Source: Anaerolineae bacterium
Lineage (GTDB): Bacteria > Chloroflexota > Anaerolineae > Anaerolineales > Anaerolineaceae
Reading direction: 5' to 3'
DNA length: 64,000 nucleotides
Assembly (NCBI GenBank): GCA_013314735.1
Contig: JABUFD010000001.1
Coordinates: 186,001-250,000, forward strand
In this document: positions 1 to 64,000 of the stretch, one piece after another
Layout of the letters: every line of letters starts with the position of its first letter
How positions within the stretch are numbered: the stretch's first letter is position 1
Notes under the pieces: model-generated
Seen by the model: the letters and a program-made list of their open reading frames with translations, nothing else
Databases searched by the model: none
Told to the model about the DNA's origin: nothing
Made by a program: the position numbers and the translations under genes

Positions 1-568
1 CAAGCCAGAAACGGCAGGCATCGAACATGGCTGCTTTTACTTCAGGATTGCGCCAGTTGAGATCCGGCTGCCATTTGGCAAAGTGGTGGTAGTAATATTG
101 CCCGGTGCGTTCATCGTATTCCCAGGCGGACCCGCCGAAAACGGATTCCCAGTTGTTGGGTGGTGCATCACCAATGCCGTCACGCCAGATATACCAATCA
201 CGTTTGGGATTGTCGCGGCTGCTGCTGGAGTCGATGAACCATTGGTGTTCATGCGAAGTATGGTTAAGCACCATATCGAGGATAACACGGATGCCGCGCT
301 GATGGGCCTGATCGAGGAACATTTTAAAATCGTCCAATGTACCGTATTCAGGATTGACAGCGGTGTAGTCGGCAATATCATACCCCACATCCATCTGGGG
401 GGATGGGTAGTGTGGAGAGAGCCAGATCGCATCGATTCCGAGTGATTGCAGGTAGTCCAGTTTGCTGATGATACCGGGGATATCCCCGATTCCATCGCCG
501 TTGGCATCCGCAAAACTACGCGGATAGATCTGATAAAAAACAGCGGTCTCCCACCAGGGTTTGTTCAT
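1..568 (-). CDS. GH13 alpha-glucosidase / oligo-1,6-glucosidase, N-terminal part (3' end outside window)
   Basis: Reading the minus strand from an ATG at 568 gives 189 residues without a stop, running off the window edge. The start MNKPWWETAVFYQIYPRSF and the later DANGDGIGDIPGI, GIDAIWLSPHYPSP, VILDMVLNHTS and WQPDLNWRNPEV segments are those of the TIM-barrel N-terminus of GH13 alpha-glucosidases that hydrolyse terminal alpha-1,4 or alpha-1,6 glucose from malto- or isomalto-oligosaccharides. The catalytic Asp and Glu lie beyond the edge. An AAGGAC ribosome site sits 7 bases before the ATG. No signal peptide is visible, so the enzyme should be cytoplasmic. It is divergent from uvrA. Exact substrate preference cannot be told from this half. 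Confidence 0.93.
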   Translation of the reverse strand, partial: MNKPWWETAVFYQIYPRSFADANGDGIGDIPGIISKLDYLQSLGIDAIWLSPHYPSPQMDVGYDIADYTAVNPEYGTLDDFKMFLDQAHQRGIRVILDMVLNHTSHEHQWFIDSSSSRDNPKRDWYIWRDGIGDAPPNNWESVFGGSAWEYDERTGQYYYHHFAKWQPDLNWRNPEVKAAMFDACRFWL

Positions 569-624
569 TGGTGATGTCCTTATCAATTTTGGTTCCAGCC
601 AGAATTATTTGGGGTCTGAAAATA

Positions 625-633
625 ATTATATCA
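625..633 (-). promoter_or_regulatory. Extended -10 promoter of the GH13 gene
   Basis: On the minus strand the sequence reads TGATATAAT, an extended -10 element (TGn plus perfect TATAAT), about 57 bases before the GH13 start codon. No good -35 hexamer is seen 17 bases upstream, as is usual for extended -10 promoters. Confidence 0.5.
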
Positions 634-660
634 GAATTCATTCCTGTAAAAGCGGTAAAT

Positions 661-689
661 TTGATTCAAGTGCGGGTTTCAGGTAGAAT
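661..689 (+). promoter_or_regulatory. Candidate uvrA promoter
   Basis: TTGATT at 661-666 and TAGAAT at 684-689 are separated by 17 bases, giving a plausible sigma-70 promoter ahead of uvrA with a leader of about 85 bases. It is back to back with the GH13 promoter. Confidence 0.4.
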
Positions 690-721
690 CATATAGCTGA
701 TTCCACACGGGTACTTTTGTA

Positions 722-733
722 GTACAATTGTTC
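722..733 (+). promoter_or_regulatory. LexA/DinR-like operator upstream of uvrA
   Basis: GTACAATTGTTC fits the Gram-positive-type LexA box GAAC-N4-GTTC with one mismatch, 47 bases before the uvrA start and downstream of the candidate promoter. uvrA is a classic SOS gene, so the position makes sense. An overlapping repeat, GTACT-N5-AGTAC, lies at 711-725. The LexA specificity of this organism is unknown to me, so this stays a candidate. Confidence 0.35.
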
Positions 734-780
734 TGGAATGTGGTAAATCAAAAATTGATTGGTAACGGCAGGTGACGGGC

Positions 781-3702
781 ATGTCTGATAACGCGATTCG
801 TGTGGTGGGCGCACGCCAGCACAATTTGAAAAACATCACGGTTGAGATTCCACGGGATCAACTGGTGGTGATCACTGGCTTATCGGGTTCAGGGAAATCT
901 TCTCTGGCATTTGATACGATCTTTGCTGAAGGTCAACGGCGCTATGTGGAGTCGCTTTCCGCGTATGCCCGGCAGTTTCTGGGGCAGATGGAGAAGCCGG
1001 ATGTGGATGCCATCGAGGGCCTTTCTCCGGCCGTATCGATTGACCAGAAATCCACCTCCCGCAATCCGCGTTCCACCGTCGGCACCGTGACGGAAGTTTA
1101 TGATTACCTGCGCTTGCTGTACGCGCGCATCGGCACACCGCATTGTCCGCATTGTGGCCGCGAGGTAGGCAGCCAGAGTGACCAGGAGATGGTGGATGCG
1201 ATTAAAGCCCTCCCTGAAGGCAGTCGTCTGATGTTGCTCGCACCGGTAGTGCGTGGCCGTAAAGGCACCTACCAGGCGGTTTTCGATGAAATCCGTAAAG
1301 CCGGTTTTTTGCGTGTGCGTGTGGACGGCTACATTTACAACATTGAAGATGATATCGAATTGGATCGCTACAAGGCGCACGACATTGAGGTGGTGATTGA
1401 CCGCTTGGTACTGCGCTCCGGCATGACTGAGGAGGAGGAGCAGGCCTTCAATACTCGCCTGACCGATTCTGTCGAAACTTCGCTGCGGGTGGGAGAAGGC
1501 TATATGGTGGTGGTGGATGTCACCAGCGAGCCGCAGCAGGAATTCCGTTTTTCTGAGAACTTTGCCTGCCCGGAACATGGTCCGGTGCTGCAGGAAATTG
1601 AACCGCGCACCTTTTCATTTAATACCCCCCACGGCGCCTGTCCTGAATGCCAGGGACTGGGTGAAAAAATGGAACTGGACCCTGAATTGATCATCCCCAA
1701 TGATGAACTTTCGATCAATGAGGGTGGGATAGCAGCGATGGAATTTGCGGCGATGAATGAGAAATCTGCGCGCCGGACAGATACATACTACACCCAGGTA
1801 TTGAAAGCGTTCTGCGACCGCCACCACATTCACATGGATGTTCCCATCCGCGAACTGCCTGATGAACAGCGCCGTATTCTGCTGTATGGCGGCGGCGATG
1901 ATGTGTTTTCGATCGACCTGATCAATAAGGACACCACGTATAAGAATTACAAAGTGCGTTTTGGCGGAATCATCACCAACTTGCAGCGGCGTTTCCAGGA
2001 AACCAATTCCGAATACATCCGTCAGAAGATTAACGAATTCATGAGCGCAAAGCCCTGCCCGGTTTGTCATGGTACGCGGCTGCGCGCTGAAGCCCTGGGA
2101 GTAACGATTGATGGCAAGAATGTGATCGATGTCACCGACGCACCGGTGAAAACAACCAAGTACTGGATTGCGCGGTTGTTGAACCGTGAAATACCATTAA
2201 CCAACACCCAATATATTATCGCGGAGCGCATCCTCAAAGAAATCGACGCCCGTTTGGGATTTTTGGTGAATGTCGGGCTTGATTACCTGACCCTGCGGCG
2301 ATCAGCTGCAACGCTTTCGGGAGGGGAAGCCCAGCGCATCCGCCTGGCAACCCAGGTGGGCTCGCAGTTGATGGGTGTGCTGTACGTGTTGGATGAGCCT
2401 TCGATCGGGCTGCATCCGCGTGACAATATGCGGCTGCTGGAAACCCTCAAAGGGTTGCGTGATATTGGCAACACTGTGCTTGTGGTGGAGCACGACGAAG
2501 AGACCATTCTCAATGCGGATTGGATCGTTGACCTGGGCCCGAAGGCAGGTGAGTTTGGGGGTGAGTTGGTGGCGGAAGGTACGGTGCAGGATATCATTGC
2601 CAGTGAGCGGTCCCTCACGGGGGCGTACCTATCGCACCGCCTCGAAGTTCCCTACCCGGACAAGCGCCGTGAAGGCAATGGCAAACACCTGACGGTGGTT
2701 GGCGCAGCGGAAAACAATTTGAAAAATGTGACCGTGGAAATCCCCCTGGGGAAATTGGTGTGTATCACCGGTGTATCCGGTTCCGGGAAATCCACCCTGA
2801 TGGTGGATGTGCTCTATGAAGCCCTGGCGCACCAGCTCAACCGCGCCCACACTCATCCCGGGAAGTATGAACGGATCGAAGGGGTGGATTATCTTGACAA
2901 GATCATCAATATTGACCAGAGTCCGATCGGCCGCACACCGCGCTCCAATCCGGGCACCTATACCGGCGTATTTGATGAAATCCGCAAGCTGTTCGCGGAA
3001 TTGCCGGAAAGCAAGATGCGCGGCTACCAGGCAGGGCGGTTTTCATTCAATGTGCGCGGCGGGCGTTGTGAAGCCTGCCAGGGTCAGGGGCAATTGAAGA
3101 TCGAAATGCAATTCCTGCCGGATGTTTATGTGCCGTGTGATGTGTGCCATGGGGCTCGCTTTAACCGCGAAACTCTCCAGGTTCGCTACAAGGGTATGAG
3201 TATCGCTGACCTGCTGGATATGACCGTGGAAAAAGGACTGGATTTCTTTGAAGCCTTTCCCAAAATCAGCAGCCGGCTGGAGACGTTGAACGATGTCGGC
3301 CTCGGGTATGTGCGCATCGGGCAGGCGGCAACCACGCTCTCCGGCGGTGAAGCCCAGCGGGTGAAACTGGCCAAAGAGTTATCGCGCCGTGCCACCGGGC
3401 GCACATTGTACGTCCTGGATGAGCCTTCGGTGGGTCTGCATGCGGCGGACGTGCATAAACTGATCGAAGTGCTGCAGCGGCTGGTAGACCAGGGCAATTC
3501 TGTCCTGATCATTGAGCATAATCTTGATATCATTAAAGTTGCGGATTACATCATCGATATGGGACCGGAAGGCGGTGACGCCGGGGGGGAGATCATTGCC
3601 ACTGGAACCCCCGAGCAAATCTGCACGATGGAGCAATCCTTTACCGGACATTACCTGCGCCGTTATCTGCGTGACTACCATACCGACCGCGTGTGTGACT
3701 GA
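781..3702 (+). CDS. uvrA: Excinuclease ABC subunit A (UvrA)
   Basis: UvrA recognises bulky DNA lesions and loads UvrB in nucleotide excision repair. The 973-residue product has the full family layout: a first Walker A (GLSGSGKSS) near residue 30, a zinc-binding CPHC...CPEC region, an ABC signature LSGGEAQR near 510, a second Walker A (GVSGSGKST) near 665, the CEAC...CDVC zinc module that binds damaged DNA near 765-790, and a second LSGGEAQR near 853. An in-frame GTG lies at 772, but the ATG at 781 has AGGTGA five bases upstream and is preferred. The gene appears monocistronic, possibly under LexA control. Confidence 0.98.
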
Positions 3703-3774
3703 CTGATTGAAAACCTGAAAGACAGGCGGTCGTTTTTACTTGTCCCGCAGGCCAGGTTACGCTACACTTGACGG

Positions 3775-5004
3775 ATGAAAAGATTCCTGGGGCGTATCCG
3801 CGATTCAGCAGCCATCCGCGGTTCGATGTATTTTGCCACTTATTGGTCAGCAATGGCATTGTATATGCCGTTCATGGCGTTGGATCTGTCACGCCGCGGT
3901 TTCAGCGGTGTGGAAATTGGTACCACGGGATCACTGCGCGCTCTGGTGATTCTGCTGGCTTCACCCCTCCTTTCGCGCCTGGCTGACCGAAAAGGATGCC
4001 GGGTTCGGATGTTAAGTAGCAGTGCGCTGGTGAGTGCGTTCATCATCATCGCCATGATGTTTCCGCAAACCTTCCCCTGGCTGCTGGTAGCCGTGAGCCT
4101 GCTGGCGCTGGCCAACGCACCGATTGATTCGCTGGGAAACGCGATCACAGTGCGCATGGCAAGCCGTTTTCAGGCAGACTTTGGCATGATGAGTTTCTGG
4201 GGAGCGCTATTTTACGCGGTGATGAACCTGCTGGCTGGCATCGCCTGGCAGGAATTGGGATTCCGTTGGATTTACCTGGCTTCGGCAGTGATGTTCCTGG
4301 TGGTCGGCCTGGTTTCCGCGAAGTTGGATGAGCCGGTTGGCGATAAGCCTGCGCTTCAACCGGTGCCGGCGCTGCCGCTGGCAAAGCCTGCCAGCCGGGT
4401 GAGAACCTCCACCATCCTGTTTCTTGGGGTGTGGTTCCTGTTTTCCTTCTCGTTCTTTGTGGCCTTCAATTTCACCGCGCCGTTCCTGGATCGGCTGGGT
4501 GCCTCCGAAATGATGATCGGGCTGGTAGGAACCACGGTGGGGGTTGGCGGGATGTTGGCACGGGGCGGCAGCCGGAAGATTATGGATCGCTTCCACCTTG
4601 AGGCGGTGTTAATCACCGGGTTGGTGGTGTCGATCGTGCCGATGGTAGTATATGGGTTTTCAAAAAATGTATTGGTGATTATCCTGGTCAGTATAATCCG
4701 CGGAGCTGGCTGGGCCTTGTTTTCGGTTGGCACCATCAGCTTCATTGATCGGCAGGCTTCGGTGGAAAATGCCGGCACGCTGCAAAGCGTGGTGGTGATG
4801 CTAAGTACATTGTCTAGTATCATCGCCAGCCCGATCACCGGCAGCCTGTTTGACCGCAATCCATCAATGATGTTCGTGGTCAGCACCTGCGGGGTTGTGG
4901 CTGCCCTGGCACTGATGCTTGTGGTGCGGATGGTTCAAAAAAAGGAAACAACCGCGCCTGTCCTGCAAGAGAACCGGCAGGAATTCCCAGGCCAATTTTG
5001 TTAA
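3775..5004 (+). CDS. MFS transporter, 12 transmembrane helices
   Basis: A 409-residue, highly hydrophobic protein with the two-bundle pattern of the major facilitator superfamily. The first half starts YFATYWSAMALYMPFMALDL and has the loop 2-3 basic motif RLADRKGCRVR. A charged, Pro-rich central loop (about residues 185-205) separates it from the second half. The family moves small solutes with ions, or exports drugs, across the inner membrane. It resembles the MFS_1-like group that includes sugar and nucleoside symporters, but no substrate can be assigned. The ATG at 3775 has only a weak ribosome site. It lies 72 bases after uvrA, with only a weak hairpin between. Confidence 0.85.
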   Translation: MKRFLGRIRDSAAIRGSMYFATYWSAMALYMPFMALDLSRRGFSGVEIGTTGSLRALVILLASPLLSRLADRKGCRVRMLSSSALVSAFIIIAMMFPQTFPWLLVAVSLLALANAPIDSLGNAITVRMASRFQADFGMMSFWGALFYAVMNLLAGIAWQELGFRWIYLASAVMFLVVGLVSAKLDEPVGDKPALQPVPALPLAKPASRVRTSTILFLGVWFLFSFSFFVAFNFTAPFLDRLGASEMMIGLVGTTVGVGGMLARGGSRKIMDRFHLEAVLITGLVVSIVPMVVYGFSKNVLVIILVSIIRGAGWALFSVGTISFIDRQASVENAGTLQSVVVMLSTLSSIIASPITGSLFDRNPSMMFVVSTCGVVAALALMLVVRMVQKKETTAPVLQENRQEFPGQFC

Positions 5005-5102
5005 AATTTGATAAAACTGTCCATGATGACCCGTGATTCGCGGTAGCTTGCTGTATACTCAATAGTGAATGTGATCCCACCGATTTGTTGATGGATGGTG
5101 CC

Positions 5103-7265
5103 ATGGCTGGTAAAGATACTGAATTGATTGATGTCAGCAGTCCTGAAAATTTGATTAACCGCGAGCTGGGGATGCTGGAATTTCAGCGGCGTGTGCTGGA
5201 TGAAGCCAAAGACACCAGCAATCCTCTGCTGGAGCGGGTGCGTTTTCTTTCGATATTGGGGTCCAACCTGGACGAATTTTTCATGGTGCGGGTTGGGGGT
5301 TTGTTTCTCCAAAACATGGAAGGGATTACAACCCTATCGATGGACGGCCTCACTCCGGCAGAACAGTTGGCGGATATCCGGCAGGTTGCCAACCAGTTGA
5401 TGGCCGAAGGCCGTCAGTACTTCAATGAGGTATTGATGCCGGAACTTGAAAATGCCGGTATCCATCTGCTGCCGTATGGCAGCCTGAGTGGCAAGCAGCA
5501 GGAGACCCTGCGTGAATATTTCCGTGAAGTTGTCTACCCGATCCTGACCCCGCTTGCCTTTGACCCTGGACACCCGTTTCCGCATATCTCAAATCTGAGC
5601 GTTAACCTGGCGGTCTTGTTGCGGGATGAAGAGGGGTTACAGCATTTTGCCCGTGTCAAAGTCCCCGATTCATTGGGACACCTGGTGCCCTTGAAGCGTT
5701 CATCCGGCAGTGTGAAACGGGATGGAACAGTTCCATTTCATCATTACTTTGTGTGGCTGTATGATGTGATCCTGGCGAACCTGCAGGACCTGTTTCCGGG
5801 GATGGAAATTGTTGAGGCGCATCCTTTCCACGTTGTTCGAAATGCTGATTTTGAGATTCAGCAAATTGAGTCAGAAGACTTGATGTCAGCGATCGAAGAA
5901 GAAATCCGCAAGCGGCGCTTCGGGCCGGTAGTGCGCTTATTGGTCTTTGAATCCATGCCAAAGGATATGCTTGGCATCTTGCTGGAAAATTTGCGGGTGG
6001 ATCAGCGTGATGTGTACCGATTGAAGCACGAACCATTGGTGCTGGTGTCACTGGCGCAAATCGCTTCCATCGACCGATATGACCTGCATTATCCCCTATA
6101 TACCCCCAGGATACCGCGTTTTTTGCGGGTAGAAGGTGTCTCAGAGGAGCCGGTCATCTTCTCGGCCATCCGGAAGGGAAATTTCCTGCTGCATCATCCT
6201 TATGATAGTTTCACCCCGACGGTGGAATTTCTTAACACCGCTGCCCGTGATCCGAAAGTGATGGCAATCAAAGCAACCCTGTATCGGGTTGGCAAGAACT
6301 CACCGATTGTCAAAGCCCTGTTGGAAGCCAGTCGCGATTATGGGAAACAGGTGGCAGTGCTGGTGGAACTGAAAGCGCGTTTTGACGAAGAAAGCAACAT
6401 CGAGTGGGCGCGGATGCTGGAGCAGGAAGGTGTGCATGTAACGTATGGTGTGATGGGATTGAAGACCCATTCCAAAATGATCATGGTTGTGCGCAATGAA
6501 GGTGATGCGATTCGCCGCTATCTGCATTTGGGAACGGGCAACTATAACCATCACACCGCTCAATTGTATGAAGATATCGGCATGTTCACCTGTGACGACG
6601 CGATTGCAGAAGATGCGACCGACCTGTTTAATTTGTTGACCGGATATTCGCGCAAAAGGGATTACAAAAAATTGCTGGTTGCACCGATTAACCTGCGCTC
6701 AGCGATCGCAGCAAAAATCCTGCGAGAAATCGATCATCAGAGCCAGGGGCATAAAGGGTATTTGATCTTCAAGATCAATGCACTGGTGGATAGCGGCATG
6801 ATCCAACTGCTGTACCGGGCTTCACAGGCAGGGGTTAAAATTGTGTTATTGATCCGCGGTACCAGTTGCCTGCGGCCGGGGATACCCGGATTGAGCGAAA
6901 ACATCCGCGTGATTAGCATCCTGGGACGATACCTGGAACATAGCCGGATTTACTATTTCCATAACGGTGGTGATGAGGAAATCTGGATGGGCAGCGCCGA
7001 CCTGATGCAGCGAAACCTCGACCGCCGGGTGGAAACATTATTCCCCCTGGAGGATCCCGAGATGGTACGCTATGTACGTGACCAGGTGCTGCGTGTATAC
7101 CTGCAGGACAACACCAAGGCACGCATGATGCGTCCGGACGGCTCTTATTACCGCCTGAAACCCGTCAATGGGGCAGCACCATTTTCGATTCAACGCCATT
7201 TCATGTATGACCGCCAGGTGCAGGAACGTGAAGCGGCGGAAGAAAGCTCGGAAGGGCGGAATTAA
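5103..7265 (+). CDS. ppk1: Polyphosphate kinase 1
   Basis: PPK1 reversibly polymerises the gamma-phosphate of ATP into polyphosphate. The product (720 residues counted from ATG 5103) has the N-terminal helical domain (NRELGMLEFQRRVLDEA), the head domain and two phospholipase D-like C-terminal domains. The autophosphorylated histidine is His456 in LKTHSKMIMV, followed by the LHLGTGNYN motif. The second catalytic histidine is His613 in YLEHSRIYYF. TTG 5085 and ATG 5091 are alternative in-frame starts, but 5103 has a partial GGATGG site. An MFS gene begins 5 bases after its stop, so the two are probably cotranscribed. A PPK2-family kinase is encoded at 20.6 kb. Confidence 0.97.
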   Translation: MAGKDTELIDVSSPENLINRELGMLEFQRRVLDEAKDTSNPLLERVRFLSILGSNLDEFFMVRVGGLFLQNMEGITTLSMDGLTPAEQLADIRQVANQLMAEGRQYFNEVLMPELENAGIHLLPYGSLSGKQQETLREYFREVVYPILTPLAFDPGHPFPHISNLSVNLAVLLRDEEGLQHFARVKVPDSLGHLVPLKRSSGSVKRDGTVPFHHYFVWLYDVILANLQDLFPGMEIVEAHPFHVVRNADFEIQQIESEDLMSAIEEEIRKRRFGPVVRLLVFESMPKDMLGILLENLRVDQRDVYRLKHEPLVLVSLAQIASIDRYDLHYPLYTPRIPRFLRVEGVSEEPVIFSAIRKGNFLLHHPYDSFTPTVEFLNTAARDPKVMAIKATLYRVGKNSPIVKALLEASRDYGKQVAVLVELKARFDEESNIEWARMLEQEGVHVTYGVMGLKTHSKMIMVVRNEGDAIRRYLHLGTGNYNHHTAQLYEDIGMFTCDDAIAEDATDLFNLLTGYSRKRDYKKLLVAPINLRSAIAAKILREIDHQSQGHKGYLIFKINALVDSGMIQLLYRASQAGVKIVLLIRGTSCLRPGIPGLSENIRVISILGRYLEHSRIYYFHNGGDEEIWMGSADLMQRNLDRRVETLFPLEDPEMVRYVRDQVLRVYLQDNTKARMMRPDGSYYRLKPVNGAAPFSIQRHFMYDRQVQEREAAEESSEGRN

Positions 7266-7270
7266 CCCGG

Positions 7271-8521
7271 TTGCCTGCCAGGTTGAAGAAACCCGGGTTC
7301 ATCTACCTGTACCTGATCCGCGGGGCGGGTGCACTTTTGTTTTCACTTGCCTTTTCACTGGATATGATCTACTTCTACCAGACGGTAGGGATGAATGCGC
7401 TGCAAATGGTACTGGTTGGCACCACTCTCGAAATCACCATCCTGCTTTTCGAAGTGCCGACAGGAATTGTGGCAGATGTGTTCAGCCGTCGGTTATCCGT
7501 GCTGCTGGGGTATGTTTTGGTTGGCTGCGGCATTGTACTGAGCGGAGCAGTGCCGGTCTTTGGCGTTATATTGTTGGCGCAGGTGTTATGGGGGTTGGGT
7601 GCCACCTGTTTATCGGGTGCGACTGAAGCATGGCTTTCGGAGGAAATTGGAGAGGCGGCAGCCAATGAGGCGATCATCCTGGGCACACGGCCGGAACAAA
7701 TTGCCTCGATTCTGGGAATTGCGCTGGCAGCGTGGATCATGCCGTTCAATCGGGCTCTCCCGATGTTGATGGCGGGATTTCTGTTTCTCGTTATGGCGTT
7801 GCTCCTGGCTTTCATTATGCCGGAAACCGGTTTTGTGCGTCCTGATCATATAACCCAACACCCTCTACAGCAAATGAAACAGACTTTTTTGGACGGTTTG
7901 CGGATGACACGGAAAAGGCCGGCACTGAAACGTATTTTGCTGCTGGCAGTATTCTTTGCTGTTTATACAGAAGGCTTTGACCGTCTATGGATTCCCTTTG
8001 CCATGGACCAGTATCCATTTCCATCGTTTCCAGCGGAAACCTGGGTGGGAGGTGCGCAAATTACCGCACAATTCAGCGCATTTTTAATCCTGGGCTGGCT
8101 TCATAAAAGAGTGAACCTCCAGCAGCCGCGCACCTTGCTGCGTTTGTTGATCGGAATGAGTTTCCTGCTGCTGACATGCCTGGTGCTCTCGATCGCCACC
8201 CCATGGCTCTGGGCTGCCTTGCCGGCGTACGCCGGGATCATGATCATCCGTGAAATGCATGATCCATTCTACCGCACCTGGGTCAACCAGCGCCTGGAAC
8301 CTGCCACACGGGCTACGGTATTATCACTGAGCGGCCAGTTGGACGCCATCGGCCAGATCATTGGCGGTCCGATGATCGGCACCACTGCCCGGGTGTTTTC
8401 CAAGCGGGTGGGACTTGGTTTTTCGACACTGCTGTTGACCCCCGCGTTGTGGATCATAACCCGTCCAGCCCTGCGGGAAGATGTGCCAGAGCCTGTGCAG
8501 CAGGCGACTGAAGGAAGTTAG
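7271..8521 (+). CDS. MFS transporter following ppk1
   Basis: A 416-residue membrane protein with about 12 hydrophobic helices and the MFS motif A-like loop GIVADVFSRRLS after helix 2, plus GATCLSGATEAWLSEEIG in helix 4-5, a pattern seen in drug/proton antiporters and uncharacterised exporters. The likely start is TTG at 7271, five bases after the ppk1 stop, with the purine-rich GGAAGGGCGGA inside the end of ppk1. Translation is therefore probably coupled to ppk1. In-frame extension upstream is limited by a stop at 7229. The last four bases overlap the convergent TlpA-like gene. Substrate unknown; a role linked to phosphate or polyphosphate is only a guess from position. Confidence 0.82.
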   Translation: MPARLKKPGFIYLYLIRGAGALLFSLAFSLDMIYFYQTVGMNALQMVLVGTTLEITILLFEVPTGIVADVFSRRLSVLLGYVLVGCGIVLSGAVPVFGVILLAQVLWGLGATCLSGATEAWLSEEIGEAAANEAIILGTRPEQIASILGIALAAWIMPFNRALPMLMAGFLFLVMALLLAFIMPETGFVRPDHITQHPLQQMKQTFLDGLRMTRKRPALKRILLLAVFFAVYTEGFDRLWIPFAMDQYPFPSFPAETWVGGAQITAQFSAFLILGWLHKRVNLQQPRTLLRLLIGMSFLLLTCLVLSIATPWLWAALPAYAGIMIIREMHDPFYRTWVNQRLEPATRATVLSLSGQLDAIGQIIGGPMIGTTARVFSKRVGLGFSTLLLTPALWIITRPALREDVPEPVQQATEGS

Positions 8522-9159
8522 TCCCGCCCGCCTTGTGCCTCGAGGAATGCGTCAATGGCTGTGATGAAATCTTCCTGGCTTCGGTATCCACGCAGGCTGT
8601 TGTACAGTGTGCCGTCGGAATCAACCAGCAGATTGGTCGGCACGCCGGTGATGCCGGCTGCGCGGGTCAACTCCAGGCTGGTGTCCTGCCTAACCGGGAA
8701 GGTCAGTCCATATTCCTCGGCGAATTGCTGGACCTCTTCGGTTTCTGCGCCGGAAACCTCCAGCGCCAGCAGGTTGATCCTATCGCTGTACAACTCGTTG
8801 AGTTCTTCCAGGTGTTGTGCTTCATTGTGGCAATGCCCGCAGTGGATACTGAAAAAGATCAGCAGCAGTGGTTTGCCCTCAAACTCACTCCAATCCAGCG
8901 GAGTCCCGCTTCCATCCACCACCTGATAGTCAAAGACGATGAGAGAATCCTCGCTGGTATTCATGCTTTCTGCGGGTTGGGCGACAGTTCTGATGACAGC
9001 AGGCAGCGGGGTATGGGTGGCTGTTTGTGCTGGCTCCGGGCGAATTGCAGTGGGAATGACAGGAGCAGCGTCTGTACTGCGGCATCCCATCAGGATCAGC
9101 AGTGCCAGGGCGAAAAATGCGCGCTTAAAAGGTAAGGGAAATCGGCAGCTTACTTTCAT
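8518..9159 (-). CDS. TlpA/ResA-like thioredoxin-fold lipoprotein
   Basis: A 213-residue exported redox protein. The N-terminus has a basic stretch, a hydrophobic core and a lipobox LILMGC, so it should be lipid-anchored outside the membrane. A Pro/Thr linker follows, then a peroxiredoxin/thioredoxin domain with the active site CGHC in FFSIHCGHCHNEA and the cis-Pro region GITGVPTNLLVD. Proteins of this family reduce disulfides during cytochrome c maturation or in envelope proteins. ATG 9159 is chosen over the longer reading from 9234 because it starts the signal peptide and has AAAGGAA upstream. The gene converges on the MFS gene with a 4-bp stop overlap. Confidence 0.9.
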   Translation of the reverse strand: MKVSCRFPLPFKRAFFALALLILMGCRSTDAAPVIPTAIRPEPAQTATHTPLPAVIRTVAQPAESMNTSEDSLIVFDYQVVDGSGTPLDWSEFEGKPLLLIFFSIHCGHCHNEAQHLEELNELYSDRINLLALEVSGAETEEVQQFAEEYGLTFPVRQDTSLELTRAAGITGVPTNLLVDSDGTLYNSLRGYRSQEDFITAIDAFLEAQGGRD

Positions 9160-9280
9160 GCATGGTTCCTTTACGGTCCAATTCCATCTGGCTCCGGTTT
9201 CAACCTGCCGGATGGTTATGGCTGATTCTATCACAGGTAACTTCTGGTATGATAGAAAAAAGTAACCAGGAGGATCGTTA

Positions 9281-10003
9281 ATGGACGGAACACGGATTGA
9301 TGGGCGTCAGTGGAACGAAATGCGCCCAGTGCGGATGCAGGCAGGTTATGTGGATTACCCGGAAGGTTCGGTATTGATCGAAATGGGGAAAACACGGGTA
9401 TTGTGCAATGTCACCTATCAACAGGAAGTCCCTGCCTGGATGCGCGGTAAAGGCCGGGGATGGGTGACCGCCGAATATGCCATGCTGCCGAGGGCAACCC
9501 ACAGCCGCACCGAGCGCGAAACCCGCGGCCCCAAAGGCCGGACACAGGAAATCCAACGGCTGATCGGCCGCTCGCTGCGGATGGCGATGGATTTGGAAAA
9601 GCTGGGCGAATGCATGCTGTTGGTGGATTGCGATGTGATCCAGGCGGACGGTGGAACGCGAACAGCGGCCATTACCGGTGCTTATGCTGCCCTGGCATTG
9701 GCGGTGCAACGTCTACAGGAGCGTGGCCTTCTGGCGGTAGGTGTGTTGCGTCAGCCGGTGGCCGCGGTCAGCGTGGGGTTGGTCGCGGGAATGCCCTGTC
9801 TTGATCTATGTTATGCTGAGGATTCCAATGCCGAAGTGGATTTCAATGTGGTGATGGATGCCAGTGGGAAATTCATAGAAATCCAGGGAACAGCAGAAGC
9901 TTTCCCCTTTGACCGGGCGCAGCTGGACCAATTGTTGGGGTTGGCTTCGGATGGCATCACCAGCTTGTTTGACATCCAGCGGAAACTCATCGATAATGGA
10001 TAA
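9281..10003 (+). CDS. rph: Ribonuclease PH
   Basis: RNase PH is a phosphorolytic 3'-5' exoribonuclease that trims the 3' tail of tRNA precursors. The 240-residue product matches the family in length. It has the diagnostic segments DGRQWNEMRPV at the N-terminus, GKTRVLCNVTY, GKGRGWVTAEYAMLPRATH, the RTQEIQRLIGRSLR phosphate-binding region, and DCDVIQADGGTRTAAITG. A strong AGGAGG ribosome site lies 7-8 bases before the ATG, and a TATGAT -10-like element at 9248-9253 is the only visible promoter signal. The gene is divergent from the TlpA-like gene and about 46 bases ahead of the OsmC gene. Confidence 0.97.
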   Translation: MDGTRIDGRQWNEMRPVRMQAGYVDYPEGSVLIEMGKTRVLCNVTYQQEVPAWMRGKGRGWVTAEYAMLPRATHSRTERETRGPKGRTQEIQRLIGRSLRMAMDLEKLGECMLLVDCDVIQADGGTRTAAITGAYAALALAVQRLQERGLLAVGVLRQPVAAVSVGLVAGMPCLDLCYAEDSNAEVDFNVVMDASGKFIEIQGTAEAFPFDRAQLDQLLGLASDGITSLFDIQRKLIDNG

Positions 10004-10049
10004 GTACTCTATCAACCTGTAAGTGGCATCTATTGTGGGAGACACTGAT

Positions 10050-10460
10050 ATGGAACGAAAGCGAACGATGATTGGGATTCCCTACCCGAAAAAACGGGTC
10101 GATGTTGAAGTCGGTCATCATATTGTGATCACGGACCATCCGGAGAGCAATGGCGGTGAGGACCTGGCTCCTTCCATGGGGGCAACCTTTTTGGCCGGCC
10201 TGGTGGCGTGTACCACTTCGACCGCCCGGGGCTATTGTAAACAACATGATCTGCCTATCCCGTTAAAGGTGATTGCGGAATTGACAGAAGATGACGAAAC
10301 TGAATTGATTACCAATGTGCGGTTTGAGATCATTGTGCCCGTAGAATTCCCGGAAAAGCGCCTGAAGGCGTTGGTGAAGGCAGCGGAAACATGCACTGTC
10401 AAAACATGGTGGAAATATCCGCCTGAGTTTGTGACGACAGCCATGAAAACTGAGGGTTAA
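10050..10460 (+). CDS. OsmC/Ohr-family protein
   Basis: A 136-residue protein of the OsmC fold, whose characterised members reduce organic hydroperoxides with two cysteines. The core GGEDLAPSMGATFLAGLVACTTSTARGYC and the C-terminal AAETCTVKTWW carry cysteines where the family has its peroxidatic and resolving residues. It belongs to the general OsmC group rather than to classical Ohr. ATG 10050 has GGGAGA seven bases upstream, preferred to an upstream in-frame GTG at 10023. It follows rph closely and could be cotranscribed with it. Substrate not determined. Confidence 0.88.
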   Translation: MERKRTMIGIPYPKKRVDVEVGHHIVITDHPESNGGEDLAPSMGATFLAGLVACTTSTARGYCKQHDLPIPLKVIAELTEDDETELITNVRFEIIVPVEFPEKRLKALVKAAETCTVKTWWKYPPEFVTTAMKTEG

Positions 10461-10489
10461 TCATTCAGCCAGAACAGGGCGGTGTATCA

Positions 10490-12388
10490 ATGAAAGCTGA
10501 AATTGATTGTTATGAGACCAGCCGCGGCAAACCGTTCCCTCATTTTTGGGAAAGTACCGGTTTCAGTCCGGCAAAATTGTTACTGCGATCGGACATGGAG
10601 CAGCAATTGGATATGCTCGGGGCTGTGCGGCAGCATGGCATCCGCTATGTCCGTGTGCATTTTTTATTGGACCTGGTGGTGGTCAAGCGCGACCGGTGGG
10701 GAGTGCTGCAGGGTTTTGACTGGACAACCCTTGATGAAGCGTTGCGACGTATGGTGCGCAACGGCCTGCGACCGATCTTCGAACTGATGGGCAATCCATC
10801 AGGTGAATATAACCATTTTAGCACCCCACAGGCATTGAGTGCCTGGCGCGACCTGATTCAGGCTCTGGCGGTGCACCTGGAAGAAGAGGCTGATTTCGGC
10901 CAGGCCGAAGTGCGCAACTGGCTGTTTGAGACCTGGAATGAGCCAGATATTCCCAACGGCTGGTTTCCGGGCGATGCAGAAGCCTTTTGCCGGTATTATG
11001 ATGCCTGCGCGGCTGGTTTATGGGCGGTGGATGAAAAACTGGTTCTGGGTGGACCCGGCACCTGCCGCACCCTTTCCAATCTGTTCACCCGATTCCTGGC
11101 GCACTGCGACAGGGGTACCAGTTGCATGGAAGAAGGGAAGAGCGTTCGGATTGATTTCATCTCCGTCCATGAAAAAGGTGCCAAAGCCCATGCCGAAGAC
11201 CTGACCCCCAATTCAACCCGGATTGTGGAGCGGGAAAGCTGGGCGATGCGGTATATCGCAGAACACCACGGCTCCAAACTGGGGCGGCTGCCGTTCTTCA
11301 ACGATGAATGCGATCCACAGGTGGGATGGTGGGATACACATACCTGGCGTGCAAAAGCCTATTACCCGGCCCTGGCAGCAAAGATCATTGACCAGCATGA
11401 CCGATGGTTTGTCAAACCCTTTGATCCAAAACGAATCCTGGAAAGTGGGGTGATGCCCTACGGCCTGCTGAGCAATGACAATGGTTTCCTCGGATGCTGG
11501 GGACAGCGTACACTGCTGGCGCGCTTTACCGATACCGGTACTGAAGATACCGGGCAGACTGGCTGTAAAAATGCCGGCGGCCGCTTTGATCCTTGCTTGG
11601 GGAGCGTTCCTTGTGAATTGATCAAACTCCCGATCCTCAACCTGATGTCAATCCTGGCCATGCTGGGGAACCAACGCTTGCACCTGGAAACGGATGATCG
11701 GGGTACTGCAGGGTCTGTCGGGGTGTTGGCAACCCGGCGAGGACAACAAATATCGGTGCTGGTGTATGCCAGCGATGATCAAATTCAACGCAGTGGTGAG
11801 CGGGAGGTCAGTCTCAGATTCAACGGGGTAAACCTGGCGGAGCACCAGTTGCTCCATTATGCGCTTGATGATACACAGGAAGAAGGCAACCCTTTTCAGG
11901 TGTGGGAGCGTTTGGGCGCACCGGAAGCAGCCAACGGAGAGTTGACGGTTGATATGTTAAATGCCATGCAGGATGTGCAGGAACTGCGGTTGGCAGGCGA
12001 CATCGATGGCAGCACAATCGATCCTGCGGGATACACGTTCACGTTGAATATACCCTCGGTACACCTGATCCTGCTGACTCCCCGGCACGCCCCCGCGGCA
12101 TCGGCCCCGGAAATTTTGTGGAGCAAGGTGTACCCGGGGCTGGATGGCAGAATCAACCGCATGTTGCGCTGGCAAACCCCACACGAAGAATGGGTGCGTT
12201 TCTACCGTGTGCTCGGTTCCAACAAAATGGATGGGACATTCGTTCCATTGAACAGTGACAAAACTGTCCTGGTCGATAACGGTTTTGTGCATCGCGATGT
12301 GCGCCAGACACCGTATTTTTACCGGGTGGAAGCCTACGGATATGGCAATCAACCCCCGGCGGTCTCACATGTGCATGTTGCCGATTGA
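10490..12388 (+). CDS. GH39-family glycoside hydrolase (beta-xylosidase-like) with C-terminal fibronectin-III-like domain
   Basis: A 632-residue intracellular enzyme (no signal peptide). The TIM barrel shows the GH39 signature: acid/base Glu151 in FETWNEPDIPNGWF and probable nucleophile Glu273 in FFNDECDPQVGWW. GH39 enzymes are retaining beta-xylosidases or alpha-L-iduronidases. A beta-sandwich region follows (about residues 390-530), and the last 100 residues (YPGLDGRINRMLRW...YFYRVEAYGYG) look like a fibronectin type III module. The gene starts 29 bases after the OsmC gene. It converges on a sugar-type oxidoreductase and lies close to xylR-xylA, which supports action on xylosides, though the substrate is inferred. 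Confidence 0.85.
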   Translation: MKAEIDCYETSRGKPFPHFWESTGFSPAKLLLRSDMEQQLDMLGAVRQHGIRYVRVHFLLDLVVVKRDRWGVLQGFDWTTLDEALRRMVRNGLRPIFELMGNPSGEYNHFSTPQALSAWRDLIQALAVHLEEEADFGQAEVRNWLFETWNEPDIPNGWFPGDAEAFCRYYDACAAGLWAVDEKLVLGGPGTCRTLSNLFTRFLAHCDRGTSCMEEGKSVRIDFISVHEKGAKAHAEDLTPNSTRIVERESWAMRYIAEHHGSKLGRLPFFNDECDPQVGWWDTHTWRAKAYYPALAAKIIDQHDRWFVKPFDPKRILESGVMPYGLLSNDNGFLGCWGQRTLLARFTDTGTEDTGQTGCKNAGGRFDPCLGSVPCELIKLPILNLMSILAMLGNQRLHLETDDRGTAGSVGVLATRRGQQISVLVYASDDQIQRSGEREVSLRFNGVNLAEHQLLHYALDDTQEEGNPFQVWERLGAPEAANGELTVDMLNAMQDVQELRLAGDIDGSTIDPAGYTFTLNIPSVHLILLTPRHAPAASAPEILWSKVYPGLDGRINRMLRWQTPHEEWVRFYRVLGSNKMDGTFVPLNSDKTVLVDNGFVHRDVRQTPYFYRVEAYGYGNQPPAVSHVHVAD

Positions 12389-12414
12389 TGGGTGGACTGT
12401 CCATCTGGCGTGGT

Positions 12415-13719
12415 TTAGTCGATGTACGGATCCCGCAATCCTTGCACCAGGTCGCTGACCTTCACAAGCTGGTTGGTACGCATGGAATGGTTGGCAGCAA
12501 TACCCGTTAATATCGAATAGGCCCCGCCACGCCAGTCTGCAGCTCGTTTGTAGCGGTCACCAGCCGGATCAGGATCAAAAATATCTTTCAGCAACACGTC
12601 ATCACCACCGCCGTGTCCGCCTTCCGCTTTCCACACCTCAATATTATACGGTGCGGCAAAATGGGGATACACCCTGATCGTGGTGGCTTCTTCCACCATC
12701 TCACCCGGCACGCGGTCATCACCGTTGATGTAAACAGTTTCCATGCAGCGGTGTTCCAGTCGCCCCAGGCTGCCGTTGAAATTCACTATGTAGCCCTCCC
12801 AGGGCATGAATGCGTTGAGGGAATACGACATTTTCACCCCGGAATTGTAATTGACCACCAGGTTCATATTGTCTTCGATGTCGATGGCATCGCTGAACAC
12901 ACAGCGGTCGCGGAAATAGCCATCAAACGACTCCTGTTCCAGGTAGAGGTAACGCAGGCCTTCATATTGTGCCAGGTCGAGGAAAAACGGGCAGTTTTTG
13001 GCTTCAGGGCAGCCGTGGCAGCGTTCGCCGCGCCGATGCAATCCCAGGCGTTCCGCCGTTTGCGGGACATAATACCGGCGCTGCCCGCTGGCGAACACCG
13101 AATCGGGATAAGTACTTAACCACCAGTTGATCAGGTCAAAATGGTGGGTGGCTTTATGCACCATCAGGCCGCCGGAATTTTCCTTGTTGCGGTGCCAGCG
13201 GCGGAAATAATCGGCACCGTGGCTGGTGTCCAGCAGCCAGTGGAAGTCAATTGAATAGATATCGCCGATGATTCCTGATTGCAGTAAATCCTTGATCTGG
13301 GTGCGTGGGGGAGAATAGCGGTAGTTAAAGGTGACCCGCAATTTTTTGCCGGTGGACTGAACGGCATCCACAATGCGTTGGCACATGATCTCATCGGTGG
13401 TCATCGGTTTTTCCGTGATCACATCACAACCAAGCTGCATGGCACGGACGATGAATTTTTCGTGGTAGCGGTCCATGGTGGTAACAATTACGGTATCGGG
13501 CCGGGTTTCTTCCAGCATACGGTCAAACTGACCATCGGTGTAGGTTTTCACAGGGGGGAGTTGGAATCGCGACAGGTAGGTGTTGACCAGGTTTGCCCGG
13601 CCAGGGTTGCGGTCGCAGACGGCCAGGAGTTCAGCCTGCTGGCTGTAGGTCCGGGTTAGTGCATCAATGTACATGTAGGCGCGCGAGCCTGTTCCGACCT
13701 GTACGTAACGAGTTTTCAT
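12415..13719 (-). CDS. Gfo/Idh/MocA-family NAD(P)-dependent oxidoreductase
   Basis: A 434-residue dehydrogenase of the glucose-fructose oxidoreductase/inositol dehydrogenase family. The N-terminal Rossmann fold begins YVQVGTGSRAYMY and contains the diagnostic EKPMTTD; the C-terminal alpha/beta domain follows with FNYRYSPPR and HFDLINWW. A cysteine-rich insert RCHGCPEAKNCPF around residues 230-245 is a possible metal site. ATG 13719 has AGGAGC eight bases upstream and begins the Rossmann strand, so the longer reading from 13770 is rejected. Such enzymes oxidise or epimerise sugars and cyclitols. A perfect palindromic operator lies 35 bases upstream. Substrate unknown, possibly a product of the GH39 enzyme. 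Confidence 0.88.
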   Translation of the reverse strand: MKTRYVQVGTGSRAYMYIDALTRTYSQQAELLAVCDRNPGRANLVNTYLSRFQLPPVKTYTDGQFDRMLEETRPDTVIVTTMDRYHEKFIVRAMQLGCDVITEKPMTTDEIMCQRIVDAVQSTGKKLRVTFNYRYSPPRTQIKDLLQSGIIGDIYSIDFHWLLDTSHGADYFRRWHRNKENSGGLMVHKATHHFDLINWWLSTYPDSVFASGQRRYYVPQTAERLGLHRRGERCHGCPEAKNCPFFLDLAQYEGLRYLYLEQESFDGYFRDRCVFSDAIDIEDNMNLVVNYNSGVKMSYSLNAFMPWEGYIVNFNGSLGRLEHRCMETVYINGDDRVPGEMVEEATTIRVYPHFAAPYNIEVWKAEGGHGGGDDVLLKDIFDPDPAGDRYKRAADWRGGAYSILTGIAANHSMRTNQLVKVSDLVQGLRDPYID

Positions 13720-13753
13720 CTTGTTTGCTCCTGATTTTGATCGATGGGAAAAA

Positions 13754-13767
13754 CGTGAGCGCTCACG
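13754..13767. promoter_or_regulatory. Perfect 14-bp palindrome, LacI-family operator type
   Basis: CGTGAGCGCTCACG is a perfect palindrome with a central CG, the form bound by LacI/GalR-family repressors. It lies 35 bases upstream of the Gfo/Idh/MocA start codon, where binding would block transcription or initiation. No LacI-family gene is in the window. Confidence 0.55.
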
Positions 13768-14010
13768 CACTCAGTTGTAAGGATACAATTGCTGGCGCGG
13801 CCTGTCAAGCGGCGCTTTGCATTTCTTTCAGGTGATCATTAAATTCTTATCGATGGAAATTCCTGCTTTCATGGGGAGTGCAGATGGACGGGGACAACGC
13901 TGACAGAATATATGGGGTGTGTAATTACAATGCTGCAGTAACCGATTAACAATGGCGAGATTCAAAAACTGGTGGAGTACCTGGTTCTGCCACGTACAGG
14001 CGGTATTGTT

Positions 14011-14050
14011 AAAAACAAATCGCCATCACAGAATGGCGGTTTGTTTTTTT
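14011..14050 (-). terminator. Strong bidirectional hairpin terminator downstream of xylA
   Basis: A 16-bp stem (one G-T pair) with a 6-base loop spans 14011-14048. On the minus strand it ends in a run of T and lies about 90 bases after the xylA stop. On the plus strand it also ends in seven T. Confidence 0.85.
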
Positions 14051-14136
14051 GGAAGATGTGCTGTTGCGGACTGACCTGGTTAAAAAATTACTACAGAAAC
14101 CCCGATTTCGCTTCGAAAGAGGGATGGCTGATTGTA

Positions 14137-15297
14137 TTACCGCACGCCGAGGATGATCTCATTGGTCAGTTGATCGAGCCGTTCGTATTTCAGGCCGCGT
14201 TTCGCAATTCCGCAACGATCGAACCCATGATTTTTAAGCGCGATTGCTTTTTCACGGGAATACGGCCCAAAGAAGGCATCCATTTCCGGATCCTCAGCAT
14301 TGATTTCCGCCAATAATGCCTGAATTTCTGGATCGGCATTGAACATTTCTGCTTTTTCTTTGAGGATCATGTAGGTACGCATACAGCCGCGGGCGAAATC
14401 CTTCACGCCTTCATAGTCTTCGGTTCGCATGGCATGGGCATCATAGTGCAGGGGGCCTTCGTAGTTATAATCTTCGAGCAGTTTCACCAGGAAGAAAGCG
14501 CTTTTGAGATTCACCATGCCAAAGCGGAAGTCCTGATCATAGCGGCCGAAAGCCTGGTCATTCAGGTCAATATGCCACAATTTCCCGGCTTCGAGTGCCT
14601 GGGCAACGTGGTGGGTGAAGTTGAGGCCAGCCATGTGTTCATGGGCGACTTCCGGATTCACGCCCACCATCTCGGGGTGATCGAGGGTTTCGATGAATGC
14701 CAGCATGTTGCCGGTGGTGGCATTGTAAATGTTACCGCGCGGCTCATTGGGTTTGGCTTCCAGTGCAAAACGCAGATCATACCCCTGGTCAATCACATAT
14801 TCGGTGAGGAAGTTCATTGCCTCACGGTTGCGTTTGATGGCGGTGACAGGATCTTTGGTGGCATCGCTTTCGGTGCCCTCGCGGCCGCCCCAGAACACAT
14901 AAATTTTTGCGCCGCATTCCACACCCAGGTCAATCGCGTTCATCGTCTTCTGGAGGGCATAGGCACGGACTTTGGGATCGTTGGCGGTGAAAGCGCCATC
15001 TTTGAAGATGGGGCTGGCAAACAGGTTGGTGGTCGCCATTGGTACTACAAGGCCGGTTTCTTTCAACGCTTTTTTAAAATCACTTACAATCTGGTCGCGT
15101 TCCGCCGGGGTGGCGTCAATTGGCACCAGGTCGTTGTCATGGAAATTAACACCATACGCGCCAACTTCGGCGAGCAGGTGTACCAGTTCCACCGGCGATT
15201 TTTTCTTTCGCACACTATCACCGAACGGATCAGCCCCGGTGTTTCCCACGGTCCACAATCCGAAGGTAAACTTTTTGGTAGGTGCATATTTGGTCAT
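14137..15297 (-). CDS. xylA: Xylose isomerase
   Basis: Converts D-xylose to D-xylulose, the first step of the isomerase pathway feeding the pentose phosphate route. At 386 residues it is of the short class I (actinobacterial/Thermus) type. Active-site elements are all visible: the catalytic His in [10 protein letters not shown], the TTNLF segment, metal ligands in [12 protein letters not shown] (Glu, Lys) and [11 protein letters not shown] (Glu, His), and WHIDLNDQ (Asp). The start has AAAGGAGTGA just upstream, and xylR ends three bases before, so the two are one operon. A strong hairpin terminator follows. Confidence 0.97.
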
Positions 15298-15300
15298 TTG

Positions 15301-16515
15301 TCACTCCTTTTCATCGGTCTTTACTTTTGTAATTTGATCATATACCAGAGCCGCGGCGCCTACGACGCCTGATTTCACACCATGTTCGCAGATGCAGACC
15401 TGCAATGCTTCACGGGACTCTTTCATCACATTCTGCATCACAACATCGGTTACAGGTTGCAGCAGGAGATCCGCTGCCTGGTGATAGGCGCCGCCGAGGA
15501 TCACCAGCTCAGGGTTGAATATATTGACCAAATCAGCCGCCAGGATGCCCAGGTAACGTGATACGGTGTTGAATATCGATATCGCTGTCGGATCACCGGA
15601 ACGGGCTGAATGAGCGATCTGCTCCAGGGTGAGGCCAGGCGCTTTCAACAGGGGATGATCGGGGGCGTGGGCGGCCAATTGCTGCCGGAACTTGCGGGTA
15701 ATCGCCTGTGTACCGATGGTGGTTTCCACGCAGCCGCGGCTGCCGCATTTGCACAGATCACCATCCAGGTCAAATTTGATATGCCCCACTTCGGAGGCGA
15801 ATCCGTGGGAGCCACGCAGTAATTCACCGTTCATCATGATGCCACCACCGATGCCGACCCCGCCGCTGATATAGACAAAGTTCAGGCAATCACGGGCAGA
15901 GCCAAGGTAAAATTCACCCAGCGCCGCAGCGTTGGCTTCATTTTCGAGGAAAATCGGATATTGAAATTGTTCCCGGAACTGCGCCAAGAGGGGTACATTT
16001 ACCCAACCCAGGTTGGGGGCATCTTTGAGAATACCGCAGGTGGTATCAACCAGGCCGGGGACGCCGATGCCGATACCCAGCGGCTGATTGGCGTATTGGC
16101 AACCATGTACCAGGGCTTCCTGAGTGAGAGATATCGCCTTCTGGAGGATTTTCGCCTGGGTGTGGTTTGGGTCAGAAGGTATCGTTTTTTCCCATCGTAC
16201 CTGGTAGTCGAAATCCAGAACTGCTGCGGCGATATAATCGACACCCAGGTCAATCCCAATTGAAAAATTGAAAGCGGGATTGAGCCTCAGCAACAACCCG
16301 GGGCGGCCAATTTTTTCTGATTGGTATTCGGTTTCGATAATCACTCCATCAGCCACCAGATGGTTGGTGATGGCTGACACGGTGGAGCGGTTCAGCCCCA
16401 GTGAGCCGGCCAATTCTGCGCGTGAGAGTGGCTGGTGTGCCCGCAGGTTTTCAATGATCAACCGGGTATTGTGTTTGCGAACCGTATTTTGGTCGGCGGT
16501 GTTTGTGTGAACCAT
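15301..16515 (-). CDS. xylR: ROK-family xylose repressor (XylR)
   Basis: A 404-residue ROK repressor: N-terminal winged helix (LSRAELAGSLGLNRSTVSAITNHL region, residues about 30-60) followed by a sugar-kinase-like effector domain with GIDLGVDYIAAAVLDF, GIGVPGLVD and the ROK zinc motif CKCGSRGCVE. Its kinase-like fold binds sugar rather than phosphorylating it. It sits immediately upstream of xylA with a three-base gap. The operon promoter carries an operator almost identical to the Bacillus XylR site, so it most likely represses itself and xylA until xylose is present. AGGAAA lies upstream of the ATG. Confidence 0.93.
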   Translation of the reverse strand: MVHTNTADQNTVRKHNTRLIIENLRAHQPLSRAELAGSLGLNRSTVSAITNHLVADGVIIETEYQSEKIGRPGLLLRLNPAFNFSIGIDLGVDYIAAAVLDFDYQVRWEKTIPSDPNHTQAKILQKAISLTQEALVHGCQYANQPLGIGIGVPGLVDTTCGILKDAPNLGWVNVPLLAQFREQFQYPIFLENEANAAALGEFYLGSARDCLNFVYISGGVGIGGGIMMNGELLRGSHGFASEVGHIKFDLDGDLCKCGSRGCVETTIGTQAITRKFRQQLAAHAPDHPLLKAPGLTLEQIAHSARSGDPTAISIFNTVSRYLGILAADLVNIFNPELVILGGAYHQAADLLLQPVTDVVMQNVMKESREALQVCICEHGVKSGVVGAAALVYDQITKVKTDEKE

Positions 16516-16536
16516 GGTATGGTTTCCTGACAGGGA

Positions 16537-16561
16537 ATAGTTTGTTTATCCAACAAACAAA
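16537..16561 (-). promoter_or_regulatory. XylR operator
   Basis: GTTTGTT-N5-AACAAAC is a perfect inverted repeat (16540-16558). With its flanks it closely matches the known Bacillus subtilis xyl operator core (TTAGTTTGTTT...CAACAAACTAA). It starts just downstream of the -10 element, overlapping the expected transcription start, the position for simple repression. Confidence 0.85.
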
Positions 16562-16572
16562 TAATTGCTTTT

Positions 16573-16600
16573 ATTGTAACCGGGTTTGCTTGGATGTCAA
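16573..16600 (-). promoter_or_regulatory. xylR-xylA promoter
   Basis: On the minus strand a perfect -35 TTGACA (16595-16600) and -10 TACAAT (16573-16578) are 16 bases apart, followed at once by the XylR operator. Confidence 0.85.
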
Positions 16601-16603
16601 CCA

Positions 16604-17338
16604 TCAATATGCCGAATTCGTCATCGTTTGCATCTCTTTCAGTAAACGGTCACCATAGTTGGTGTTGATGTAATCAGGCTGCATTTGGATCATCCTGCGG
16701 AAAAAGTGGGGGTCACAGCCCTGGTAATAGATCATCCATTGCATATTCAAGCGGCGGCAGGCATCACGGATGGCGGGGGACATGTGCTCCGCGCTGGTTT
16801 CGATAATATCGGCCTGGAAATCTACCGCGGCTGTTTCCACATCTTCCACGCCATCAGCATTCACCTTCAGGCGCAGGTCTGGTGCCAAATGGCGGAAGGT
16901 GCGGGCAAGTTCCGGAAGGCCGAACCAGAAAAAGCAGTCCCGTTCCCAGCCGGTGCGGCGGATGAGATCAACCAAATGTTGAAGATTGGCAAATTTCACA
17001 TCGAGGAACAATTGTGCATTGCCTTTGGCCCACAGCAGGTAATCCTCCAGACGAGGCAGGGGCTCTGCCTGGTACGGGGGACCAAACCGGTAACCGGCAT
17101 GCAATTGGTCAATATCCTGCGAAAGCTGTGCCATGATCAACCCGTGACCCTCGGTGGTTGTCTCCAGTTCCGGGCCGTGCAGCAGGTACAACACCCCATC
17201 ATTGCTGGTATTGACGTCGATTTCGATCACGTCCATTCCCCAATCGATGCAAATTTGAGAGGAGGCATACGTGTTTTCTGGTGCGAACTGGTTTGCTCCA
17301 CGGTGGCAGACAACTTTAATGGGACGTCGGGCTGTCAT
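16604..17338 (-). CDS. Glycerophosphodiester phosphodiesterase family protein
   Basis: A 244-residue cytoplasmic TIM-barrel enzyme of the GDPD family, which releases glycerol 3-phosphate from deacylated phospholipids. The family signatures are clear: VVCHRGANQFAPENT (catalytic His and metal-binding Glu), VIEIDVNTSNDGVLYLLHGPEL (Glu, Asp and second catalytic His), and LFLDVKF later in the barrel. The start codon overlaps the stop of the upstream GGDEF gene by four bases (ATGA type), so the two are translated together. No signal peptide is seen. The natural diester is not known. Confidence 0.88.
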   Translation of the reverse strand: MTARRPIKVVCHRGANQFAPENTYASSQICIDWGMDVIEIDVNTSNDGVLYLLHGPELETTTEGHGLIMAQLSQDIDQLHAGYRFGPPYQAEPLPRLEDYLLWAKGNAQLFLDVKFANLQHLVDLIRRTGWERDCFFWFGLPELARTFRHLAPDLRLKVNADGVEDVETAAVDFQADIIETSAEHMSPAIRDACRRLNMQWMIYYQGCDPHFFRRMIQMQPDYINTNYGDRLLKEMQTMTNSAY

Positions 17339-18945
17339 GCCACCACCTTTGCGTCAGCGGATACCCGGTTTTTGCCCGCTGCTTTCGCCCGGTAGAGGGC
17401 GATATCTGCCAACCGGATTATCATTTCCAACTCGCGGCTGCTGGATGGATACGAAGCTGCCCCAATGGAAATGGTAATGTGATGGATATGACTCCCGTTT
17501 GTGAATTCGTATTGTTCCACGAGAGTGCGGATCTTTTCGGCTCGATCGAGGCCTTCCTGAACTTTGATGTCACTCATCAAAACCAGGAATTCCTCACCGC
17601 CCATGCGAACAACAAAATCATCCTTGCGCAGGGAACGGAGCAAAAGATCCCCTAACTGTTTGAGTACTTCATCACCTGCCTGGTGACCATGGGTATCATT
17701 CAGGTCCTTGAATGAATCGATATCGAGCATCAAGATCATCATCTCGTATTGTTTCCGTTCTGCGCGCGCTTCTTCTTTGATCAAGGTCTCTTCAAGGAAG
17801 CGGCGGTTAAGCAAACCAGTTAACGGATCACGGATGGCCTGCTCTTTCAGAACGGCCTGGAGCGCTTCAATTTGCTGTAAACGTTCTTCCAGTTGGTGAT
17901 TTGCCTGCTGCAGCCGGGTTTCCGTCTCCACCAGTGAAGTGACATCGGAGCAGATGATCAACCAGCCTTGCAGCCGGGAACCATTTTTCATGAGCCGATC
18001 CATGTTCAGCATTTGGATACGACCATCCGGCATATGTACCTGAATGGGTTGATCGAGGGTCTCACGGTTTTGCCACGCCCGCAGCATATCGGCATTCCCG
18101 CGAAAAACATCAACCGCAGGTTTTCCGATAAGCGATGAGCGGGGTAATCCCAGGGTGGTGAGGGCATTCTCATTCAATTCCACCAGCCGCTCATCCGGGT
18201 CAAAGATCAACATGCCCTGTTGCATCGTGTCGATCACAATTTCTTTTGCGACAGGCACAATATCGAACATCGATAACCGCAGCAGGCCGAAACTGTAGAA
18301 TGTTCCCAGGATTGTAAAAGAGAATGGGGTCAGGTCCAATCCTGGCAGGGGATTGAGGTTGAAAAGGCTGACCAGATTGGCAATGGGAGCGACGATGGAA
18401 CCAATGATGATCAGCAGGCGTTGCTTGCGATAAATGCCAATCTGGCGGAAATAGCCGAGATACATGATGATATACCCGGCAATGATCATGGCGTAACTAT
18501 AAATCATGTTGACCCAAAACCAGGGACCGCCATCAAAAATGTCCGTGGCCGTGGGCAGGCGCTTTCCCGCAAAAAAGAGCTGGTGGTATGGGTCAGTCCA
18601 TAGAATAACCAGGGTTAGGAAGGGAATGAGACTCAGTATCCAAAAGGTGTGTTTGTTCAGCCAACGGTCAAATTGATTAAACTGCACTGCGAAAACCAGA
18701 AAGGCGGTTGGTGCAATCACAACGCCCAGGTAGGTGGCATCCAGCCAGAAGAATGGTGCCGGTGTGTCCGGGTAGATCCAATGGACCGCATAGGTCATTG
18801 CCCAAATAGTTGTGCCGGCCATCATTGTGATCAATGCTTTTGCACCGGGAGCATACCTGCGGTTCCAGGTAATCAGAATCACCGCCAGGCTGGCGGTCCC
18901 GGAGAGCAGCAGCAATGCAGCATAAATCAGGTGGGTTTGTTCCAT
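17335..18945 (-). CDS. Membrane diguanylate cyclase: 7TM N-terminus, PAS, GGDEF
   Basis: A 536-residue signalling protein that should make cyclic di-GMP. Residues 1-230 form seven hydrophobic segments like the N-terminal 7TM region of some histidine kinases. A PAS domain follows (about 235-345, FDPDERLVELNENALTTLGL), then a coiled coil (about 345-370) and the GGDEF domain. The active site is GGEEF near residue 450, and an inhibitory-site RxxD (RKDD) lies five residues before it, so product inhibition is likely. The gene overlaps gdpD by four bases. The ligand sensed by the membrane part is unknown. AGGTAC precedes the ATG. Confidence 0.9.
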   Translation of the reverse strand: MEQTHLIYAALLLLSGTASLAVILITWNRRYAPGAKALITMMAGTTIWAMTYAVHWIYPDTPAPFFWLDATYLGVVIAPTAFLVFAVQFNQFDRWLNKHTFWILSLIPFLTLVILWTDPYHQLFFAGKRLPTATDIFDGGPWFWVNMIYSYAMIIAGYIIMYLGYFRQIGIYRKQRLLIIIGSIVAPIANLVSLFNLNPLPGLDLTPFSFTILGTFYSFGLLRLSMFDIVPVAKEIVIDTMQQGMLIFDPDERLVELNENALTTLGLPRSSLIGKPAVDVFRGNADMLRAWQNRETLDQPIQVHMPDGRIQMLNMDRLMKNGSRLQGWLIICSDVTSLVETETRLQQANHQLEERLQQIEALQAVLKEQAIRDPLTGLLNRRFLEETLIKEEARAERKQYEMMILMLDIDSFKDLNDTHGHQAGDEVLKQLGDLLLRSLRKDDFVVRMGGEEFLVLMSDIKVQEGLDRAEKIRTLVEQYEFTNGSHIHHITISIGAASYPSSSRELEMIIRLADIALYRAKAAGKNRVSADAKVVA

Positions 18946-19441
18946 GGTTGTACCTGGACATCGATATCGATTGAAGGGATTGGTTTTGGAAGCAACTGTA
19001 TTATAACAAAATCACCGGCACTCTATTCCCGTAGATAATCACAAGGCCAGTTGAATTGCAACTGTCTGAATTGGGAGAAGGGAAGCCGCAGGCAGGCAGA
19101 AATTGTTACGCTTCCCCCTGATATGTCCAGTGCAAGCCGCTTAATAATTTTAACTTTTTTCTTATATATTTTTTAAACGTTTTATAGTACACTACAAATA
19201 TGAAAGAAGATCAGGATACAATATTTGCTTGCACATGTATACGGCGGGGACTGTAGCCTCCGCTGATAAAAAATTGTAGCCAGAGAGAATCGACAAGACA
19301 GGGATACAATCGAATACACAGACGGAAGCCCGGCAACCCCGCAGGTCAAACACAGAAGAGACGAACGGCGTGTGCTGTTGGTGCGCGCGCGGACAATCGA
19401 GTTGGTTGGTATTTAGTGGTAAGGAAAAAGGAATCGAACAC
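18946..19441 (+). other. Long leader region of the cysteine synthase gene
   Basis: Nearly 500 bases without a gene. The AT-rich stretch 19140-19200 probably holds the promoter, though no clear -35/-10 pair stands out. Downstream, GCGGGG at 19244-19249 can pair either locally with CCTCCGC (19257-19263) or with CCCCGC at 19337-19342, two exclusive folds. A SAM-riboswitch-like core string sits at 19325-19338. No U-tailed terminator is seen, so any control would be translational. Confidence 0.45.
19244..19350 (+). ncRNA. Possible SAM-responsive (S-box-like) leader element
   Basis: GAAGCCCGGCAACC at 19325-19338 is identical to the most conserved string of SAM-I riboswitches. An AGAGAG at 19282-19287 lies upstream and GGTCAAA downstream, each resembling neighbouring S-box core pieces. 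A 6-bp pairing GCGGGG/CCCCGC plus GCC/GGC can enclose the region. However, the canonical spacing between AGAG and the core is not kept and the P1 stem is not obvious, so it is a divergent variant at best. The downstream gene makes sulphur amino acids, which suits SAM control. Confidence 0.3.
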
Positions 19442-20491
19442 ATGGCATTGACAAATACATTGGAATTTTGCTGCACGGATGAGATCGAGCAACTTACACC
19501 GCAGTACTACGAAAGCATTCTTGATACGATTGGTGAAACACCGTTGGTTCGCCTTTCCAGGGTAATCGGGAGTGCCACCCGCGGAACAGTGCTGGCAAAA
19601 GTGGAATTCTTCAACCCGGGCGGATCCATCAAGGATCGGGTGGGCTACAACATGATTGAAACCGCTGAACGCAGGGGACTGCTGAAACCCGGCGGGACAA
19701 TTGTCGAAGCGACGTCAGGCAACACAGGGATCGGGCTGACGTTGACTGCTGCCAAAAAAGGCTACAAGGTGGTACTGGTGATGCCAGACCGTATGAGCCC
19801 TGAAAAAGTGAACACGCTGCGGGCGCTGGGCGCGAAAGTTGTGCTGGCACCCTCCAATGTCGGCCCTGATCATCCTGACAACAGTGTTAACATGGCCAAA
19901 CGGATAGCGGAGGAAACCCCCAATAGTTTTTGGACCAACCAGTATAAAAACCAGGCGAACCCCACCGCGCATTATAGCAGCACCGGTCCGGAAATCTGGC
20001 GGCAGACGGCTGGCAGGATCAAAGTACTGGTGTGTGGCATGGGAACTGGCGGAACGATCAGCGGTACCGGTCGGTACCTGAAAGAACAGAACCCTGACAT
20101 CAAGGTCGTTGGTGTGGATGTGCGTGGTTCGTTGATCTATGACAGTTGGAAAGCCGGCCATGAAGTGACAGAATACGAAAAAACACCGTTCAAAGTGGAA
20201 GGGATTGGGAAGGACTTTATTCCAGACACGATGAACCTGGGGATCGTTGATGAAATCGTTCGGATCACAGACGGTGAAGCTTTCCGGATGACGCGCCGGG
20301 TGGCGCAGGAAGAAGGCATCTTCGCTGGTGGATCTTCCGGTGGGGCGACCGCCGGCCTGCTGAAATCGAAATATGTCCAGGCACTTCAGCCTGGGGAGAT
20401 TGCTGTCGTGGTCTATCCTGATTCCGGAAATCGATATATCAGCCGCATATTTAATGACGACTGGATGCGGGAGAACGGATATCTCGATTAG
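19442..20491 (+). CDS. PLP-dependent cysteine synthase / cystathionine beta-synthase family enzyme
   Basis: A 349-residue fold-type II PLP enzyme. The Schiff-base lysine lies in FFNPGGSIKDRVGYNMIE, the substrate loop is TSGNTGIGLT, and the phosphate-binding loop is GTGGTISGTGRYLKE. At about 350 residues and with PDHPDNSVNMAKRIAEE and VDVRGSLIYDSWKAG, it is closer to the catalytic core of cystathionine beta-synthases than to 310-residue CysK, but it lacks CBS regulatory domains. It could make cysteine from O-acetylserine or cystathionine from serine and homocysteine. ATG 19442 has AAAGGA upstream; an in-frame extension to 19370 is rejected. A terminator follows. Confidence 0.9.
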   Translation: MALTNTLEFCCTDEIEQLTPQYYESILDTIGETPLVRLSRVIGSATRGTVLAKVEFFNPGGSIKDRVGYNMIETAERRGLLKPGGTIVEATSGNTGIGLTLTAAKKGYKVVLVMPDRMSPEKVNTLRALGAKVVLAPSNVGPDHPDNSVNMAKRIAEETPNSFWTNQYKNQANPTAHYSSTGPEIWRQTAGRIKVLVCGMGTGGTISGTGRYLKEQNPDIKVVGVDVRGSLIYDSWKAGHEVTEYEKTPFKVEGIGKDFIPDTMNLGIVDEIVRITDGEAFRMTRRVAQEEGIFAGGSSGGATAGLLKSKYVQALQPGEIAVVVYPDSGNRYISRIFNDDWMRENGYLD

Positions 20492-20512
20492 TCCAGACCT
20501 GGCACAAATATG

Positions 20513-20547
20513 AAAACCGCTTGTTTTTTACATCAGGCGGTTTTTTT
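20513..20547 (+). terminator. Rho-independent terminator after cysteine synthase gene
   Basis: AAAACCGC (20513-20520) pairs with GCGGTTTT, followed by a seven-T run, 22 bases after the stop codon. Confidence 0.8.
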
Positions 20548-20611
20548 CTGATGCATGTATGATAGGATTAATCACCAGGTGTATTTGGTTGAACTGTGAA
20601 AAGGAGCCGAC

Positions 20612-21418
20612 ATGTTTGATTCGATACTCGTAAAGCCTGACCAGATGTACAGCCTTGCCAATGTGGATGCGGATGGCGATGGTGTGATAGGGCTGGAAAA
20701 AGAAGAAGCCAAGAAAGCATTTGAAAAATTGAACAAGAAACTGGAATCGCTCCAGGAATTGATGTATGCCGAAGGCAAACGGAAATTGCTGGTGGTTCTA
20801 CAGGGGATGGATACTTCCGGCAAGGACAGCACCATCCGGCAGGTGTTTGAGCATGTTAATCCGCAGGGCGTTAAGGTGGCCAGCTTCAAGGTGCCTACCC
20901 CACAGGAAATGGCGCATGACTACCTGTGGCGGATTCACCAGCGGACGCCCGGAAGCGGCGAGATCGTGATCTTCAACCGCAGCCATTATGAAGATGTGCT
21001 GGTAGTGCGCGTTCATAACCTGGTGCCTGAAGAGCGCTGGCAGAAGCGCTTTGAGCACATCCGCGAATTTGAAAAAATGCTAACCGACGAAGGAACAACC
21101 ATCTTGAAGTTCTATCTGCATATTGATAAGGATGAACAGAAAAAGCGCTTGCAGGAACGCCTGGATACCCCGGAAAAGCATTGGAAATTCAACATTGGCG
21201 ATCTGAAGGAACGCGCCATATGGGATCAGTATCAGAAGGCATATGAAGAAGCTTTGGCCCGCACCAGCCGGCCGTGGGCACCGTGGTATGTGATTCCATC
21301 CAACCGGAAATGGGTGCGCAATTATTACATTGCTTCGATCCTGGTTGACACGTTGGAGGGGTTCAAAATGAAATTCCCGCCCGCTGAGGAAGGTCTTGAC
21401 TCCGTGGTCATTGAATAG
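20612..21418 (+). CDS. PPK2-family polyphosphate:nucleotide phosphotransferase
   Basis: A 268-residue kinase using polyphosphate to phosphorylate nucleotides (AMP/ADP toward ATP) or the reverse. Signature parts: Walker A GMDTSGKDST, the lid and Arg-rich segment DYLWRIHQRTPGSGEIVIFNRSHYEDV (Walker B), and the C-terminal PWYVIPSNRKWVRNYYIASIL. Its length and the N-terminal helical extension with DADGDG fit the class III one-domain subfamily, whose characterised members act on both AMP and ADP. AAAAGGAG precedes the ATG. It stands alone between two terminators, while ppk1 lies at 5.1 kb; together they give both synthesis and use of polyphosphate. Confidence 0.94.
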   Translation: MFDSILVKPDQMYSLANVDADGDGVIGLEKEEAKKAFEKLNKKLESLQELMYAEGKRKLLVVLQGMDTSGKDSTIRQVFEHVNPQGVKVASFKVPTPQEMAHDYLWRIHQRTPGSGEIVIFNRSHYEDVLVVRVHNLVPEERWQKRFEHIREFEKMLTDEGTTILKFYLHIDKDEQKKRLQERLDTPEKHWKFNIGDLKERAIWDQYQKAYEEALARTSRPWAPWYVIPSNRKWVRNYYIASILVDTLEGFKMKFPPAEEGLDSVVIE

Positions 21419-21722
21419 GCAATGCCTGCTGTGTGATGTTGAATGCAGGATCTGAGTCCTTCTTAGGCGTTTGATGCAGGGATGCATTTCACCAGACAGT
21501 TTTGCGGAGTGCCGCTTTTTCCGTGCAGGAATTTTCGCTTCCTGTTATAATAGAGGTGTTAACAGTTCTGGAAAGAATGATTCCTTTTCGAATCAAAATT
21601 TTTGTGCCAGGGCAGGTATCGCGTTCGCTTTTACTGCTCGACCACGATCAGACGAACGCAAGGTGTTTTTTCTTCCACTGGAACCTGGAAACAAATTTTG
21701 ACGAAAGGAGATCATCACTCAC
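21419..21722 (+). other. Long promoter/leader region of the cold-shock gene
   Basis: A 304-base stretch with no gene. It contains the extended -10 promoter at 21543-21551, which implies an untranslated leader of about 165 bases ahead of the cold-shock ATG. Leaders of this size are typical of temperature-responsive csp mRNAs. Confidence 0.6.
21543..21551 (+). promoter_or_regulatory. Extended -10 promoter of the cold-shock gene
   Basis: TGTTATAAT combines TGn with a perfect TATAAT. The -35 region is poor, as expected for this class. Confidence 0.6.
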
Positions 21723-21932
21723 ATGGCAGATACACAGGTTGGAACCGTTAAATGGTTCGACAGTACCAAAGGCTACGGCTTCATTTCACGTGAAGGCGGC
21801 AAGGACGTGTTCGTTCATCACCGCGCCATCATCGGCCAGGGCTTTAAATCCCTGAATGAAGGCGACCGCGTTGAGTTCACCGTTGTCCAGGGCGAAAAAG
21901 GCCCGCAGGCACAGGACGTGCGCGTACTCTAA
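21723..21932 (+). CDS. Cold-shock domain protein (CspA family)
   Basis: A 69-residue single cold-shock domain that binds single-stranded RNA/DNA and melts RNA structure. RNP1 (KGYGFIS) and RNP2 (VFVHH) are intact, and the length equals that of CspA/CspD-type proteins. AAAGGAG lies 11 bases before the ATG. The long leader from an extended -10 promoter suggests post-transcriptional control by temperature. A strong terminator hairpin follows 21 bases after the stop, so the gene is monocistronic. Confidence 0.97.
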
Positions 21933-21953
21933 TTTATTTTCTTAATCATGAAG

Positions 21954-21993
21954 CGCGCCTGGCTTTTGAGTAAAGCCAGGCGCGTTCAGTTTT
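21954..21993 (+). terminator. Terminator after the cold-shock gene
   Basis: A perfect 13-bp GC-rich stem (21954-21966 with 21972-21984) and 5-base loop followed by TTCAGTTTT. Confidence 0.8.
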
Positions 21994-22055
21994 AACAGAG
22001 AGAAAGCGAGATGAAAAGAGAAATCGGCTGATTTCGGCATGCGGAAAAAAACGGG

Positions 22056-22061
22056 TATAAT
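22056..22061 (+). promoter_or_regulatory. -10 element of pyrB
   Basis: Perfect TATAAT 62 bases before the pyrB start; the -35 region (TTTCGG) is weak. No PyrR-type attenuator hairpin is visible in the short leader. Confidence 0.45.
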
Positions 22062-22123
22062 CAAACCAAGAACCATATCGAACTGAGAACCTGTTGATTA
22101 ACCGCATGCGATAAGGACGGTGT

Positions 22124-23059
22124 ATGTCAAAGTTGCTGATGGGCAGGGATATCCTGCATGTGAAGGATATCAAGCTGGAACATATTGACCTGGTGATGGA
22201 TGTAGCCAGCCGTTTTGAGCGGGTACTGGAGGGTGGGGGAACCCTGACCAATATGACCGGCAAAATCCTTGCCACGCTTTTTTATGAACCCTCCACCCAG
22301 ACCCGCCTTTCGTTTGAAACGGCTATGCTGCGGATGGGGGGGCAGGTGGTGTCTGTAACCGACGCCAAGAGTTCCTCATCAGCAGTGAAAGGTGAAACCC
22401 TGTATGATGTCGGCAAATGGCTGGAAGGCTATGCTGATGTGGCAGTGATTCGCCACAATGAGGTGGGCAGTGCGCAGGAACTGGCCAATGGCGCGGACAT
22501 CCCGGTGATCAACGGTGGTGATGGTGCTGGCCAGCACCCGACCCAGTCATTGATGGATGTGTACACGATCCAGAAGGAACGCGGACGGCTTAACAACCTG
22601 ACGGTAACCCTGGCAGGAGACCTGAAAAACGGACGCACGGTACATTCGTTGTCGCAGTTATTGGGCAAGTATGGGCCGCGATTTTTCTTTGTTTCGCCGG
22701 AGGAATTGCGCATGCCGCCTGAGATCACCCATTTGCTGCGCGATGACGGGATTGAGATCATCGAAACCCCCGACCTGACATTGGCGGCGGCGAAAAGCGA
22801 CGTACTGTACATGACACGGGTGCAAAAAGAACGGTTCCACGATGCCGCCTCCTATGAGCGATTAAAGGGAATTTACCATGTGGATGAGGCCTTGCTGAAG
22901 GTGTGCAAACACGGGATGACGATCATGCATCCTCTGCCACGGGCGGGGGAGATCGCACGCGAGGTGGATGAATATGAAGGCGCGGCCTATTTCCGCCAGG
23001 CGACCAACGGCGTACCGATTCGCATGGCGCTGCTGGCATTGGTTACCGGGCAGGTTTAA
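22124..23059 (+). CDS. pyrB: Aspartate carbamoyltransferase catalytic subunit
   Basis: Catalyses the committed step of pyrimidine synthesis, joining carbamoyl phosphate and aspartate. The 311-residue protein has the carbamoyl-phosphate motifs EPSTQTRLSFE and HPTQSLMD, the 80s-loop segment SSSSAVKGETLYD, and the C-terminal MHPLPRAGEIAREVD where carbamoyl phosphate and aspartate bind. AAGGAC lies upstream of the ATG. No pyrI regulatory subunit or other pyr genes are adjacent; instead pckA follows after 22 bases, probably in the same transcript. The long in-frame extension of pckA back into pyrB is not used. Confidence 0.97.
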   Translation: MSKLLMGRDILHVKDIKLEHIDLVMDVASRFERVLEGGGTLTNMTGKILATLFYEPSTQTRLSFETAMLRMGGQVVSVTDAKSSSSAVKGETLYDVGKWLEGYADVAVIRHNEVGSAQELANGADIPVINGGDGAGQHPTQSLMDVYTIQKERGRLNNLTVTLAGDLKNGRTVHSLSQLLGKYGPRFFFVSPEELRMPPEITHLLRDDGIEIIETPDLTLAAAKSDVLYMTRVQKERFHDAASYERLKGIYHVDEALLKVCKHGMTIMHPLPRAGEIAREVDEYEGAAYFRQATNGVPIRMALLALVTGQV

Positions 23060-23081
23060 GAGGAGTATCCAGGGAGGTACT

Positions 23082-24677
23082 GTGTTCGAAATCCGAAATA
23101 AATCGTTTGCCATTTCACCGGAAAGCACCATCCATGCACGGCGGGTACATTGGAATTTGACCCCGCCGTTGCTGTATGAAGAAGTAGTGCGGCGCGGCGA
23201 AGCGATGATTGCCTCGCATGGACCGCTGGTGATCTACACCGGAAAATGTACCGGGCGTTCCCCGCTTGACAAATTCTTCGTTGAAGAACCTTCCAGTAAG
23301 GAGCATGTATGGTGGCAGGAGAACAAGCCCTTTGAAGCGGCGCGGTTTGAGCAACTAAAACAGCGTATCCTGGAGTATTATCAGCAAAAGGAAGTCTATG
23401 TGCAGGATTGTTACGGTGGTGCTGACGCGCAGTACCGCTTTCCCGCCCGGATTGTTACCGACACCGCCTGGGGCAGCCTGTTTGCCTATAACATGTTCCG
23501 CCATGCCCGGCTGGATTCCCCGCGCGATTTTGCCCCCGAATTCACTGTGCTGACCGCCTGCGGTTTTGAAGCGGAACCGGCGATTGATGGCACTCGCTCG
23601 GATGTAGTGGTTGCCATCCACCTGGGGCAGAAACTGGCGTTAATTGCCGGCACACGCTACGGCGGGGAGATCAAGAAAACCGTGTTCACGGTGTTAAATT
23701 ATCTCTATCCGTTGATGGGGGTGCTGCCGATGCACTGTTCCGCCAACATCGGCGCCAACGGCGACAGCGCGATCTTCTTCGGGTTAAGCGGTACCGGCAA
23801 AACCACCCTCTCCGCCGATCCGCGGCGAAAACTGATTGGCGACGATGAGCACGGCTGGAGTGACAATGGCATTTTCAATTTTGAAGGCGGCTGTTATGCC
23901 AAGGTGATCCGGCTTTCAGCACAGGATGAACCGCAGATTTTTGCGATGACCCAGCGCTTTGGCACCGTGCTGGAAAATGTGGTGATCGACCCTGAAACCA
24001 GGGAGATTGACCTGGACGATGCCTCGATCACGGAGAATACGCGCGCATCCTACCTGCTGAGTGAGATCGAGAACCATGAACCGACCGGGATGGGCGGACA
24101 TCCCAAAAATATCATTTTCCTGACCGCCGATGCGTTTGGCGTGCTACCGCCGCTGGCGAAACTGACACCCGAACAGGCGATGTACCAGTTCCTTTCCGGC
24201 TACACGGCCAAGGTGGCAGGAACCGAACGCCGCATCAAGGAACCGCAAGCGACCTTCAGCACCTGTTTTGGCGGCCCGTTCATGGTGCATCACCCGATGG
24301 TATATGCACAGCTATTGGGCGAGAAAATCCAGCGCCACCAGGCGCAATGCTGGCTGGTGAATACCGGCTGGACTGGCGGGGCGTACGGCGAAGGCCGGCG
24401 GATGCCGATCAGCCATACACGTGCAATGGTGGATGCGGTACTCAACGGCAGCCTGCGGGATGTGCCCTATGCAGCCGACCCGGTGTTTGGGCTGGCCGTG
24501 CCCCAGCAATGCCCCGGAGTGCCGGATGTGGTGTTAAATCCCCGCGGCACCTGGGCGGATACGGCTGCCTACGATGCCCAGGCGCGGCGCCTGGCGGATA
24601 TGTTCTGTGAAAATTTTGCCCAATTTGCTGACCGTGTACCGGAAGCGGTGCGGGCGGCAGGTCCTTTGCAGGCATAA
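23082..24677 (+). CDS. pckA: Phosphoenolpyruvate carboxykinase (ATP)
   Basis: Interconverts oxaloacetate and phosphoenolpyruvate with ATP/ADP, for gluconeogenesis or CO2 fixation in fermenters. The 531-residue product shows the substrate segment YTGKCTGRSPLDKF, HCSANIG, the kinase-1a P-loop GLSGTGKTTLSADP (near residue 235), the metal-binding DDEHGWSDNGIFNFEGGCYAK region, and the adenine-binding C-terminal GWTGGAYGEGRRMPISHTRAMV. The GTG at 23082 with AGGGAGG four bases upstream is the clear start; a longer in-frame reading from 22968 overlaps pyrB and lacks support. Confidence 0.97.
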   Translation: MFEIRNKSFAISPESTIHARRVHWNLTPPLLYEEVVRRGEAMIASHGPLVIYTGKCTGRSPLDKFFVEEPSSKEHVWWQENKPFEAARFEQLKQRILEYYQQKEVYVQDCYGGADAQYRFPARIVTDTAWGSLFAYNMFRHARLDSPRDFAPEFTVLTACGFEAEPAIDGTRSDVVVAIHLGQKLALIAGTRYGGEIKKTVFTVLNYLYPLMGVLPMHCSANIGANGDSAIFFGLSGTGKTTLSADPRRKLIGDDEHGWSDNGIFNFEGGCYAKVIRLSAQDEPQIFAMTQRFGTVLENVVIDPETREIDLDDASITENTRASYLLSEIENHEPTGMGGHPKNIIFLTADAFGVLPPLAKLTPEQAMYQFLSGYTAKVAGTERRIKEPQATFSTCFGGPFMVHHPMVYAQLLGEKIQRHQAQCWLVNTGWTGGAYGEGRRMPISHTRAMVDAVLNGSLRDVPYAADPVFGLAVPQQCPGVPDVVLNPRGTWADTAAYDAQARRLADMFCENFAQFADRVPEAVRAAGPLQA

Positions 24678-24696
24678 CTGTTCAATGAAATTAAAA

Positions 24697-24733
24697 TAAA
24701 AAACCTGGCGTTCTAATTTGAACACCAGGTTCT
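24697..24733 (-). terminator. Terminator of the small basic protein gene
   Basis: AACCTGG(C)GTTC...GAAC(A)CCAGGTT forms a 12-position stem with one mismatch. On the minus strand it is followed by TTTTTTATTTT, just after the small gene at 24745. The same hairpin core recurs at 59.6 kb. Confidence 0.75.
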
Positions 24734-24744
24734 GATCGTGAATT

Positions 24745-24852
24745 TCAACCCTTCTTGATCGTCTCCACCGTGGTGGGACGGGCAGCGGGGGTGATCACTT
24801 TCTTTTTCTTTGGTTTGCGGGGTTCTTTTCCAGCTTTATCCTTGGTTCCCAT
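24745..24852 (-). CDS. Small basic protein, 35 residues, unknown function
   Basis: A short reading frame begins MGTKDKAGKEPRKP, has a KKKK run, and ends TVETIKKG. It has everything a gene needs: AAAGGAG about 8 bases before the ATG, a TTGCCA-17-TATAAA promoter 60-90 bases upstream, and a U-tailed terminator directly behind. About a third of the residues are Lys or Arg, with no hydrophobic segment, so it is cytoplasmic and could bind nucleic acid or ribosomes. I do not recognise a characterised family; short Lys-rich proteins starting with a GxKDK motif do occur in several phyla. Function unknown. Confidence 0.7.
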   Translation of the reverse strand: MGTKDKAGKEPRKPKKKKVITPAARPTTVETIKKG

Positions 24853-24915
24853 CTGAATCACTCTCCTTTCGTGATACCTTCAAGCAATGCAAACGTGAAT
24901 GTGTATTGCCTTTTA

Positions 24916-24944
24916 TTTATAGCATTTTCCACCGATTTTGGCAA
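24916..24944 (-). promoter_or_regulatory. Promoter of the small basic protein gene
   Basis: On the minus strand TTGCCA (24939-24944) and TATAAA (24916-24921) are 17 bases apart, 64 bases before the ATG. Confidence 0.65.
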
Positions 24945-24968
24945 AAGGAAATTGTGGTACGAAGCGTT

Positions 24969-25781
24969 TCAGGGCAGGCCGCTTTCGTCGTAGTAAATGG
25001 CCATTCGTTCCAGTACTGACCAGGAATTATCAAAAACAGAGGACGGGGTCCGGTAATGTTTGCCGTTATTCATATAGATGAGGGTATCATCTGAATCATC
25101 ATACCCATACACAATCACCACGTGCTCATACGCCGCAACGGTAACCTGGTTGCCCTGGGAGTCGGTATATACATATGGCACGCCGCCCTCCACATTGCCG
25201 ATGACCCAGGTGAGAACGGGGTGATCCTGGGCGATCAGGTTCTTGAGGGAATCCAGGTCGAATTGTTTCACCGCAGCGGCGGGAACTCCATAGGCGCGCA
25301 GCAATTCCGCCACGGGTGCGGCATGTACGCCGTAATCATAAGGCGGCACCTGCCCCCACACCCCGGTGGTGACACCGACAAAGCCCAGGTCAGGGTTATC
25401 AGAGAAGGGCAGGTTGAACTGGAATTCGGCCTCGAGGATCGTGAAGCCGTAATAGGCAGCCCAATCAACCGCGGCGCGGCTCTCACACGAAAGCGGGTAC
25501 GCCTGACGCTCGCCGTAGATGTTGGCGATCTGGTGGCTGGCAGGCCGGGTGGGAGTGGGCGTGTGCGTGAGAGCCTCGATGGTTCGCACTGGTGTGGGGG
25601 ATATTGTTGGATCAGGAGATGAGACAGCCAGCTGCGTTGGGGTCACAGAGGCTGTAAGTGCCACGGTTTGGGCTGGTGCCGGTGTACCGGATGGCGTCAC
25701 CCGAGTATGATCGGCAGGGGGATCCGCGCAGGCATTGAGCAGCAGCACAAGCAACAGGAGCCGGGCAAGCGATGTTTGCAT
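24969..25781 (-). CDS. Lipoprotein with C39-like cysteine peptidase domain
   Basis: A 270-residue exported protein. The lipobox LLLNAC at about residue 18 follows a short signal peptide. Residues 20-80 are a Thr/Pro/Ser-rich spacer, and the rest is a papain-like fold of the C39-like type. The putative nucleophile Cys lies in YPLSCESRAAVDWAAYYG, the catalytic His in AYEHVVIVYGYDDSDDTLIYMN with the Asp close by, and HPVLTWVIGN lies between. Such proteins are surface peptidases or bacteriocin-processing-like enzymes; the target here is unknown. It stands alone between the small basic gene and tRNA-Asn. Confidence 0.82.
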   Translation of the reverse strand: MQTSLARLLLLVLLLNACADPPADHTRVTPSGTPAPAQTVALTASVTPTQLAVSSPDPTISPTPVRTIEALTHTPTPTRPASHQIANIYGERQAYPLSCESRAAVDWAAYYGFTILEAEFQFNLPFSDNPDLGFVGVTTGVWGQVPPYDYGVHAAPVAELLRAYGVPAAAVKQFDLDSLKNLIAQDHPVLTWVIGNVEGGVPYVYTDSQGNQVTVAAYEHVVIVYGYDDSDDTLIYMNNGKHYRTPSSVFDNSWSVLERMAIYYDESGLP

Positions 25782-25860
25782 GGATTCAGTTTACCCGGTT
25801 TTTGGCGATATCCCCAGTAAATGAGCGAAGACTATGGGGTGAACGCCGTTTGCGGCCGGC

Positions 25861-25895
25861 AAAAATAAACATCCCCTGCAACCGCAGGGGATGTT
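25861..25895 (-). terminator. Terminator of tRNA-Asn
   Basis: Perfect 12-bp stem (25868-25879 with 25884-25895), tetraloop, then TTATTTTT on the minus strand; T-rich on the plus strand as well. Confidence 0.85.
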
Positions 25896-25898
25896 TTT

Positions 25899-25974
25899 TG
25901 GCTCCACACCGTGGACTCGAACCACGAACCTAACGGTTAACAGCCGCTTGCTCTGCCGATTGAGCTAGTGTGGA
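25899..25974 (-). tRNA. tRNA-Asn (GUU)
   Basis: A 76-base cloverleaf on the minus strand: 7-bp acceptor stem TCCACAC/GTGTGGA, D arm with AGCTCAATCGGCAGAGC, anticodon loop CTGTTAA (anticodon GTT at the right place), T arm with GGTTCGAGTCC, discriminator G and an encoded CCA end. It has a near-consensus promoter upstream and a hairpin terminator three bases downstream, so it is a single-gene unit. Confidence 0.97.
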
Positions 25975-25986
25975 ACGGCAATCACA

Positions 25987-26014
25987 ATTATAGGGAAAAC
26001 CGGCGCTTTGTCAA
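25987..26014 (-). promoter_or_regulatory. tRNA-Asn promoter
   Basis: Perfect TTGACA (26009-26014) and perfect TATAAT (25987-25992), 16 bases apart, on the minus strand; transcription should start only a few bases before the mature 5' end. Confidence 0.9.
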
Positions 26015-26044
26015 GGGAAAGGCGCGGAAAGCGCGCGATGGGGG

Positions 26045-26050
26045 TATAAT
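26045..26050 (+). promoter_or_regulatory. -10 element of the DUF2804 gene
   Basis: Perfect TATAAT in the context GGGGTATAATC, 125 bases before the start codon. The same GGGTATAATC context occurs before pyrB. No -35 match. Confidence 0.4.
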
Positions 26051-26175
26051 CTTAAAAGTTCTCCCAACCCGGAACATTGATCCTTCCGGTAGTGGGGAAT
26101 CACCAATCATCCGCGCAACTGCCATTGTCATTGATTCAGTTCCACGGTTTGCGAACCTGGAAAAAGGAGCCTGCC

Positions 26176-27225
26176 ATGCCGCATGAACAAGCCAGACAAC
26201 AATTGATCCAACGCCAGGGACCGCTGCTGGGCGATGACGGCAGCCTGAAACAGGTGGGCTGGTCACCGCAGCCGATACTGGACTGCAACCTGGAGCAGGC
26301 GAATTTCTACCGCCTCAAATTCCTGCAGCCGCTGCGCATCAAACGCTGGGACTATTACGGCATTTTTATGCCGACGCATTATTATTCCTTCACCATCTCC
26401 AGCGTGGGGTATATAGGGATGATCTTTGCCTACGTGCTCGATTTCGATACCCTCGCATTTGCGGAAAAGACCATCATCACCCCGTTTGGGTCAGGGGTTC
26501 AGCTGCCGCGCAACAGCACCAAAGGGGAGAGCGTGTTCGAGAACAAGCAGTTGAAAATGCGTTTTGAGGTAAAACCGGACAGCCGGCATCTCCTGTGCGA
26601 CTGGCCGGGATTCGGGGAAGGCGGCCTGCAAGCGGACCTGTCCCTGGCGCTGCCCCGTGACCACGAGTCGATGAACATCATCATCCCGATCGGGTTGAAA
26701 CGCTTTTATGACAACCGCAAGGTCAACAATATGCGCGCTAGCGGTACGATCCATTACCAGGGGCAGGAATACCACCTCGATCCACGCACCTGCCTGGGCA
26801 GCCTGGATTGGGGGCGCGGGGTGTGGGCGCTGAAAAGCCACTGGGTGTGGGCAAGTTCATCCGGTTTCACGGCCAAAGGCCAACGGCTGGGACTCAACCT
26901 GGGATATGGTTTTGGGGATAACAGCAAGGCCACTGAAAATGCCTTCATCCTGGAAGGCAAGGTGCACAAGCTGGGACGGGTGGATTTCCGCTTCAACAGC
27001 AAAAATTATATGGAACCGTGGCATATGAAATCAGAGGACGGGCGCCTGAACCTGCGCTTTGAGCCTTTCTACGATCGTACCGCAAAGACGGATATCAAGC
27101 TGCTTAAGAGCGAGGTGCACCAGATGTTTGGCCGCTACCACGGGTTCGTGATGACCGAATCTGGGGAAACGATTGATGTGTACAACCTGGTGGGGTTTGC
27201 AGAAGAACACTTCGCGAAGTGGTAA
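26176..27225 (+). CDS. DUF2804 family protein
   Basis: A 349-residue soluble protein with no signal peptide. The segments LLDDDGSL-like start (LLGDDGSLKQVGW), FYRLKFLQPLRIKRWDYYGIF, DWGRGVWALKSHWVWASSSG, GLNLGYGFGDNSKATENAFILEGKVHKLGRVDF and FGRYHGFVMTESGETIDVYNLVGFAEEH are characteristic of DUF2804, an all-beta, lipocalin-like family of unknown function found in bacteria and some eukaryotes. AAAAAGGAG stands nine bases before the ATG at 26176; a longer in-frame frame to 26077 lacks such a site. The gene has its own -10 element and converges on the SGNH gene. No role can be given. Confidence 0.85.
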   Translation: MPHEQARQQLIQRQGPLLGDDGSLKQVGWSPQPILDCNLEQANFYRLKFLQPLRIKRWDYYGIFMPTHYYSFTISSVGYIGMIFAYVLDFDTLAFAEKTIITPFGSGVQLPRNSTKGESVFENKQLKMRFEVKPDSRHLLCDWPGFGEGGLQADLSLALPRDHESMNIIIPIGLKRFYDNRKVNNMRASGTIHYQGQEYHLDPRTCLGSLDWGRGVWALKSHWVWASSSGFTAKGQRLGLNLGYGFGDNSKATENAFILEGKVHKLGRVDFRFNSKNYMEPWHMKSEDGRLNLRFEPFYDRTAKTDIKLLKSEVHQMFGRYHGFVMTESGETIDVYNLVGFAEEHFAKW

Positions 27226-27277
27226 ACGACCGACTTTCGATGTTGTGCAAAATTTTGGTAACTTCTTGCAACTGCTG

Positions 27278-28510
27278 CTACTCAACCACCAGGGGGAATA
27301 ACCCCTCCAGTTCATAGGAACCACCTGGCTGGGTGACGGCCACAGCGATCCAATACGTTCCGGCTGGCGGAGTCTTGAACCGGTAGGAAGGTCCGCTGCT
27401 TTCCAAAATCTCACCCAGTACAGTCATCTGGTCCGCCGCCAACAGCGCCCAGCGGTAGCGCAGGGGGGCTGACGGGTTGGCGGGAACCAGGGTGAGGCTG
27501 GTTTGGCCGTTGGCCTGCTCCAGATGATGACTGTTGAAGAAGAAATTCCGGTAGTATTCCAACCGTTCCGCGTCCACCGGTATGTCCATGGTTTTTGCCA
27601 GCATCTCCGCGGTCGTCACTGAGATGATCAGAGACCCGAATTCGGAAGGATGGTCGCGGTCATACAGGTGAATCTGCTGCCAGTTGTACGCCAGCGGATA
27701 ACTGCGGAAATCATGGTAGGGAATGGCTTCCCGGGAGAGCAGGCGGAATTCATCGCTGCGGTCATACAGGTCATATACCGGGTTGGAAAAACCGTACCAC
27801 AGGGTATCCGCGAAGAGTAACCGGAAATTTTCGCGGCGGCTGGTGTCGATAACCTTTTGCAGGTAGGTGAGGTAATGGGGTGGCAAAGGCAAGTAATCTT
27901 CCATCGGGATGGCGGCGTAATCGGCATCAGGGATGATGGTGGTGAGGGGTGCATGGCCCTGTGGGTTTTCGGCATATTCGGGCGGGGTATTGCTGACGGG
28001 GTTGGCCATCAGTTTGTCGGGGTTTTTCCAATCCAGCCGGTTGCGCACCAGCGGAAAATAATTCCACCAATCATAGCCATTCCTGAACAAGATATCTGCC
28101 GAAGAAAGGATATTGGGCGGGGCGAAGCTGGCATTGAGAAAGCGGTAGACATACGGCCCATCGAGCCAATTGCTCATCGAGAGGCTGAAGGCATCCACCA
28201 GGATCAGGTCGGGCTGCTGGGTACGCAAGATCGATTGGATTTCGTGGTAGACAATCTGAATATTGTCACCGGGAATTCCCAGGCTGTGGGAGGTGATGGG
28301 GATGATATCATCAATCACTTCGGGATTAAAACTGTGGTAAGCGTGTGAGGTGCCCAGGAAGACTACATCGACTGTATTGCGCGGGAGTGCGTAAAAGTTG
28401 CGCCAGCGCAGCACCTCACCGCGTGGCAGGAAGGCAATCTGTGCCAGGCTGAACGCCAGCAGGGCGGTCAGCCAGAAAAGCAGGTAGCGGAGGATCGGAA
28501 CTTTTTTCAT
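27278..28510 (-). CDS. SGNH/DltD-AlgJ-like membrane-anchored acyl-transfer partner
   Basis: A 410-residue protein with an N-terminal membrane anchor (about residues 8-28) and an extracytoplasmic SGNH-hydrolase-like domain. The nucleophile-type motif VVFLGTSHAYHSFNPEVID (GTSH) matches the GxSxx block of DltD/AlgX-like proteins, and the C-terminal Asp/His pair is in HLYDRDHPSEFGSL. The last 100 residues look like a beta-sandwich. It starts six bases after the MBOAT gene, so it is translationally coupled. Such pairs transfer acetyl or other acyl groups from the membrane O-acyltransferase to a cell-envelope polymer. The polymer is unknown. Confidence 0.75.
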   Translation of the reverse strand: MKKVPILRYLLFWLTALLAFSLAQIAFLPRGEVLRWRNFYALPRNTVDVVFLGTSHAYHSFNPEVIDDIIPITSHSLGIPGDNIQIVYHEIQSILRTQQPDLILVDAFSLSMSNWLDGPYVYRFLNASFAPPNILSSADILFRNGYDWWNYFPLVRNRLDWKNPDKLMANPVSNTPPEYAENPQGHAPLTTIIPDADYAAIPMEDYLPLPPHYLTYLQKVIDTSRRENFRLLFADTLWYGFSNPVYDLYDRSDEFRLLSREAIPYHDFRSYPLAYNWQQIHLYDRDHPSEFGSLIISVTTAEMLAKTMDIPVDAERLEYYRNFFFNSHHLEQANGQTSLTLVPANPSAPLRYRWALLAADQMTVLGEILESSGPSYRFKTPPAGTYWIAVAVTQPGGSYELEGLFPLVVE

Positions 28511-28516
28511 CAGGTA

Positions 28517-30013
28517 TCAGAATTGAAAGTAAAGGAATTGGCTGTAGGCAGATTGGGCACCATATTGCCCGAAGATCAACATTGCCAGCAGTGCTGCGAT
28601 GTAGACCACCCAGCGCAGCCAGAGGCGTTGTTTTTCGACCATCGCAATCAGTGAGACCTCACGCTCGATGATTTCCGTGGTGAAAAACAGCACGACGAGG
28701 AAGAAGGTCAGCAGGCGGTCAGAAAAGTCGAGACCAAGGCCGCCCATATCCCAACCGTTGAGGGTGAAAAATCCCTTAAAAGTGAAAATGCGCTCCAGGA
28801 TCAGGAATGCATCATTCATCGATCCTGCGCGGAAAAATACCCATGCCAGGGCGGTTAACAGGAAGGTAGTGATGACAGCGCGAATGGGGCGCGGCCGTGA
28901 TGTGGCTTTCCGGTGGCTGCGGTAAAGTTCAACCGCCTGATACAGGCCGTGCAGGAATCCCCACGCGAGGAAGGTCCAGTTGGAGCCATGCCACAGACCG
29001 CTGATCAGGAATGTAACCAGGATGTTGCGGTAGGTGTAGGCGTGCTGTGCCAGATCCTGCATAAAGTGGGGTTGTGGTTTACCGTTTTTGCGGGGGGGCA
29101 GGTGGAGGCTTTTACGCCGCGAAGCAAAGTTGAGGGGGAGGAACAGGTAATCCCGCAGCCAGCTGCTGAAAGTGATATGCCAGCGGCGCCAGAAATCGGT
29201 AATTGACCGGGAAAAATACGGCTGCCGGAAGTTCTCAGACAGGTCAATGCCCAGCAGGCCAGCAGCACCGATGGCGATGTCACAGTAGGCAGCGAAATCG
29301 ATGTAGACCTGGAAAGTAAATGCAAGCACACCAGCGATCAGCACCGGGGCGGAACGGCCGCCGGGGGCGGTAAAGACCGCATCAGCCACGACTGCCAGGC
29401 GGTTGGCGATGAGTAATTTTTTAAGTAAACCCCAACCAACGCGCACAGCTGACCGCACAAAGCGGTCATGTGCAAAAGGGGCGGGTTCAACCAGCTGTGC
29501 CATCAATGCGTTGGCGCGTTCGATCGGTCCGGCGGTTAACTTCGGGAAAAATGCCAGGAACAGGGCAAAACGGAAGAAGTTTCGCTGGGCGGTAGTGCTG
29601 CCGCGGTAAACATCAATTAAGTATGCCAGCGCTGAAAATGTGTAAAAGGAGAGGCCCAGGGGCATCAAAAACGACGGAATTGCGGCGGTTGGTTGGAACA
29701 ACCCATTGGGGAGCGCGTGAATGGAAAAATCGAAGAATTTAAAAACCACTAGCGGCAGGACGATGGCAACGAAGCCGAAGGTGCGCCAGCGTTTTTTTAC
29801 TTCCCGCTCAGCAGCACTGGCGATCTTCAACGAAATGCCATATGCCAGGCCTGTGATCAGAAGCAACACGCCCAAGAACGCAGGATGGATGCTGAGGTAG
29901 AATCCCCAGGAGGCGATCAGCAACCACACCCAACGCACTTTGCGTGGGAGGAGATAGTGGACGATCACTACCAGAAGGAGAAACGGGTAAAACCAGAAAT
30001 TTATAAAATTCAT
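28517..30013 (-). CDS. MBOAT-family membrane O-acyltransferase (AlgI/DltB-like)
   Basis: A 498-residue multi-pass protein of the membrane-bound O-acyltransferase family. The early PYFSRSITDFWRRWHITFSSWLRDYLFLPL segment and the catalytic histidine in FLISGLWHGSNWTFLAWG are the hallmarks of the AlgI/PatA/DltB subgroup, which passes acyl groups across the membrane to an extracellular partner. The SGNH gene directly downstream provides that partner. ATG 30013 has AGGTG six bases upstream and is preferred over the GTG at 30022. An extended -10 (30044-30052) lies just upstream, so the pair has its own promoter, independent of ftsZ. Confidence 0.9.
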   Translation of the reverse strand: MNFINFWFYPFLLLVVIVHYLLPRKVRWVWLLIASWGFYLSIHPAFLGVLLLITGLAYGISLKIASAAEREVKKRWRTFGFVAIVLPLVVFKFFDFSIHALPNGLFQPTAAIPSFLMPLGLSFYTFSALAYLIDVYRGSTTAQRNFFRFALFLAFFPKLTAGPIERANALMAQLVEPAPFAHDRFVRSAVRVGWGLLKKLLIANRLAVVADAVFTAPGGRSAPVLIAGVLAFTFQVYIDFAAYCDIAIGAAGLLGIDLSENFRQPYFSRSITDFWRRWHITFSSWLRDYLFLPLNFASRRKSLHLPPRKNGKPQPHFMQDLAQHAYTYRNILVTFLISGLWHGSNWTFLAWGFLHGLYQAVELYRSHRKATSRPRPIRAVITTFLLTALAWVFFRAGSMNDAFLILERIFTFKGFFTLNGWDMGGLGLDFSDRLLTFFLVVLFFTTEIIEREVSLIAMVEKQRLWLRWVVYIAALLAMLIFGQYGAQSAYSQFLYFQF

Positions 30014-30043
30014 CAACGACACCTGGTGAATAAAATCTATGGA

Positions 30044-30052
30044 ACTATATCA
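30044..30052 (-). promoter_or_regulatory. Extended -10 promoter of the MBOAT-SGNH operon
   Basis: TGATATAGT on the minus strand (TGn plus TATAGT), about 30 bases before the MBOAT start codon. No clear -35. Confidence 0.4.
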
Positions 30053-30154
30053 TGGACGGTGGACACCATTTTCAGTTTTTTCAAGTTTTTTCCACAATTT
30101 TGTGTTAATCGGTTCGTTGGTCTATGGCGGGTAACCAAAGGGAAGCGGATGGCT

Positions 30155-30187
30155 AAAAAAAGTCCCTCCGTGTGGGGGGCGGAGGGA
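30155..30187 (-). terminator. Terminator downstream of ftsZ
   Basis: TCCCTCCG...CGGAGGGA forms an 8-bp perfect stem with a 9-base loop, followed on the minus strand by C and seven T. It closes the dcw transcription unit about 185 bases after the ftsZ stop. Confidence 0.8.
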
Positions 30188-30200
30188 TCAGGGGAAAAGT

Positions 30201-30279
30201 AGGGACAGATCTAACAGGCGAACCAGTATTTTTTTGGGAGGAGTTAATAAGTGGGAACCTGCGGTGAAGATCTGTCCCT
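30201..30279. repeat. 12-bp perfect inverted repeat with 55-base spacer
   Basis: AGGGACAGATCT at 30201-30212 and its exact reverse complement at 30268-30279 frame 55 bases containing a T run and a ribosome-site-like GGAGGAG. Seven T follow on the plus strand. It could be a large hairpin terminator or the remnant of a small mobile element; nothing is encoded inside. Confidence 0.6.
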
Positions 30280-30370
30280 TTTTTTGGACGACAGGAAGAT
30301 ACACGTCAAGGGGAACGCGTTTTCCTGCAATCGCCATACAAATGGGGGTTGAATTGTGCGGAAGCTACTG

Positions 30371-31576
30371 TCAATCCTGGTTGTTTTTATTGTTCTGGTA
30401 GCGATGACGTAGATACGCCGGGATATCAATATCTTCCGTGTTGTACACCCGCGGCTCGAAAGCCTTTCGAACGGTTTCCTGCTGTTTGGGCTGGCTGCCC
30501 ACGGATACCGATTCCCGCACGGATGTTTGCGGCCTGGCAGGGGTTTGTTGTTGCGTTGCCGGTTTGCTGGCAGTGCTGGTTGTGGTGGTGCGCACTGGCG
30601 CAGCTTTGGCGGGTGAGCCGTCAAAGCCGGTGGCAATGACGGTGATGCGCATTTCATCGCCCATGTTCGGGTCAATGACAGCGCCGAAGATAATGTTCAC
30701 ATCGGGATGTGCGGTTTCCTGGATTATGGCAGCTGCCTGATTGACCTCAAACAGGGTCATATCGTTACCGCCAGTAATGTTGAACAGGATGCCGTGGGCA
30801 CCGTCGATGGTGATATCGAGCAATTGACTGGAAATGGCCTGTTCGGCCGCGACACGGGCGCGTTCTTCGCCGGAGGCTTTACCGACCGCCATCAACGCGG
30901 CGCCGCCCTGTGACATAATCGCCCGGACGTCAGCGAAGTCCAGGTTGATCAGACCAGGCTTGGTGATCAGTTCTGAAATACCCTGAATACCCTGGCGCAG
31001 CACGTCATCGGCCACGCGGAAGGCATCCTGCAGGCTGGCGCGCTTGTCCACAATCTGGAGCAAGCGGTCATTGGGGATCGCAATCAGGGTATCCGCGCTT
31101 TGGCGCAGGTTCCCGATTCCGGCCTCGGCGGATTGGGCGCGTTTGATGCCTTCAAAGGTGAATGGCCGTGTGACCACCCCAATGGTCAGCGCGCCTTCAT
31201 CGTGGGCAATCTCGGCCACAATCGGAGCTGCACCCGTTCCGGTTCCACCGCCAAGTCCAGCGGTCACAAAGACCATATCGCTGCCCTTGATGACCTGGCG
31301 AAGTTCCTCGCGGGATTCCTCCGCGGCTTTCTGCCCCATTTCGGGGTTGCCGCCGGCACCCAGTCCGCGGGTGGATTTATCACCGATGCGGACACGGGTT
31401 TGCGCTTTGGAATCCATCAATGCCTGTGCATCGGTGTTGATCGCAATGAATTCAACGCCGTGCAGGCCTTCTTCGATCATCCGGTTGACGGCATTGCAAC
31501 CGCCGCCGCCTACCCCGATGACCTTGATTCTGGCAAACGTTTCTGCCTGTCCTTTGTTAAAACTATATTCCATCAT
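30371..31576 (-). CDS. ftsZ: Cell division protein FtsZ
   Basis: The tubulin-like GTPase that forms the division ring. The 401-residue product has the nucleotide site [14 protein letters not shown] near residue 20, the tubulin signature [16 protein letters not shown] near 105-120, the T7 loop region [19 protein letters not shown], then a variable Thr/Gln/Pro linker and the conserved C-terminal peptide [11 protein letters not shown] that binds FtsA. GAGGAG is eight bases before the first of two adjacent ATGs. It is the last gene of the dcw cluster, 93 bases after ftsA, with its own good promoter and a terminator behind. Confidence 0.98.
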
Positions 31577-31604
31577 GTTATTAACTCCTCAAAAACTTAA
31601 AATA

Positions 31605-31632
31605 AGTATACTGGTTTCACGAATTAATGCAA
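31605..31632 (-). promoter_or_regulatory. ftsZ-proximal promoter
   Basis: On the minus strand TTGCAT (31627-31632) and TATACT (31605-31610) are 16 bases apart in the ftsA-ftsZ gap, allowing extra ftsZ transcription independent of the cluster promoter. Confidence 0.65.
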
Positions 31633-31669
31633 ACTGAAAGATCGGTGGAATTTTCCATCCTCTATCAAT

Positions 31670-32923
31670 TTACGGCAGGAGCTGTTTTACGATCTCCTTG
31701 AGCACATCCATGATTGTTTTTGGCTCGCTTTTCTCCTCCGGTTTGGATGGTTTGTTGCGCTTGTCATGGCGGTTCATTTCTGCTTCGAGGTACAACATTG
31801 CCCAATGCAGCAGCCCCACGCTGCCGCTATAGGCGGGGGAATGTAGCTGATCAACCAGCCCGTACAGGTTTTCCGGCTGGGCGATACGCACCGGCACACC
31901 CATGATGCGGTTGCCCAGCTCCTGGATGCCCGGCAGCAAGCTTGATCCGCCGGTCAATACCATGCCGGCGGGCAGCAGGCCATCGTACCCGGAGCGTTTG
32001 ATCTCCTGCAGGATCATGTAGAAAATTTCCTCCACCCGGGCTTCGATGATATGCGCCAGGGTTTTGCGGCCGACATGGATCGGTTCAGTGGAGCCAAAAG
32101 CATGCACCACGAAGGATTCATTGGGTTCAATGTGTTCTTCAATGGCATAGCCGTTTACCTTTTTTACCTCTTCGGCTTCCTCGGTGGAAAGTCGCAGCCC
32201 GGCCGCGATATCAGAGGTGATATGATCGCCGCCGATGGGCAGCACCTTGCTGTACCACACATCACCGTTGATATATATCGCCAGGTCGGTGGTTCCTGCG
32301 CCAATATCGCACACAACCACACCCATCTGGCGCTCCGTATCCGTTAACACCGCCTCACCTGAAGCAAGCGGGTTCAGGACATAATTCAACACACTGACAC
32401 CGTTCTGGTTCACGGCCTGATTCAGGTTTTCAACCGAAGATTGTTCAGCTGAAATGATATGGGCTTCCACTTCCATCCGGTAACCGTATAACCCGATTGG
32501 TGTCCGGATGCCATCGGTCCCATCCACCACAAAACCGCGCTGAATCACATGGATGATCTCGTAATTGTGGTCCAGTGGAATCGCCTTGGCGGATTCGAGC
32601 GCGCGGTCAATATCTGATTGCCCGATCATTTTGCCGGAAACGCCCACCACGCCCTGGTTGTTGGTGGATTTCGCATCAGTATCCGCCAGGTTGACAAAAG
32701 CTGCACTGATCTCCATGCCGGATGTGCGCTGTGCTTTTTCGATCGACCGGCGGATGGAGCGGCTGGCCTGTGTCAAATCGACAATCGCCCCTTTGCGAAT
32801 GCCTTTGGCAGGTTCAATGCCCACGCCCATCACGTGAAACCGTTTCCGGTCGTCCGCCCGCGCCACCAGCGTACAGACCTTTGAGGTGCCGATGTCGATG
32901 CCAACGATAATAGTATCTTCCAT
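31670..32923 (-). CDS. ftsA: Cell division protein FtsA
   Basis: Actin-like ATPase that tethers FtsZ to the membrane. The 417-residue protein opens with IVGIDIGTSKVCTLVA (phosphate 1), has the FtsA-specific 1C domain (about residues 80-165), the DIGAGTTDLAIY phosphate-2 loop near 205, and GMVLTGGSSLLPGIQE for adenosine. The end is a charged linker then an amphipathic helix TIMDVLKEIVKQLLP, the membrane-targeting sequence. It starts six bases after ftsQ ends. Confidence 0.97.
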   Translation of the reverse strand: MEDTIIVGIDIGTSKVCTLVARADDRKRFHVMGVGIEPAKGIRKGAIVDLTQASRSIRRSIEKAQRTSGMEISAAFVNLADTDAKSTNNQGVVGVSGKMIGQSDIDRALESAKAIPLDHNYEIIHVIQRGFVVDGTDGIRTPIGLYGYRMEVEAHIISAEQSSVENLNQAVNQNGVSVLNYVLNPLASGEAVLTDTERQMGVVVCDIGAGTTDLAIYINGDVWYSKVLPIGGDHITSDIAAGLRLSTEEAEEVKKVNGYAIEEHIEPNESFVVHAFGSTEPIHVGRKTLAHIIEARVEEIFYMILQEIKRSGYDGLLPAGMVLTGGSSLLPGIQELGNRIMGVPVRIAQPENLYGLVDQLHSPAYSGSVGLLHWAMLYLEAEMNRHDKRNKPSKPEEKSEPKTIMDVLKEIVKQLLP

Positions 32924-32929
32924 AATGAA

Positions 32930-34060
32930 TTACTCCTCCCGGTAGTAAGGTGCGCGGATGTATTCCACGCTGATCAAACTGGCATTGATGTCTTCTGCAA
33001 TACAATAGTTAACAATAGCATTATAAATGCCAACTTTGGTTTCCATCTGCGACAGGTCGAGGCCGAACCACGCATCCCATCCAAATTCCCCCTGCCAGCC
33101 GAACCCGTGAATGCCGCTGTAATGAATTTGGGCGCCCTCCGGCACAAAAGCGAGCATATTCTGCAAACCACTCAGTACCTCACCATCCACCAGGTAGGTG
33201 GAACGGTTGAGCATCAGGAGTTCTTCTGGCGTGTTGTCATCCGGGTCCGCCCAGATGTAATCATAAATTTCCTCCAACACATCGCCGGACTGTTGAAGAA
33301 TTGAGGCGGGGGGAGGCAGCTGGTCGGCATGAATCACGATCAGCCCTTCGACACTTTCCCCGGCATGCGCCGGATACACCATGTACTGGTCGTCAATTAA
33401 ATATACACGTTCACCCAACAACCAGGCATACAGCGGCGTGCGGGCTTTTGCCTGCACTTTCATAATCCCAGGGAAAGCAATCGCAATCCGGGCATCTGAA
33501 ATTTCCGGAAAAGCCTTTTTCATAGTATTCTGAACAGTATCAGGGTCAATCGCAAACGCTGGTTTGCCTTCCACTCTGAGTGTATTGCGGATATCAGCGG
33601 CGAGGGCGTCAGATATGCCAATGAACTGGATCTGATCCACCTTCATCTGGGTGAACAGGATCAACATCACCACAGAGAAGATGGTGAGAAATCCTGATGC
33701 ACCGCGCCAACCAAATTGGGTGAACGGCAGAGAAGAAACCTGCAACTCGGCGCCTTGCTTGTTGAGGTGGATGGTGAAGCGTTTGGAGACGGAAGGCGCT
33801 TGTTTCCATTTGGACCGCTGGGGGCCGTTCTTTGGATTTCGATGGGGTTGGGTGCGGATCGGCCGCGCGAAAATATTTCCCTCTTCGTCACGACCAGGAG
33901 CGGGTTTGATGATGCGATCCGGCGGTTGCGGCGTTTCCCCCTCGAAATCCGCTTGCCCGCGAGCCGGTGCAGCCTTTGGCTGCCGCCGGGCGCGGAGGCG
34001 TTCCGCCCGGGTGGAGGCGGGGCGGGCCATGGTTTCAGCGGAGTTCGGTTGCGTTTTCAT
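32930..34060 (-). CDS. ftsQ: Cell division protein FtsQ/DivIB
   Basis: Single-pass divisome scaffold. The 376-residue protein has an unusually long cytoplasmic N-terminus of about 120 residues rich in Arg, Pro and Gln, one transmembrane helix (about 125-143, GFLTIFSVVMLILF), and an extracytoplasmic part that begins with a POTRA-like domain (VDQIQFIGISDALAADIRNTLRVEGKPAFAIDPDTVQNTMKKAFPEI). Sequence similarity in this family is low; the call rests on topology, the POTRA segment and the position between ddl and ftsA. Confidence 0.88.
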   Translation of the reverse strand: MKTQPNSAETMARPASTRAERLRARRQPKAAPARGQADFEGETPQPPDRIIKPAPGRDEEGNIFARPIRTQPHRNPKNGPQRSKWKQAPSVSKRFTIHLNKQGAELQVSSLPFTQFGWRGASGFLTIFSVVMLILFTQMKVDQIQFIGISDALAADIRNTLRVEGKPAFAIDPDTVQNTMKKAFPEISDARIAIAFPGIMKVQAKARTPLYAWLLGERVYLIDDQYMVYPAHAGESVEGLIVIHADQLPPPASILQQSGDVLEEIYDYIWADPDDNTPEELLMLNRSTYLVDGEVLSGLQNMLAFVPEGAQIHYSGIHGFGWQGEFGWDAWFGLDLSQMETKVGIYNAIVNYCIAEDINASLISVEYIRAPYYREE

Positions 34061-34071
34061 CTCTCAGGCCT

Positions 34072-35190
34072 TCATGATCCCTGGTATTGATAGATTGTCT
34101 GGTCACGTTCGTTTTTTCGGTCCAGCGCGAGGTCAATTAATTGCTGCACCAGGTCAGCATAACTTAACCCGGTGGCCTCCCACAGCTTTGGATACATACT
34201 GATCTGGGTGAATCCAGGCATGGTATTGAGTTCGTTTAAGTACACCTCGCCCGTTTTCTTGTCCATCAAAAAGTCCACCCGCGCCAACCCGGCGCAATCG
34301 ATGGCCTTATAGGCATTGACCGCGATATCCCGCAAGGTTTCCGAGAGGTCCGGGTCAATCGGGGCAGGGATCAACAGTTCAGAGTCGCCATCGATATACT
34401 TGGCATCGTATGAATAGAATTCATCACAGGGGATGATCTCACCGGGAATGGAGGCACGCGGATGCTCATTGCCCAATACCGAAATTTCGATTTCACGCGC
34501 ATCAATGCCCTTTTCGATCAACACGCGGCGGTCAAACCTGGCAGCCTCCATGATACCCTCCAGCAGGTCAGAACGGTTTCGACACTTGCTGATGCCTACA
34601 GATGACCCCAGGTTGGCGGGTTTGGTGAATAACGGGTATGGGGCGATATTTTCTGCTTCATTCAATACCTGTTCCAGGCTGTGACGCATATCTTTGCGGG
34701 TGACGACAATGGACGGAACCACCGGGATGCGGTTGGCCCGCATCACATCTTTGAACAGCGCTTTATCCATTCCCACTGCTGAACCGAGAACACCGGCGCC
34801 GACATACGCGAAACCGCCCATTTCCAGGGATCCCTGCAGTGTGCCATCTTCACCGAAGGTGCCATGCAACAGGGGAAAGACAACATCCACATCGGCGATC
34901 GGTGTCAGTTTTCCATCACCAGCGATGCCGTACAGCGTTTGATTTCCTGGCTCGCTGAGAAACGTGACGCGTGTGAAGTCACTTTCTTTGGCGTTGACCT
35001 CTCCCAGCAAATAAGCATGCACCTGGCTGCCGGTCAGCCATACACCCTGATGGGTGATGCCAACCGGGATGATATTGTACCGTTCGGGGGAAAGAACAGC
35101 GAAAACGGAACGGGCTGAGTTCAAAGATACTTCATGCTCGCCGGAGCGTCCCCCAAACAATACTGCCAGTGTCATCTTTTTGTGGTTCAT
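34072..35190 (-). CDS. ddl: D-alanine--D-alanine ligase
   Basis: ATP-grasp ligase that makes the D-Ala-D-Ala dipeptide used by MurF. The 372-residue product shows LAVLFGGRSGEHEVSLNSARSV at the N-terminus, FPLLHGTFGEDGTLQG, the ATP-grasp central part (VGISKCRNRSDLLEGI, EKGIDAREIEISVLGN) and the metal-binding ARVDFLMDKKTGEVYLNELNTMPGFTQISMYPKLW. Length is typical for the DdlA-like form. It lies 12 bases after murB. Confidence 0.97.
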   Translation of the reverse strand: MNHKKMTLAVLFGGRSGEHEVSLNSARSVFAVLSPERYNIIPVGITHQGVWLTGSQVHAYLLGEVNAKESDFTRVTFLSEPGNQTLYGIAGDGKLTPIADVDVVFPLLHGTFGEDGTLQGSLEMGGFAYVGAGVLGSAVGMDKALFKDVMRANRIPVVPSIVVTRKDMRHSLEQVLNEAENIAPYPLFTKPANLGSSVGISKCRNRSDLLEGIMEAARFDRRVLIEKGIDAREIEISVLGNEHPRASIPGEIIPCDEFYSYDAKYIDGDSELLIPAPIDPDLSETLRDIAVNAYKAIDCAGLARVDFLMDKKTGEVYLNELNTMPGFTQISMYPKLWEATGLSYADLVQQLIDLALDRKNERDQTIYQYQGS

Positions 35191-35202
35191 CGTTGCGGCT
35201 TC

Positions 35203-36156
35203 TTACCAATCTCCAATCAATAAAATTTCCGGTTCCAGTTGGATCCCGTAATGTTCCAGTACCTGCTGCCGGGCAAATTCCATCAGGCGGATAAAATCTT
35301 CCGCGGTTGCCTGCCCGACATTGATGAAAATATTGGCATGCTGCTGGCTGATCTCGGCGTCGCCGATCCGTGTGCCTTTGAGATTCAACTGATTGATCAG
35401 CCGGCCGGCATACTCATTTTCGGGGTTTTTAAAGATCGAGCCAATGCTGCGGGCTGCGGGCTGTTTCATGCGGCGTTTGTCAGCATTTTCCACCATCTTG
35501 TGGTGAATTTCATCCGGCGCTGCCTTTTTCAACCGGAAAGTTGCCGAGAGTACCACCGCTTTGATGTCGCTGCTCTTAAACAGGCTGCTGCGGTATGAGA
35601 ACTGCATTTCTTCCGGCAGCCAAACCCGCGGTTCTTCTCCGGGTTGCAAGATGGTTGCCGAAACAAAATTGCCAGCCAATTCACCGCCAAAGGCACCGGC
35701 ATTGCCGATCACTGCGCCTCCCACGGTGCCAGGAATGCCTTCCGCCCACTCAAAAGTACCCAGTTGGTGAGACTCGGCCACGCGCGCCACACGGGCCAGC
35801 AGGGCACCGCTTTCAGCATAGATGCAGGTATGCAGTCCCGGCTGTGCCGGGTCTTCGATCACATCAATCCGGTTGGCGTGGTTGATGATACATGCACCGC
35901 GGATGCCTTTATCACTGACAAGAACATTGGAGCCGTTTCCGAGGATGAGCGTGGGCAGTGACATCTGCCAACAGGCAGAAACCATATCGCCCAATTCGGC
36001 CGCATCACGCGCTACCAGGAGAATATCCGCCGGGCCGCCAATGCCAACCGTGGTGTAAGGTGCTACCGGGCAGTGAAAACAGACCTGGGTCCCAAAACGC
36101 TCTGTAAGCGCCTGCCGCTGTGCCGGCTGAAGCTGGAAGGCATGGGGCTCAGGCAT
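35203..36156 (-). CDS. murB: UDP-N-acetylenolpyruvoylglucosamine reductase
   Basis: FAD enzyme reducing UDP-GlcNAc-enolpyruvate to UDP-MurNAc. The 317-residue protein has the FAD-binding TTVGIGGPADIL and LILGNGSNVLVSD, GIPGTVGGAVIGNAGAFGGE, the YRSSLFK catalytic tyrosine-loop region, and GSIFKNPENEYAGRLINQLNLKGTRIGDAEISQQHANIFIN with the catalytic Ser. This makes it a type II-like MurB. ATG 36156 has GGAGGAT six bases upstream and overlaps the murC stop by eight bases. Confidence 0.96.
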   Translation of the reverse strand: MPEPHAFQLQPAQRQALTERFGTQVCFHCPVAPYTTVGIGGPADILLVARDAAELGDMVSACWQMSLPTLILGNGSNVLVSDKGIRGACIINHANRIDVIEDPAQPGLHTCIYAESGALLARVARVAESHQLGTFEWAEGIPGTVGGAVIGNAGAFGGELAGNFVSATILQPGEEPRVWLPEEMQFSYRSSLFKSSDIKAVVLSATFRLKKAAPDEIHHKMVENADKRRMKQPAARSIGSIFKNPENEYAGRLINQLNLKGTRIGDAEISQQHANIFINVGQATAEDFIRLMEFARQQVLEHYGIQLEPEILLIGDW

Positions 36157-37534
36157 TGGAATCCTCCAATGGCTGCAAGGCGGCATACAATTTCTCTGTC
36201 ACCTCAATAGCTGTTCCGGCGGAACAGACAATGATCACATCACCGGGGGCGCTGGTTTCCAACAGGTACGCTTCAGTTTCCGCCAGCGTATTTGTGAAGT
36301 GGACACAATCATTGTCAATCAAGTCTGCTACCATCTGGGCGGAGAAGGTATCGTTTTTCTCACGGGCGGCATAGACCTCCGTAACGAGGACGCAATCCGC
36401 ATCGGAGAAACAATGGGCGAAATCATCCATCAGGGCGATGGTGCGGCTGTAGGTATGGGGTTGCCAGACGGAAATGATGCGGCGGCGGGGGAAGCGCATA
36501 CGGGCAGCATGCAGGGTGGCGGCAATCTCTGTGGGGTGATGCGCATAGTCATCGACGAGTGTGATGTCATTCACCGTTCCGCGAATATCAAAGCGCCGCT
36601 CCGATCCGCAGAATTGGTACAGCGCCTCTGCGGCTTGCGCCAGGCTGCGTCCCGTCTGATGAATCGCCGCCAATACCGCGCATGCGTTCTGGGCGTTGTG
36701 CTCTCCCGGCACCTGCAGGCGCACGTTTTGCAGCAGCTCATCCTGGTACAGCAAATCAAAGGCAAAGCAGCCACCGGATTCGGGATGGAGGTGGTCAATA
36801 CGATAATCGGCTTCTGATGAGAATCCATAGGTGAACACACCGCGGCGTTGGGGGGCATCTGCCGCAAGCGAATGGGCGTTAGGCTCATCGGCGCACAGCA
36901 AAATTCTGCCGTCAGGCTGTACCCGCTGCAGGAATTCGATAAAAGCCTGCCGGTATTCCGCTGGTGTAGGAAAGCAATCCGGGTGGTCATGCTGCATGTT
37001 GGTGACGATCGCCACCTGGGGATCGAGGCCATGGAACATACGGTCATATTCATCCGCTTCGATCACGAACGTTTTTCCACTGCCATGATGCGCGTTGGTC
37101 CGCAGGTTTTTAGAGACACCGCCAATGATGAACGAGGGGTCTTCACCCAGGGCGGTCAGCACCCAGGCCAGCATCGATGTGGTGGTGGTTTTTCCATGTG
37201 TTCCAGCGACCCCCCAACAGGCATATCCTTTCATCAACTGACCCAAAAATTCCGAACGCTTGTAGACCGGGATACCCCGGGCGTGTGCGGCAACCAGTTC
37301 GGGATTAACGGGGGGAATGGCAGAAGACTGGATTACCAGATCCGCTCCGCTGATGTTTTCTGCTGCGTGCCCGATGGTAACCCTGGCCCCGGCCTGGGCG
37401 ATCTCATCGGACAGCGGGGAGGCAACCATATCGGAGCCGGAAACAGTGAAATCGCGTTCCAGCAGGATGCGGGCAATGGCGGAAAGTCCCGTTCCGCCAA
37501 TCCCGATAAAATGGATGTGAGAATGTTGATCCAT
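36149..37534 (-). CDS. murC: UDP-N-acetylmuramate--L-alanine ligase
   Basis: Adds L-alanine to UDP-MurNAc. The 461-residue Mur ligase has IHFIGIGGTGLSAIARILL (UDP-binding), the P-loop GTHGKTTTTSM, EADEYDRMFHGLDP, HNAQNACAVLAAI and the C-terminal VDDYAHHPTEIAATLHAAR. ATG 37534 follows AGGAAAC by five bases, better than an upstream ATG at 37555. The gene lies downstream of a CvpA-like gene and overlaps murB by eight bases. Confidence 0.97.
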   Translation of the reverse strand: MDQHSHIHFIGIGGTGLSAIARILLERDFTVSGSDMVASPLSDEIAQAGARVTIGHAAENISGADLVIQSSAIPPVNPELVAAHARGIPVYKRSEFLGQLMKGYACWGVAGTHGKTTTTSMLAWVLTALGEDPSFIIGGVSKNLRTNAHHGSGKTFVIEADEYDRMFHGLDPQVAIVTNMQHDHPDCFPTPAEYRQAFIEFLQRVQPDGRILLCADEPNAHSLAADAPQRRGVFTYGFSSEADYRIDHLHPESGGCFAFDLLYQDELLQNVRLQVPGEHNAQNACAVLAAIHQTGRSLAQAAEALYQFCGSERRFDIRGTVNDITLVDDYAHHPTEIAATLHAARMRFPRRRIISVWQPHTYSRTIALMDDFAHCFSDADCVLVTEVYAAREKNDTFSAQMVADLIDNDCVHFTNTLAETEAYLLETSAPGDVIIVCSAGTAIEVTEKLYAALQPLEDSNA

Positions 37535-37589
37535 GTTGTTTCCTGTGTTTATCATTTCAACCGGTAAATGCGAGAGTTTCCTGTCACAA

Positions 37590-38132
37590 TCAGATGATCA
37601 TGATCAGGATGAAGATCACCAAAAAAGCAACAACCACATATAAGACTGTCCCTTGCAACCAGGAGGGAGGTAAGAAGTCGATCAATTTTAATGCTTTTTC
37701 GTTTAACTCAGCAATCGGTCCTTCCGCCGGGGAGAAAAGGGCATCTCCCGGGTAATTCGCATTATGAAGGAAGAACCACAGTGTGCCGACAATCAAGAAG
37801 CCATTCAATGCACCGATGATGAAGCCGGTGAAACGCTCCACTTTGTCATTGGTAGTGATCTGGTTTTTGAAATTCAACTTCTGGTTGGGGGTTTGGTAAC
37901 CCGCCAGCACTAACAAGGTCATAATGGCTGCGCGGACCCAGAACAGGACCATGCCGCCTTCCATCGCCACCAGGGTTTCGGAAAAGAATTTGGTCTTTTC
38001 AAGGAGTGAGAGCGTGAACAGTGCAATCAAAATAGCGATGGTCACCAGCAGTTCTTTGGCAGCTCCGCGAAATATCCCGATAATGGCAAAAACCAGGACG
38101 AATATCCACAGCAAATTATTGAGGTAGATCAT
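37590..38132 (-). CDS. CvpA-like membrane protein embedded in the dcw cluster
   Basis: A 180-residue protein with about four transmembrane segments: residues 5-23, 27-43, 63-82 and 105-122, then a hydrophilic loop and a final helix at 160-180. The pattern RGAAKELLVTIAILIALFTLSLLE followed by VERFTGFIIGALNGFLIVGTLWFF resembles the CvpA/colicin V production family, but similarity is modest. Its start codon overlaps the murG stop by four bases, so it is translated with murG. It is not a standard dcw gene; its place suggests a role in envelope synthesis or division. Function unknown. Confidence 0.6.
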   Translation of the reverse strand: MIYLNNLLWIFVLVFAIIGIFRGAAKELLVTIAILIALFTLSLLEKTKFFSETLVAMEGGMVLFWVRAAIMTLLVLAGYQTPNQKLNFKNQITTNDKVERFTGFIIGALNGFLIVGTLWFFLHNANYPGDALFSPAEGPIAELNEKALKLIDFLPPSWLQGTVLYVVVAFLVIFILIMII

Positions 38133-39265
38133 ATGATTTCTTCCCTTCCGCCAGCATCTTTCACAGATTTCGATGCGAGATCGAGCAATTCCCTGGCAAT
38201 GGTTTCTGCCGAGTGGGGTTGAGTGAGTGCTGCCATGCGCTGGTGCATTTCTTCCAGTTTAGCAGGATGCTCGAATAAATACGTAATGAATTCACCCAGC
38301 TTTTCATCCATCTGTCCATCTGGCAGGAGCGTGGCAGCCCCCTTGTTAACCAGGTAATCGGCGTTAACCTTCTGATAGCGCCAGGCATATGGATACGGCA
38401 CCAATATCGCGGGAGTGCCAGCTGCCGGGTATTCACCGAGGGTGGATGCGCCGGCACGCGAGAGGATCAGGTCGGCGGCGCAGAGGGCTGCACCCATTTC
38501 GTCATGCAAGTACGGGTAAATGTGGTAGTTCTCCTGCAAATCTGAGGAAAGGTTCTGCCGGGCAGCCCTTGTGTCGTCCCAATTGAGATTACCGCAGATA
38601 TGTACCACCTGCCATTGTGGTAAAAGTTCTGGTAACAGGCGGGTGATGGCCCGATTGATGGTCTGGGCGCCTTTGCTGCCACCGGTAACCAGCAGAACAG
38701 GTTGCCCCTCGCGCAGCCCAAGCCGGGTACGGGCACTGGCTTTGTCGATGGCCGCCAGTTCAGGGCGGGTGGGATAACCGGTGACACTGATCCGGCGATG
38801 GAGGCGCGGCGGGAAATGTAAAAATGATTCCGCCACAGGTACCGTGATTCGGTCAGAAAACCAGGAGATCACTTTCAGGGCCAGGCCGGGTTCGATATCA
38901 GGTACAAACAGAAGCGATGAGAATGGTACCCCGGCCAGTGCCATGGGTACAGCCACGTAGCCGCCGGTGAACAACAACACGTCCGGCCGAAACCGCTTGA
39001 GAATTTGCTTTGATTTGAAAAAACCCCTGGCCAGTTTCAACAGGTTACCAGGCATGCTGCGGATACCAACGCCGTGAACACCTGCAGCGGGCATACTCTC
39101 AAACGGAATACCGGCACGCTGAACCAAGTCGGCTTCCATGCCGCCTTCTCCACCAACCCATAGGATTTCGGTGGGTTCAGTCGCGATTTCGCGCAGTGCG
39201 TGCAGGACGGTCAGCGCGGGGTACACGCCCCCGCCGGTCCCCCCTGCGCAGATCAACAGCCGCAT
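38129..39265 (-). CDS. murG: MurG-type lipid II synthase, divergent
   Basis: Transfers GlcNAc from UDP-GlcNAc to lipid I. The 378-residue GT-B protein keeps GGYVAVPMALAG and the UDP-GlcNAc site SRAGASTLGEYPAAGTPAILVPYPYAWRYQKVNA. Two family landmarks differ: the N-terminal glycine loop reads GGTGGGVYPAL where most MurGs have GGTGGH, and the usual HEQN motif after strand 5 is replaced by FVPDIEPGLALK. Despite this, length, remaining motifs and position leave MurG as the best call. Its first 89 bases overlap the ftsW end in another frame. Confidence 0.88.
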   Translation of the reverse strand: MRLLICAGGTGGGVYPALTVLHALREIATEPTEILWVGGEGGMEADLVQRAGIPFESMPAAGVHGVGIRSMPGNLLKLARGFFKSKQILKRFRPDVLLFTGGYVAVPMALAGVPFSSLLFVPDIEPGLALKVISWFSDRITVPVAESFLHFPPRLHRRISVTGYPTRPELAAIDKASARTRLGLREGQPVLLVTGGSKGAQTINRAITRLLPELLPQWQVVHICGNLNWDDTRAARQNLSSDLQENYHIYPYLHDEMGAALCAADLILSRAGASTLGEYPAAGTPAILVPYPYAWRYQKVNADYLVNKGAATLLPDGQMDEKLGEFITYLFEHPAKLEEMHQRMAALTQPHSAETIARELLDLASKSVKDAGGREEII

Positions 39266-40430
39266 CGAGAGTACTCCTTTCCAATGTCATTTTGTGTTCA
39301 ATAGTGGCACGGTTGATGCTGAAAATCAATCCGACCGTCCCAAGGGTGGTCAGCATGATGGACCCACCGTACGAGATGAATGGCAGGGCATTGCCGGCAA
39401 CGGGCAGGATATCGAGCATCACACCGATGTTGAGGAAGGCTTCAAAGGTCAGCCAGCAGGTCAACCCCCCGGCCAATAGTTTGGCTGTCAGGTCTGGTGC
39501 TGCCTCAGCGATTTTCAACCCACGCCACAAGATGACCACATACAGGAAGATCACAAATGCCCCGCCAATAAAGCCCAGCTCTTCCACGATCACCGCGAAG
39601 ATGCTGTCCGTCCACGGGACAGGCAGGCCGATGAATTTCCCCGGTCCTTCCCCCAGGCGGGTGCCAAACCAACCGCCGCGGATGATGGCTGCGGTGGCTT
39701 GTTCCACGTGCGCCAGCTCATTATCAATACCAATGAAGGCATTGATGCGATCCTGGACGGTATCAAACATTAAGTACGCTACTCCACCAATGATTAATCC
39801 GACTACGACCATCAACAGGATCATGCGCCAATCGCCATTTCCCAGGAAAAACATCATCGTGCCGAGAATGATGATTGTCAGCGCGGCGCTGATATCCGGC
39901 TGGGCGAAGATCAACATGCAGATCCCGCCGACAATGATCAGCAGGGGAGCCAATCCGGACACCCATTGGTTCAGATGCTGCTGCTTTCCACCGATCCAAA
40001 CTGCAAGGTAAATCACAATGGCCACCTTGGCCAGCTCGGAGGGTTGGATGGATCCTTGAAACAGGGTGCGTTTGGGAACCCCTTCTGTTTGTGGGATGAA
40101 GAGCACCACAACCAGCAAAATGACCAGAATAGCCATCATCCAAGGGGCCAATGGGCGGAACCAGCGATAATCGAAGCGATAAGCGATGAACGCGACCATT
40201 ACACCAAGCATGACATAGATTGCCTGACTTTTGAAGATTTCATACGGATTGCCAAATACCTCGGAGGACTGTTTCATGCTGGAGGAATAGACCATTACCA
40301 GCCCAATTGCAAGCAACAGCACCACTGCGATTAGCATGGGTACATCCAGCTTGAGGCGCAGCCCGGTCGTCTGTTGAATGACGCGCTCGCTGTTTCCTGG
40401 AGATGCCTTTACGAAATTTGTTGTACCCAT
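39177..40430 (-). CDS. ftsW: SEDS-family FtsW (septal peptidoglycan polymerase)
   Basis: A 417-residue protein with ten transmembrane segments. SEDS hallmarks: VYSSS in helix 1, GSIQPSELAKVAIVIYLA, FAQPDISAALTI, the catalytic Asp in PWTDSIFAVIVEELGFIGG, and GNALPFISYGGSIMLTTLGTVGLIFSI. The last 30 residues are an Arg/Asp-rich cytoplasmic tail produced where the gene overlaps murG by 89 bases. It partners with the FtsI transpeptidase encoded four genes upstream. Confidence 0.96.
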   Translation of the reverse strand: MGTTNFVKASPGNSERVIQQTTGLRLKLDVPMLIAVVLLLAIGLVMVYSSSMKQSSEVFGNPYEIFKSQAIYVMLGVMVAFIAYRFDYRWFRPLAPWMMAILVILLVVVLFIPQTEGVPKRTLFQGSIQPSELAKVAIVIYLAVWIGGKQQHLNQWVSGLAPLLIIVGGICMLIFAQPDISAALTIIILGTMMFFLGNGDWRMILLMVVVGLIIGGVAYLMFDTVQDRINAFIGIDNELAHVEQATAAIIRGGWFGTRLGEGPGKFIGLPVPWTDSIFAVIVEELGFIGGAFVIFLYVVILWRGLKIAEAAPDLTAKLLAGGLTCWLTFEAFLNIGVMLDILPVAGNALPFISYGGSIMLTTLGTVGLIFSINRATIEHKMTLERSTLDAAVDLRRGDRRGRVPRADRPARTARNRD

Positions 40431-41833
40431 AGCTTGAACCTTTCCCCGCGTTCGGCAAAATCCTTAAATTCATCATAACTCGTCCCTCCCGGGGAGAGGA
40501 GTACCACATCTCCCGGATGAGCGACCCGGGCAGCGCATTGAACCGCCTGTTCAAGGTTTTCACAGCGGTTGACCTGTGCCAGGCTGGTGCCGGTACGTGC
40601 GGCCAGCAGTGCTTCAGCAATTTTCCCAGCGGCTTCGCCGAACAGGATTACATCATGCACCCGTTGATGTACCAGGCGGGCAAGCTTCTCCCATGGCAGG
40701 TCTTTATCACGCCCACCGAGGAGAAGTACCAACGGTTCGTTGAAGGAGCGAATGGCGGCCATGGTGCGCTCCGGCGCGGTGGCGATGGAATCGTTGTACC
40801 ATTTGATGTCATGGTGAATCCGGACAAGCTCCAGGCGATGTTCCACTCCCTTGAAGTTCTCAACAGATTGGCGAATATTCCTCACCGGGACACCTGCCAG
40901 GGTTGCGATGATACAGGCGGCCAGCACATTGTAATGGTTGTGCCTGCCCCGCAGGTGGATATCGGCGGTATTGAGCAGAAGTTGTTCCTGTTCGCCGTCA
41001 TGAACAAAGAGTTGCTCGTTGCGAAGATAAGCCTGTGGGATCCGGTCCGGATGGGGTTTCAGGCCAAAGAGAGCCAATTTCCCTTGAACGCGTTTCCGTA
41101 AACTCCAAGCTCCGGGGTCTTCGTGATTCAATATAGCCCAATCCGATGGATGCTGCCCGACCAAAATATTGGCTTTGGCTGCGGTATAAGCTTCCATGGT
41201 CCCGTGGCGGTCGAGGTGGTTGGGTGTGATGTTGAGAATTGCGCTGATGTGCGGAACGGTATGCATCAGTTCCAATTGGAAGCTGGACAGTTCCAACAGC
41301 ACCAGGTCAGTGGGGCGGATTTCATCCAGATGATCGATCAAGGGGGTACCGATATTACCGCCGACCCATATCCGGCGTTCACTGGTGCTAAGGTTTTCCG
41401 CGAGGATATTTCCCAGCAGGGTGGTGGTGGTGGTTTTTCCGGCAGAACCGGTGATGCCGATCACCGGGCAGGGAGCGGCATCGAGAAAAATTTGGGAATC
41501 GTTGGTTAATGGGATTCCGCGACCGATGGCTTCTGAAATAATGGGGAGGGTCAGAGGCACACCGCCGGACACGAACAGTGCCTGGCAGCCATCCAGGAGT
41601 GTAGCTGGATGACCTCCGAGCGCCCAGTGCAGGTCACCATGGATTTCGTCATTGTGCTGTTCCTGCCAGGTTTCCATGGCTGCGAGGGCTTGTGCCAATT
41701 GTATTGGTGTAGCCTGGTCGCTCAGGGTAACATGTGCGCCGCGCAGCAGGAAAAACCGAGCCAGCGCCAACCCCTGACGGGCGGCGCCGAGTACGACAAT
41801 TTGCTGGTCTTTCCATTGAACGGCATTGCTCAT
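40409..41833 (-). CDS. murD: UDP-N-acetylmuramoyl-L-alanine--D-glutamate ligase
   Basis: Adds D-glutamate to UDP-MurNAc-L-Ala. The 474-residue Mur ligase has VVLGAARQGLALARF at the N-terminus, VIGITGSAGKTTTTTLLG (P-loop), LELSSFQLE, NITPNHLDRHGTMEAYTAAK, and VEHRLELVRIHHDIKWYNDSIATAPERTMAAI. ATG 41833 begins the N-terminal domain; GGAG lies 13 bases upstream, rather far. The end overlaps ftsW by 22 bases. Confidence 0.97.
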   Translation of the reverse strand: MSNAVQWKDQQIVVLGAARQGLALARFFLLRGAHVTLSDQATPIQLAQALAAMETWQEQHNDEIHGDLHWALGGHPATLLDGCQALFVSGGVPLTLPIISEAIGRGIPLTNDSQIFLDAAPCPVIGITGSAGKTTTTTLLGNILAENLSTSERRIWVGGNIGTPLIDHLDEIRPTDLVLLELSSFQLELMHTVPHISAILNITPNHLDRHGTMEAYTAAKANILVGQHPSDWAILNHEDPGAWSLRKRVQGKLALFGLKPHPDRIPQAYLRNEQLFVHDGEQEQLLLNTADIHLRGRHNHYNVLAACIIATLAGVPVRNIRQSVENFKGVEHRLELVRIHHDIKWYNDSIATAPERTMAAIRSFNEPLVLLLGGRDKDLPWEKLARLVHQRVHDVILFGEAAGKIAEALLAARTGTSLAQVNRCENLEQAVQCAARVAHPGDVVLLSPGGTSYDEFKDFAERGERFKLWVQQIS

Positions 41834-41852
41834 TTTGGTCGGGTTTCTCCTA

Positions 41853-42872
41853 TCACAACATCGCAACCGCGATGCCAAGCATGGCAAACAGCAGGCTGAT
41901 CAACCAGAAGCGCTGTACCACCTGGGTTTCGCTCCATCCCAATAATTCAAAATGATGGTGAAGCGGTGACATCTTGAACAGGCGTTTCCCCTTTGTGGCT
42001 TTGAAGTAGGATACTTGCAGCACCACCGACACCACCTCGCTAAGGGGGATGACCGCGATCAGCGGCAGGATGAGCCATTCACCGGTCATCAGGGCAACAA
42101 CGGCCAGGGTGGCGCCGAGGGAAAGAGAGCCGGTATCACCCATGAACAATTGGGCTGGATGCACATTGAACCATAAAAAGCCAAACAGGGCACCGACCAG
42201 GGTGAAGCAGAATCGGCCCAAAAAAGCCTGCCCATTCAGGATGGCGATGGCGCCAAACGAGGCAAAGCAGGTGGCGGAGATCAAACCGGCCAACCCATCC
42301 AGGCCGTCAGTGAAATTGACCGCATTGGAAAACGCCACGATGATGAACGCGGCAACTGGTATGTAAAAAACGCCCAGGTCGAGTGGACTGGTATTTTCAA
42401 ATCCGGGCCACAGCAGGTCGGGGACTTCCATCAGGTATTTAAGTGCCCAGGCAATGACCAATGCCAGGATGGTCTGGATGATGATCTTGGTGCTGGCGCG
42501 CATGCCCAAACCGCGGCGCGGACCGCGGATGCCTTCCCAGTCATCCAGTGCGCCAAGGACAGCGTATGCCAGCATGACCAGCATCGGCAAAAACGCTGAT
42601 TCGCCCAGGAAATCAAACCCCAGGAATTTGGTGGCGTTGAGTAGAATGGTGAGCAGCACCACAGGCATGATGAATAGCAGACCGCCCATATAGGGGGTGC
42701 CCATTTTGGTCATGTGGCGTTCAGGCCCTTCCACGCGGATCAGTTTTCCCACCTTAAAATGGCGCATTAGCTTAATCCAGGGCGAACCCCAAATGACCGT
42801 GAGCATGAAGCTGAGGGTAGCCAGGGTCAGCGCGAGGGAAATTTCTGAACTGCGAAGCAAATCAATAATCAT
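41853..42872 (-). CDS. mraY: Phospho-N-acetylmuramoyl-pentapeptide transferase (MraY)
   Basis: Integral membrane enzyme making lipid I from UDP-MurNAc-pentapeptide and undecaprenyl phosphate. The 339-residue protein has ten hydrophobic helices and the conserved GTPYMGGLLFI, GALDDWEG (DD motif), NAVNFTDGLDGLAGL, FNVHPAQLFMGDTGSLSLGATL and the HHHFE motif in KMSPLHHHFELLGW. The start overlaps the murF stop as ATGA; an extended in-frame reading into murF is rejected. Confidence 0.97.
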   Translation of the reverse strand: MIIDLLRSSEISLALTLATLSFMLTVIWGSPWIKLMRHFKVGKLIRVEGPERHMTKMGTPYMGGLLFIMPVVLLTILLNATKFLGFDFLGESAFLPMLVMLAYAVLGALDDWEGIRGPRRGLGMRASTKIIIQTILALVIAWALKYLMEVPDLLWPGFENTSPLDLGVFYIPVAAFIIVAFSNAVNFTDGLDGLAGLISATCFASFGAIAILNGQAFLGRFCFTLVGALFGFLWFNVHPAQLFMGDTGSLSLGATLAVVALMTGEWLILPLIAVIPLSEVVSVVLQVSYFKATKGKRLFKMSPLHHHFELLGWSETQVVQRFWLISLLFAMLGIAVAML

Positions 42873-44320
42873 AGGGTTGTCTCCAATGCCCAGGTGATCC
42901 GGTCCATACGAAGCCCGTGGCTTCCTTTGATCAGGATGACATCCGTTTCCTGGAGGCTTGATTTCAGGAACTCGATGGCTTCCTGTACCGTGGCCATCCA
43001 ATGGATGGCTTGCGGTTTCATACCGGATTGGACAGCTGCCTCGGCAATGATTTTACTACGGTCTCCCACGGCAATCAAAACCTGGCAGGTTTGGGCGGCG
43101 CGGATGCCAACCTGCTGGTGTCCTTGGTATTCATATTGCCCCAATTCATACATTTCCCCCAGCACGGCAATGTGGCGGTGTGTGCCGGGGTGGACTTCCG
43201 CCAACAGGTCAAGGGCGGCCATGGTGGACTCGGGTGCGGCATTGTAGGAATCATCGAGGATCAGGGCGCCATTGAATGCGCGCGTGGTTGCCATGCGCAG
43301 CTGGCTCTGGCTCTGTAACAGGCCTTGTTCAATTTCCTGCCACGTCAAACCTTCTGCGAGCGCAACGGCAGCAGCACGCAGCACCGTGTGGACAGAATGC
43401 CGGCCCAGGATGGGAATCTCCATCCGATGGGATTCGCTGTTGTATTGTAATTCCATTCGCAAACCGGACAATCCCAGACCTTCAACGGCGGTTGCGCGCA
43501 GTTCTGCAGCAGGATCAGTTCCGTAGTAGATAACGCGTGCCTTCGAGAGTCGGGCCATTTCTTTAACCAATGGGTCATCGATATTCAGGATGGCAACACC
43601 ATCAGGCGGTAATGATTCGATTAATTCGGCTTTCCCGCGCGCGATTATTTCTCGCGAACCGGCTCGTTCCGCATGTACTGTGCCAATGTTGGTCACCACG
43701 CCAACCGATGGCCGGGCAATTTCACACAGTTGGCGGATTTCACCGGGTACGTAAAATCCCATTTCCAGGACTGCCCGTTGATGGCCCAAACCGGCCTGCA
43801 TCAGTGTCAATGGCAGGCCGATCTCATTGTTGAGGTTGCCGTGGTTCTTCAGCACCAAAAATTTTTGGGAGAGTACGCCGGCAATCAGTTCCTTCGTGGA
43901 CGATTTTCCGACGCTTCCAGTAATTCCAATTGTCCGCAGTCGCAATACATCCCGCCAATTGGCTGCGATTTTTTGCAGGGCATGCAATGATCGATCCACC
44001 CGCAGGCAGAAAGGCAGGGATGCGTGGATCGTAGTCTGGTTCCAGCTGCCGGTGCGCAGATCCAGTATCGGGAAATCGGGAATTTCTTTTTCAATCAGCG
44101 CCAGGTGCGCACCGCTGTTGAATGCATTCGCTATAAATTGATGGCCGTCTGTTCGTTCACCGCCCATAGCAACAAACAGGGCTCCGGGAATGACCTGACG
44201 CGAATCAATCGCTGCACCAGTGAGATAGGTTTCAGCGATTGATTCAGGGAGTTGTGCCAGAATCTGGCGTGTTATTTCCTCATTTGTAAGGCTGCTGATG
44301 ATTTGTTCGAACTGGATCAT
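42869..44320 (-). CDS. murF: UDP-MurNAc-tripeptide:D-Ala-D-Ala ligase (MurF)
   Basis: Adds D-Ala-D-Ala to complete the pentapeptide. The 483-residue Mur ligase shows GAAIDSRQVIPGALFVAMGGERTDGHQFI, P-loop GITGSVGKSSTKELI, LNNEIGLPLTLM, NIGTVHAERAGSREIIARGKAELIE and DSYNAAPESTMAALDLL. This is a MurF-type, not a MurE-type, N-terminus and length. It lies between ftsI (4-bp overlap) and mraY (4-bp overlap); murE, usually next to murF, is not here. Confidence 0.96.
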   Translation of the reverse strand: MIQFEQIISSLTNEEITRQILAQLPESIAETYLTGAAIDSRQVIPGALFVAMGGERTDGHQFIANAFNSGAHLALIEKEIPDFPILDLRTGSWNQTTIHASLPFCLRVDRSLHALQKIAANWRDVLRLRTIGITGSVGKSSTKELIAGVLSQKFLVLKNHGNLNNEIGLPLTLMQAGLGHQRAVLEMGFYVPGEIRQLCEIARPSVGVVTNIGTVHAERAGSREIIARGKAELIESLPPDGVAILNIDDPLVKEMARLSKARVIYYGTDPAAELRATAVEGLGLSGLRMELQYNSESHRMEIPILGRHSVHTVLRAAAVALAEGLTWQEIEQGLLQSQSQLRMATTRAFNGALILDDSYNAAPESTMAALDLLAEVHPGTHRHIAVLGEMYELGQYEYQGHQQVGIRAAQTCQVLIAVGDRSKIIAEAAVQSGMKPQAIHWMATVQEAIEFLKSSLQETDVILIKGSHGLRMDRITWALETTL

Positions 44321-46179
44321 GGCGCCCCTCCATTTTGCGCAGGTAGTGCCAATCGGATTTCATCCGGAGGGATATCCATGACCGTGATCAGGTATTCTGC
44401 CACTTCCTTGAATACAGGAGCTGCCACCATCGAGGCGTAGGTTTCATACTGCGGCCGTTCGATCCATACATAGACAATGAATTGGGGATCTTCTGAAGGA
44501 CCCCAGCCGACAAATGAAGCGCTGGTTTGTGAATCGTTATACTGGCCATTGGCATCCACTTTGACAGCGGTGCCTGTTTTTCCACTGAAGGTGTAGCCGG
44601 GTATAAAGGCGTTCCAGGTTTCCACCTCTGCTGGCGATTCTTTAATGATCAGCATATCGGTAATAATTTGGGCTGTTTTTTCAGAGATTGGGTTTCCTAT
44701 CATCTGGGGAATGTTATCATACTGCACCCCATCCACAACAACACTTTTCAGAATGTGGGGGGCCATGATGCGTCCATTGTTAGCGACGGCGGAAATGGCT
44801 GTAATCATCTGGATCGGGGTCAGGGAAATACCATGGCCGAACGCCTGTCGGCCGAGATCGGTCAATGTCCAATCTGCTGTTCCCGGTTCTTTCAATGGGT
44901 AGAGGCCCTCACCATCCAGGTCGATATTGGTGCGGCGGTTTAATCCAAAGGCATGCAGGCCTTTATAAAAGATTTCGCTCTTGATCTTCTCTGCACCGAC
45001 CCACACCAGGCATACATTGGATGATTTCCGCAGGCATGTGCCCATATCCATCAAGCCCATTGCCTGGTTATTCCAGTTGTACACTTCGCGTCCACCTACG
45101 GAGATGACACCGATATCTTCGTAGGTGGTTTCCGGGGTTACGGCACCGGATTCAAGGCCGATGGACATGGTGATGATCTTGAACACGGACCCTGGCTCGT
45201 ATGTATCTCCGATGGCTTTATTAAAACTGGCGGCTCCCTCCATATCTTTGCCCCAGTTCCAATACTGGTTGGGATTCATGCGGGGGTTGGTTGCCATGGC
45301 GATCACCTCGCCGTTTTTGGGATTCATTACGATGATCGTGCCTGAGTCGGCATTGTTCTTTTTCACTGCATTGTCCAGGATGGACTCCACTTCTTCCTGG
45401 ATATTGCGGTCGATGGTAAGAACAAGCGATTGTCCAAGCGGAATTTCCGTTTTTGATTTGTTTTCATACGGCAGCCTGGAGATATAAGAAACGGTCGTTT
45501 CAGTCAGCAGTTTTTCCTGGTAATACGATTCCAGCCCGAACATACCCACTTTGTTATCAGGCTGCATGAAGGTCGTAAAACCGATGATGTTCGAGGCAAG
45601 CTGGTCTTCCGGATAATAGCGCTGAAGGCGCGGCTGCCAGGTGAGTCCGGCGAGGCTGGGCAGACTGCTGACTTCCCTGGCCGCTTTGCGGGTACGGGCT
45701 GACCGCAAGGCAGTATCACGCTGGGCCTGGAAGGCGTCTTTGAGGACATCCAGTTCATTGATGGTTTCCTGGGGGATGTTGTTCAACACAACAATCGGGA
45801 TGTATACTGCTGTTTTCGCATCATACGGCCAGCTGGCAAATTCATACAGTTGTTGGTAATCCAACGGGTATTCATCTGCGAAATACTGCATTAACACACT
45901 GGCGATGGTATGGGCATCGCGGTTCTCGACACTGAGGTCAATGCCAATTTCATAGACGGTTTTTGAACCTGCGAGCAAAAAACCATTGCGGTCGTAAATG
46001 CGCCCGCGCTCCGGTTCGTGGTTGATCCAGATGTATTCGTGCAGGTTATAGAGATCCTGGCTGAGCTCAATCTTCTGGGGGTTATGCTGCAGCAGGATGA
46101 TCTGAATCACCATGAACAAGGCGGCTGCAGAAAACGCCAGCGAGATGATTTGGTAGCGGGAATTGGCGATTTTGCTCAT
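44317..46179 (-). CDS. ftsI: FtsI-type penicillin-binding protein (class B transpeptidase)
   Basis: Septal transpeptidase. The 620-residue protein has one N-terminal transmembrane helix (about 10-30), the dimerisation/pedestal domain opening with ERGRIYDRNGFLLA, and the transpeptidase domain with all three motifs: SxxK in YEPGSVFKIITM, SxN in KSSNVC, and KTGT in SGKTGTAVK. No PASTA domain is seen. It overlaps the upstream FtsL-like gene and murF by four bases each. Confidence 0.96.
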   Translation of the reverse strand: MSKIANSRYQIISLAFSAAALFMVIQIILLQHNPQKIELSQDLYNLHEYIWINHEPERGRIYDRNGFLLAGSKTVYEIGIDLSVENRDAHTIASVLMQYFADEYPLDYQQLYEFASWPYDAKTAVYIPIVVLNNIPQETINELDVLKDAFQAQRDTALRSARTRKAAREVSSLPSLAGLTWQPRLQRYYPEDQLASNIIGFTTFMQPDNKVGMFGLESYYQEKLLTETTVSYISRLPYENKSKTEIPLGQSLVLTIDRNIQEEVESILDNAVKKNNADSGTIIVMNPKNGEVIAMATNPRMNPNQYWNWGKDMEGAASFNKAIGDTYEPGSVFKIITMSIGLESGAVTPETTYEDIGVISVGGREVYNWNNQAMGLMDMGTCLRKSSNVCLVWVGAEKIKSEIFYKGLHAFGLNRRTNIDLDGEGLYPLKEPGTADWTLTDLGRQAFGHGISLTPIQMITAISAVANNGRIMAPHILKSVVVDGVQYDNIPQMIGNPISEKTAQIITDMLIIKESPAEVETWNAFIPGYTFSGKTGTAVKVDANGQYNDSQTSASFVGWGPSEDPQFIVYVWIERPQYETYASMVAAPVFKEVAEYLITVMDIPPDEIRLALPAQNGGAP

Positions 46180-46643
46180 TGGAGGACTCCCGGCAGGTTA
46201 ATGGAAGACAAATGTTCATTCAGCCAATCCCATAAAGATTCGGTGTAGGCGGAACGAATAATCGGCCGGTCAATGGCTTGCTGACTGGCAGCGGGAGCCA
46301 ATTGGATGTCAAAATTGGGTTGATATCCCGGCACCATCACATATACAACTTTTTCATAGGTATAGCGCTTGAAGCCCATCGCCTCCATGCGAGGTTTCAT
46401 CGATTGCGTGGAGCGGTAACGGGCCAGTTCACTTTGCTGGCTGGCAATTTTTTCCTGCAGTTCGATTTTTGCTTGCTGCAGAGCAATCATTTGCTGCGAT
46501 ACATTGGTGGCTTCTCCTGCCAGTTCAAGGTAGATGAGCGAAGCAAGCAGCAAAAATAGGGCAGCCATCAATACCTGGCTGATCCACTTCACCTGGCTGC
46601 GCCAGGGTTTTTGCTTGTAGGCTTGTTTCTTGCTTTTTTCCAT
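46176..46643 (-). CDS. ftsL: FtsL-like division protein
   Basis: A 155-residue bitopic protein: a 20-residue basic cytoplasmic tail, a transmembrane helix at about 23-43 (VLMAALFLLLASLIYLELAG), and a coiled coil at about 45-80 (QQMIALQQAKIELQEKIASQQSELAR region). A further hydrophilic part of 70 residues follows. This is the architecture of FtsL, which is too divergent for sequence motifs; position between rsmH and ftsI is the key evidence. Its end overlaps ftsI by four bases. Confidence 0.82.
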   Translation of the reverse strand: MEKSKKQAYKQKPWRSQVKWISQVLMAALFLLLASLIYLELAGEATNVSQQMIALQQAKIELQEKIASQQSELARYRSTQSMKPRMEAMGFKRYTYEKVVYVMVPGYQPNFDIQLAPAASQQAIDRPIIRSAYTESLWDWLNEHLSSINLPGVLQ

Positions 46644-46681
46644 CGCTGCAGTTTTATTGATCGTTTCTTGTGTTGATTGTG

Positions 46682-47659
46682 TTATGCATGGTTTATGCCA
46701 TTATCGGCAAGCATTTTCTCGACCACGCGCAATTTTGCGCTGCGCGCACGCGGGTTTTCCTGGTTCTCAGCATCGGCTGCTGTGATCGGCTTGTGGGTGA
46801 TGCGGTGGAGGATGGCGGTGTGGTTGCAGGTGCAAACCGGCTGATGTGGGGGGCAAATACAGTCGCGGCTTTCAGTATGGAAGTAATCCTTGACAATGCG
46901 ATCCTCGAGGGAGTGGAACGAGATCACCGCCAGCCTGCCGCCCGGTTTGAGTGCCTGCACGGCAAGGGGAAGTACTGCTTCGACGGATTGCAATTCGTGG
47001 TTGACAGCGATGCGGATCGCCTGGAAGGAGCGGGTTGCTGGATGAATCGGGCGCCGGCCACGTTCTTTTTTGCGACCGACAGTATTTTGAATGATGTCGG
47101 CCAACTGGTGGGTGGTCTGGATGGGCGCATGCGACCGCGCGGTGACGATTGCCGCTGCAATGCGGCGAGATGCCCGTTCTTCGCCGTATTTCCACAACAC
47201 ATCCGCCAGTTCGTCTTCCATTATCGTTTTCAGCCAGTCAGCGGCCGAGGTGCCGCGGGAGGGGTCGAACCGCATATCCAGAAGGCCGTCTTCCCGGAAG
47301 GAGAAACCCCGCTGAGGCTGATCCAATTGCATTGAGGAAACGCCGAAGTCAATCACGATCCCATCGACATGGTTCCAGCCCAGTTCCTGCAGCACGGCAT
47401 GCATTTCCAGGTAGGAGGCATGCCGCAGGACAACGCGTTGTCCAAAGTCTGAAAGGCGTCCACGCGCAATTTCGATCGCGGACGCATCCAGGTCAAAACC
47501 CAGCAGCAGCCCATCCGGCTCAGTGCGCTGCAGGATACCAAGCGCATGCCCACCCGCGCCAAGCGTGCAGTCGATGTATCGACCACCAGGTTTTGGTTGC
47601 AGGGCGGTCATGGTCTCTTCAAACAGTACTGGCAGGTGAGGAGGATTCATTGTTTCCAT
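46682..47659 (-). CDS. rsmH: 16S rRNA (cytosine1402-N4)-methyltransferase RsmH
   Basis: SAM-dependent methyltransferase that modifies C1402 in the decoding centre. The 325-residue protein has HLPVLFEETM at the N-terminus, the SAM loop DCTLGAGGHALGIL, GFDLDASAI, DFGVSSMQLDQPQRGFSFREDGLLDMRFD, FQAIRIAVNHEL and ISFHSLEDRIVKDYF near the end. ATG 47659 lies four bases after the mraZ stop; a second ATG at 47650 is possible. The longer reading from 47932 overlaps mraZ and is rejected. Confidence 0.97.
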   Translation of the reverse strand: METMNPPHLPVLFEETMTALQPKPGGRYIDCTLGAGGHALGILQRTEPDGLLLGFDLDASAIEIARGRLSDFGQRVVLRHASYLEMHAVLQELGWNHVDGIVIDFGVSSMQLDQPQRGFSFREDGLLDMRFDPSRGTSAADWLKTIMEDELADVLWKYGEERASRRIAAAIVTARSHAPIQTTHQLADIIQNTVGRKKERGRRPIHPATRSFQAIRIAVNHELQSVEAVLPLAVQALKPGGRLAVISFHSLEDRIVKDYFHTESRDCICPPHQPVCTCNHTAILHRITHKPITAADAENQENPRARSAKLRVVEKMLADNGINHA

Positions 47660-47663
47660 GGCG

Positions 47664-48176
47664 TTATTCCGAGTGGTTTTCAGAATCGGGGCCTGGCAAA
47701 GAGGAAGAAGGATTCTTTTCCGGTTGTTGCGGGTCAGCAAACACCAGTTCAAAATTCTGATAACGTTCTGCGTTGAGGTCTGGATCAGCCAGGGATTGAT
47801 TGACGGCATCCCATCCATCCGTTGTCCACATCTCGATATAGGAACCATTCCCGGCCAGCACAATCTCCGAACCGGCCTGCATCCCAATCGAGCCTGACAG
47901 TTCGGCAGGAACGCGGATACGGGAGGATCCATCGAGTTTGATCAGGTGAGACTTGCTCATGAACATGCGCCGCAGATTGCGCACATTCGGGTCGGTGACG
48001 GGCAGCTTGTTGATATCCTGCAGGAGTTTACCGTAAGTGTCAGGCATCAGGATCATCAGGCAGCGGTCAAAACCCATGGTGACATACACAGCGTCAGATA
48101 CCAGCGCCCGGTACTCTGCGGGGATCATGACCCTATTTTTCTCATCCAGATGTCGTTTGTGCTCGCCGTAGAACAT
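47664..48176 (-). CDS. mraZ: Transcriptional regulator MraZ
   Basis: DNA-binding regulator that heads dcw clusters and represses its own operon through direct repeats. The 170-residue product begins MFYGEHKRHLDEKNRVMIPAEYR and contains a second SpoVT-AbrB-like half (SHLIKLDGSSRIRVPAELSGSIGM) with the expected spacing. A poorly conserved acidic, Pro/Ser-rich tail of about 35 residues follows. ATG 48176 has AGGGAAC upstream; the longer frame to 48236 runs through the leader hairpin and is rejected. Three GTGGRA boxes lie in its leader. Confidence 0.96.
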   Translation of the reverse strand: MFYGEHKRHLDEKNRVMIPAEYRALVSDAVYVTMGFDRCLMILMPDTYGKLLQDINKLPVTDPNVRNLRRMFMSKSHLIKLDGSSRIRVPAELSGSIGMQAGSEIVLAGNGSYIEMWTTDGWDAVNQSLADPDLNAERYQNFELVFADPQQPEKNPSSSLPGPDSENHSE

Positions 48177-48199
48177 TTGTTCCCTGTCTTTATTTAGCA

Positions 48200-48230
48200 G
48201 ATGAAGGTCGGATGTTGTCCGACCTTCATC
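48200..48230 (-). promoter_or_regulatory. Perfect 12-bp hairpin in the mraZ leader
   Basis: GATGAAGGTCGG and its exact complement flank a 7-base loop, directly after the last MraZ box and about 24 bases before the start codon. No U run follows, so it is not a simple terminator. It could protect the mRNA end or modulate mraZ translation. Confidence 0.65.
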
Positions 48231-48256
48231 TCCCACAAGTTCCCACTTATTACCAC
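48231..48256 (-). promoter_or_regulatory. MraZ operator: three direct repeats with 10-bp period
   Basis: On the minus strand GTGGTA (48251-48256), GTGGGA (48241-48246) and GTGGGA (48231-48236) are each separated by four bases, the known arrangement of MraZ-binding repeats. They lie 12-37 bases downstream of the -10 element, so bound MraZ would block dcw transcription. Confidence 0.85.
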
Positions 48257-48267
48257 CACCTGCCTAT

Positions 48268-48296
48268 ATATTACAGCATTTTGCAGCTTTGTGCAA
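48268..48296 (-). promoter_or_regulatory. dcw cluster promoter
   Basis: On the minus strand TTGCAC (48291-48296) and TAATAT (48268-48273) are 17 bases apart, placed just before the MraZ operator. Confidence 0.75.
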
Positions 48297-48402
48297 GTAC
48301 TTTTTAGGTAAACAACAAATTTGCAATGCCAGAGGGATTGATTTCCGCCCATATATTGGGTATTGAGCCTGAAATAGGGATGATCTCACAGATTTTTTTA
48401 TG

Positions 48403-48492
48403 GTGGGAAGGTGTGGGAGGCTCTTCGCTCTGGTGTGGGAAAATGGTGGGAGATGAATGTCGGCGAAGGCTTTTCATCGCCTGTAAGTGGGA
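48403..48492 (+). repeat. Plus-strand GTGGGA array, inverted partial copy of the mraZ operator/leader
   Basis: GTGGGA occurs at 48403, 48413, 48435, 48446 and 48487 on the plus strand. The block 48435-48463 aligns with the minus-strand mraZ operator/leader at 25 of 29 positions (both contain GTGGGAGATGAA then G/T then GTCGG). GATGAA/TTCATC in the copy can still form the leader-type hairpin. Confidence 0.7.
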
Positions 48493-48506
48493 TTTTCACC
48501 CCGGGA

Positions 48507-48549
48507 AAAGAGACAGGTCCGGGCGGCCGATCTCAGCAGCCCGGACCTG
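48507..48549 (-). terminator. Terminator of the alcohol dehydrogenase gene
   Basis: A perfect 11-bp GC-rich stem (48514-48524 with 48539-48549) followed on the minus strand by TCTCTTTT, about 34 bases after the stop codon. Confidence 0.75.
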
Positions 48550-48582
48550 GATCCAAATGGTCAGAATGCAATTAAAGCTGGA

Positions 48583-49743
48583 TCAGGCTGCCATGCGAAT
48601 GATCTCTCCTGCGGCAGCGGCATCAATGGCACTGTGTTCTCCCAGGCGGGTACCACGTGCGGCAAAGCGTTCCTCGATTCGCCGCGCGGCTACATCCGCA
48701 TCAATCCCGTAATCCTGCAGGCGGGTGGGCATGCCGATCGAATGATAGAATGCCTCAGTTTTCTGAATGGCGGCTTCGATGGCGGCATCCTCATCCTTTG
48801 TATCCAAACCCCATACCCGGCTGGCATATTGCAGCAGTTTTTCGCGCTTACGGGCGGCCTGGTGCCGCATCAGGGATGGTTCGACGATTGCCAGGGTTTC
48901 GGCGTGGTCGAGGCCGTAAAATGCGGTCAGTTCATGCCCGATCCCGTGGGTGGCCCAGTCCTGCGGTACGCCGCGCCCGATCAGGGTATTGAGGGCCATG
49001 GTGGCGCACCACATGTAACCAGCACGGGCATCGTATATGGGGGGATCCATCAGGGCCTGCGGGGCGGTTTCAATGATGGTCAATAACAAGCTCTCCGCAA
49101 AGCGGTCCTGCAGTGGGGCAGCGGAGGGATACGTGAGGTATTGTTCCATCGTATGCACATAGGAATCCACCAATCCATTGCGGACCTGCTTTTGGGGCAG
49201 GGAATAAGTGCTTTCGGGATCGAGGATGGAGAAGACCGGGTAGACATGGTCCGAAGCAAAGGAGCGTTTTTCATCGGTCTCCTTACGGGAGATGACCGAG
49301 TTGGGATTGGACTCCGACCCGGTAGCCGGCAGGGTGAGAACCGACGCCAATGGCAGCGCGGAATGGATCGGGGTTTCACCGGTGAGGATTCCCCAGGCGT
49401 CAGCGCCATCCGGCAGGCAGGCCGCGGCAGCGATGAACTTGGTGCCGTCCAGCACCGAACCACCGCCGACCGATAACAGGAAATCAATCCCCTTCTCCTT
49501 CACCAGTTTCACAGCTTTCATCAGGGTTTCATACAGCGGGTTGGCCTCGATCCCGCCGAACTCAAATACTTCAGCCTGCGAGAGGGCGGTCTTAACCTGA
49601 TCATAAACGCCGTTGCGGAAGATTGATCCGCCGCCGTAGATCAGCAGGATTTTCTTACCCTGGGGAATCAGGTCGCGAAGATGGCGGATCGAATTTTTTC
49701 CAAATACGATCCGGGTTGGGTTATGGTAAACGAAATTTTGCAT
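48583..49743 (-). CDS. Iron-containing alcohol dehydrogenase (BDH/YqhD type)
   Basis: NAD(P)H-dependent reduction of aldehydes to alcohols, typical of fermentation. The 386-residue group III dehydrogenase has ILLIYGGGSIFRNGVYDQV, FLLSVGGGSVLDGTKFIA (cofactor loop), LTLPATGSESNPNSVIS and the metal-binding region with DSYVHTMEQYL (Asp/His) and the C-terminal HGIGHELTAFYGLDHAETLAIV (His residues). The Gly-Gly-Gly-Ser loop and GSESN are those of butanol dehydrogenase/YqhD, often NADPH-linked. AAGGAG precedes the ATG. It is monocistronic with a strong terminator. Confidence 0.94.
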   Translation of the reverse strand: MQNFVYHNPTRIVFGKNSIRHLRDLIPQGKKILLIYGGGSIFRNGVYDQVKTALSQAEVFEFGGIEANPLYETLMKAVKLVKEKGIDFLLSVGGGSVLDGTKFIAAAACLPDGADAWGILTGETPIHSALPLASVLTLPATGSESNPNSVISRKETDEKRSFASDHVYPVFSILDPESTYSLPQKQVRNGLVDSYVHTMEQYLTYPSAAPLQDRFAESLLLTIIETAPQALMDPPIYDARAGYMWCATMALNTLIGRGVPQDWATHGIGHELTAFYGLDHAETLAIVEPSLMRHQAARKREKLLQYASRVWGLDTKDEDAAIEAAIQKTEAFYHSIGMPTRLQDYGIDADVAARRIEERFAARGTRLGEHSAIDAAAAGEIIRMAA

Positions 49744-49815
49744 GGGTTTACTCCTTGTTGATTGATTGAAACCTGTTTTGATTATATCCCCGAATATCCC
49801 TGGTCCGGCTGGAAG

Positions 49816-50871
49816 TTAATCAGGCTCCTGCCAGGTGTGCGGTTCATGTTCCTGATTTTCCGGCAAGGGCTTTCGCCATGGTTTCCAGAAGAAGAACGTA
49901 ATCACCACCAGGGCGAGAAACTCCACGCCGGCAATCACCTGCCAGATCAGCGCCGGATTGGACCGCTGCGCGGCGGGTGGTTCTGCTGAAGGCTCAGGGG
50001 TTGACATGAGCGTTGGTTGAGCGCTTTCGGTAACTGTAACCGATGGGGTTTCCTGCGTTGGAACCATGGCGTTTGTGGGCGTGCCTTGACGGGCGAGCGC
50101 GGTGGCTGAAGGTTGAAGTGCGGGAGTCAGGGTGGGTATTTGATCTGGCGGCAGGGGCAGTTCCAAAACCTGGCCGATGAAAATTTCATCCGAATCGAGG
50201 TCGTTGATCTGCTTGATGAATGCCACAGTTGTGTCATTTGCAATTGCGATTGACCACAGGGTATCACCCAGGGCAACCTCGTACTCAAATGTGGCGTCAA
50301 TATCACCGAGCGGTGCCTGGGTCGGGTTGTTTTGCAGTGGGTTGCTCTGTGCTTCAATAGTGGGGGATTGATAATTTCCACAGGCGCCGGCGGAAGTGTA
50401 GGCGGCGTGGACGATATAATACACTGTGCCATCTGCGGCAGAGGCCACCCCGGCGCCGATGTCGCAGTAGGCAGGATTGACCATCGGGATCATATGGGTG
50501 GCGTCGGCCCATTCCTGCTGGATATCAGCGAGAGTGTAAGCCCCCCAGCTCATGGCGAAATTTTCAGTTGCCCACACATTATAACCGCTGCCGTAGCCAG
50601 CATCGGCGATCCTTTCACCAGGTTTTCCGATGTGCCAGGTAAGGTTCTCGGCGGCCATGGTTTCGGCGGTGTTTTGAGCGGTACTCATCAGAATCGAATC
50701 AACGCGCAGAGCGGGCAGCCCATTGGCGGTCCGGATAGTATTGACGAGGTAGATTAGATCATCCGGCGTAATCACCTCCTCCTGGGCGCGGACAGGTAAT
50801 GGTGAGAGAGCCAGACCGACCACAATGGCCACCACGGAAAGCACCAGGTGCGCGATATTTGTTATTTTCAT
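49816..50871 (-). CDS. Membrane-anchored CAP (SCP/PR-1) domain protein with LysM (copy 1)
   Basis: A 351-residue extracytoplasmic protein: signal peptide (cleavage near VRA-Q, residue 29), CAP domain (about 35-165), linker, LysM domain (about 195-245, YEVALGDTLWSIAIANDTTVAFIKQIN), Thr/Pro/Ser stretch, C-terminal transmembrane helix (about 310-330) and a basic tail. CAP cavity residues are seen: His in LTWHIGKPGERI, Glu in ENFAMSWG and His in YIVHAAYT. LysM binds peptidoglycan or chitin-like glycans. Known CAP proteins bind lipids or glycans or act as proteases. It is a tandem paralogue of the next gene; function unknown. Confidence 0.85.
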   Translation of the reverse strand: MKITNIAHLVLSVVAIVVGLALSPLPVRAQEEVITPDDLIYLVNTIRTANGLPALRVDSILMSTAQNTAETMAAENLTWHIGKPGERIADAGYGSGYNVWATENFAMSWGAYTLADIQQEWADATHMIPMVNPAYCDIGAGVASAADGTVYYIVHAAYTSAGACGNYQSPTIEAQSNPLQNNPTQAPLGDIDATFEYEVALGDTLWSIAIANDTTVAFIKQINDLDSDEIFIGQVLELPLPPDQIPTLTPALQPSATALARQGTPTNAMVPTQETPSVTVTESAQPTLMSTPEPSAEPPAAQRSNPALIWQVIAGVEFLALVVITFFFWKPWRKPLPENQEHEPHTWQEPD

Positions 50872-50941
50872 AACAAAATTATAGCATTTTCAACCCTGTG
50901 CAGACAAGCAGGAATTTCCCGGAGGTGGGCATCCAGTACAA

Positions 50942-52027
50942 TTATTCCACACGGGTGTGGAGTGGGTCTTCAGGTTCTGTATCAGGCTTGCGTGGTTTCC
51001 ACGGCTGCCACAGACTCAGGATTACCGAAAGTACAGCGATGCCGAGAACAATAAAGATCATCTGCCCTGTCGCTATCCCATTGCTATCTTGAATTGCTCC
51101 TGATTGAAGAGCCATGCTTGCATTTGGTCCAGGGGTCACTGTCGGGGTTTGGGTCGCTGTGGCTGCTGAGGTGGTGGCAACGCTGGCCGGGTTACCCGGT
51201 ACTTCGGTCGGAGTAGGCGTGATGGTGGGGGTGAGGGCAAAATATTCCGGGGTGGGAATCAGCAGTTTCTGGCCAACGTACACATCGTCATACCACATGC
51301 CGTTCAATTGCTTGATCAATTCCATTTTGGTACCATAGGTAATGGCGATGCTCCACAAGGTGTGACCGTAGAGAACCTCATGGCGTAATTCGCCGTTGGC
51401 ATTGGGCGTCACCGTGATTACCGGCGCCATCCAGTCATCCTGCCCGGCAGGGATTTCATCCGGTTCGCCGCCAGCTTGCTGGGTTTGCGCCTGGATGGTG
51501 GGGATGGTTTCCCCGTGCGGACCGATATATGTACCGCAGTAGCGTGTATCTGTATAAGCGGCATGCACCAAATAATAGATTGTGCCATCATCTGCTTGTG
51601 CCACGCCGGCACCCAGGTCGCAGTAGATCGGGTTGCGCATCGGGATCATGTGCCATTCATCCGCCCAAACGGATTGAATTTCCTCGATCGTCATCCCTCC
51701 GGGTGACATGGCAAAGTTCTCAGTCGCCCAAACGCGCACACCACCGCCGTAACCAGCCGCCTGAATGCGTTCAGATGTGCTGCCGATGTGCCAGGTGAGG
51801 TCGCCATCCGCCATGGTCTGGGCGGTGGATTGGGCGGTGGACATCAGGATGCTGTTAATGGTCAGGGCTTTCAGGCCGTTTCCGGTGCGCAGCCCGTTGA
51901 CCAGAGCCAGCAGGTCATCTGCGGTAACCGACTGCATTGCCGCAGCGTGGACAGCGCCGGTATCCTGGCTGGCAGGCAAGACGGCGAAAACCAACAGCAC
52001 ACAAAGCCATAGCAGCATCCTTCGCAT
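50942..52027 (-). CDS. Membrane-anchored CAP (SCP/PR-1) domain protein with LysM (copy 2)
   Basis: A 361-residue paralogue with the same layout: signal peptide (residues 1-28), CAP domain (about 35-170, with LTWHIGSTSERIQAAGYGGG, ENFAMSPGG and YLVHAAYT), LysM (about 210-255, HEVLYGHTLWSIAITYGTKMELIKQLN), Thr/Pro/Ala stretch, transmembrane helix (about 320-340) and charged tail. About half of the CAP residues match copy 1, so the duplication is old. It starts upstream of copy 1 with a 70-base gap and probably shares its transcript. Confidence 0.85.
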   Translation of the reverse strand: MRRMLLWLCVLLVFAVLPASQDTGAVHAAAMQSVTADDLLALVNGLRTGNGLKALTINSILMSTAQSTAQTMADGDLTWHIGSTSERIQAAGYGGGVRVWATENFAMSPGGMTIEEIQSVWADEWHMIPMRNPIYCDLGAGVAQADDGTIYYLVHAAYTDTRYCGTYIGPHGETIPTIQAQTQQAGGEPDEIPAGQDDWMAPVITVTPNANGELRHEVLYGHTLWSIAITYGTKMELIKQLNGMWYDDVYVGQKLLIPTPEYFALTPTITPTPTEVPGNPASVATTSAATATQTPTVTPGPNASMALQSGAIQDSNGIATGQMIFIVLGIAVLSVILSLWQPWKPRKPDTEPEDPLHTRVE

Positions 52028-52153
52028 ACGGGCATTATATCATTGCATGAGGAGACTCTCAGGATGCTGCCGGTTGCATCACCAGACTTTCAGGAACGAT
52101 TCCTGTATAATTCACATACAAAATCACCATGTTGATTGGAAAGGGCGTGCGCC

Positions 52154-53359
52154 ATGAAGAAGAAACACTTGTGGTTCGTTTTCCTGATCATTGTTTTGGC
52201 GCTTCTCTTCGGAGCTGGTTGTACGCCAGGTGTGTCATCCGAAGCTGGTAATGACATTCCTTCAGAAGTGCCAACCGGATTGCCTACCGCCACCCCGCAG
52301 GTCAAACCGACCACCGTTCCCACTCTGGCACCAACCCGAACCCACACCGCAACCCCTGTGATACTGGCAACATCCACTGAAAGCGTCAGCGGATTCCAGC
52401 GGATGATCCGCTCGATGCCGACGGCGGAATTTGTAGCAGGTTTTTACCCCGACAGTGTTGAAATCCTGTATTATGATTCGCCGGTCCGCATTAATAATTT
52501 TACTTTTTCGTTTTCCCACGAAATGGAAAAAGGTCTGTACCTGGACAAACGTTTCGACATGAAGAACCAATGGGCTGCGTTTGAGGGATACCATCCCTGG
52601 CCGGATTACACAATCGCCCTGTATGCTGAATTTGTCGATGAAAACAAGACCCTGGCCGAATTGCAGGAAATTTCAATGGAAGACCTGCTGGCTTCCGCAC
52701 AGCGCTTTGGGGTGGTGCAGAACCAATCGGCCGAGATCATCTCCATCGACGGTGAGCAAGCAGTGCTAACCTCTGTGACCCTGGTGAACTCGCAGGGATA
52801 TCTCGAGTTCCTGACCCTCGACAGCCTGCACCTGCATGTGCAGGGCGGACAGCTCGAAGTTTCAATGATGACTGCCTTCTTGCAGGATTCGGAGGAAAAT
52901 CTGGAAAACCTGGCAGGAGATGTGCTGGCAGTTCTGCACGATATCTACCGTAGTTTTGATACGCAGGACTGGGAAAACGTTCTGACCTATAACTACACCC
53001 TGTTTACCGGGGTGTGCCCGACAGAAACGGACCCGAGTTATGGATATACGGAAGAAAACCCGATCCGCATGGTTATCCTGGATGGAACCGATTCTGTCAG
53101 CCAGGCGTTTTCGGGACCTTATATGGCGAATGCTTATTTTGAAACGCTGCTGTACCAGGGCGAAGCGGTTAGTTTTGTGCGGGAAGGATCGGTGACTACC
53201 GATACCACCATTCTTGATGTGTACCGGGTGAGTGCACCTGGAATGACAGAGCCAGTGATCCTGTATGTGGATCAATATAACCGGGCACCCTATACTGTAC
53301 CCATGGGATTTGAATGCTCCGGGTTAATGTACCCGGATCTATTCATCGAGCAGGATTAG
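52154..53359 (+). CDS. Predicted lipoprotein of unknown function
   Basis: A 401-residue exported protein. The signal peptide ends in the lipobox LFGAGC near residue 25, followed by a spacer of about 50 residues rich in Thr, Pro and Ala, then a mixed alpha/beta domain without a motif I know. Distinct segments include FDMKNQWAAFEGYHPWPDYTIALYAEF and the later DSVSQAFSGPYMANAYFETLL. ATG 52154 starts the signal peptide, with AAAGGG upstream; an in-frame TTG at 52136 is less likely. It is divergent from the CAP gene pair and 12 bases ahead of a VOC-fold gene. Confidence 0.75.
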   Translation: MKKKHLWFVFLIIVLALLFGAGCTPGVSSEAGNDIPSEVPTGLPTATPQVKPTTVPTLAPTRTHTATPVILATSTESVSGFQRMIRSMPTAEFVAGFYPDSVEILYYDSPVRINNFTFSFSHEMEKGLYLDKRFDMKNQWAAFEGYHPWPDYTIALYAEFVDENKTLAELQEISMEDLLASAQRFGVVQNQSAEIISIDGEQAVLTSVTLVNSQGYLEFLTLDSLHLHVQGGQLEVSMMTAFLQDSEENLENLAGDVLAVLHDIYRSFDTQDWENVLTYNYTLFTGVCPTETDPSYGYTEENPIRMVILDGTDSVSQAFSGPYMANAYFETLLYQGEAVSFVREGSVTTDTTILDVYRVSAPGMTEPVILYVDQYNRAPYTVPMGFECSGLMYPDLFIEQD

Positions 53360-53371
53360 CGAGGCTGAGCG

Positions 53372-53797
53372 GTGGATTACCAGCAGTACCTTGATGCCTA
53401 TTTTGTGCAACCACAGCCACCGCCCAGGTTCGCGTTTGAGAGCTTGAATGCGATCACCCTCTTTTTCGAAGCATTTGCAGAAGCGGTTGCTTTTTACCGC
53501 GAGGTGTTGGGTGAACCTGCCTACAGCGAAGGTGCATACACCCGGGGGTGGCGGATCGGCAGTGGGTGGCTGACCCTGTTAAAGGGGAGGAAAGGCAATC
53601 CAGACAATGTTGAAGTGGCAATTTTCATGCAAAGCCCGGCAGAGGCGGATCGATTATGGCAGGCAATGGTAGCGGCTGGTGCACAGCCGGGTGTTGTTAC
53701 AGATACCCTGATGTATGAACCTGTTCACCTGTGCCCGGTGACGGATCCGTTGGGGACACAATTGTTAATCATTGCCCGCAGGGAAATAGATACCTGA
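53372..53797 (+). CDS. VOC-superfamily (glyoxalase-like) protein
   Basis: A 141-residue small protein of the vicinal oxygen chelate fold. FFEAFAEAVAFYREVLGEPAYSEGAYTRGWRIGSGWLTLL and the C-terminal HLCPVTDPLGTQLLIIAR resemble the paired beta-alpha-beta-beta-beta units of this superfamily, which includes glyoxalases, dioxygenases and antibiotic-binding proteins. The metal ligands are not obvious, so an enzyme role cannot be assumed. The GTG start follows GAGG by eight bases. It may be cotranscribed with the upstream lipoprotein, and its stop abuts that of the convergent PseB-like gene. Confidence 0.68.
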   Translation: MDYQQYLDAYFVQPQPPPRFAFESLNAITLFFEAFAEAVAFYREVLGEPAYSEGAYTRGWRIGSGWLTLLKGRKGNPDNVEVAIFMQSPAEADRLWQAMVAAGAQPGVVTDTLMYEPVHLCPVTDPLGTQLLIIARREIDT

Positions 53798-54784
53798 TTA
53801 TTCTCCCACCATCTGGCGCAGTTCGTCCTGGGTGAGCCACCAATCATTGGTATTGGAGGCATAGCAGGTTCCTTCTGCCAGCGGCGTACCGCCTTTATAA
53901 GCAGAGGTTTCCTGGTGGCGTTTGTCCCACCACGGGTATTCCGGTAAGATCACGAGCATATCTTTTAATTCCACTGTGTGACGGGCTTCATCCTCCGAGA
54001 TCAGGATCTCGTGCAGCTTTTCGCCAGGACGGATTCCGGTGAACTGAACATCGCAATCAGGCGCAATCACCTTAACCAGGTCCATGATGCCCATACTGGG
54101 CAGGCGGGGAATAAACGTCTCGCCCCCGACCATCACCTGTGCGGCATTGAAAACGAATTCCACTGCCTGTTCCAGCGTGATCCAGAAACGGGTCATGCGC
54201 TCATCAGTAACGGTAACCACACCGGTCTCACGCTGGGTGCGGAACACCGGTACCACAGAACCGCGGCTGCCGACCACATTGCCATAACGGACGCAGCTGA
54301 AGCGGGTATCCTTGCGGCCGGCATAGGAATTGCCCTGGATGAATAACTTCTCGGCGCACAGCTTGGTGGCGCCATAGAGGTTGATGGGGTTGACCGCTTT
54401 ATCCGTGCTGAGGGCGATCACTTTGGGAATGCCGCAGTCAATGGCGGCATCAATCACATTTTGCCCGCCAATCACATTGGTTTTCACAGCCTCGTACGGG
54501 TTATATTCACAGGCAGGAACCTGTTTCAATGCGGCGGCATGTACCACCAGGTCAATTTCGGTGCTGAAAGCACGGTAAACGCGTTCACGGTCACGCAGAT
54601 CACCGATAAAAAAGCGCAGGCGTTCATCATTGTTAAATGCCATGCGCATGTCGTGCTGTTTCAGTTCATCGCGGCTGAAGATGATGATGCGTTTGGGGTT
54701 GTAACGGTCAAGGAGCATGCGGGTGAATTGCTTGCCAAAAGAGCCTGTCCCGCCGGTGATTAAAATGGTCTGGTTATTGAACAT
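53798..54784 (-). CDS. PseB-like UDP-N-acetylglucosamine 4,6-dehydratase
   Basis: A 328-residue extended short-chain dehydrogenase. The Rossmann motif TILITGGTGSFGKQF, VVHAAALKQVPACEYNP, the Tyr-x-x-x-Lys pair in NLYGATKLCAEKL with ALSTDKA, and VRYGNVVGSRGSVVP are diagnostic of the polysaccharide biosynthesis (PseB/FlaA1/CapD-short) group. Such enzymes convert UDP-GlcNAc to UDP-4-keto-6-deoxy sugars (often inverting C5) for nonulosonic acids or surface glycans. No partner pse genes are in the window, so the end product is unknown. Confidence 0.9.
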   Translation of the reverse strand: MFNNQTILITGGTGSFGKQFTRMLLDRYNPKRIIIFSRDELKQHDMRMAFNNDERLRFFIGDLRDRERVYRAFSTEIDLVVHAAALKQVPACEYNPYEAVKTNVIGGQNVIDAAIDCGIPKVIALSTDKAVNPINLYGATKLCAEKLFIQGNSYAGRKDTRFSCVRYGNVVGSRGSVVPVFRTQRETGVVTVTDERMTRFWITLEQAVEFVFNAAQVMVGGETFIPRLPSMGIMDLVKVIAPDCDVQFTGIRPGEKLHEILISEDEARHTVELKDMLVILPEYPWWDKRHQETSAYKGGTPLAEGTCYASNTNDWWLTQDELRQMVGE

Positions 54785-54967
54785 GCTTGCGAATCCTCAT
54801 CTTCCTTGTGTCAGGTCTGCTCTATTGTAAACGCAAGGGGGGATATATTCAAGGGTTGAATTTTGAACGAAGGGAAAACGTAGATTGCCCTTTTTCCCAT
54901 CTGGTACGGAGTGAATGTTTCCTGTATGCTTATCATTATTCGCGTCTGTTTGGAAAGGAAGAAGAAC

Positions 54968-55885
54968 ATGAAATCAACTGTGACCAAAGCGATCACAAAG
55001 GGCGGGGAATACCTGCTCGAATACGGCAGGGATGTGGAACAGGCATGTTACCGGCACCTGTTTCTGGGTGAACATCTGGCAAGTGTGATCACGGTTCTGG
55101 CGCAATACCAGAATGCTGATGGCGGATTCGGGCACGGGCTGGAACCGGATCTCCAGGTGCCAGACTCGTCCATCCTGGCCACATCGGAAGCCCTGATCCT
55201 CCTGCGTTCGTTGGGGGTCGATCCGCATACTGCACTATTTGAGGGAGCGATTGAATTTCTGCTGGGCAACTACCAACCGGAAGGGAAAGGCTGGCCATTT
55301 GTCCCGGTGAATACCGACCAATTTCCCAGGGCACCGTGGTGGAATTATGACCCCGACGTACACAGCAGCCGGCACAACCCCAGGCCGCAGTTACTGGGTG
55401 ACCTGATCGTGGCAAGGCACCTGGTACCAGAAAATTTGATTAGCGTGCTGGCGGATGATGTGACCGCGTGCCTAAAAAAAGATTCTGGTGAGCTCCAGAT
55501 GCATGATCTGCTGAGTTACCTGCGACTGTCGCGAACATCCGGCCTGCCGCAGGCTTTACGGACAGCGCTGGAACTCCACCTTCCCGGGATGATCGGGCGG
55601 AATGTTGAGACCGATCCCGAACAATGGTCCGGGTACAGCCTTTACCCGTACCAGGTGGTTGAACACCCGGATGACCCGTTGATGGCGGAATGGGGAACAG
55701 CGATGCTGCAATCCATTCGATATATGCTTGATCATCAAACCGCAGATGGTTGTTGGGAACCCACCTGGGATTGGGGCGGGCAATTTCTTGTGGCGTGGGA
55801 AGCCGCCAAGAAGGATTGGCGCAGTGTCATCACCCTGAACAACCTTGTGGTCTTGAAGAAGTTCGGAGCTATGGTATCATCATAG
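54968..55885 (+). CDS. Alpha/alpha-toroid (prenyltransferase-like) repeat protein
   Basis: A 305-residue soluble helical protein. The repeats [24 protein letters not shown] and [18 protein letters not shown] show the Gly-Gly-Phe/Trp turns (QxxDGGF) of alpha/alpha-barrel folds such as squalene cyclases and protein prenyltransferases, but the catalytic Asp motifs of those enzymes are missing. Many such bacterial proteins are annotated only as prenyltransferase/squalene-oxidase repeat proteins. ATG 54968 has GGAAAGGA upstream; a longer frame from 54911 lacks a good site. The next gene, a sugar kinase, begins 29 bases later. Function unknown. Confidence 0.72.
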
Positions 55886-55914
55886 GCAGAACTAACAATC
55901 CAGGAGGATTTAGC

Positions 55915-56811
55915 ATGGCAGTATACGGTGCAGTTGAAGGCGGCGGTACCAAGTTCAATTGTCTGGTGGGCACCGGTCCCGATGACATCCGGGCAGAAAT
56001 CCGAATCCCAACCACAAAGCCAGCGGAAACGATGCGGCTTGTGGTTGATTTCTTCCGAGATTACGAATCTGCCAGCGGTGAAAAAATTGCCGCGATTGGT
56101 GTGGCTTGCTTTGGCCCGGTGGATTTAAATCCGGAGTCATCAACATACGGTTGTATCACCACCACCCCCAAGCCTTTTTGGGGCGGCGCACCGATTGTGG
56201 CACCGCTTAAGGCAGCCTTTGATGTCCCGATTCCCTTCGAAGTGGATGTGAACGGGGCAGCCCTGGGCGAAGCCCGTTGGGGGGCAGCGCAAGGTCTGCG
56301 CAACTTCGTGTACTATACCATTGGCACTGGCATTGGCGCCGGGGCGATGGTGAATGGGAAAATGCTGCATGGGTTGATGCACGCCGAGATGGGCCATCAG
56401 ATGATGCCATCGCTGGAAGGGGCGGATTACAAAGGTCTGTGCCCGTATCATACCCATTGCCTGGAAGACATGGCCACCGGACCTGCGATTGAAAAACGTT
56501 GGGGCACTTCGGCGGAAAACCTGCCGCCTGACCATCCGGCGTGGGCATTGGAGGCCGACTACCTGTCACTTGCGATGCACAATACCGTATGCATGCTGTC
56601 ACCAGAACGGATCATCCTCGGGGGCGGGGTGATGAACCAGATGCACCTGTTCCCACTGATCCGTGAAAAGACCCTCCAACACCTGGGCGGTTATATCCAG
56701 AAAAAGGAAATCCTGGAACACATTGATACCTATATCGTGCCGCCAGGCCTGGGCGGACGCGCCGGAATGATGGGCGCTCTGGCAATGGCGATTGAGGCGG
56801 CAGCGGGGTAA
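55915..56811 (+). CDS. ROK-family sugar kinase, probably fructokinase
   Basis: A 298-residue kinase. [14 protein letters not shown] holds the phosphate-1 (ATP) motif, [11 protein letters not shown] the substrate loop, [36 protein letters not shown] the catalytic Asp-equivalent and phosphate-2 region, and [22 protein letters not shown] the zinc-binding motif in the form found in bacterial ROK fructokinases. It would phosphorylate fructose (or mannose) after uptake. AGGAGGA stands nine bases before the ATG. It is the last plus-strand gene before the cyclase/NB-ARC gene and follows the toroid gene closely. Confidence 0.88.
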
Positions 56812-56850
56812 TCCCTGCCAGGTTGTCACATTCGATGTAGCATGTGCGAG

Positions 56851-59475
56851 TTAACGCATGGTTTGCAAATGCGCCAGGCGTTGTTTGCATTTCACAATAC
56901 CTTCGTGATCATTCACCTCAGACAGGTAGTTGAGGTTGGCCTTGATCATTTCACATGCCTCGTCCAACCGCTGCAGTTCTTCAAGGATGGATGAAAGCAG
57001 CCATCTTGTCATCAGCATCCGTTCCAGATTCTCCATCACGGTGAAGATGGTCAGGCTTTCCTGGGCCATGGTATACGCTTGTTCAAGGCTGCCCTGGCGC
57101 CAGGCCCATTCAGCCAAACCCAACAGGCACAAAGCCCGGCCCCAATCGTTACCCATCCGGGTGAATATTTCAAGGCCCTGCTGGTAACAGGAATGGCCAA
57201 CTCCTTCATTTAACCCGCCGAATGTATCGACATCGCCACAGATAACATTGGTGATACCCAAATCCCAGGCATCGCCAAATTCCTGGAAAATCTGAATACA
57301 TCGTTGGTACAGCGCTGTCAGACTACCACCTTTGAAAGGGGCCTGCCCGATACAACCAATGAGGAATGCGTATCCTTTCAGCAGACTGTCCGGCAGCTGC
57401 AATGTCCAATCAATCAGCTTTTCCGGGACGGGCAGCAGCCGGCTCGATTTTCCTGTCCGCGACACGAAGTGCTGCAGTGCGGCGATCACCAGGGCGTGCA
57501 GGTCAGCATCATCCGCCCGGGTTGATAAAACGAACTTTTCGTCGGCTTTCCCGCTGAAAGACACCAGCAGCTCTTCCAATAACCCCACCATATTGCTCAA
57601 GGCAAGCCGGCGGTCATCCATTTCATGGAACAGGATCAAACCCGGCAGTGATAGCCTCAGCTGTTTGCCATTATGGTGTGCTGCCAGGGTATGATGAGCA
57701 GCAAGAGCTTCATGAATGTCTGCTCGAATAGCTGCCAAAGCACTCGAGTAATCCGGTCCTTTTAATCGAAGAAAATGCTGGTACAGCCAGCTGGAAAAAT
57801 AGTCAGCATGCCGCAAGGCAACAGCCTGCGCCAGTGAAGGATTGGCTTCCAGGTGATTCAAGACAAACTGGCGAATGAGCGGGTGGAAAGTGAATCGATC
57901 ACCGGGGACGGATTTGAGTATGGATTGGTCCATCAGTGAAACGATGGTAGAAATGGAGACCTGTGTGATGGCCAGGGCTGCTTCCCGCCGGAAGGAGGCC
58001 TGGAAATAGGATAACTGGGCGCACGCGGCGCGTTCTTCAGGGGACAACAAATTCCATGAATAATCGAAAACAGCCTGCAGTGAACGGTGACGATCCGGGA
58101 TTTCCTGCCAGTTGAGCGATAAGAAGGCAACATCGTGATGGATTATTTCAGCGATCAATTCACAAGGCATCGCCCGAAGCCATGATGCTGCCATTTCTAC
58201 GGCCAGGGGATGGCCGGCGACTTCACGGCAGATGCGGGCAATGGATTCGCCTTCACGCTGAATGTCGAGGTGGATCCCGGCGCGCTGTGCTGTTTGCAGG
58301 AATAACATTGCTGCCGGGTTGTCAATTGGGGATTTGCCCAGGTGGGTTTCATCGCATACAAGACCCTCCAACGGGATAACCCATTCTGCCTGTAGATTGA
58401 GCCTTTCGCGGGAAGTGATTAGCAAGCTAACATGGGAAGCGATATTGATGATCTCTTGAACTAGATGGGCGCAGGAAATGACATGTTCAAAATTATCGAG
58501 CAGCAGCAGGATGTGTTTACCAGAGAGCGCATTAAGCAACTGACTTTTTATTTCAGGAACTGTTCTGGTTGTTTTCTCAGGCAGTAAAAAGGAAAATTTG
58601 ATCGCCGATGCGATCGCGAACAATACTTCCTCCATGCTTCGCGCTTGAACCAGGTCGACAAAATAGACGCCATCAATGAACTGCTGGCAGCCACCGGCAG
58701 CCTGGATGGCGAGCCTGGTTTTACCGCACCCTCCCGCACCAGTGATGGTGATTAACCGGTGACTGGCATCCTGCAGGAGGTTTTGGATGGTTTCGATCTC
58801 GTATTCACGGCCGAGAAAAGGGGTGCCGGGGACAGGCAGATGCACACGGCTCAGGTCCACTGTTTTCAGTGGAGGAAACTCATGCGATAGATCGTCTGTT
58901 TCAACCTGGTAAATGTGTTCCGGCTGGAGCAGGTCTTTGAGGTGATGAACACCAAGGTCTTTCAGGGATAAGCCTGTGGGTGTCTGTTCCTGGAGCAGGG
59001 CATAGGTGGTTTCATTCATTAAAATCTGTCCGCCGTAACCGGCTGCCAGCAGACGGGCGGCGCGGTTGAGGGTCGGCCCGACATAGTCGTCACCGCGTTC
59101 TTCCGTGATCCCTGTATGCAGCGACATTCTGACCCTCAGCTCGCCGCCCTTTGGCCAGGGCGCATGCAGCAGTCTGTGCTGGGTTTCCACTGCTGCGTGC
59201 AGGGCATCTGTCGCTGAGGTAAAAGCCACCTGGAAGGCATCCCCAATCATTTTGTAAATATAGCCCCCATGCTGCGCCATCACGCGGCGGGTGATGGCTT
59301 CCTGGAGCGCAAACGACGAGGCCATCACGTGTGCATCTTTTTCCCACATGCCGGTACTGCCCTCAATATCGGTGAACAGGAAAGTGACGGTTCCCGATGG
59401 CTTGACCTGGTGTGCCGCGGTTTTTCGATAACCGGGGCTGGAAGTTATCTCTGCATCCGCCGATGTGCAGTCCAT
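56851..59475 (-). CDS. Class III nucleotide cyclase / NB-ARC ATPase / TPR signalling protein
   Basis: An 874-residue soluble protein. Residues 25-190 are a class III adenylate/guanylate cyclase domain: metal Asp in FLFTDIEGST, KMIGDAFQVAF with substrate Lys and second metal Asp, and the Asn-Arg pair in GPTLNRAARLLA. Residues 230-500 form an NB-ARC/AAA ATPase with P-loop GAGGCGKTRL near 250 and Walker B ILLLLDNFEHV. A winged-helix region follows, then helical TPR-like repeats to the end. No DNA-binding HTH is seen at the end, so it is not a plain LAL regulator. A TATAAT at 59516-59521 may be its promoter. Output (cAMP versus scaffold) unknown. Confidence 0.88.
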   Translation of the reverse strand: MDCTSADAEITSSPGYRKTAAHQVKPSGTVTFLFTDIEGSTGMWEKDAHVMASSFALQEAITRRVMAQHGGYIYKMIGDAFQVAFTSATDALHAAVETQHRLLHAPWPKGGELRVRMSLHTGITEERGDDYVGPTLNRAARLLAAGYGGQILMNETTYALLQEQTPTGLSLKDLGVHHLKDLLQPEHIYQVETDDLSHEFPPLKTVDLSRVHLPVPGTPFLGREYEIETIQNLLQDASHRLITITGAGGCGKTRLAIQAAGGCQQFIDGVYFVDLVQARSMEEVLFAIASAIKFSFLLPEKTTRTVPEIKSQLLNALSGKHILLLLDNFEHVISCAHLVQEIINIASHVSLLITSRERLNLQAEWVIPLEGLVCDETHLGKSPIDNPAAMLFLQTAQRAGIHLDIQREGESIARICREVAGHPLAVEMAASWLRAMPCELIAEIIHHDVAFLSLNWQEIPDRHRSLQAVFDYSWNLLSPEERAACAQLSYFQASFRREAALAITQVSISTIVSLMDQSILKSVPGDRFTFHPLIRQFVLNHLEANPSLAQAVALRHADYFSSWLYQHFLRLKGPDYSSALAAIRADIHEALAAHHTLAAHHNGKQLRLSLPGLILFHEMDDRRLALSNMVGLLEELLVSFSGKADEKFVLSTRADDADLHALVIAALQHFVSRTGKSSRLLPVPEKLIDWTLQLPDSLLKGYAFLIGCIGQAPFKGGSLTALYQRCIQIFQEFGDAWDLGITNVICGDVDTFGGLNEGVGHSCYQQGLEIFTRMGNDWGRALCLLGLAEWAWRQGSLEQAYTMAQESLTIFTVMENLERMLMTRWLLSSILEELQRLDEACEMIKANLNYLSEVNDHEGIVKCKQRLAHLQTMR

Positions 59476-59515
59476 AGGTGTCTCCTGGCTGGTACGAATG
59501 AATCAGCCTGTCTTG

Positions 59516-59521
59516 ATTATA
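59516..59521 (-). promoter_or_regulatory. -10 element of the cyclase/NB-ARC gene
   Basis: Perfect TATAAT on the minus strand, 41 bases before the ATG; an AGGAGAC ribosome site lies between. The -35 region is poor. Confidence 0.45.
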
Positions 59522-59601
59522 GCAAGAACCTGAATCCTACGGGTTTGTGATCGCGGAATTTTGGAACATCATAACGAAGGCTGCTGGCTGGAAATGAGGA
59601 T

Positions 59602-59636
59602 AAAAAAACCTGGCGTTCGATGCACCAGGTTTTTTC
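59602..59636 (-). terminator. Terminator of tal-pgi
   Basis: AACCTGG...CCAGGTT (59607-59613 with 59625-59631) with T runs on both sides, so it can act in both directions; 24 bases after the tal-pgi stop. Its core AAAACCTGGCGTTC also occurs at 24.7 kb. Confidence 0.8.
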
Positions 59637-59659
59637 GGCTTATACTACGGCAGAATCAT

Positions 59660-62443
59660 TCAGCGGAGTAAATCCTTTATGCCCCCTTTGGTGAGATGAA
59701 TCCGGATGCCGCGGCGTCCGACATTCAAATTGGCCTGCAGGTCACCCAAGGCCTGGGCCAGTTCCAGTGTGCCAAAACTGATGTCCTGGGTGGGTACCTC
59801 GAAATCTACGGCAGGATCGGCGGTGATGTAGAGCACCAGGATGTTGTTCTTTCCGCCTTTATGCAACTGGCCAGTGGAGTGCTGGAAGCGTGGACCGAAC
59901 CCGAGCGTAACCGCTTTGTGGGTTTGCCCGGCAATGTCGTGGCGCAATTTCTCCAACGCTTCAGTCATGGCATCGTTGCGCGGCAGATACGCATTTAGCG
60001 CAATGTAATCGCCTGCCCCTGCGAGGGCAGCAAAGCGCCCGATGACATCCTTTAAACCGGTCGCCTGGTTCAGTCCATCAAACGATTTGCCATACACCTG
60101 CCCCAGGTCATTCTGCCATAGGATTTCGCCAAGTTCGAGATTGCCGGAGGACTGGTAGGCTTTCAAGTAATCTTTGGTCAGTGTCTTGGATAGCTGCACA
60201 TTGGGCTGGTCAAAGGTGTTGACCTTGAGCACCATGCAGGCATAGGAAATGGCCATTTCCCAGCGATAGAATTCAGCAAACAACTGCGCCGGTTGGGGGA
60301 CATTCAACACCAAAACCGGGTGGCCGAGGGAACGCAGCTGGGTGACTACCGCCTGGCGTGTGCCATCCTGGCGGATATAAACATACAGGCGGTCTGTTTC
60401 GGATGCCGGTGGAATGACCACTGGTTCTCCATCCACCGGGACGATGCCGACGCCGTCTTTCCCTGAGCTTTCCGCGATCAATTGTTCCATCCAGGAACCC
60501 AGTGAGGCGAAGGCCGGATCGGTGATGATGGACAATTTATCGCGTCCGGCAAGTGCGGCTTCACCGAGTAAAGCCCCCAGCACCAGGCCTGGATTGCGTC
60601 CGGCAGGCACATCCACCGCACATTCCGCAGCGAACTTCTGGGCGCGCTTTAGCAAATCAGCGGTATCGTGTCCCATCAGGGCGGAAGGCAGGATGCCAAA
60701 TGCGATCAGGCCGGAGAATCGTCCGCCCACATTCGGGTCGGCTTCAATCACCGCGCGGAAGTTTCGCTCCATCGCCAGCTTGCCGAGGGCGGAGCCGGGG
60801 TCGGTCACCACCACGAAATGTTGGGGTGCTTCAGGGCCCAGTTCTGTTTTGGCTTTGGCCCAGAAATGATCGAGGAAGGCCATGATCTCAGCGGTACTGC
60901 CAGATTTGGAAGCAACCACAAACAGCGTCTTGCTGATCGGGGCGCGCCGGGTGGCTTCCAGCACCTGGCTGGGGTCTGTGGAATCAAGGATCGCCAGGTC
61001 CAATGCTGGCCGGCCGTCCACCTCGCCGACGCCCAGCGTGAGGCGCATCACTTCGGGTGCCAGTGACGAGCCGCCCATACCCAGCAAAGTCACATGGGTA
61101 TAACCTTCATCAATCACCTCGGCGGCCAGGGCAGAAACCTGCGGGAGGAGGTTTTCACTGTCCCAGGGGGCGGTCAGCCAGCCGAGGCGTTTGACGATTT
61201 CCGCCTGGCCTTCGGGGTCTGTGGCCCACAAGGATGGATCATGTGCGAAGAGGCGTTCCACCGCTTTTTCCTGCGCAAAGGTTTGGACACGCCGGGAAAC
61301 GGCCGGAGCCAGGCTGCCAACCTGGGCTTTCATCTCATCAGATCGGGCACGGATCACATCCATTAACTCGGCAAATGATGTGGAGAAGGCTTTTACGCCG
61401 GCAATTTCCAGGTCATAATGGATCTGAGCCATGGAGAAACCGAACTTTTCGATGCTCTGCAACAATAGGCGGGCTGATTCCTCGTTGCCTTCCACACTAT
61501 AGGCGGCGGTGCCATGGTCTTTAAAGGCGACCACGGTTTCGGGCGGGGCAGTATTGACCGTGTGCGGGGCAATCAGGGTATCGACATACATGGTATCGGG
61601 GTAGGAAGGATCCTTGGTGCTGGTGGAAGCCCATAATGGGCGCTGCACCTTTGCGCCTTTTTCTTCCAGTGCCGCAAAGCGTTCAGAGGCGAACGATTCC
61701 TTAAACAACTGGTAACAGTAACGGCTGTTGGCAATGGCGGCTTTGCCGAAATAGGCATTGGCCTGTTCTGCCAGGGGACCGGCCTGGTCGATATATTCGC
61801 GCAGCTTCTGGTCAATGACGGCGTCGATACGTGATACGAAGATTGATGCCACCGAGGCAATGCCATCAATCGGCAGGCCGGCGGCAGCCCGGTCTTCCAG
61901 GCCGCTGATGTAGGCTTCCATCACCTCGACATACCGTTCCGGCGAGAAGATGAGCGTCACGTTGACATTGATCCCGGCCGCAATTGCCGCGCGGATGGCG
62001 GGAATGCCTTCCGGGGTGGCCGGGATTTTGATGCACAGGTTGGGGCGGTTGACCCACTGCCACAGGCGTTTGGCTTCGGCAATGGTGGTTTCGGTATCGT
62101 TGGCAAGATTCGGGTCTACCTCGAGGCTGATATAACCGTCACCTTTGGCGGTTTTTTCATACAACGGGCGCAGCAGATCCGCGCCGGCCTGAATATCTTC
62201 CACGGCCAGCTGCCAGAAGATCTGTTCAGGCGTCCATCCGGCCAGTGCCATCGGTTGAATGGCGTTATCGTAATCGCTGGATTTGGCGATGGCTTTCATG
62301 AAGATGCTGGGGTTGGAAGTGACACCGTAAATGTCGCCGGCTTCAATCATCCCCTTTAAAGAGCCATCTTCGATTAACTTGCGCTGGATATTGTCATACC
62401 ACAGCGATTGTCCCAATTTGTAGAGTTCCACATTTTTACTCAT
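59660..62443 (-). CDS. Fused transaldolase / glucose-6-phosphate isomerase
   Basis: A 927-residue bifunctional enzyme. Residues 1-370 are a transaldolase of the larger (TalB-like) type, with the Schiff-base lysine in NLCIKIPATPEGIPAI and IFVSRIDAVID. Residues 380-927 are a glucose-6-phosphate isomerase domain, with TLLGMGGSSLAPEV, VASKSGSTAEIM and the C-terminal GFGPRFQHSTGQLHKGG. The fusion links the pentose phosphate pathway with the upper part of glycolysis and is known from several bacteria, notably in Chloroflexota and cyanobacteria-associated genomes. ATG 62443 has AAGGAG upstream; the frame from 62467 is rejected. It overlaps rpiB by eight bases. Confidence 0.95.
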   Translation of the reverse strand: MSKNVELYKLGQSLWYDNIQRKLIEDGSLKGMIEAGDIYGVTSNPSIFMKAIAKSSDYDNAIQPMALAGWTPEQIFWQLAVEDIQAGADLLRPLYEKTAKGDGYISLEVDPNLANDTETTIAEAKRLWQWVNRPNLCIKIPATPEGIPAIRAAIAAGINVNVTLIFSPERYVEVMEAYISGLEDRAAAGLPIDGIASVASIFVSRIDAVIDQKLREYIDQAGPLAEQANAYFGKAAIANSRYCYQLFKESFASERFAALEEKGAKVQRPLWASTSTKDPSYPDTMYVDTLIAPHTVNTAPPETVVAFKDHGTAAYSVEGNEESARLLLQSIEKFGFSMAQIHYDLEIAGVKAFSTSFAELMDVIRARSDEMKAQVGSLAPAVSRRVQTFAQEKAVERLFAHDPSLWATDPEGQAEIVKRLGWLTAPWDSENLLPQVSALAAEVIDEGYTHVTLLGMGGSSLAPEVMRLTLGVGEVDGRPALDLAILDSTDPSQVLEATRRAPISKTLFVVASKSGSTAEIMAFLDHFWAKAKTELGPEAPQHFVVVTDPGSALGKLAMERNFRAVIEADPNVGGRFSGLIAFGILPSALMGHDTADLLKRAQKFAAECAVDVPAGRNPGLVLGALLGEAALAGRDKLSIITDPAFASLGSWMEQLIAESSGKDGVGIVPVDGEPVVIPPASETDRLYVYIRQDGTRQAVVTQLRSLGHPVLVLNVPQPAQLFAEFYRWEMAISYACMVLKVNTFDQPNVQLSKTLTKDYLKAYQSSGNLELGEILWQNDLGQVYGKSFDGLNQATGLKDVIGRFAALAGAGDYIALNAYLPRNDAMTEALEKLRHDIAGQTHKAVTLGFGPRFQHSTGQLHKGGKNNILVLYITADPAVDFEVPTQDISFGTLELAQALGDLQANLNVGRRGIRIHLTKGGIKDLLR

Positions 62444-62912
62444 TGTTTTCTCCTTGTGGTTGACCACATTCCCGGGCTTCCAATCCCTGAACCATCATTA
62501 CGCGTTTCAGGTAATTACCCGTATTCAGAAACTCAGCCCCCAGAAAAGCTTTAACGATGTCCATTGCCAATTCAGTCCCGACCACTCGTCCTCCGAGGCA
62601 AAGCACATTCATGTTGTCATGCTCCACACCCTGGTGGGCAGTATAGGTATCATGGCACACTGCGCCGTAGACCCCCTTCATTTTATTGACGGTAATGCTG
62701 ACACCCACCCCGGAACCGCAAATTGCGATGCCACGGTCAGCCTGGCCAGAACGGACAGCTTCTCCCACCAGGATGCCGAAATCCGGGTAGTCCACGCGTT
62801 CGATGACGTGTGTTCCCAGATCAAGGACTTCATGGCCGGCTTGCTGTACAGCCTGGATCACGGCTTCTTTCAGCGGATATCCACCGTGATCTGTACCCAC
62901 TGCAATTTTCAT
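62436..62912 (-). CDS. rpiB: Ribose 5-phosphate isomerase B
   Basis: Interconverts ribose 5-phosphate and ribulose 5-phosphate (some homologues act on allose or galactose phosphates). The 158-residue protein has IAVGTDHGGYPLKEAVI, GHEVLDLGTH, DYPDFGILVGEAV, the anion-hole and catalytic Cys in GIAICGSGVGVSITVNK, and the HDTYTAHQGVEHDNMNVLCLGGR block, all typical of RpiB. ATG 62912 has AAAGGAAC upstream. The stop overlaps the tal-pgi start, so the two are translated together. Confidence 0.95.
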   Translation of the reverse strand: MKIAVGTDHGGYPLKEAVIQAVQQAGHEVLDLGTHVIERVDYPDFGILVGEAVRSGQADRGIAICGSGVGVSITVNKMKGVYGAVCHDTYTAHQGVEHDNMNVLCLGGRVVGTELAMDIVKAFLGAEFLNTGNYLKRVMMVQGLEARECGQPQGENNE

Positions 62913-62940
62913 GGTTTGTTCCTTTCTATCCAACAGCAGA

Positions 62941-62977
62941 TAAAAAGCAGGCATCCGGTTTAATGGCGGATGCCTGC
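62941..62977 (-). terminator. Hairpin between tkt and rpiB
   Basis: A perfect 10-bp stem (62947-62956 with 62968-62977), 11-base loop, then TTTTTA on the minus strand. It lies eight bases after the tkt stop and could reduce readthrough into rpiB. Confidence 0.7.
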
Positions 62978-62984
62978 AAAGGGA

Positions 62985-64000
62985 TCAATGTGCCAGAAGG
63001 TCCTTCGCCTGGGCAAGAACGTTCTCAACGGTGAAGCCGAATTTTTCGTAAAGAATCTCATACGGAGCAGAAGCGCCGAAGGAGCCCATGGCGATAATGC
63101 GGCCTTTGTTGGTGGCGTATCGCTCCCAACCCATGGCTACGCCGGCTTCAATCACAACGCGCTTGGCAATGGAAGGCGGAAGGACGCTGTCTTTGTAGTC
63201 CTGGTCCTGCTCTTCGAACAATTCCCAGCAGGGGAAGGAAACCACGCGGACGCGGGTGCCTTCTGCGGCAAGTTTTTCCGCAGCCTGGTAGGCAATGCTC
63301 AATTCAGAACCCGTGCCGATCAGGATCACTTCAGGAGTGCCCTCACCAAAATCCTTGAGGACATATGCCCCACGGGCGAGGTTACAGGCGCAGGCGTTTT
63401 CTGTGCGGTCGTACACCGGCAGGTCCTGGCGCGACAGGGCGAAAAAGGTGGGTTTACTGCGGTTACGCAGGGCGAATTTCCAGGCTTCGGCGGTCTCGTT
63501 GGCGTCCGCAGGACGGATCACGTACAGGTTGGGCATGGCACGCAGCGATGCGAGATGCTCAATCGGCTGGTGGGTGGGTCCGTCCTCGCCCAGGCCGATG
63601 CTGTCGTGAGTGAAGACCCAGATGCTGGGAATGTGCGAGAGGGCTGCCGTACGCATGGCGGAGCGGCAATAATCGGTGAAGACCATGAAGCTGGCGCCGT
63701 AGGCGATGCAGCCGCCGTGGAGAGTGATCCCGTTGACAGCGGCGCCCATGGCGAATTCACGCACCCCAAAGTGGAAGTTGCGTCCTTCTGGTGATTCGTG
63801 CTGGAAGGCCGGGCTGCCATTGATCCAGGTTTTGGTGGAGGGGGCGAGGTCAGCAGAACCACCGATCAATTCCGGGATGCGTGGGGCGAGGGCGTTGATG
63901 ACCTTACCAGATGCGTTGCGCGTAGCCACGCCTTTCTTCATGTCGGTTGGAAAGTCAACCAGGTCCACATCCCAGCCTTGCGGAAACTCTCCAGCCATGC
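62985..64000 (-). CDS. tkt: Transketolase, C-terminal part (5' end outside window)
   Basis: Thiamine-diphosphate enzyme moving two-carbon units between sugar phosphates. The visible 338 residues include the pyrimidine-binding domain (LIGGSADLAPSTKTWI, GVREFAMGAAVNGITLHGG, SIWVFTHDSIGLGEDGPTHQPIEHLA) and the C-terminal domain (VILIGTGSELSIAYQAAEKL, VVSFPCWELFEEQ, VVIEAGVAMGWERY). The diphosphate domain lies beyond the window edge. The frame is open to the last base. With rpiB and tal-pgi it forms a pentose phosphate gene group. Confidence 0.95.
   Translation of the reverse strand, partial: MAGEFPQGWDVDLVDFPTDMKKGVATRNASGKVINALAPRIPELIGGSADLAPSTKTWINGSPAFQHESPEGRNFHFGVREFAMGAAVNGITLHGGCIAYGASFMVFTDYCRSAMRTAALSHIPSIWVFTHDSIGLGEDGPTHQPIEHLASLRAMPNLYVIRPADANETAEAWKFALRNRSKPTFFALSRQDLPVYDRTENACACNLARGAYVLKDFGEGTPEVILIGTGSELSIAYQAAEKLAAEGTRVRVVSFPCWELFEEQDQDYKDSVLPPSIAKRVVIEAGVAMGWERYATNKGRIIAMGSFGASAPYEILYEKFGFTVENVLAQAKDLLAH

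Follow-up and report, generated by a model that had tools for sequence, protein, structure and literature searches.

An inverted array of GTGGGA boxes upstream of mraZ in an Anaerolineae genome: a possible distal MraZ operator with counterparts at mraZ in other phyla

In an Anaerolineae bacterium, the gap upstream of mraZ contains, besides the primary MraZ operator on the minus strand, five GTGGGA boxes on the plus strand that face away from the dcw cluster. Our analysis of this DNA, a stretch of 64,000 nucleotides (the window) from a 4.09-Mb genome in 13 contigs, suggests that the second array likely arose by inverted duplication. Tentatively, and at slightly less than an even chance, we read the plus-strand boxes as a distal, inverted auxiliary MraZ operator. 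MraZ is widespread and heads the dcw cluster, and its operators have been described as GTG-core direct repeats just upstream of mraZ in Escherichia coli, Burkholderia cenocepacia, and Mollicutes (PMC7761207, PMC8475190), the Mollicutes boxes being direct repeats of AAAGTG[T/G] (PMC8475190). In B. cenocepacia, MraZ binds four 7-nt repeats with 3-nt spacers (a 10-bp period), which cover the start site and lie downstream of the -10 box; this MraZ is described as an octameric toroid, and with the four-repeat DNA it forms high-molecular complexes (PMC7761207). In the accessible parts of these reports the known operators comprise one array on one strand, to which the window adds an inverted distal array (PMC7761207, PMC8475190). 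The literature found, mostly open-access text, describes neither an inverted second MraZ array nor a leader hairpin such as the one reported below, and a search for MraZ together with looping yielded no paper on the subject. E. coli shows no apparent phenotype when MraZ is lost (PMC8475190). If the recurrent inverted array is real, the MraZ ring would gain a concrete job, the bridging of two sites, and a testable prediction would follow in bacteria of several phyla; if the array is only a relic, it would show operator duplication and how divergent MraZ-controlled promoters might arise. The recurrence of backward arrays before mraZ hints at an undescribed control of cell-division genes.

Two box arrays in the gap upstream of mraZ

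The features of the locus, in order of position, are as follows.

47664-48176, minus strand: mraZ (PF02381, E 3.4e-18), at the head of the dcw cluster, with its start codon ATG at 48176
48199-48231, minus strand: mraZ leader hairpin, an inverted repeat with a perfect 14-bp stem and a 5-nt loop (40.1 bits with the leader-hairpin model, R1)
48231-48256, minus strand: primary MraZ operator; GTGGTA, GTGGGA, GTGGGA at a 10-bp period
48268-48296, minus strand: mraZ promoter; TTGCAC (48296-48291), 17 nt, TAATAT (48273-48268)
48403-48418, plus strand: first pair of the inverted array, GTGGGA-N4-GTGGGA; 15 of 17 positions complementary to 48230-48246
48435-48463, plus strand: second pair, at 11-bp spacing, and the first part of the leader hairpin; match to operator and leader in 25 of 29 columns
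48452-48478, plus strand: decayed hairpin copy with a GATGAA ... TTCATC outer stem
48487-48492, plus strand: fifth GTGGGA box, isolated, from the motif search
48514-48549, minus strand: GC-rich stem-loop followed by TCTCTTTT (folding z -3.71)
48583-49743, minus strand: iron-containing alcohol dehydrogenase (Fe-ADH) gene (PF00465, E 8.9e-40), upstream of and co-directional with mraZ

Both arrays share the 406-bp gap between the Fe-ADH gene and mraZ (48177-48582), with their nearest outward-facing boxes 147 bp apart. rsmH/mraW follows mraZ, for which a longer frame up to an upstream GTG is also present. Only one MraZ gene, with two domains, was found in the genome, so that a second mraZ gene was rejected; a protein-pattern search for MraZ in genome contigs gave no relative. 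The stem-loop behind the Fe-ADH gene is probably its terminator; it does not appear in the output of a simple terminator scan.

The primary operator had been described as three GTGGRA boxes at a 10-bp period; the period and two GTGGGA boxes (48231-48236 and 48241-48246) hold, and the third box (48251-48256) reads GTGGTA, a GTGGT variant that occurs in relatives (T at position 5 in 28% of 452 training boxes). The mraZ promoter scored 7.3 with a matrix built from 137 of 151 relatives (L072, which contains N, being omitted from this matrix only), against a median of -1.4 and a 95% level of 6.7 in random 241-bp chunks, which leaves the real promoter only a narrow margin over background.

All five plus-strand GTGGGA boxes of the preliminary description were located by motif search, at 48403, 48413, 48435, 48446, and 48487. 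Their spacings are 10, 22, 11, and 41, and the pair 48403/48413, as proposed, keeps the exact 10-bp period, the only one of the four spacings to do so. Like the described operators the plus array lies at the mraZ promoter; GTG-core repeats at a 10-bp period make up the minus-strand array and are represented in the plus array by that one exact pair, and no promoter of its own was found to read through the plus-strand boxes. The GTGGGA word itself occurs in the window about as often as expected (43 against 40.85), which is what a chance clustering would have in its favour. Yet dinucleotide shuffling of the 406-bp gap, repeated 2000 times, gave 0.18 plus-strand boxes on average, 3 at most, and five in 0 of 2000, and the homology described next was equalled in 0 and 1 of 2000 shuffles; we therefore discard chance clustering, which we regard as very improbable. 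Genome-wide, the exact double box GTGGGAN4GTGGGA occurs three times, and two of these are the two arrays upstream of mraZ; the third (L003) sits within an open frame. With one mismatch allowed, 9 forward and 9 reverse matches were no more than those of a reversed control (11 and 14), so that only the exact double box is informative.

Homology between the arrays extends beyond the boxes. The 25 of 29 match of 48435-48463 to the mraZ operator and leader, including part of the leader hairpin, was reproduced, with one gap, and its alignment score was equalled in 0 of 2000 dinucleotide shuffles, in 0 of about 4000 random 186-mers of the window, and in 1 of 2000 shuffles that kept the boxes in place. 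When GTGGGA was masked in both sequences, the residual match of 11 of 12 was weak alone (105 of 2000 shuffles). Another stretch, 48403-48419, agrees with the same two operator boxes at 15 of 17 positions. The alignment together with the box-fixed shuffles makes an inverted duplication of the operator-plus-hairpin segment the likely origin of the plus array, and further local duplication was perhaps also involved. The hairpin has decayed in the copy: 48433-48480 folds at -9.0 kcal/mol with a z of -0.48, no better than shuffles, and the hairpin model R1 gave no match above 3.7 bits in 48250-48600.

On the plus strand the preliminary description had seen no protein gene after the array, and this held: the plus strand offers two ORFs (48326-48712 and 48487-49086), both overlapping the Fe-ADH gene of the opposite strand and both without a Pfam match at E<=1, so that a recognisable gene behind the array was rejected. 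The divergent small RNA that it had also envisaged found no support, as the best mraZ-type promoter on plus 48260-48500 scored -4.6, under the background median, in a scan that separates the true promoter only narrowly. A simple scan of 48100-48700 for sigma-70 or terminator-like sites, which also overlooks the mraZ promoter, found none, and Rfam gave no match at E<=1 over 47900-48800. Another non-coding, RNA-level element between promoter and mraZ is UpsM in the dcw 5' leader of Rhodobacter sphaeroides; as described in the accessible text, UpsM is a terminated transcript of the mraZ strand, 206 nt of a 268-nt leader, (PMC5089854), whereas the window's array points away from mraZ, and no promoter was detected for it.

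Distribution of inverted arrays at mraZ

A comparison of related mraZ upstream regions, as the preliminary description had suggested, was run on 154 Anaerolineales regions including the window, drawn from at least 188 matching genomes plus one further set. Two mis-anchored regions (L079, L081) were removed later, leaving 152 in the hairpin and period counts; in the distal-array count the N of L072 was read as A, and regions below 200 bases were omitted here and in the sets introduced below (152 to 151, 50 to 48, 26 to 25, and 30 to 29). The inverted distal array was kept in 0 of the 150 other Anaerolineales regions, the congener included, and is thus private to the window's genome within the order. 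In agreement with this, the window scored 20.1 with a box matrix for an opposite-strand pair (next best of 154 regions, 11.3), and with GTGG[GA]N5GTGG[GA] 130-500 bp upstream it was the single positive among 151, with one same-strand distal array. Over the last 500 bp, period 10 occurred in 1 Anaerolineales region and periods 7 and 11 in 2 each. Read by eye, the congener (the one other available genome of the genus) retains an ADH-like frame, the mraZ promoter, the boxes, and the hairpin, and has a gap of about 239 bp, as against 406 bp, without the plus-strand array; similarity between the two gaps is confined to 48202-48304. Among 29 unselected regions of other Anaerolineae orders there were one inverted and one same-strand distal array.

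Comparable arrays are found elsewhere. A scan of 84,980 genomes (from which the records of the window's own genome may have been excluded) with the pattern TCCCACN4TCCCAC-N140..170-GTGGGAN4GTGGGA returned five loci with a divergent double array, three of them at mraZ in unrelated bacteria. By MraZ protein profile, mraZ stands beside the array in a Saprospiraceae MAG (L184), a "Deltaproteobacteria" MAG (L185), and L188, and in each of these genomes the exact double box occurs twice, both times at mraZ (reversed control, 0-1). The profile found no MraZ in the examined stretches of L186 (Roseiflexaceae) and L187 (Bacillota), of which L187 appears repeat-rich. L186:1023-1208 carries GTGGGATA-type repeats and several TTATCCAC-like sites, and its flanking frames are, we presume, SbcD-like and CobQ-like.

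Using the three mraZ-associated genomes as seeds (G372 for L184, G373 for L185, and G374 for L188), we examined relatives, namely 50 of 57 matching for G372, 26 of 26 for G373, and 30 of 39 for G374. In the last 500 bp upstream of mraZ, inverted 10-bp arrays were present in 9 of 50 (G372), 9 of 26 (G373), and 4 of 30 (G374); other periods occurred in 0-2 sequences per set, period 11 excepted (1, 2, and 5), and the reversed-motif control at period 10 gave 0. Restricted to 130-500 bp upstream and with the seeds removed, inverted arrays remained in 8 of 47 regions of the Bacteroidota set (G372), 4 of 24 of the G373 set, and 3 of 29 of the G374 set, 15 of 100 in total, against 2 of 100 for same-strand distal arrays and shuffle means of 0.03-0.05 per set for inverted ones. 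This orientation bias has a binomial p of 0.002, to be read with the relatives not being independent and the clades having been selected on a seed with the pattern. In the G374 set the three non-seed positives lack a recognised primary array, two of them using GTGGA boxes, which gives a stricter count of 12 of 71 in two clades. Opposite-strand 10-bp arrays 130-500 bp upstream of mraZ are accordingly above chance in the three sets and not in Anaerolineales, a recurrence that lends indirect support to the plus array as a second MraZ-bound site.

The neighbours of these arrays differ. Divergent ORFs start near the array in eight cases, in four of which the array lies inside the excluded 130 bp, and the recurrence thus has more than one cause. 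In four relatives of the G373 genome (L306, L308, L309, L310) the inverted MraZ array marks the beginning of a divergent ORF of 161-168 aa that contains Cys pairs; the one scanned, that of L310, has no Pfam match. L285 and L291 have a divergent ORF with a hydrophobic N terminus behind the array, and two Bacteroidota (L331, L332; G372 relatives) a divergent ArsC-type ORF (PF03960 in L331), with array flanks conserved between both genomes and a promoter-like motif accompanying the array. In L241, also of the Bacteroidota, a PfkB-family gene lies 201 bp beyond the array. The nearest upstream gene is co-directional in six of nine Bacteroidota positives, as in the window; these genes are PEPCK, glycosyl transferase, PGK, and SMI1/KNR4 by Pfam, with two read by eye, and antisense ORFs over such genes in L233 and L243 were taken as spurious. 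In the Bacteroidota set the -7 promoter motif is found behind 41 of 54 primary and 2 of 11 inverted arrays, as against 104 of 450 background stretches. The window's array goes with the gene-less, promoterless form seen in the Bacteroidota.

An auxiliary operator and competing explanations

How might a second array act? Auxiliary operators of the lac/gal type loop with a primary operator, and there too a second copy of the binding site lies about one to a few hundred base pairs from the first. Unlike those systems, the window would combine direct-repeat arrays in inverted orientation with a ring-shaped repressor, and looping would be a conjecture from this layout. An MraZ ring oligomer may bind both arrays, about 150-260 bp apart, and the bound MraZ could bridge them in a loop or raise MraZ locally, either of which would tighten autorepression of the dcw promoter. 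Solved MraZ structures contain many chains (36 in 9qlr), which, with the toroid complexes, is compatible with bridging and is not evidence of it. More broadly, control of the dcw cluster might have a recurrent two-operator form, in which unrelated phyla have repeatedly acquired an inverted distal array beside the primary one and the MraZ ring bridges the two, the second array in some lineages tying a divergent gene to MraZ; we hold this wider proposal to be on the unlikely side.

We favour the auxiliary operator over a relic. The locus holds two of the three exact double boxes of the genome, the boxes are intact while the hairpin and the promoter are not, and divergent double arrays stand at mraZ in three of the five scan loci, with 15 of 100 inverted against 2 of 100 same-strand arrays among relatives. 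Against it stand the 0 of 150 other Anaerolineales regions, the single 10-bp spacing out of four, the fact that period 10 is no commoner in Anaerolineales than periods 7 and 11, and the choice of the enriched clades by seeds. Its chief competitor is a nonfunctional relic, an inverted operator/leader copy that is decaying and that MraZ may still touch without consequence; template switching at the perfect leader hairpin may have produced it. Homology beyond the boxes, the loss of hairpin and promoter, the broken spacing, and the lack of the array in the shorter gap of the congener and in 149 other Anaerolineales regions are all in keeping with a relic, which we rate as quite possible; however, the plus array numbers five exact boxes, against two and a GTGGTA in the present operator, chance gives 0.18 per 406 bp, and comparable inverted arrays recur elsewhere. 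A relic of inverted duplication had been among the initial suggestions: the shuffles uphold that origin, and none of the 150 other Anaerolineales regions has the array, one of the two observations that the preliminary description had named as pointing to a relic without function. Taken as a whole, the initial interpretation is partly supported.

The remaining explanations appear improbable. A divergent MraZ-controlled transcription unit pointing away from mraZ, whether a small RNA or a lost gene, has parallels in the clades with ORFs behind their arrays (the ArsC-type, Cys-pair, and hydrophobic ORFs above), but in the window it is opposed by the plus-strand searches, which found no mraZ-type promoter, no sigma-70 or terminator-like site, no Rfam match, and no Pfam match for the ORFs; we consider it improbable. 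Less probable still is a roadblock, in which MraZ on the inverted array would halt Fe-ADH read-through into the dcw cluster. The array does sit between the stem-loop behind the Fe-ADH gene and the mraZ promoter, and the upstream gene is co-directional in the window and in six of nine Bacteroidota positives, a count of array-positive regions only, but a roadblock should not need inverted orientation, and same-strand distal arrays are the rarer ones (2 vs. 15 of 100).

The mraZ leader and start context

The leader between operator and mraZ folds with a z of -5.08 (48177-48262), and the hairpin may be an undescribed cis-regulatory RNA of the dcw cluster. The end of the best stem-loop between operator and ATG falls 21-29 nt ahead of the start codon in 146 of 152 Anaerolineales regions, a description and not a test, since the stem script always returns a best stem. 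In an alignment of 54 leaders, the 12-pair stem is paired in 86.7% of cells, as against 82.5% when shuffled and 40-49% when slid, and 10 of the 12 pairs changed on both sides. Cells changed on both sides number 33 (15.4 shuffled), but slid versions reach 27-31, and covariation is therefore supported mainly by the covariation score, 0.271 vs. 0.10-0.16 slid. The leader hairpin model matches 28 of 31 genomes, always directly before mraZ and 14 of the 28 outside the training rows, with an additional partial match in one genome; a class-wide R1 search matched 8 of 150 genomes, 7 in the window's own order. The mraW RNA motif (RF01746) is likewise a cis-acting RNA element next to a dcw gene, in the accessible text mraW of C. 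glutamicum (PMC3890552). Rfam gave no match for the leader hairpin in six sequences, the window stretch and five relatives, and no family match at these loci that could be the mraW motif; a known RNA family was rejected on these null results.

Some smaller features of the leaders may be recorded. In the 54 aligned Anaerolineales leaders (alignment A1) the consensus stem-loop, behind the last MraZ box, is about GAACGCCGG-loop-CCGGCGTTC. GAAC lies within 9 nt of the mraZ ATG in 118 of 152 Anaerolineales regions, often as TAGAACNNATG, and TAGAACNNATG with codon 2 TTC forms a near-palindrome around the start codon. In four regions from other Anaerolineae orders (L189, L191, L199, L206), an MraZ box and an inverted box shortly downstream can pair in place of the hairpin, and a further GTGGGAGAT-like box stands immediately before the ATG.
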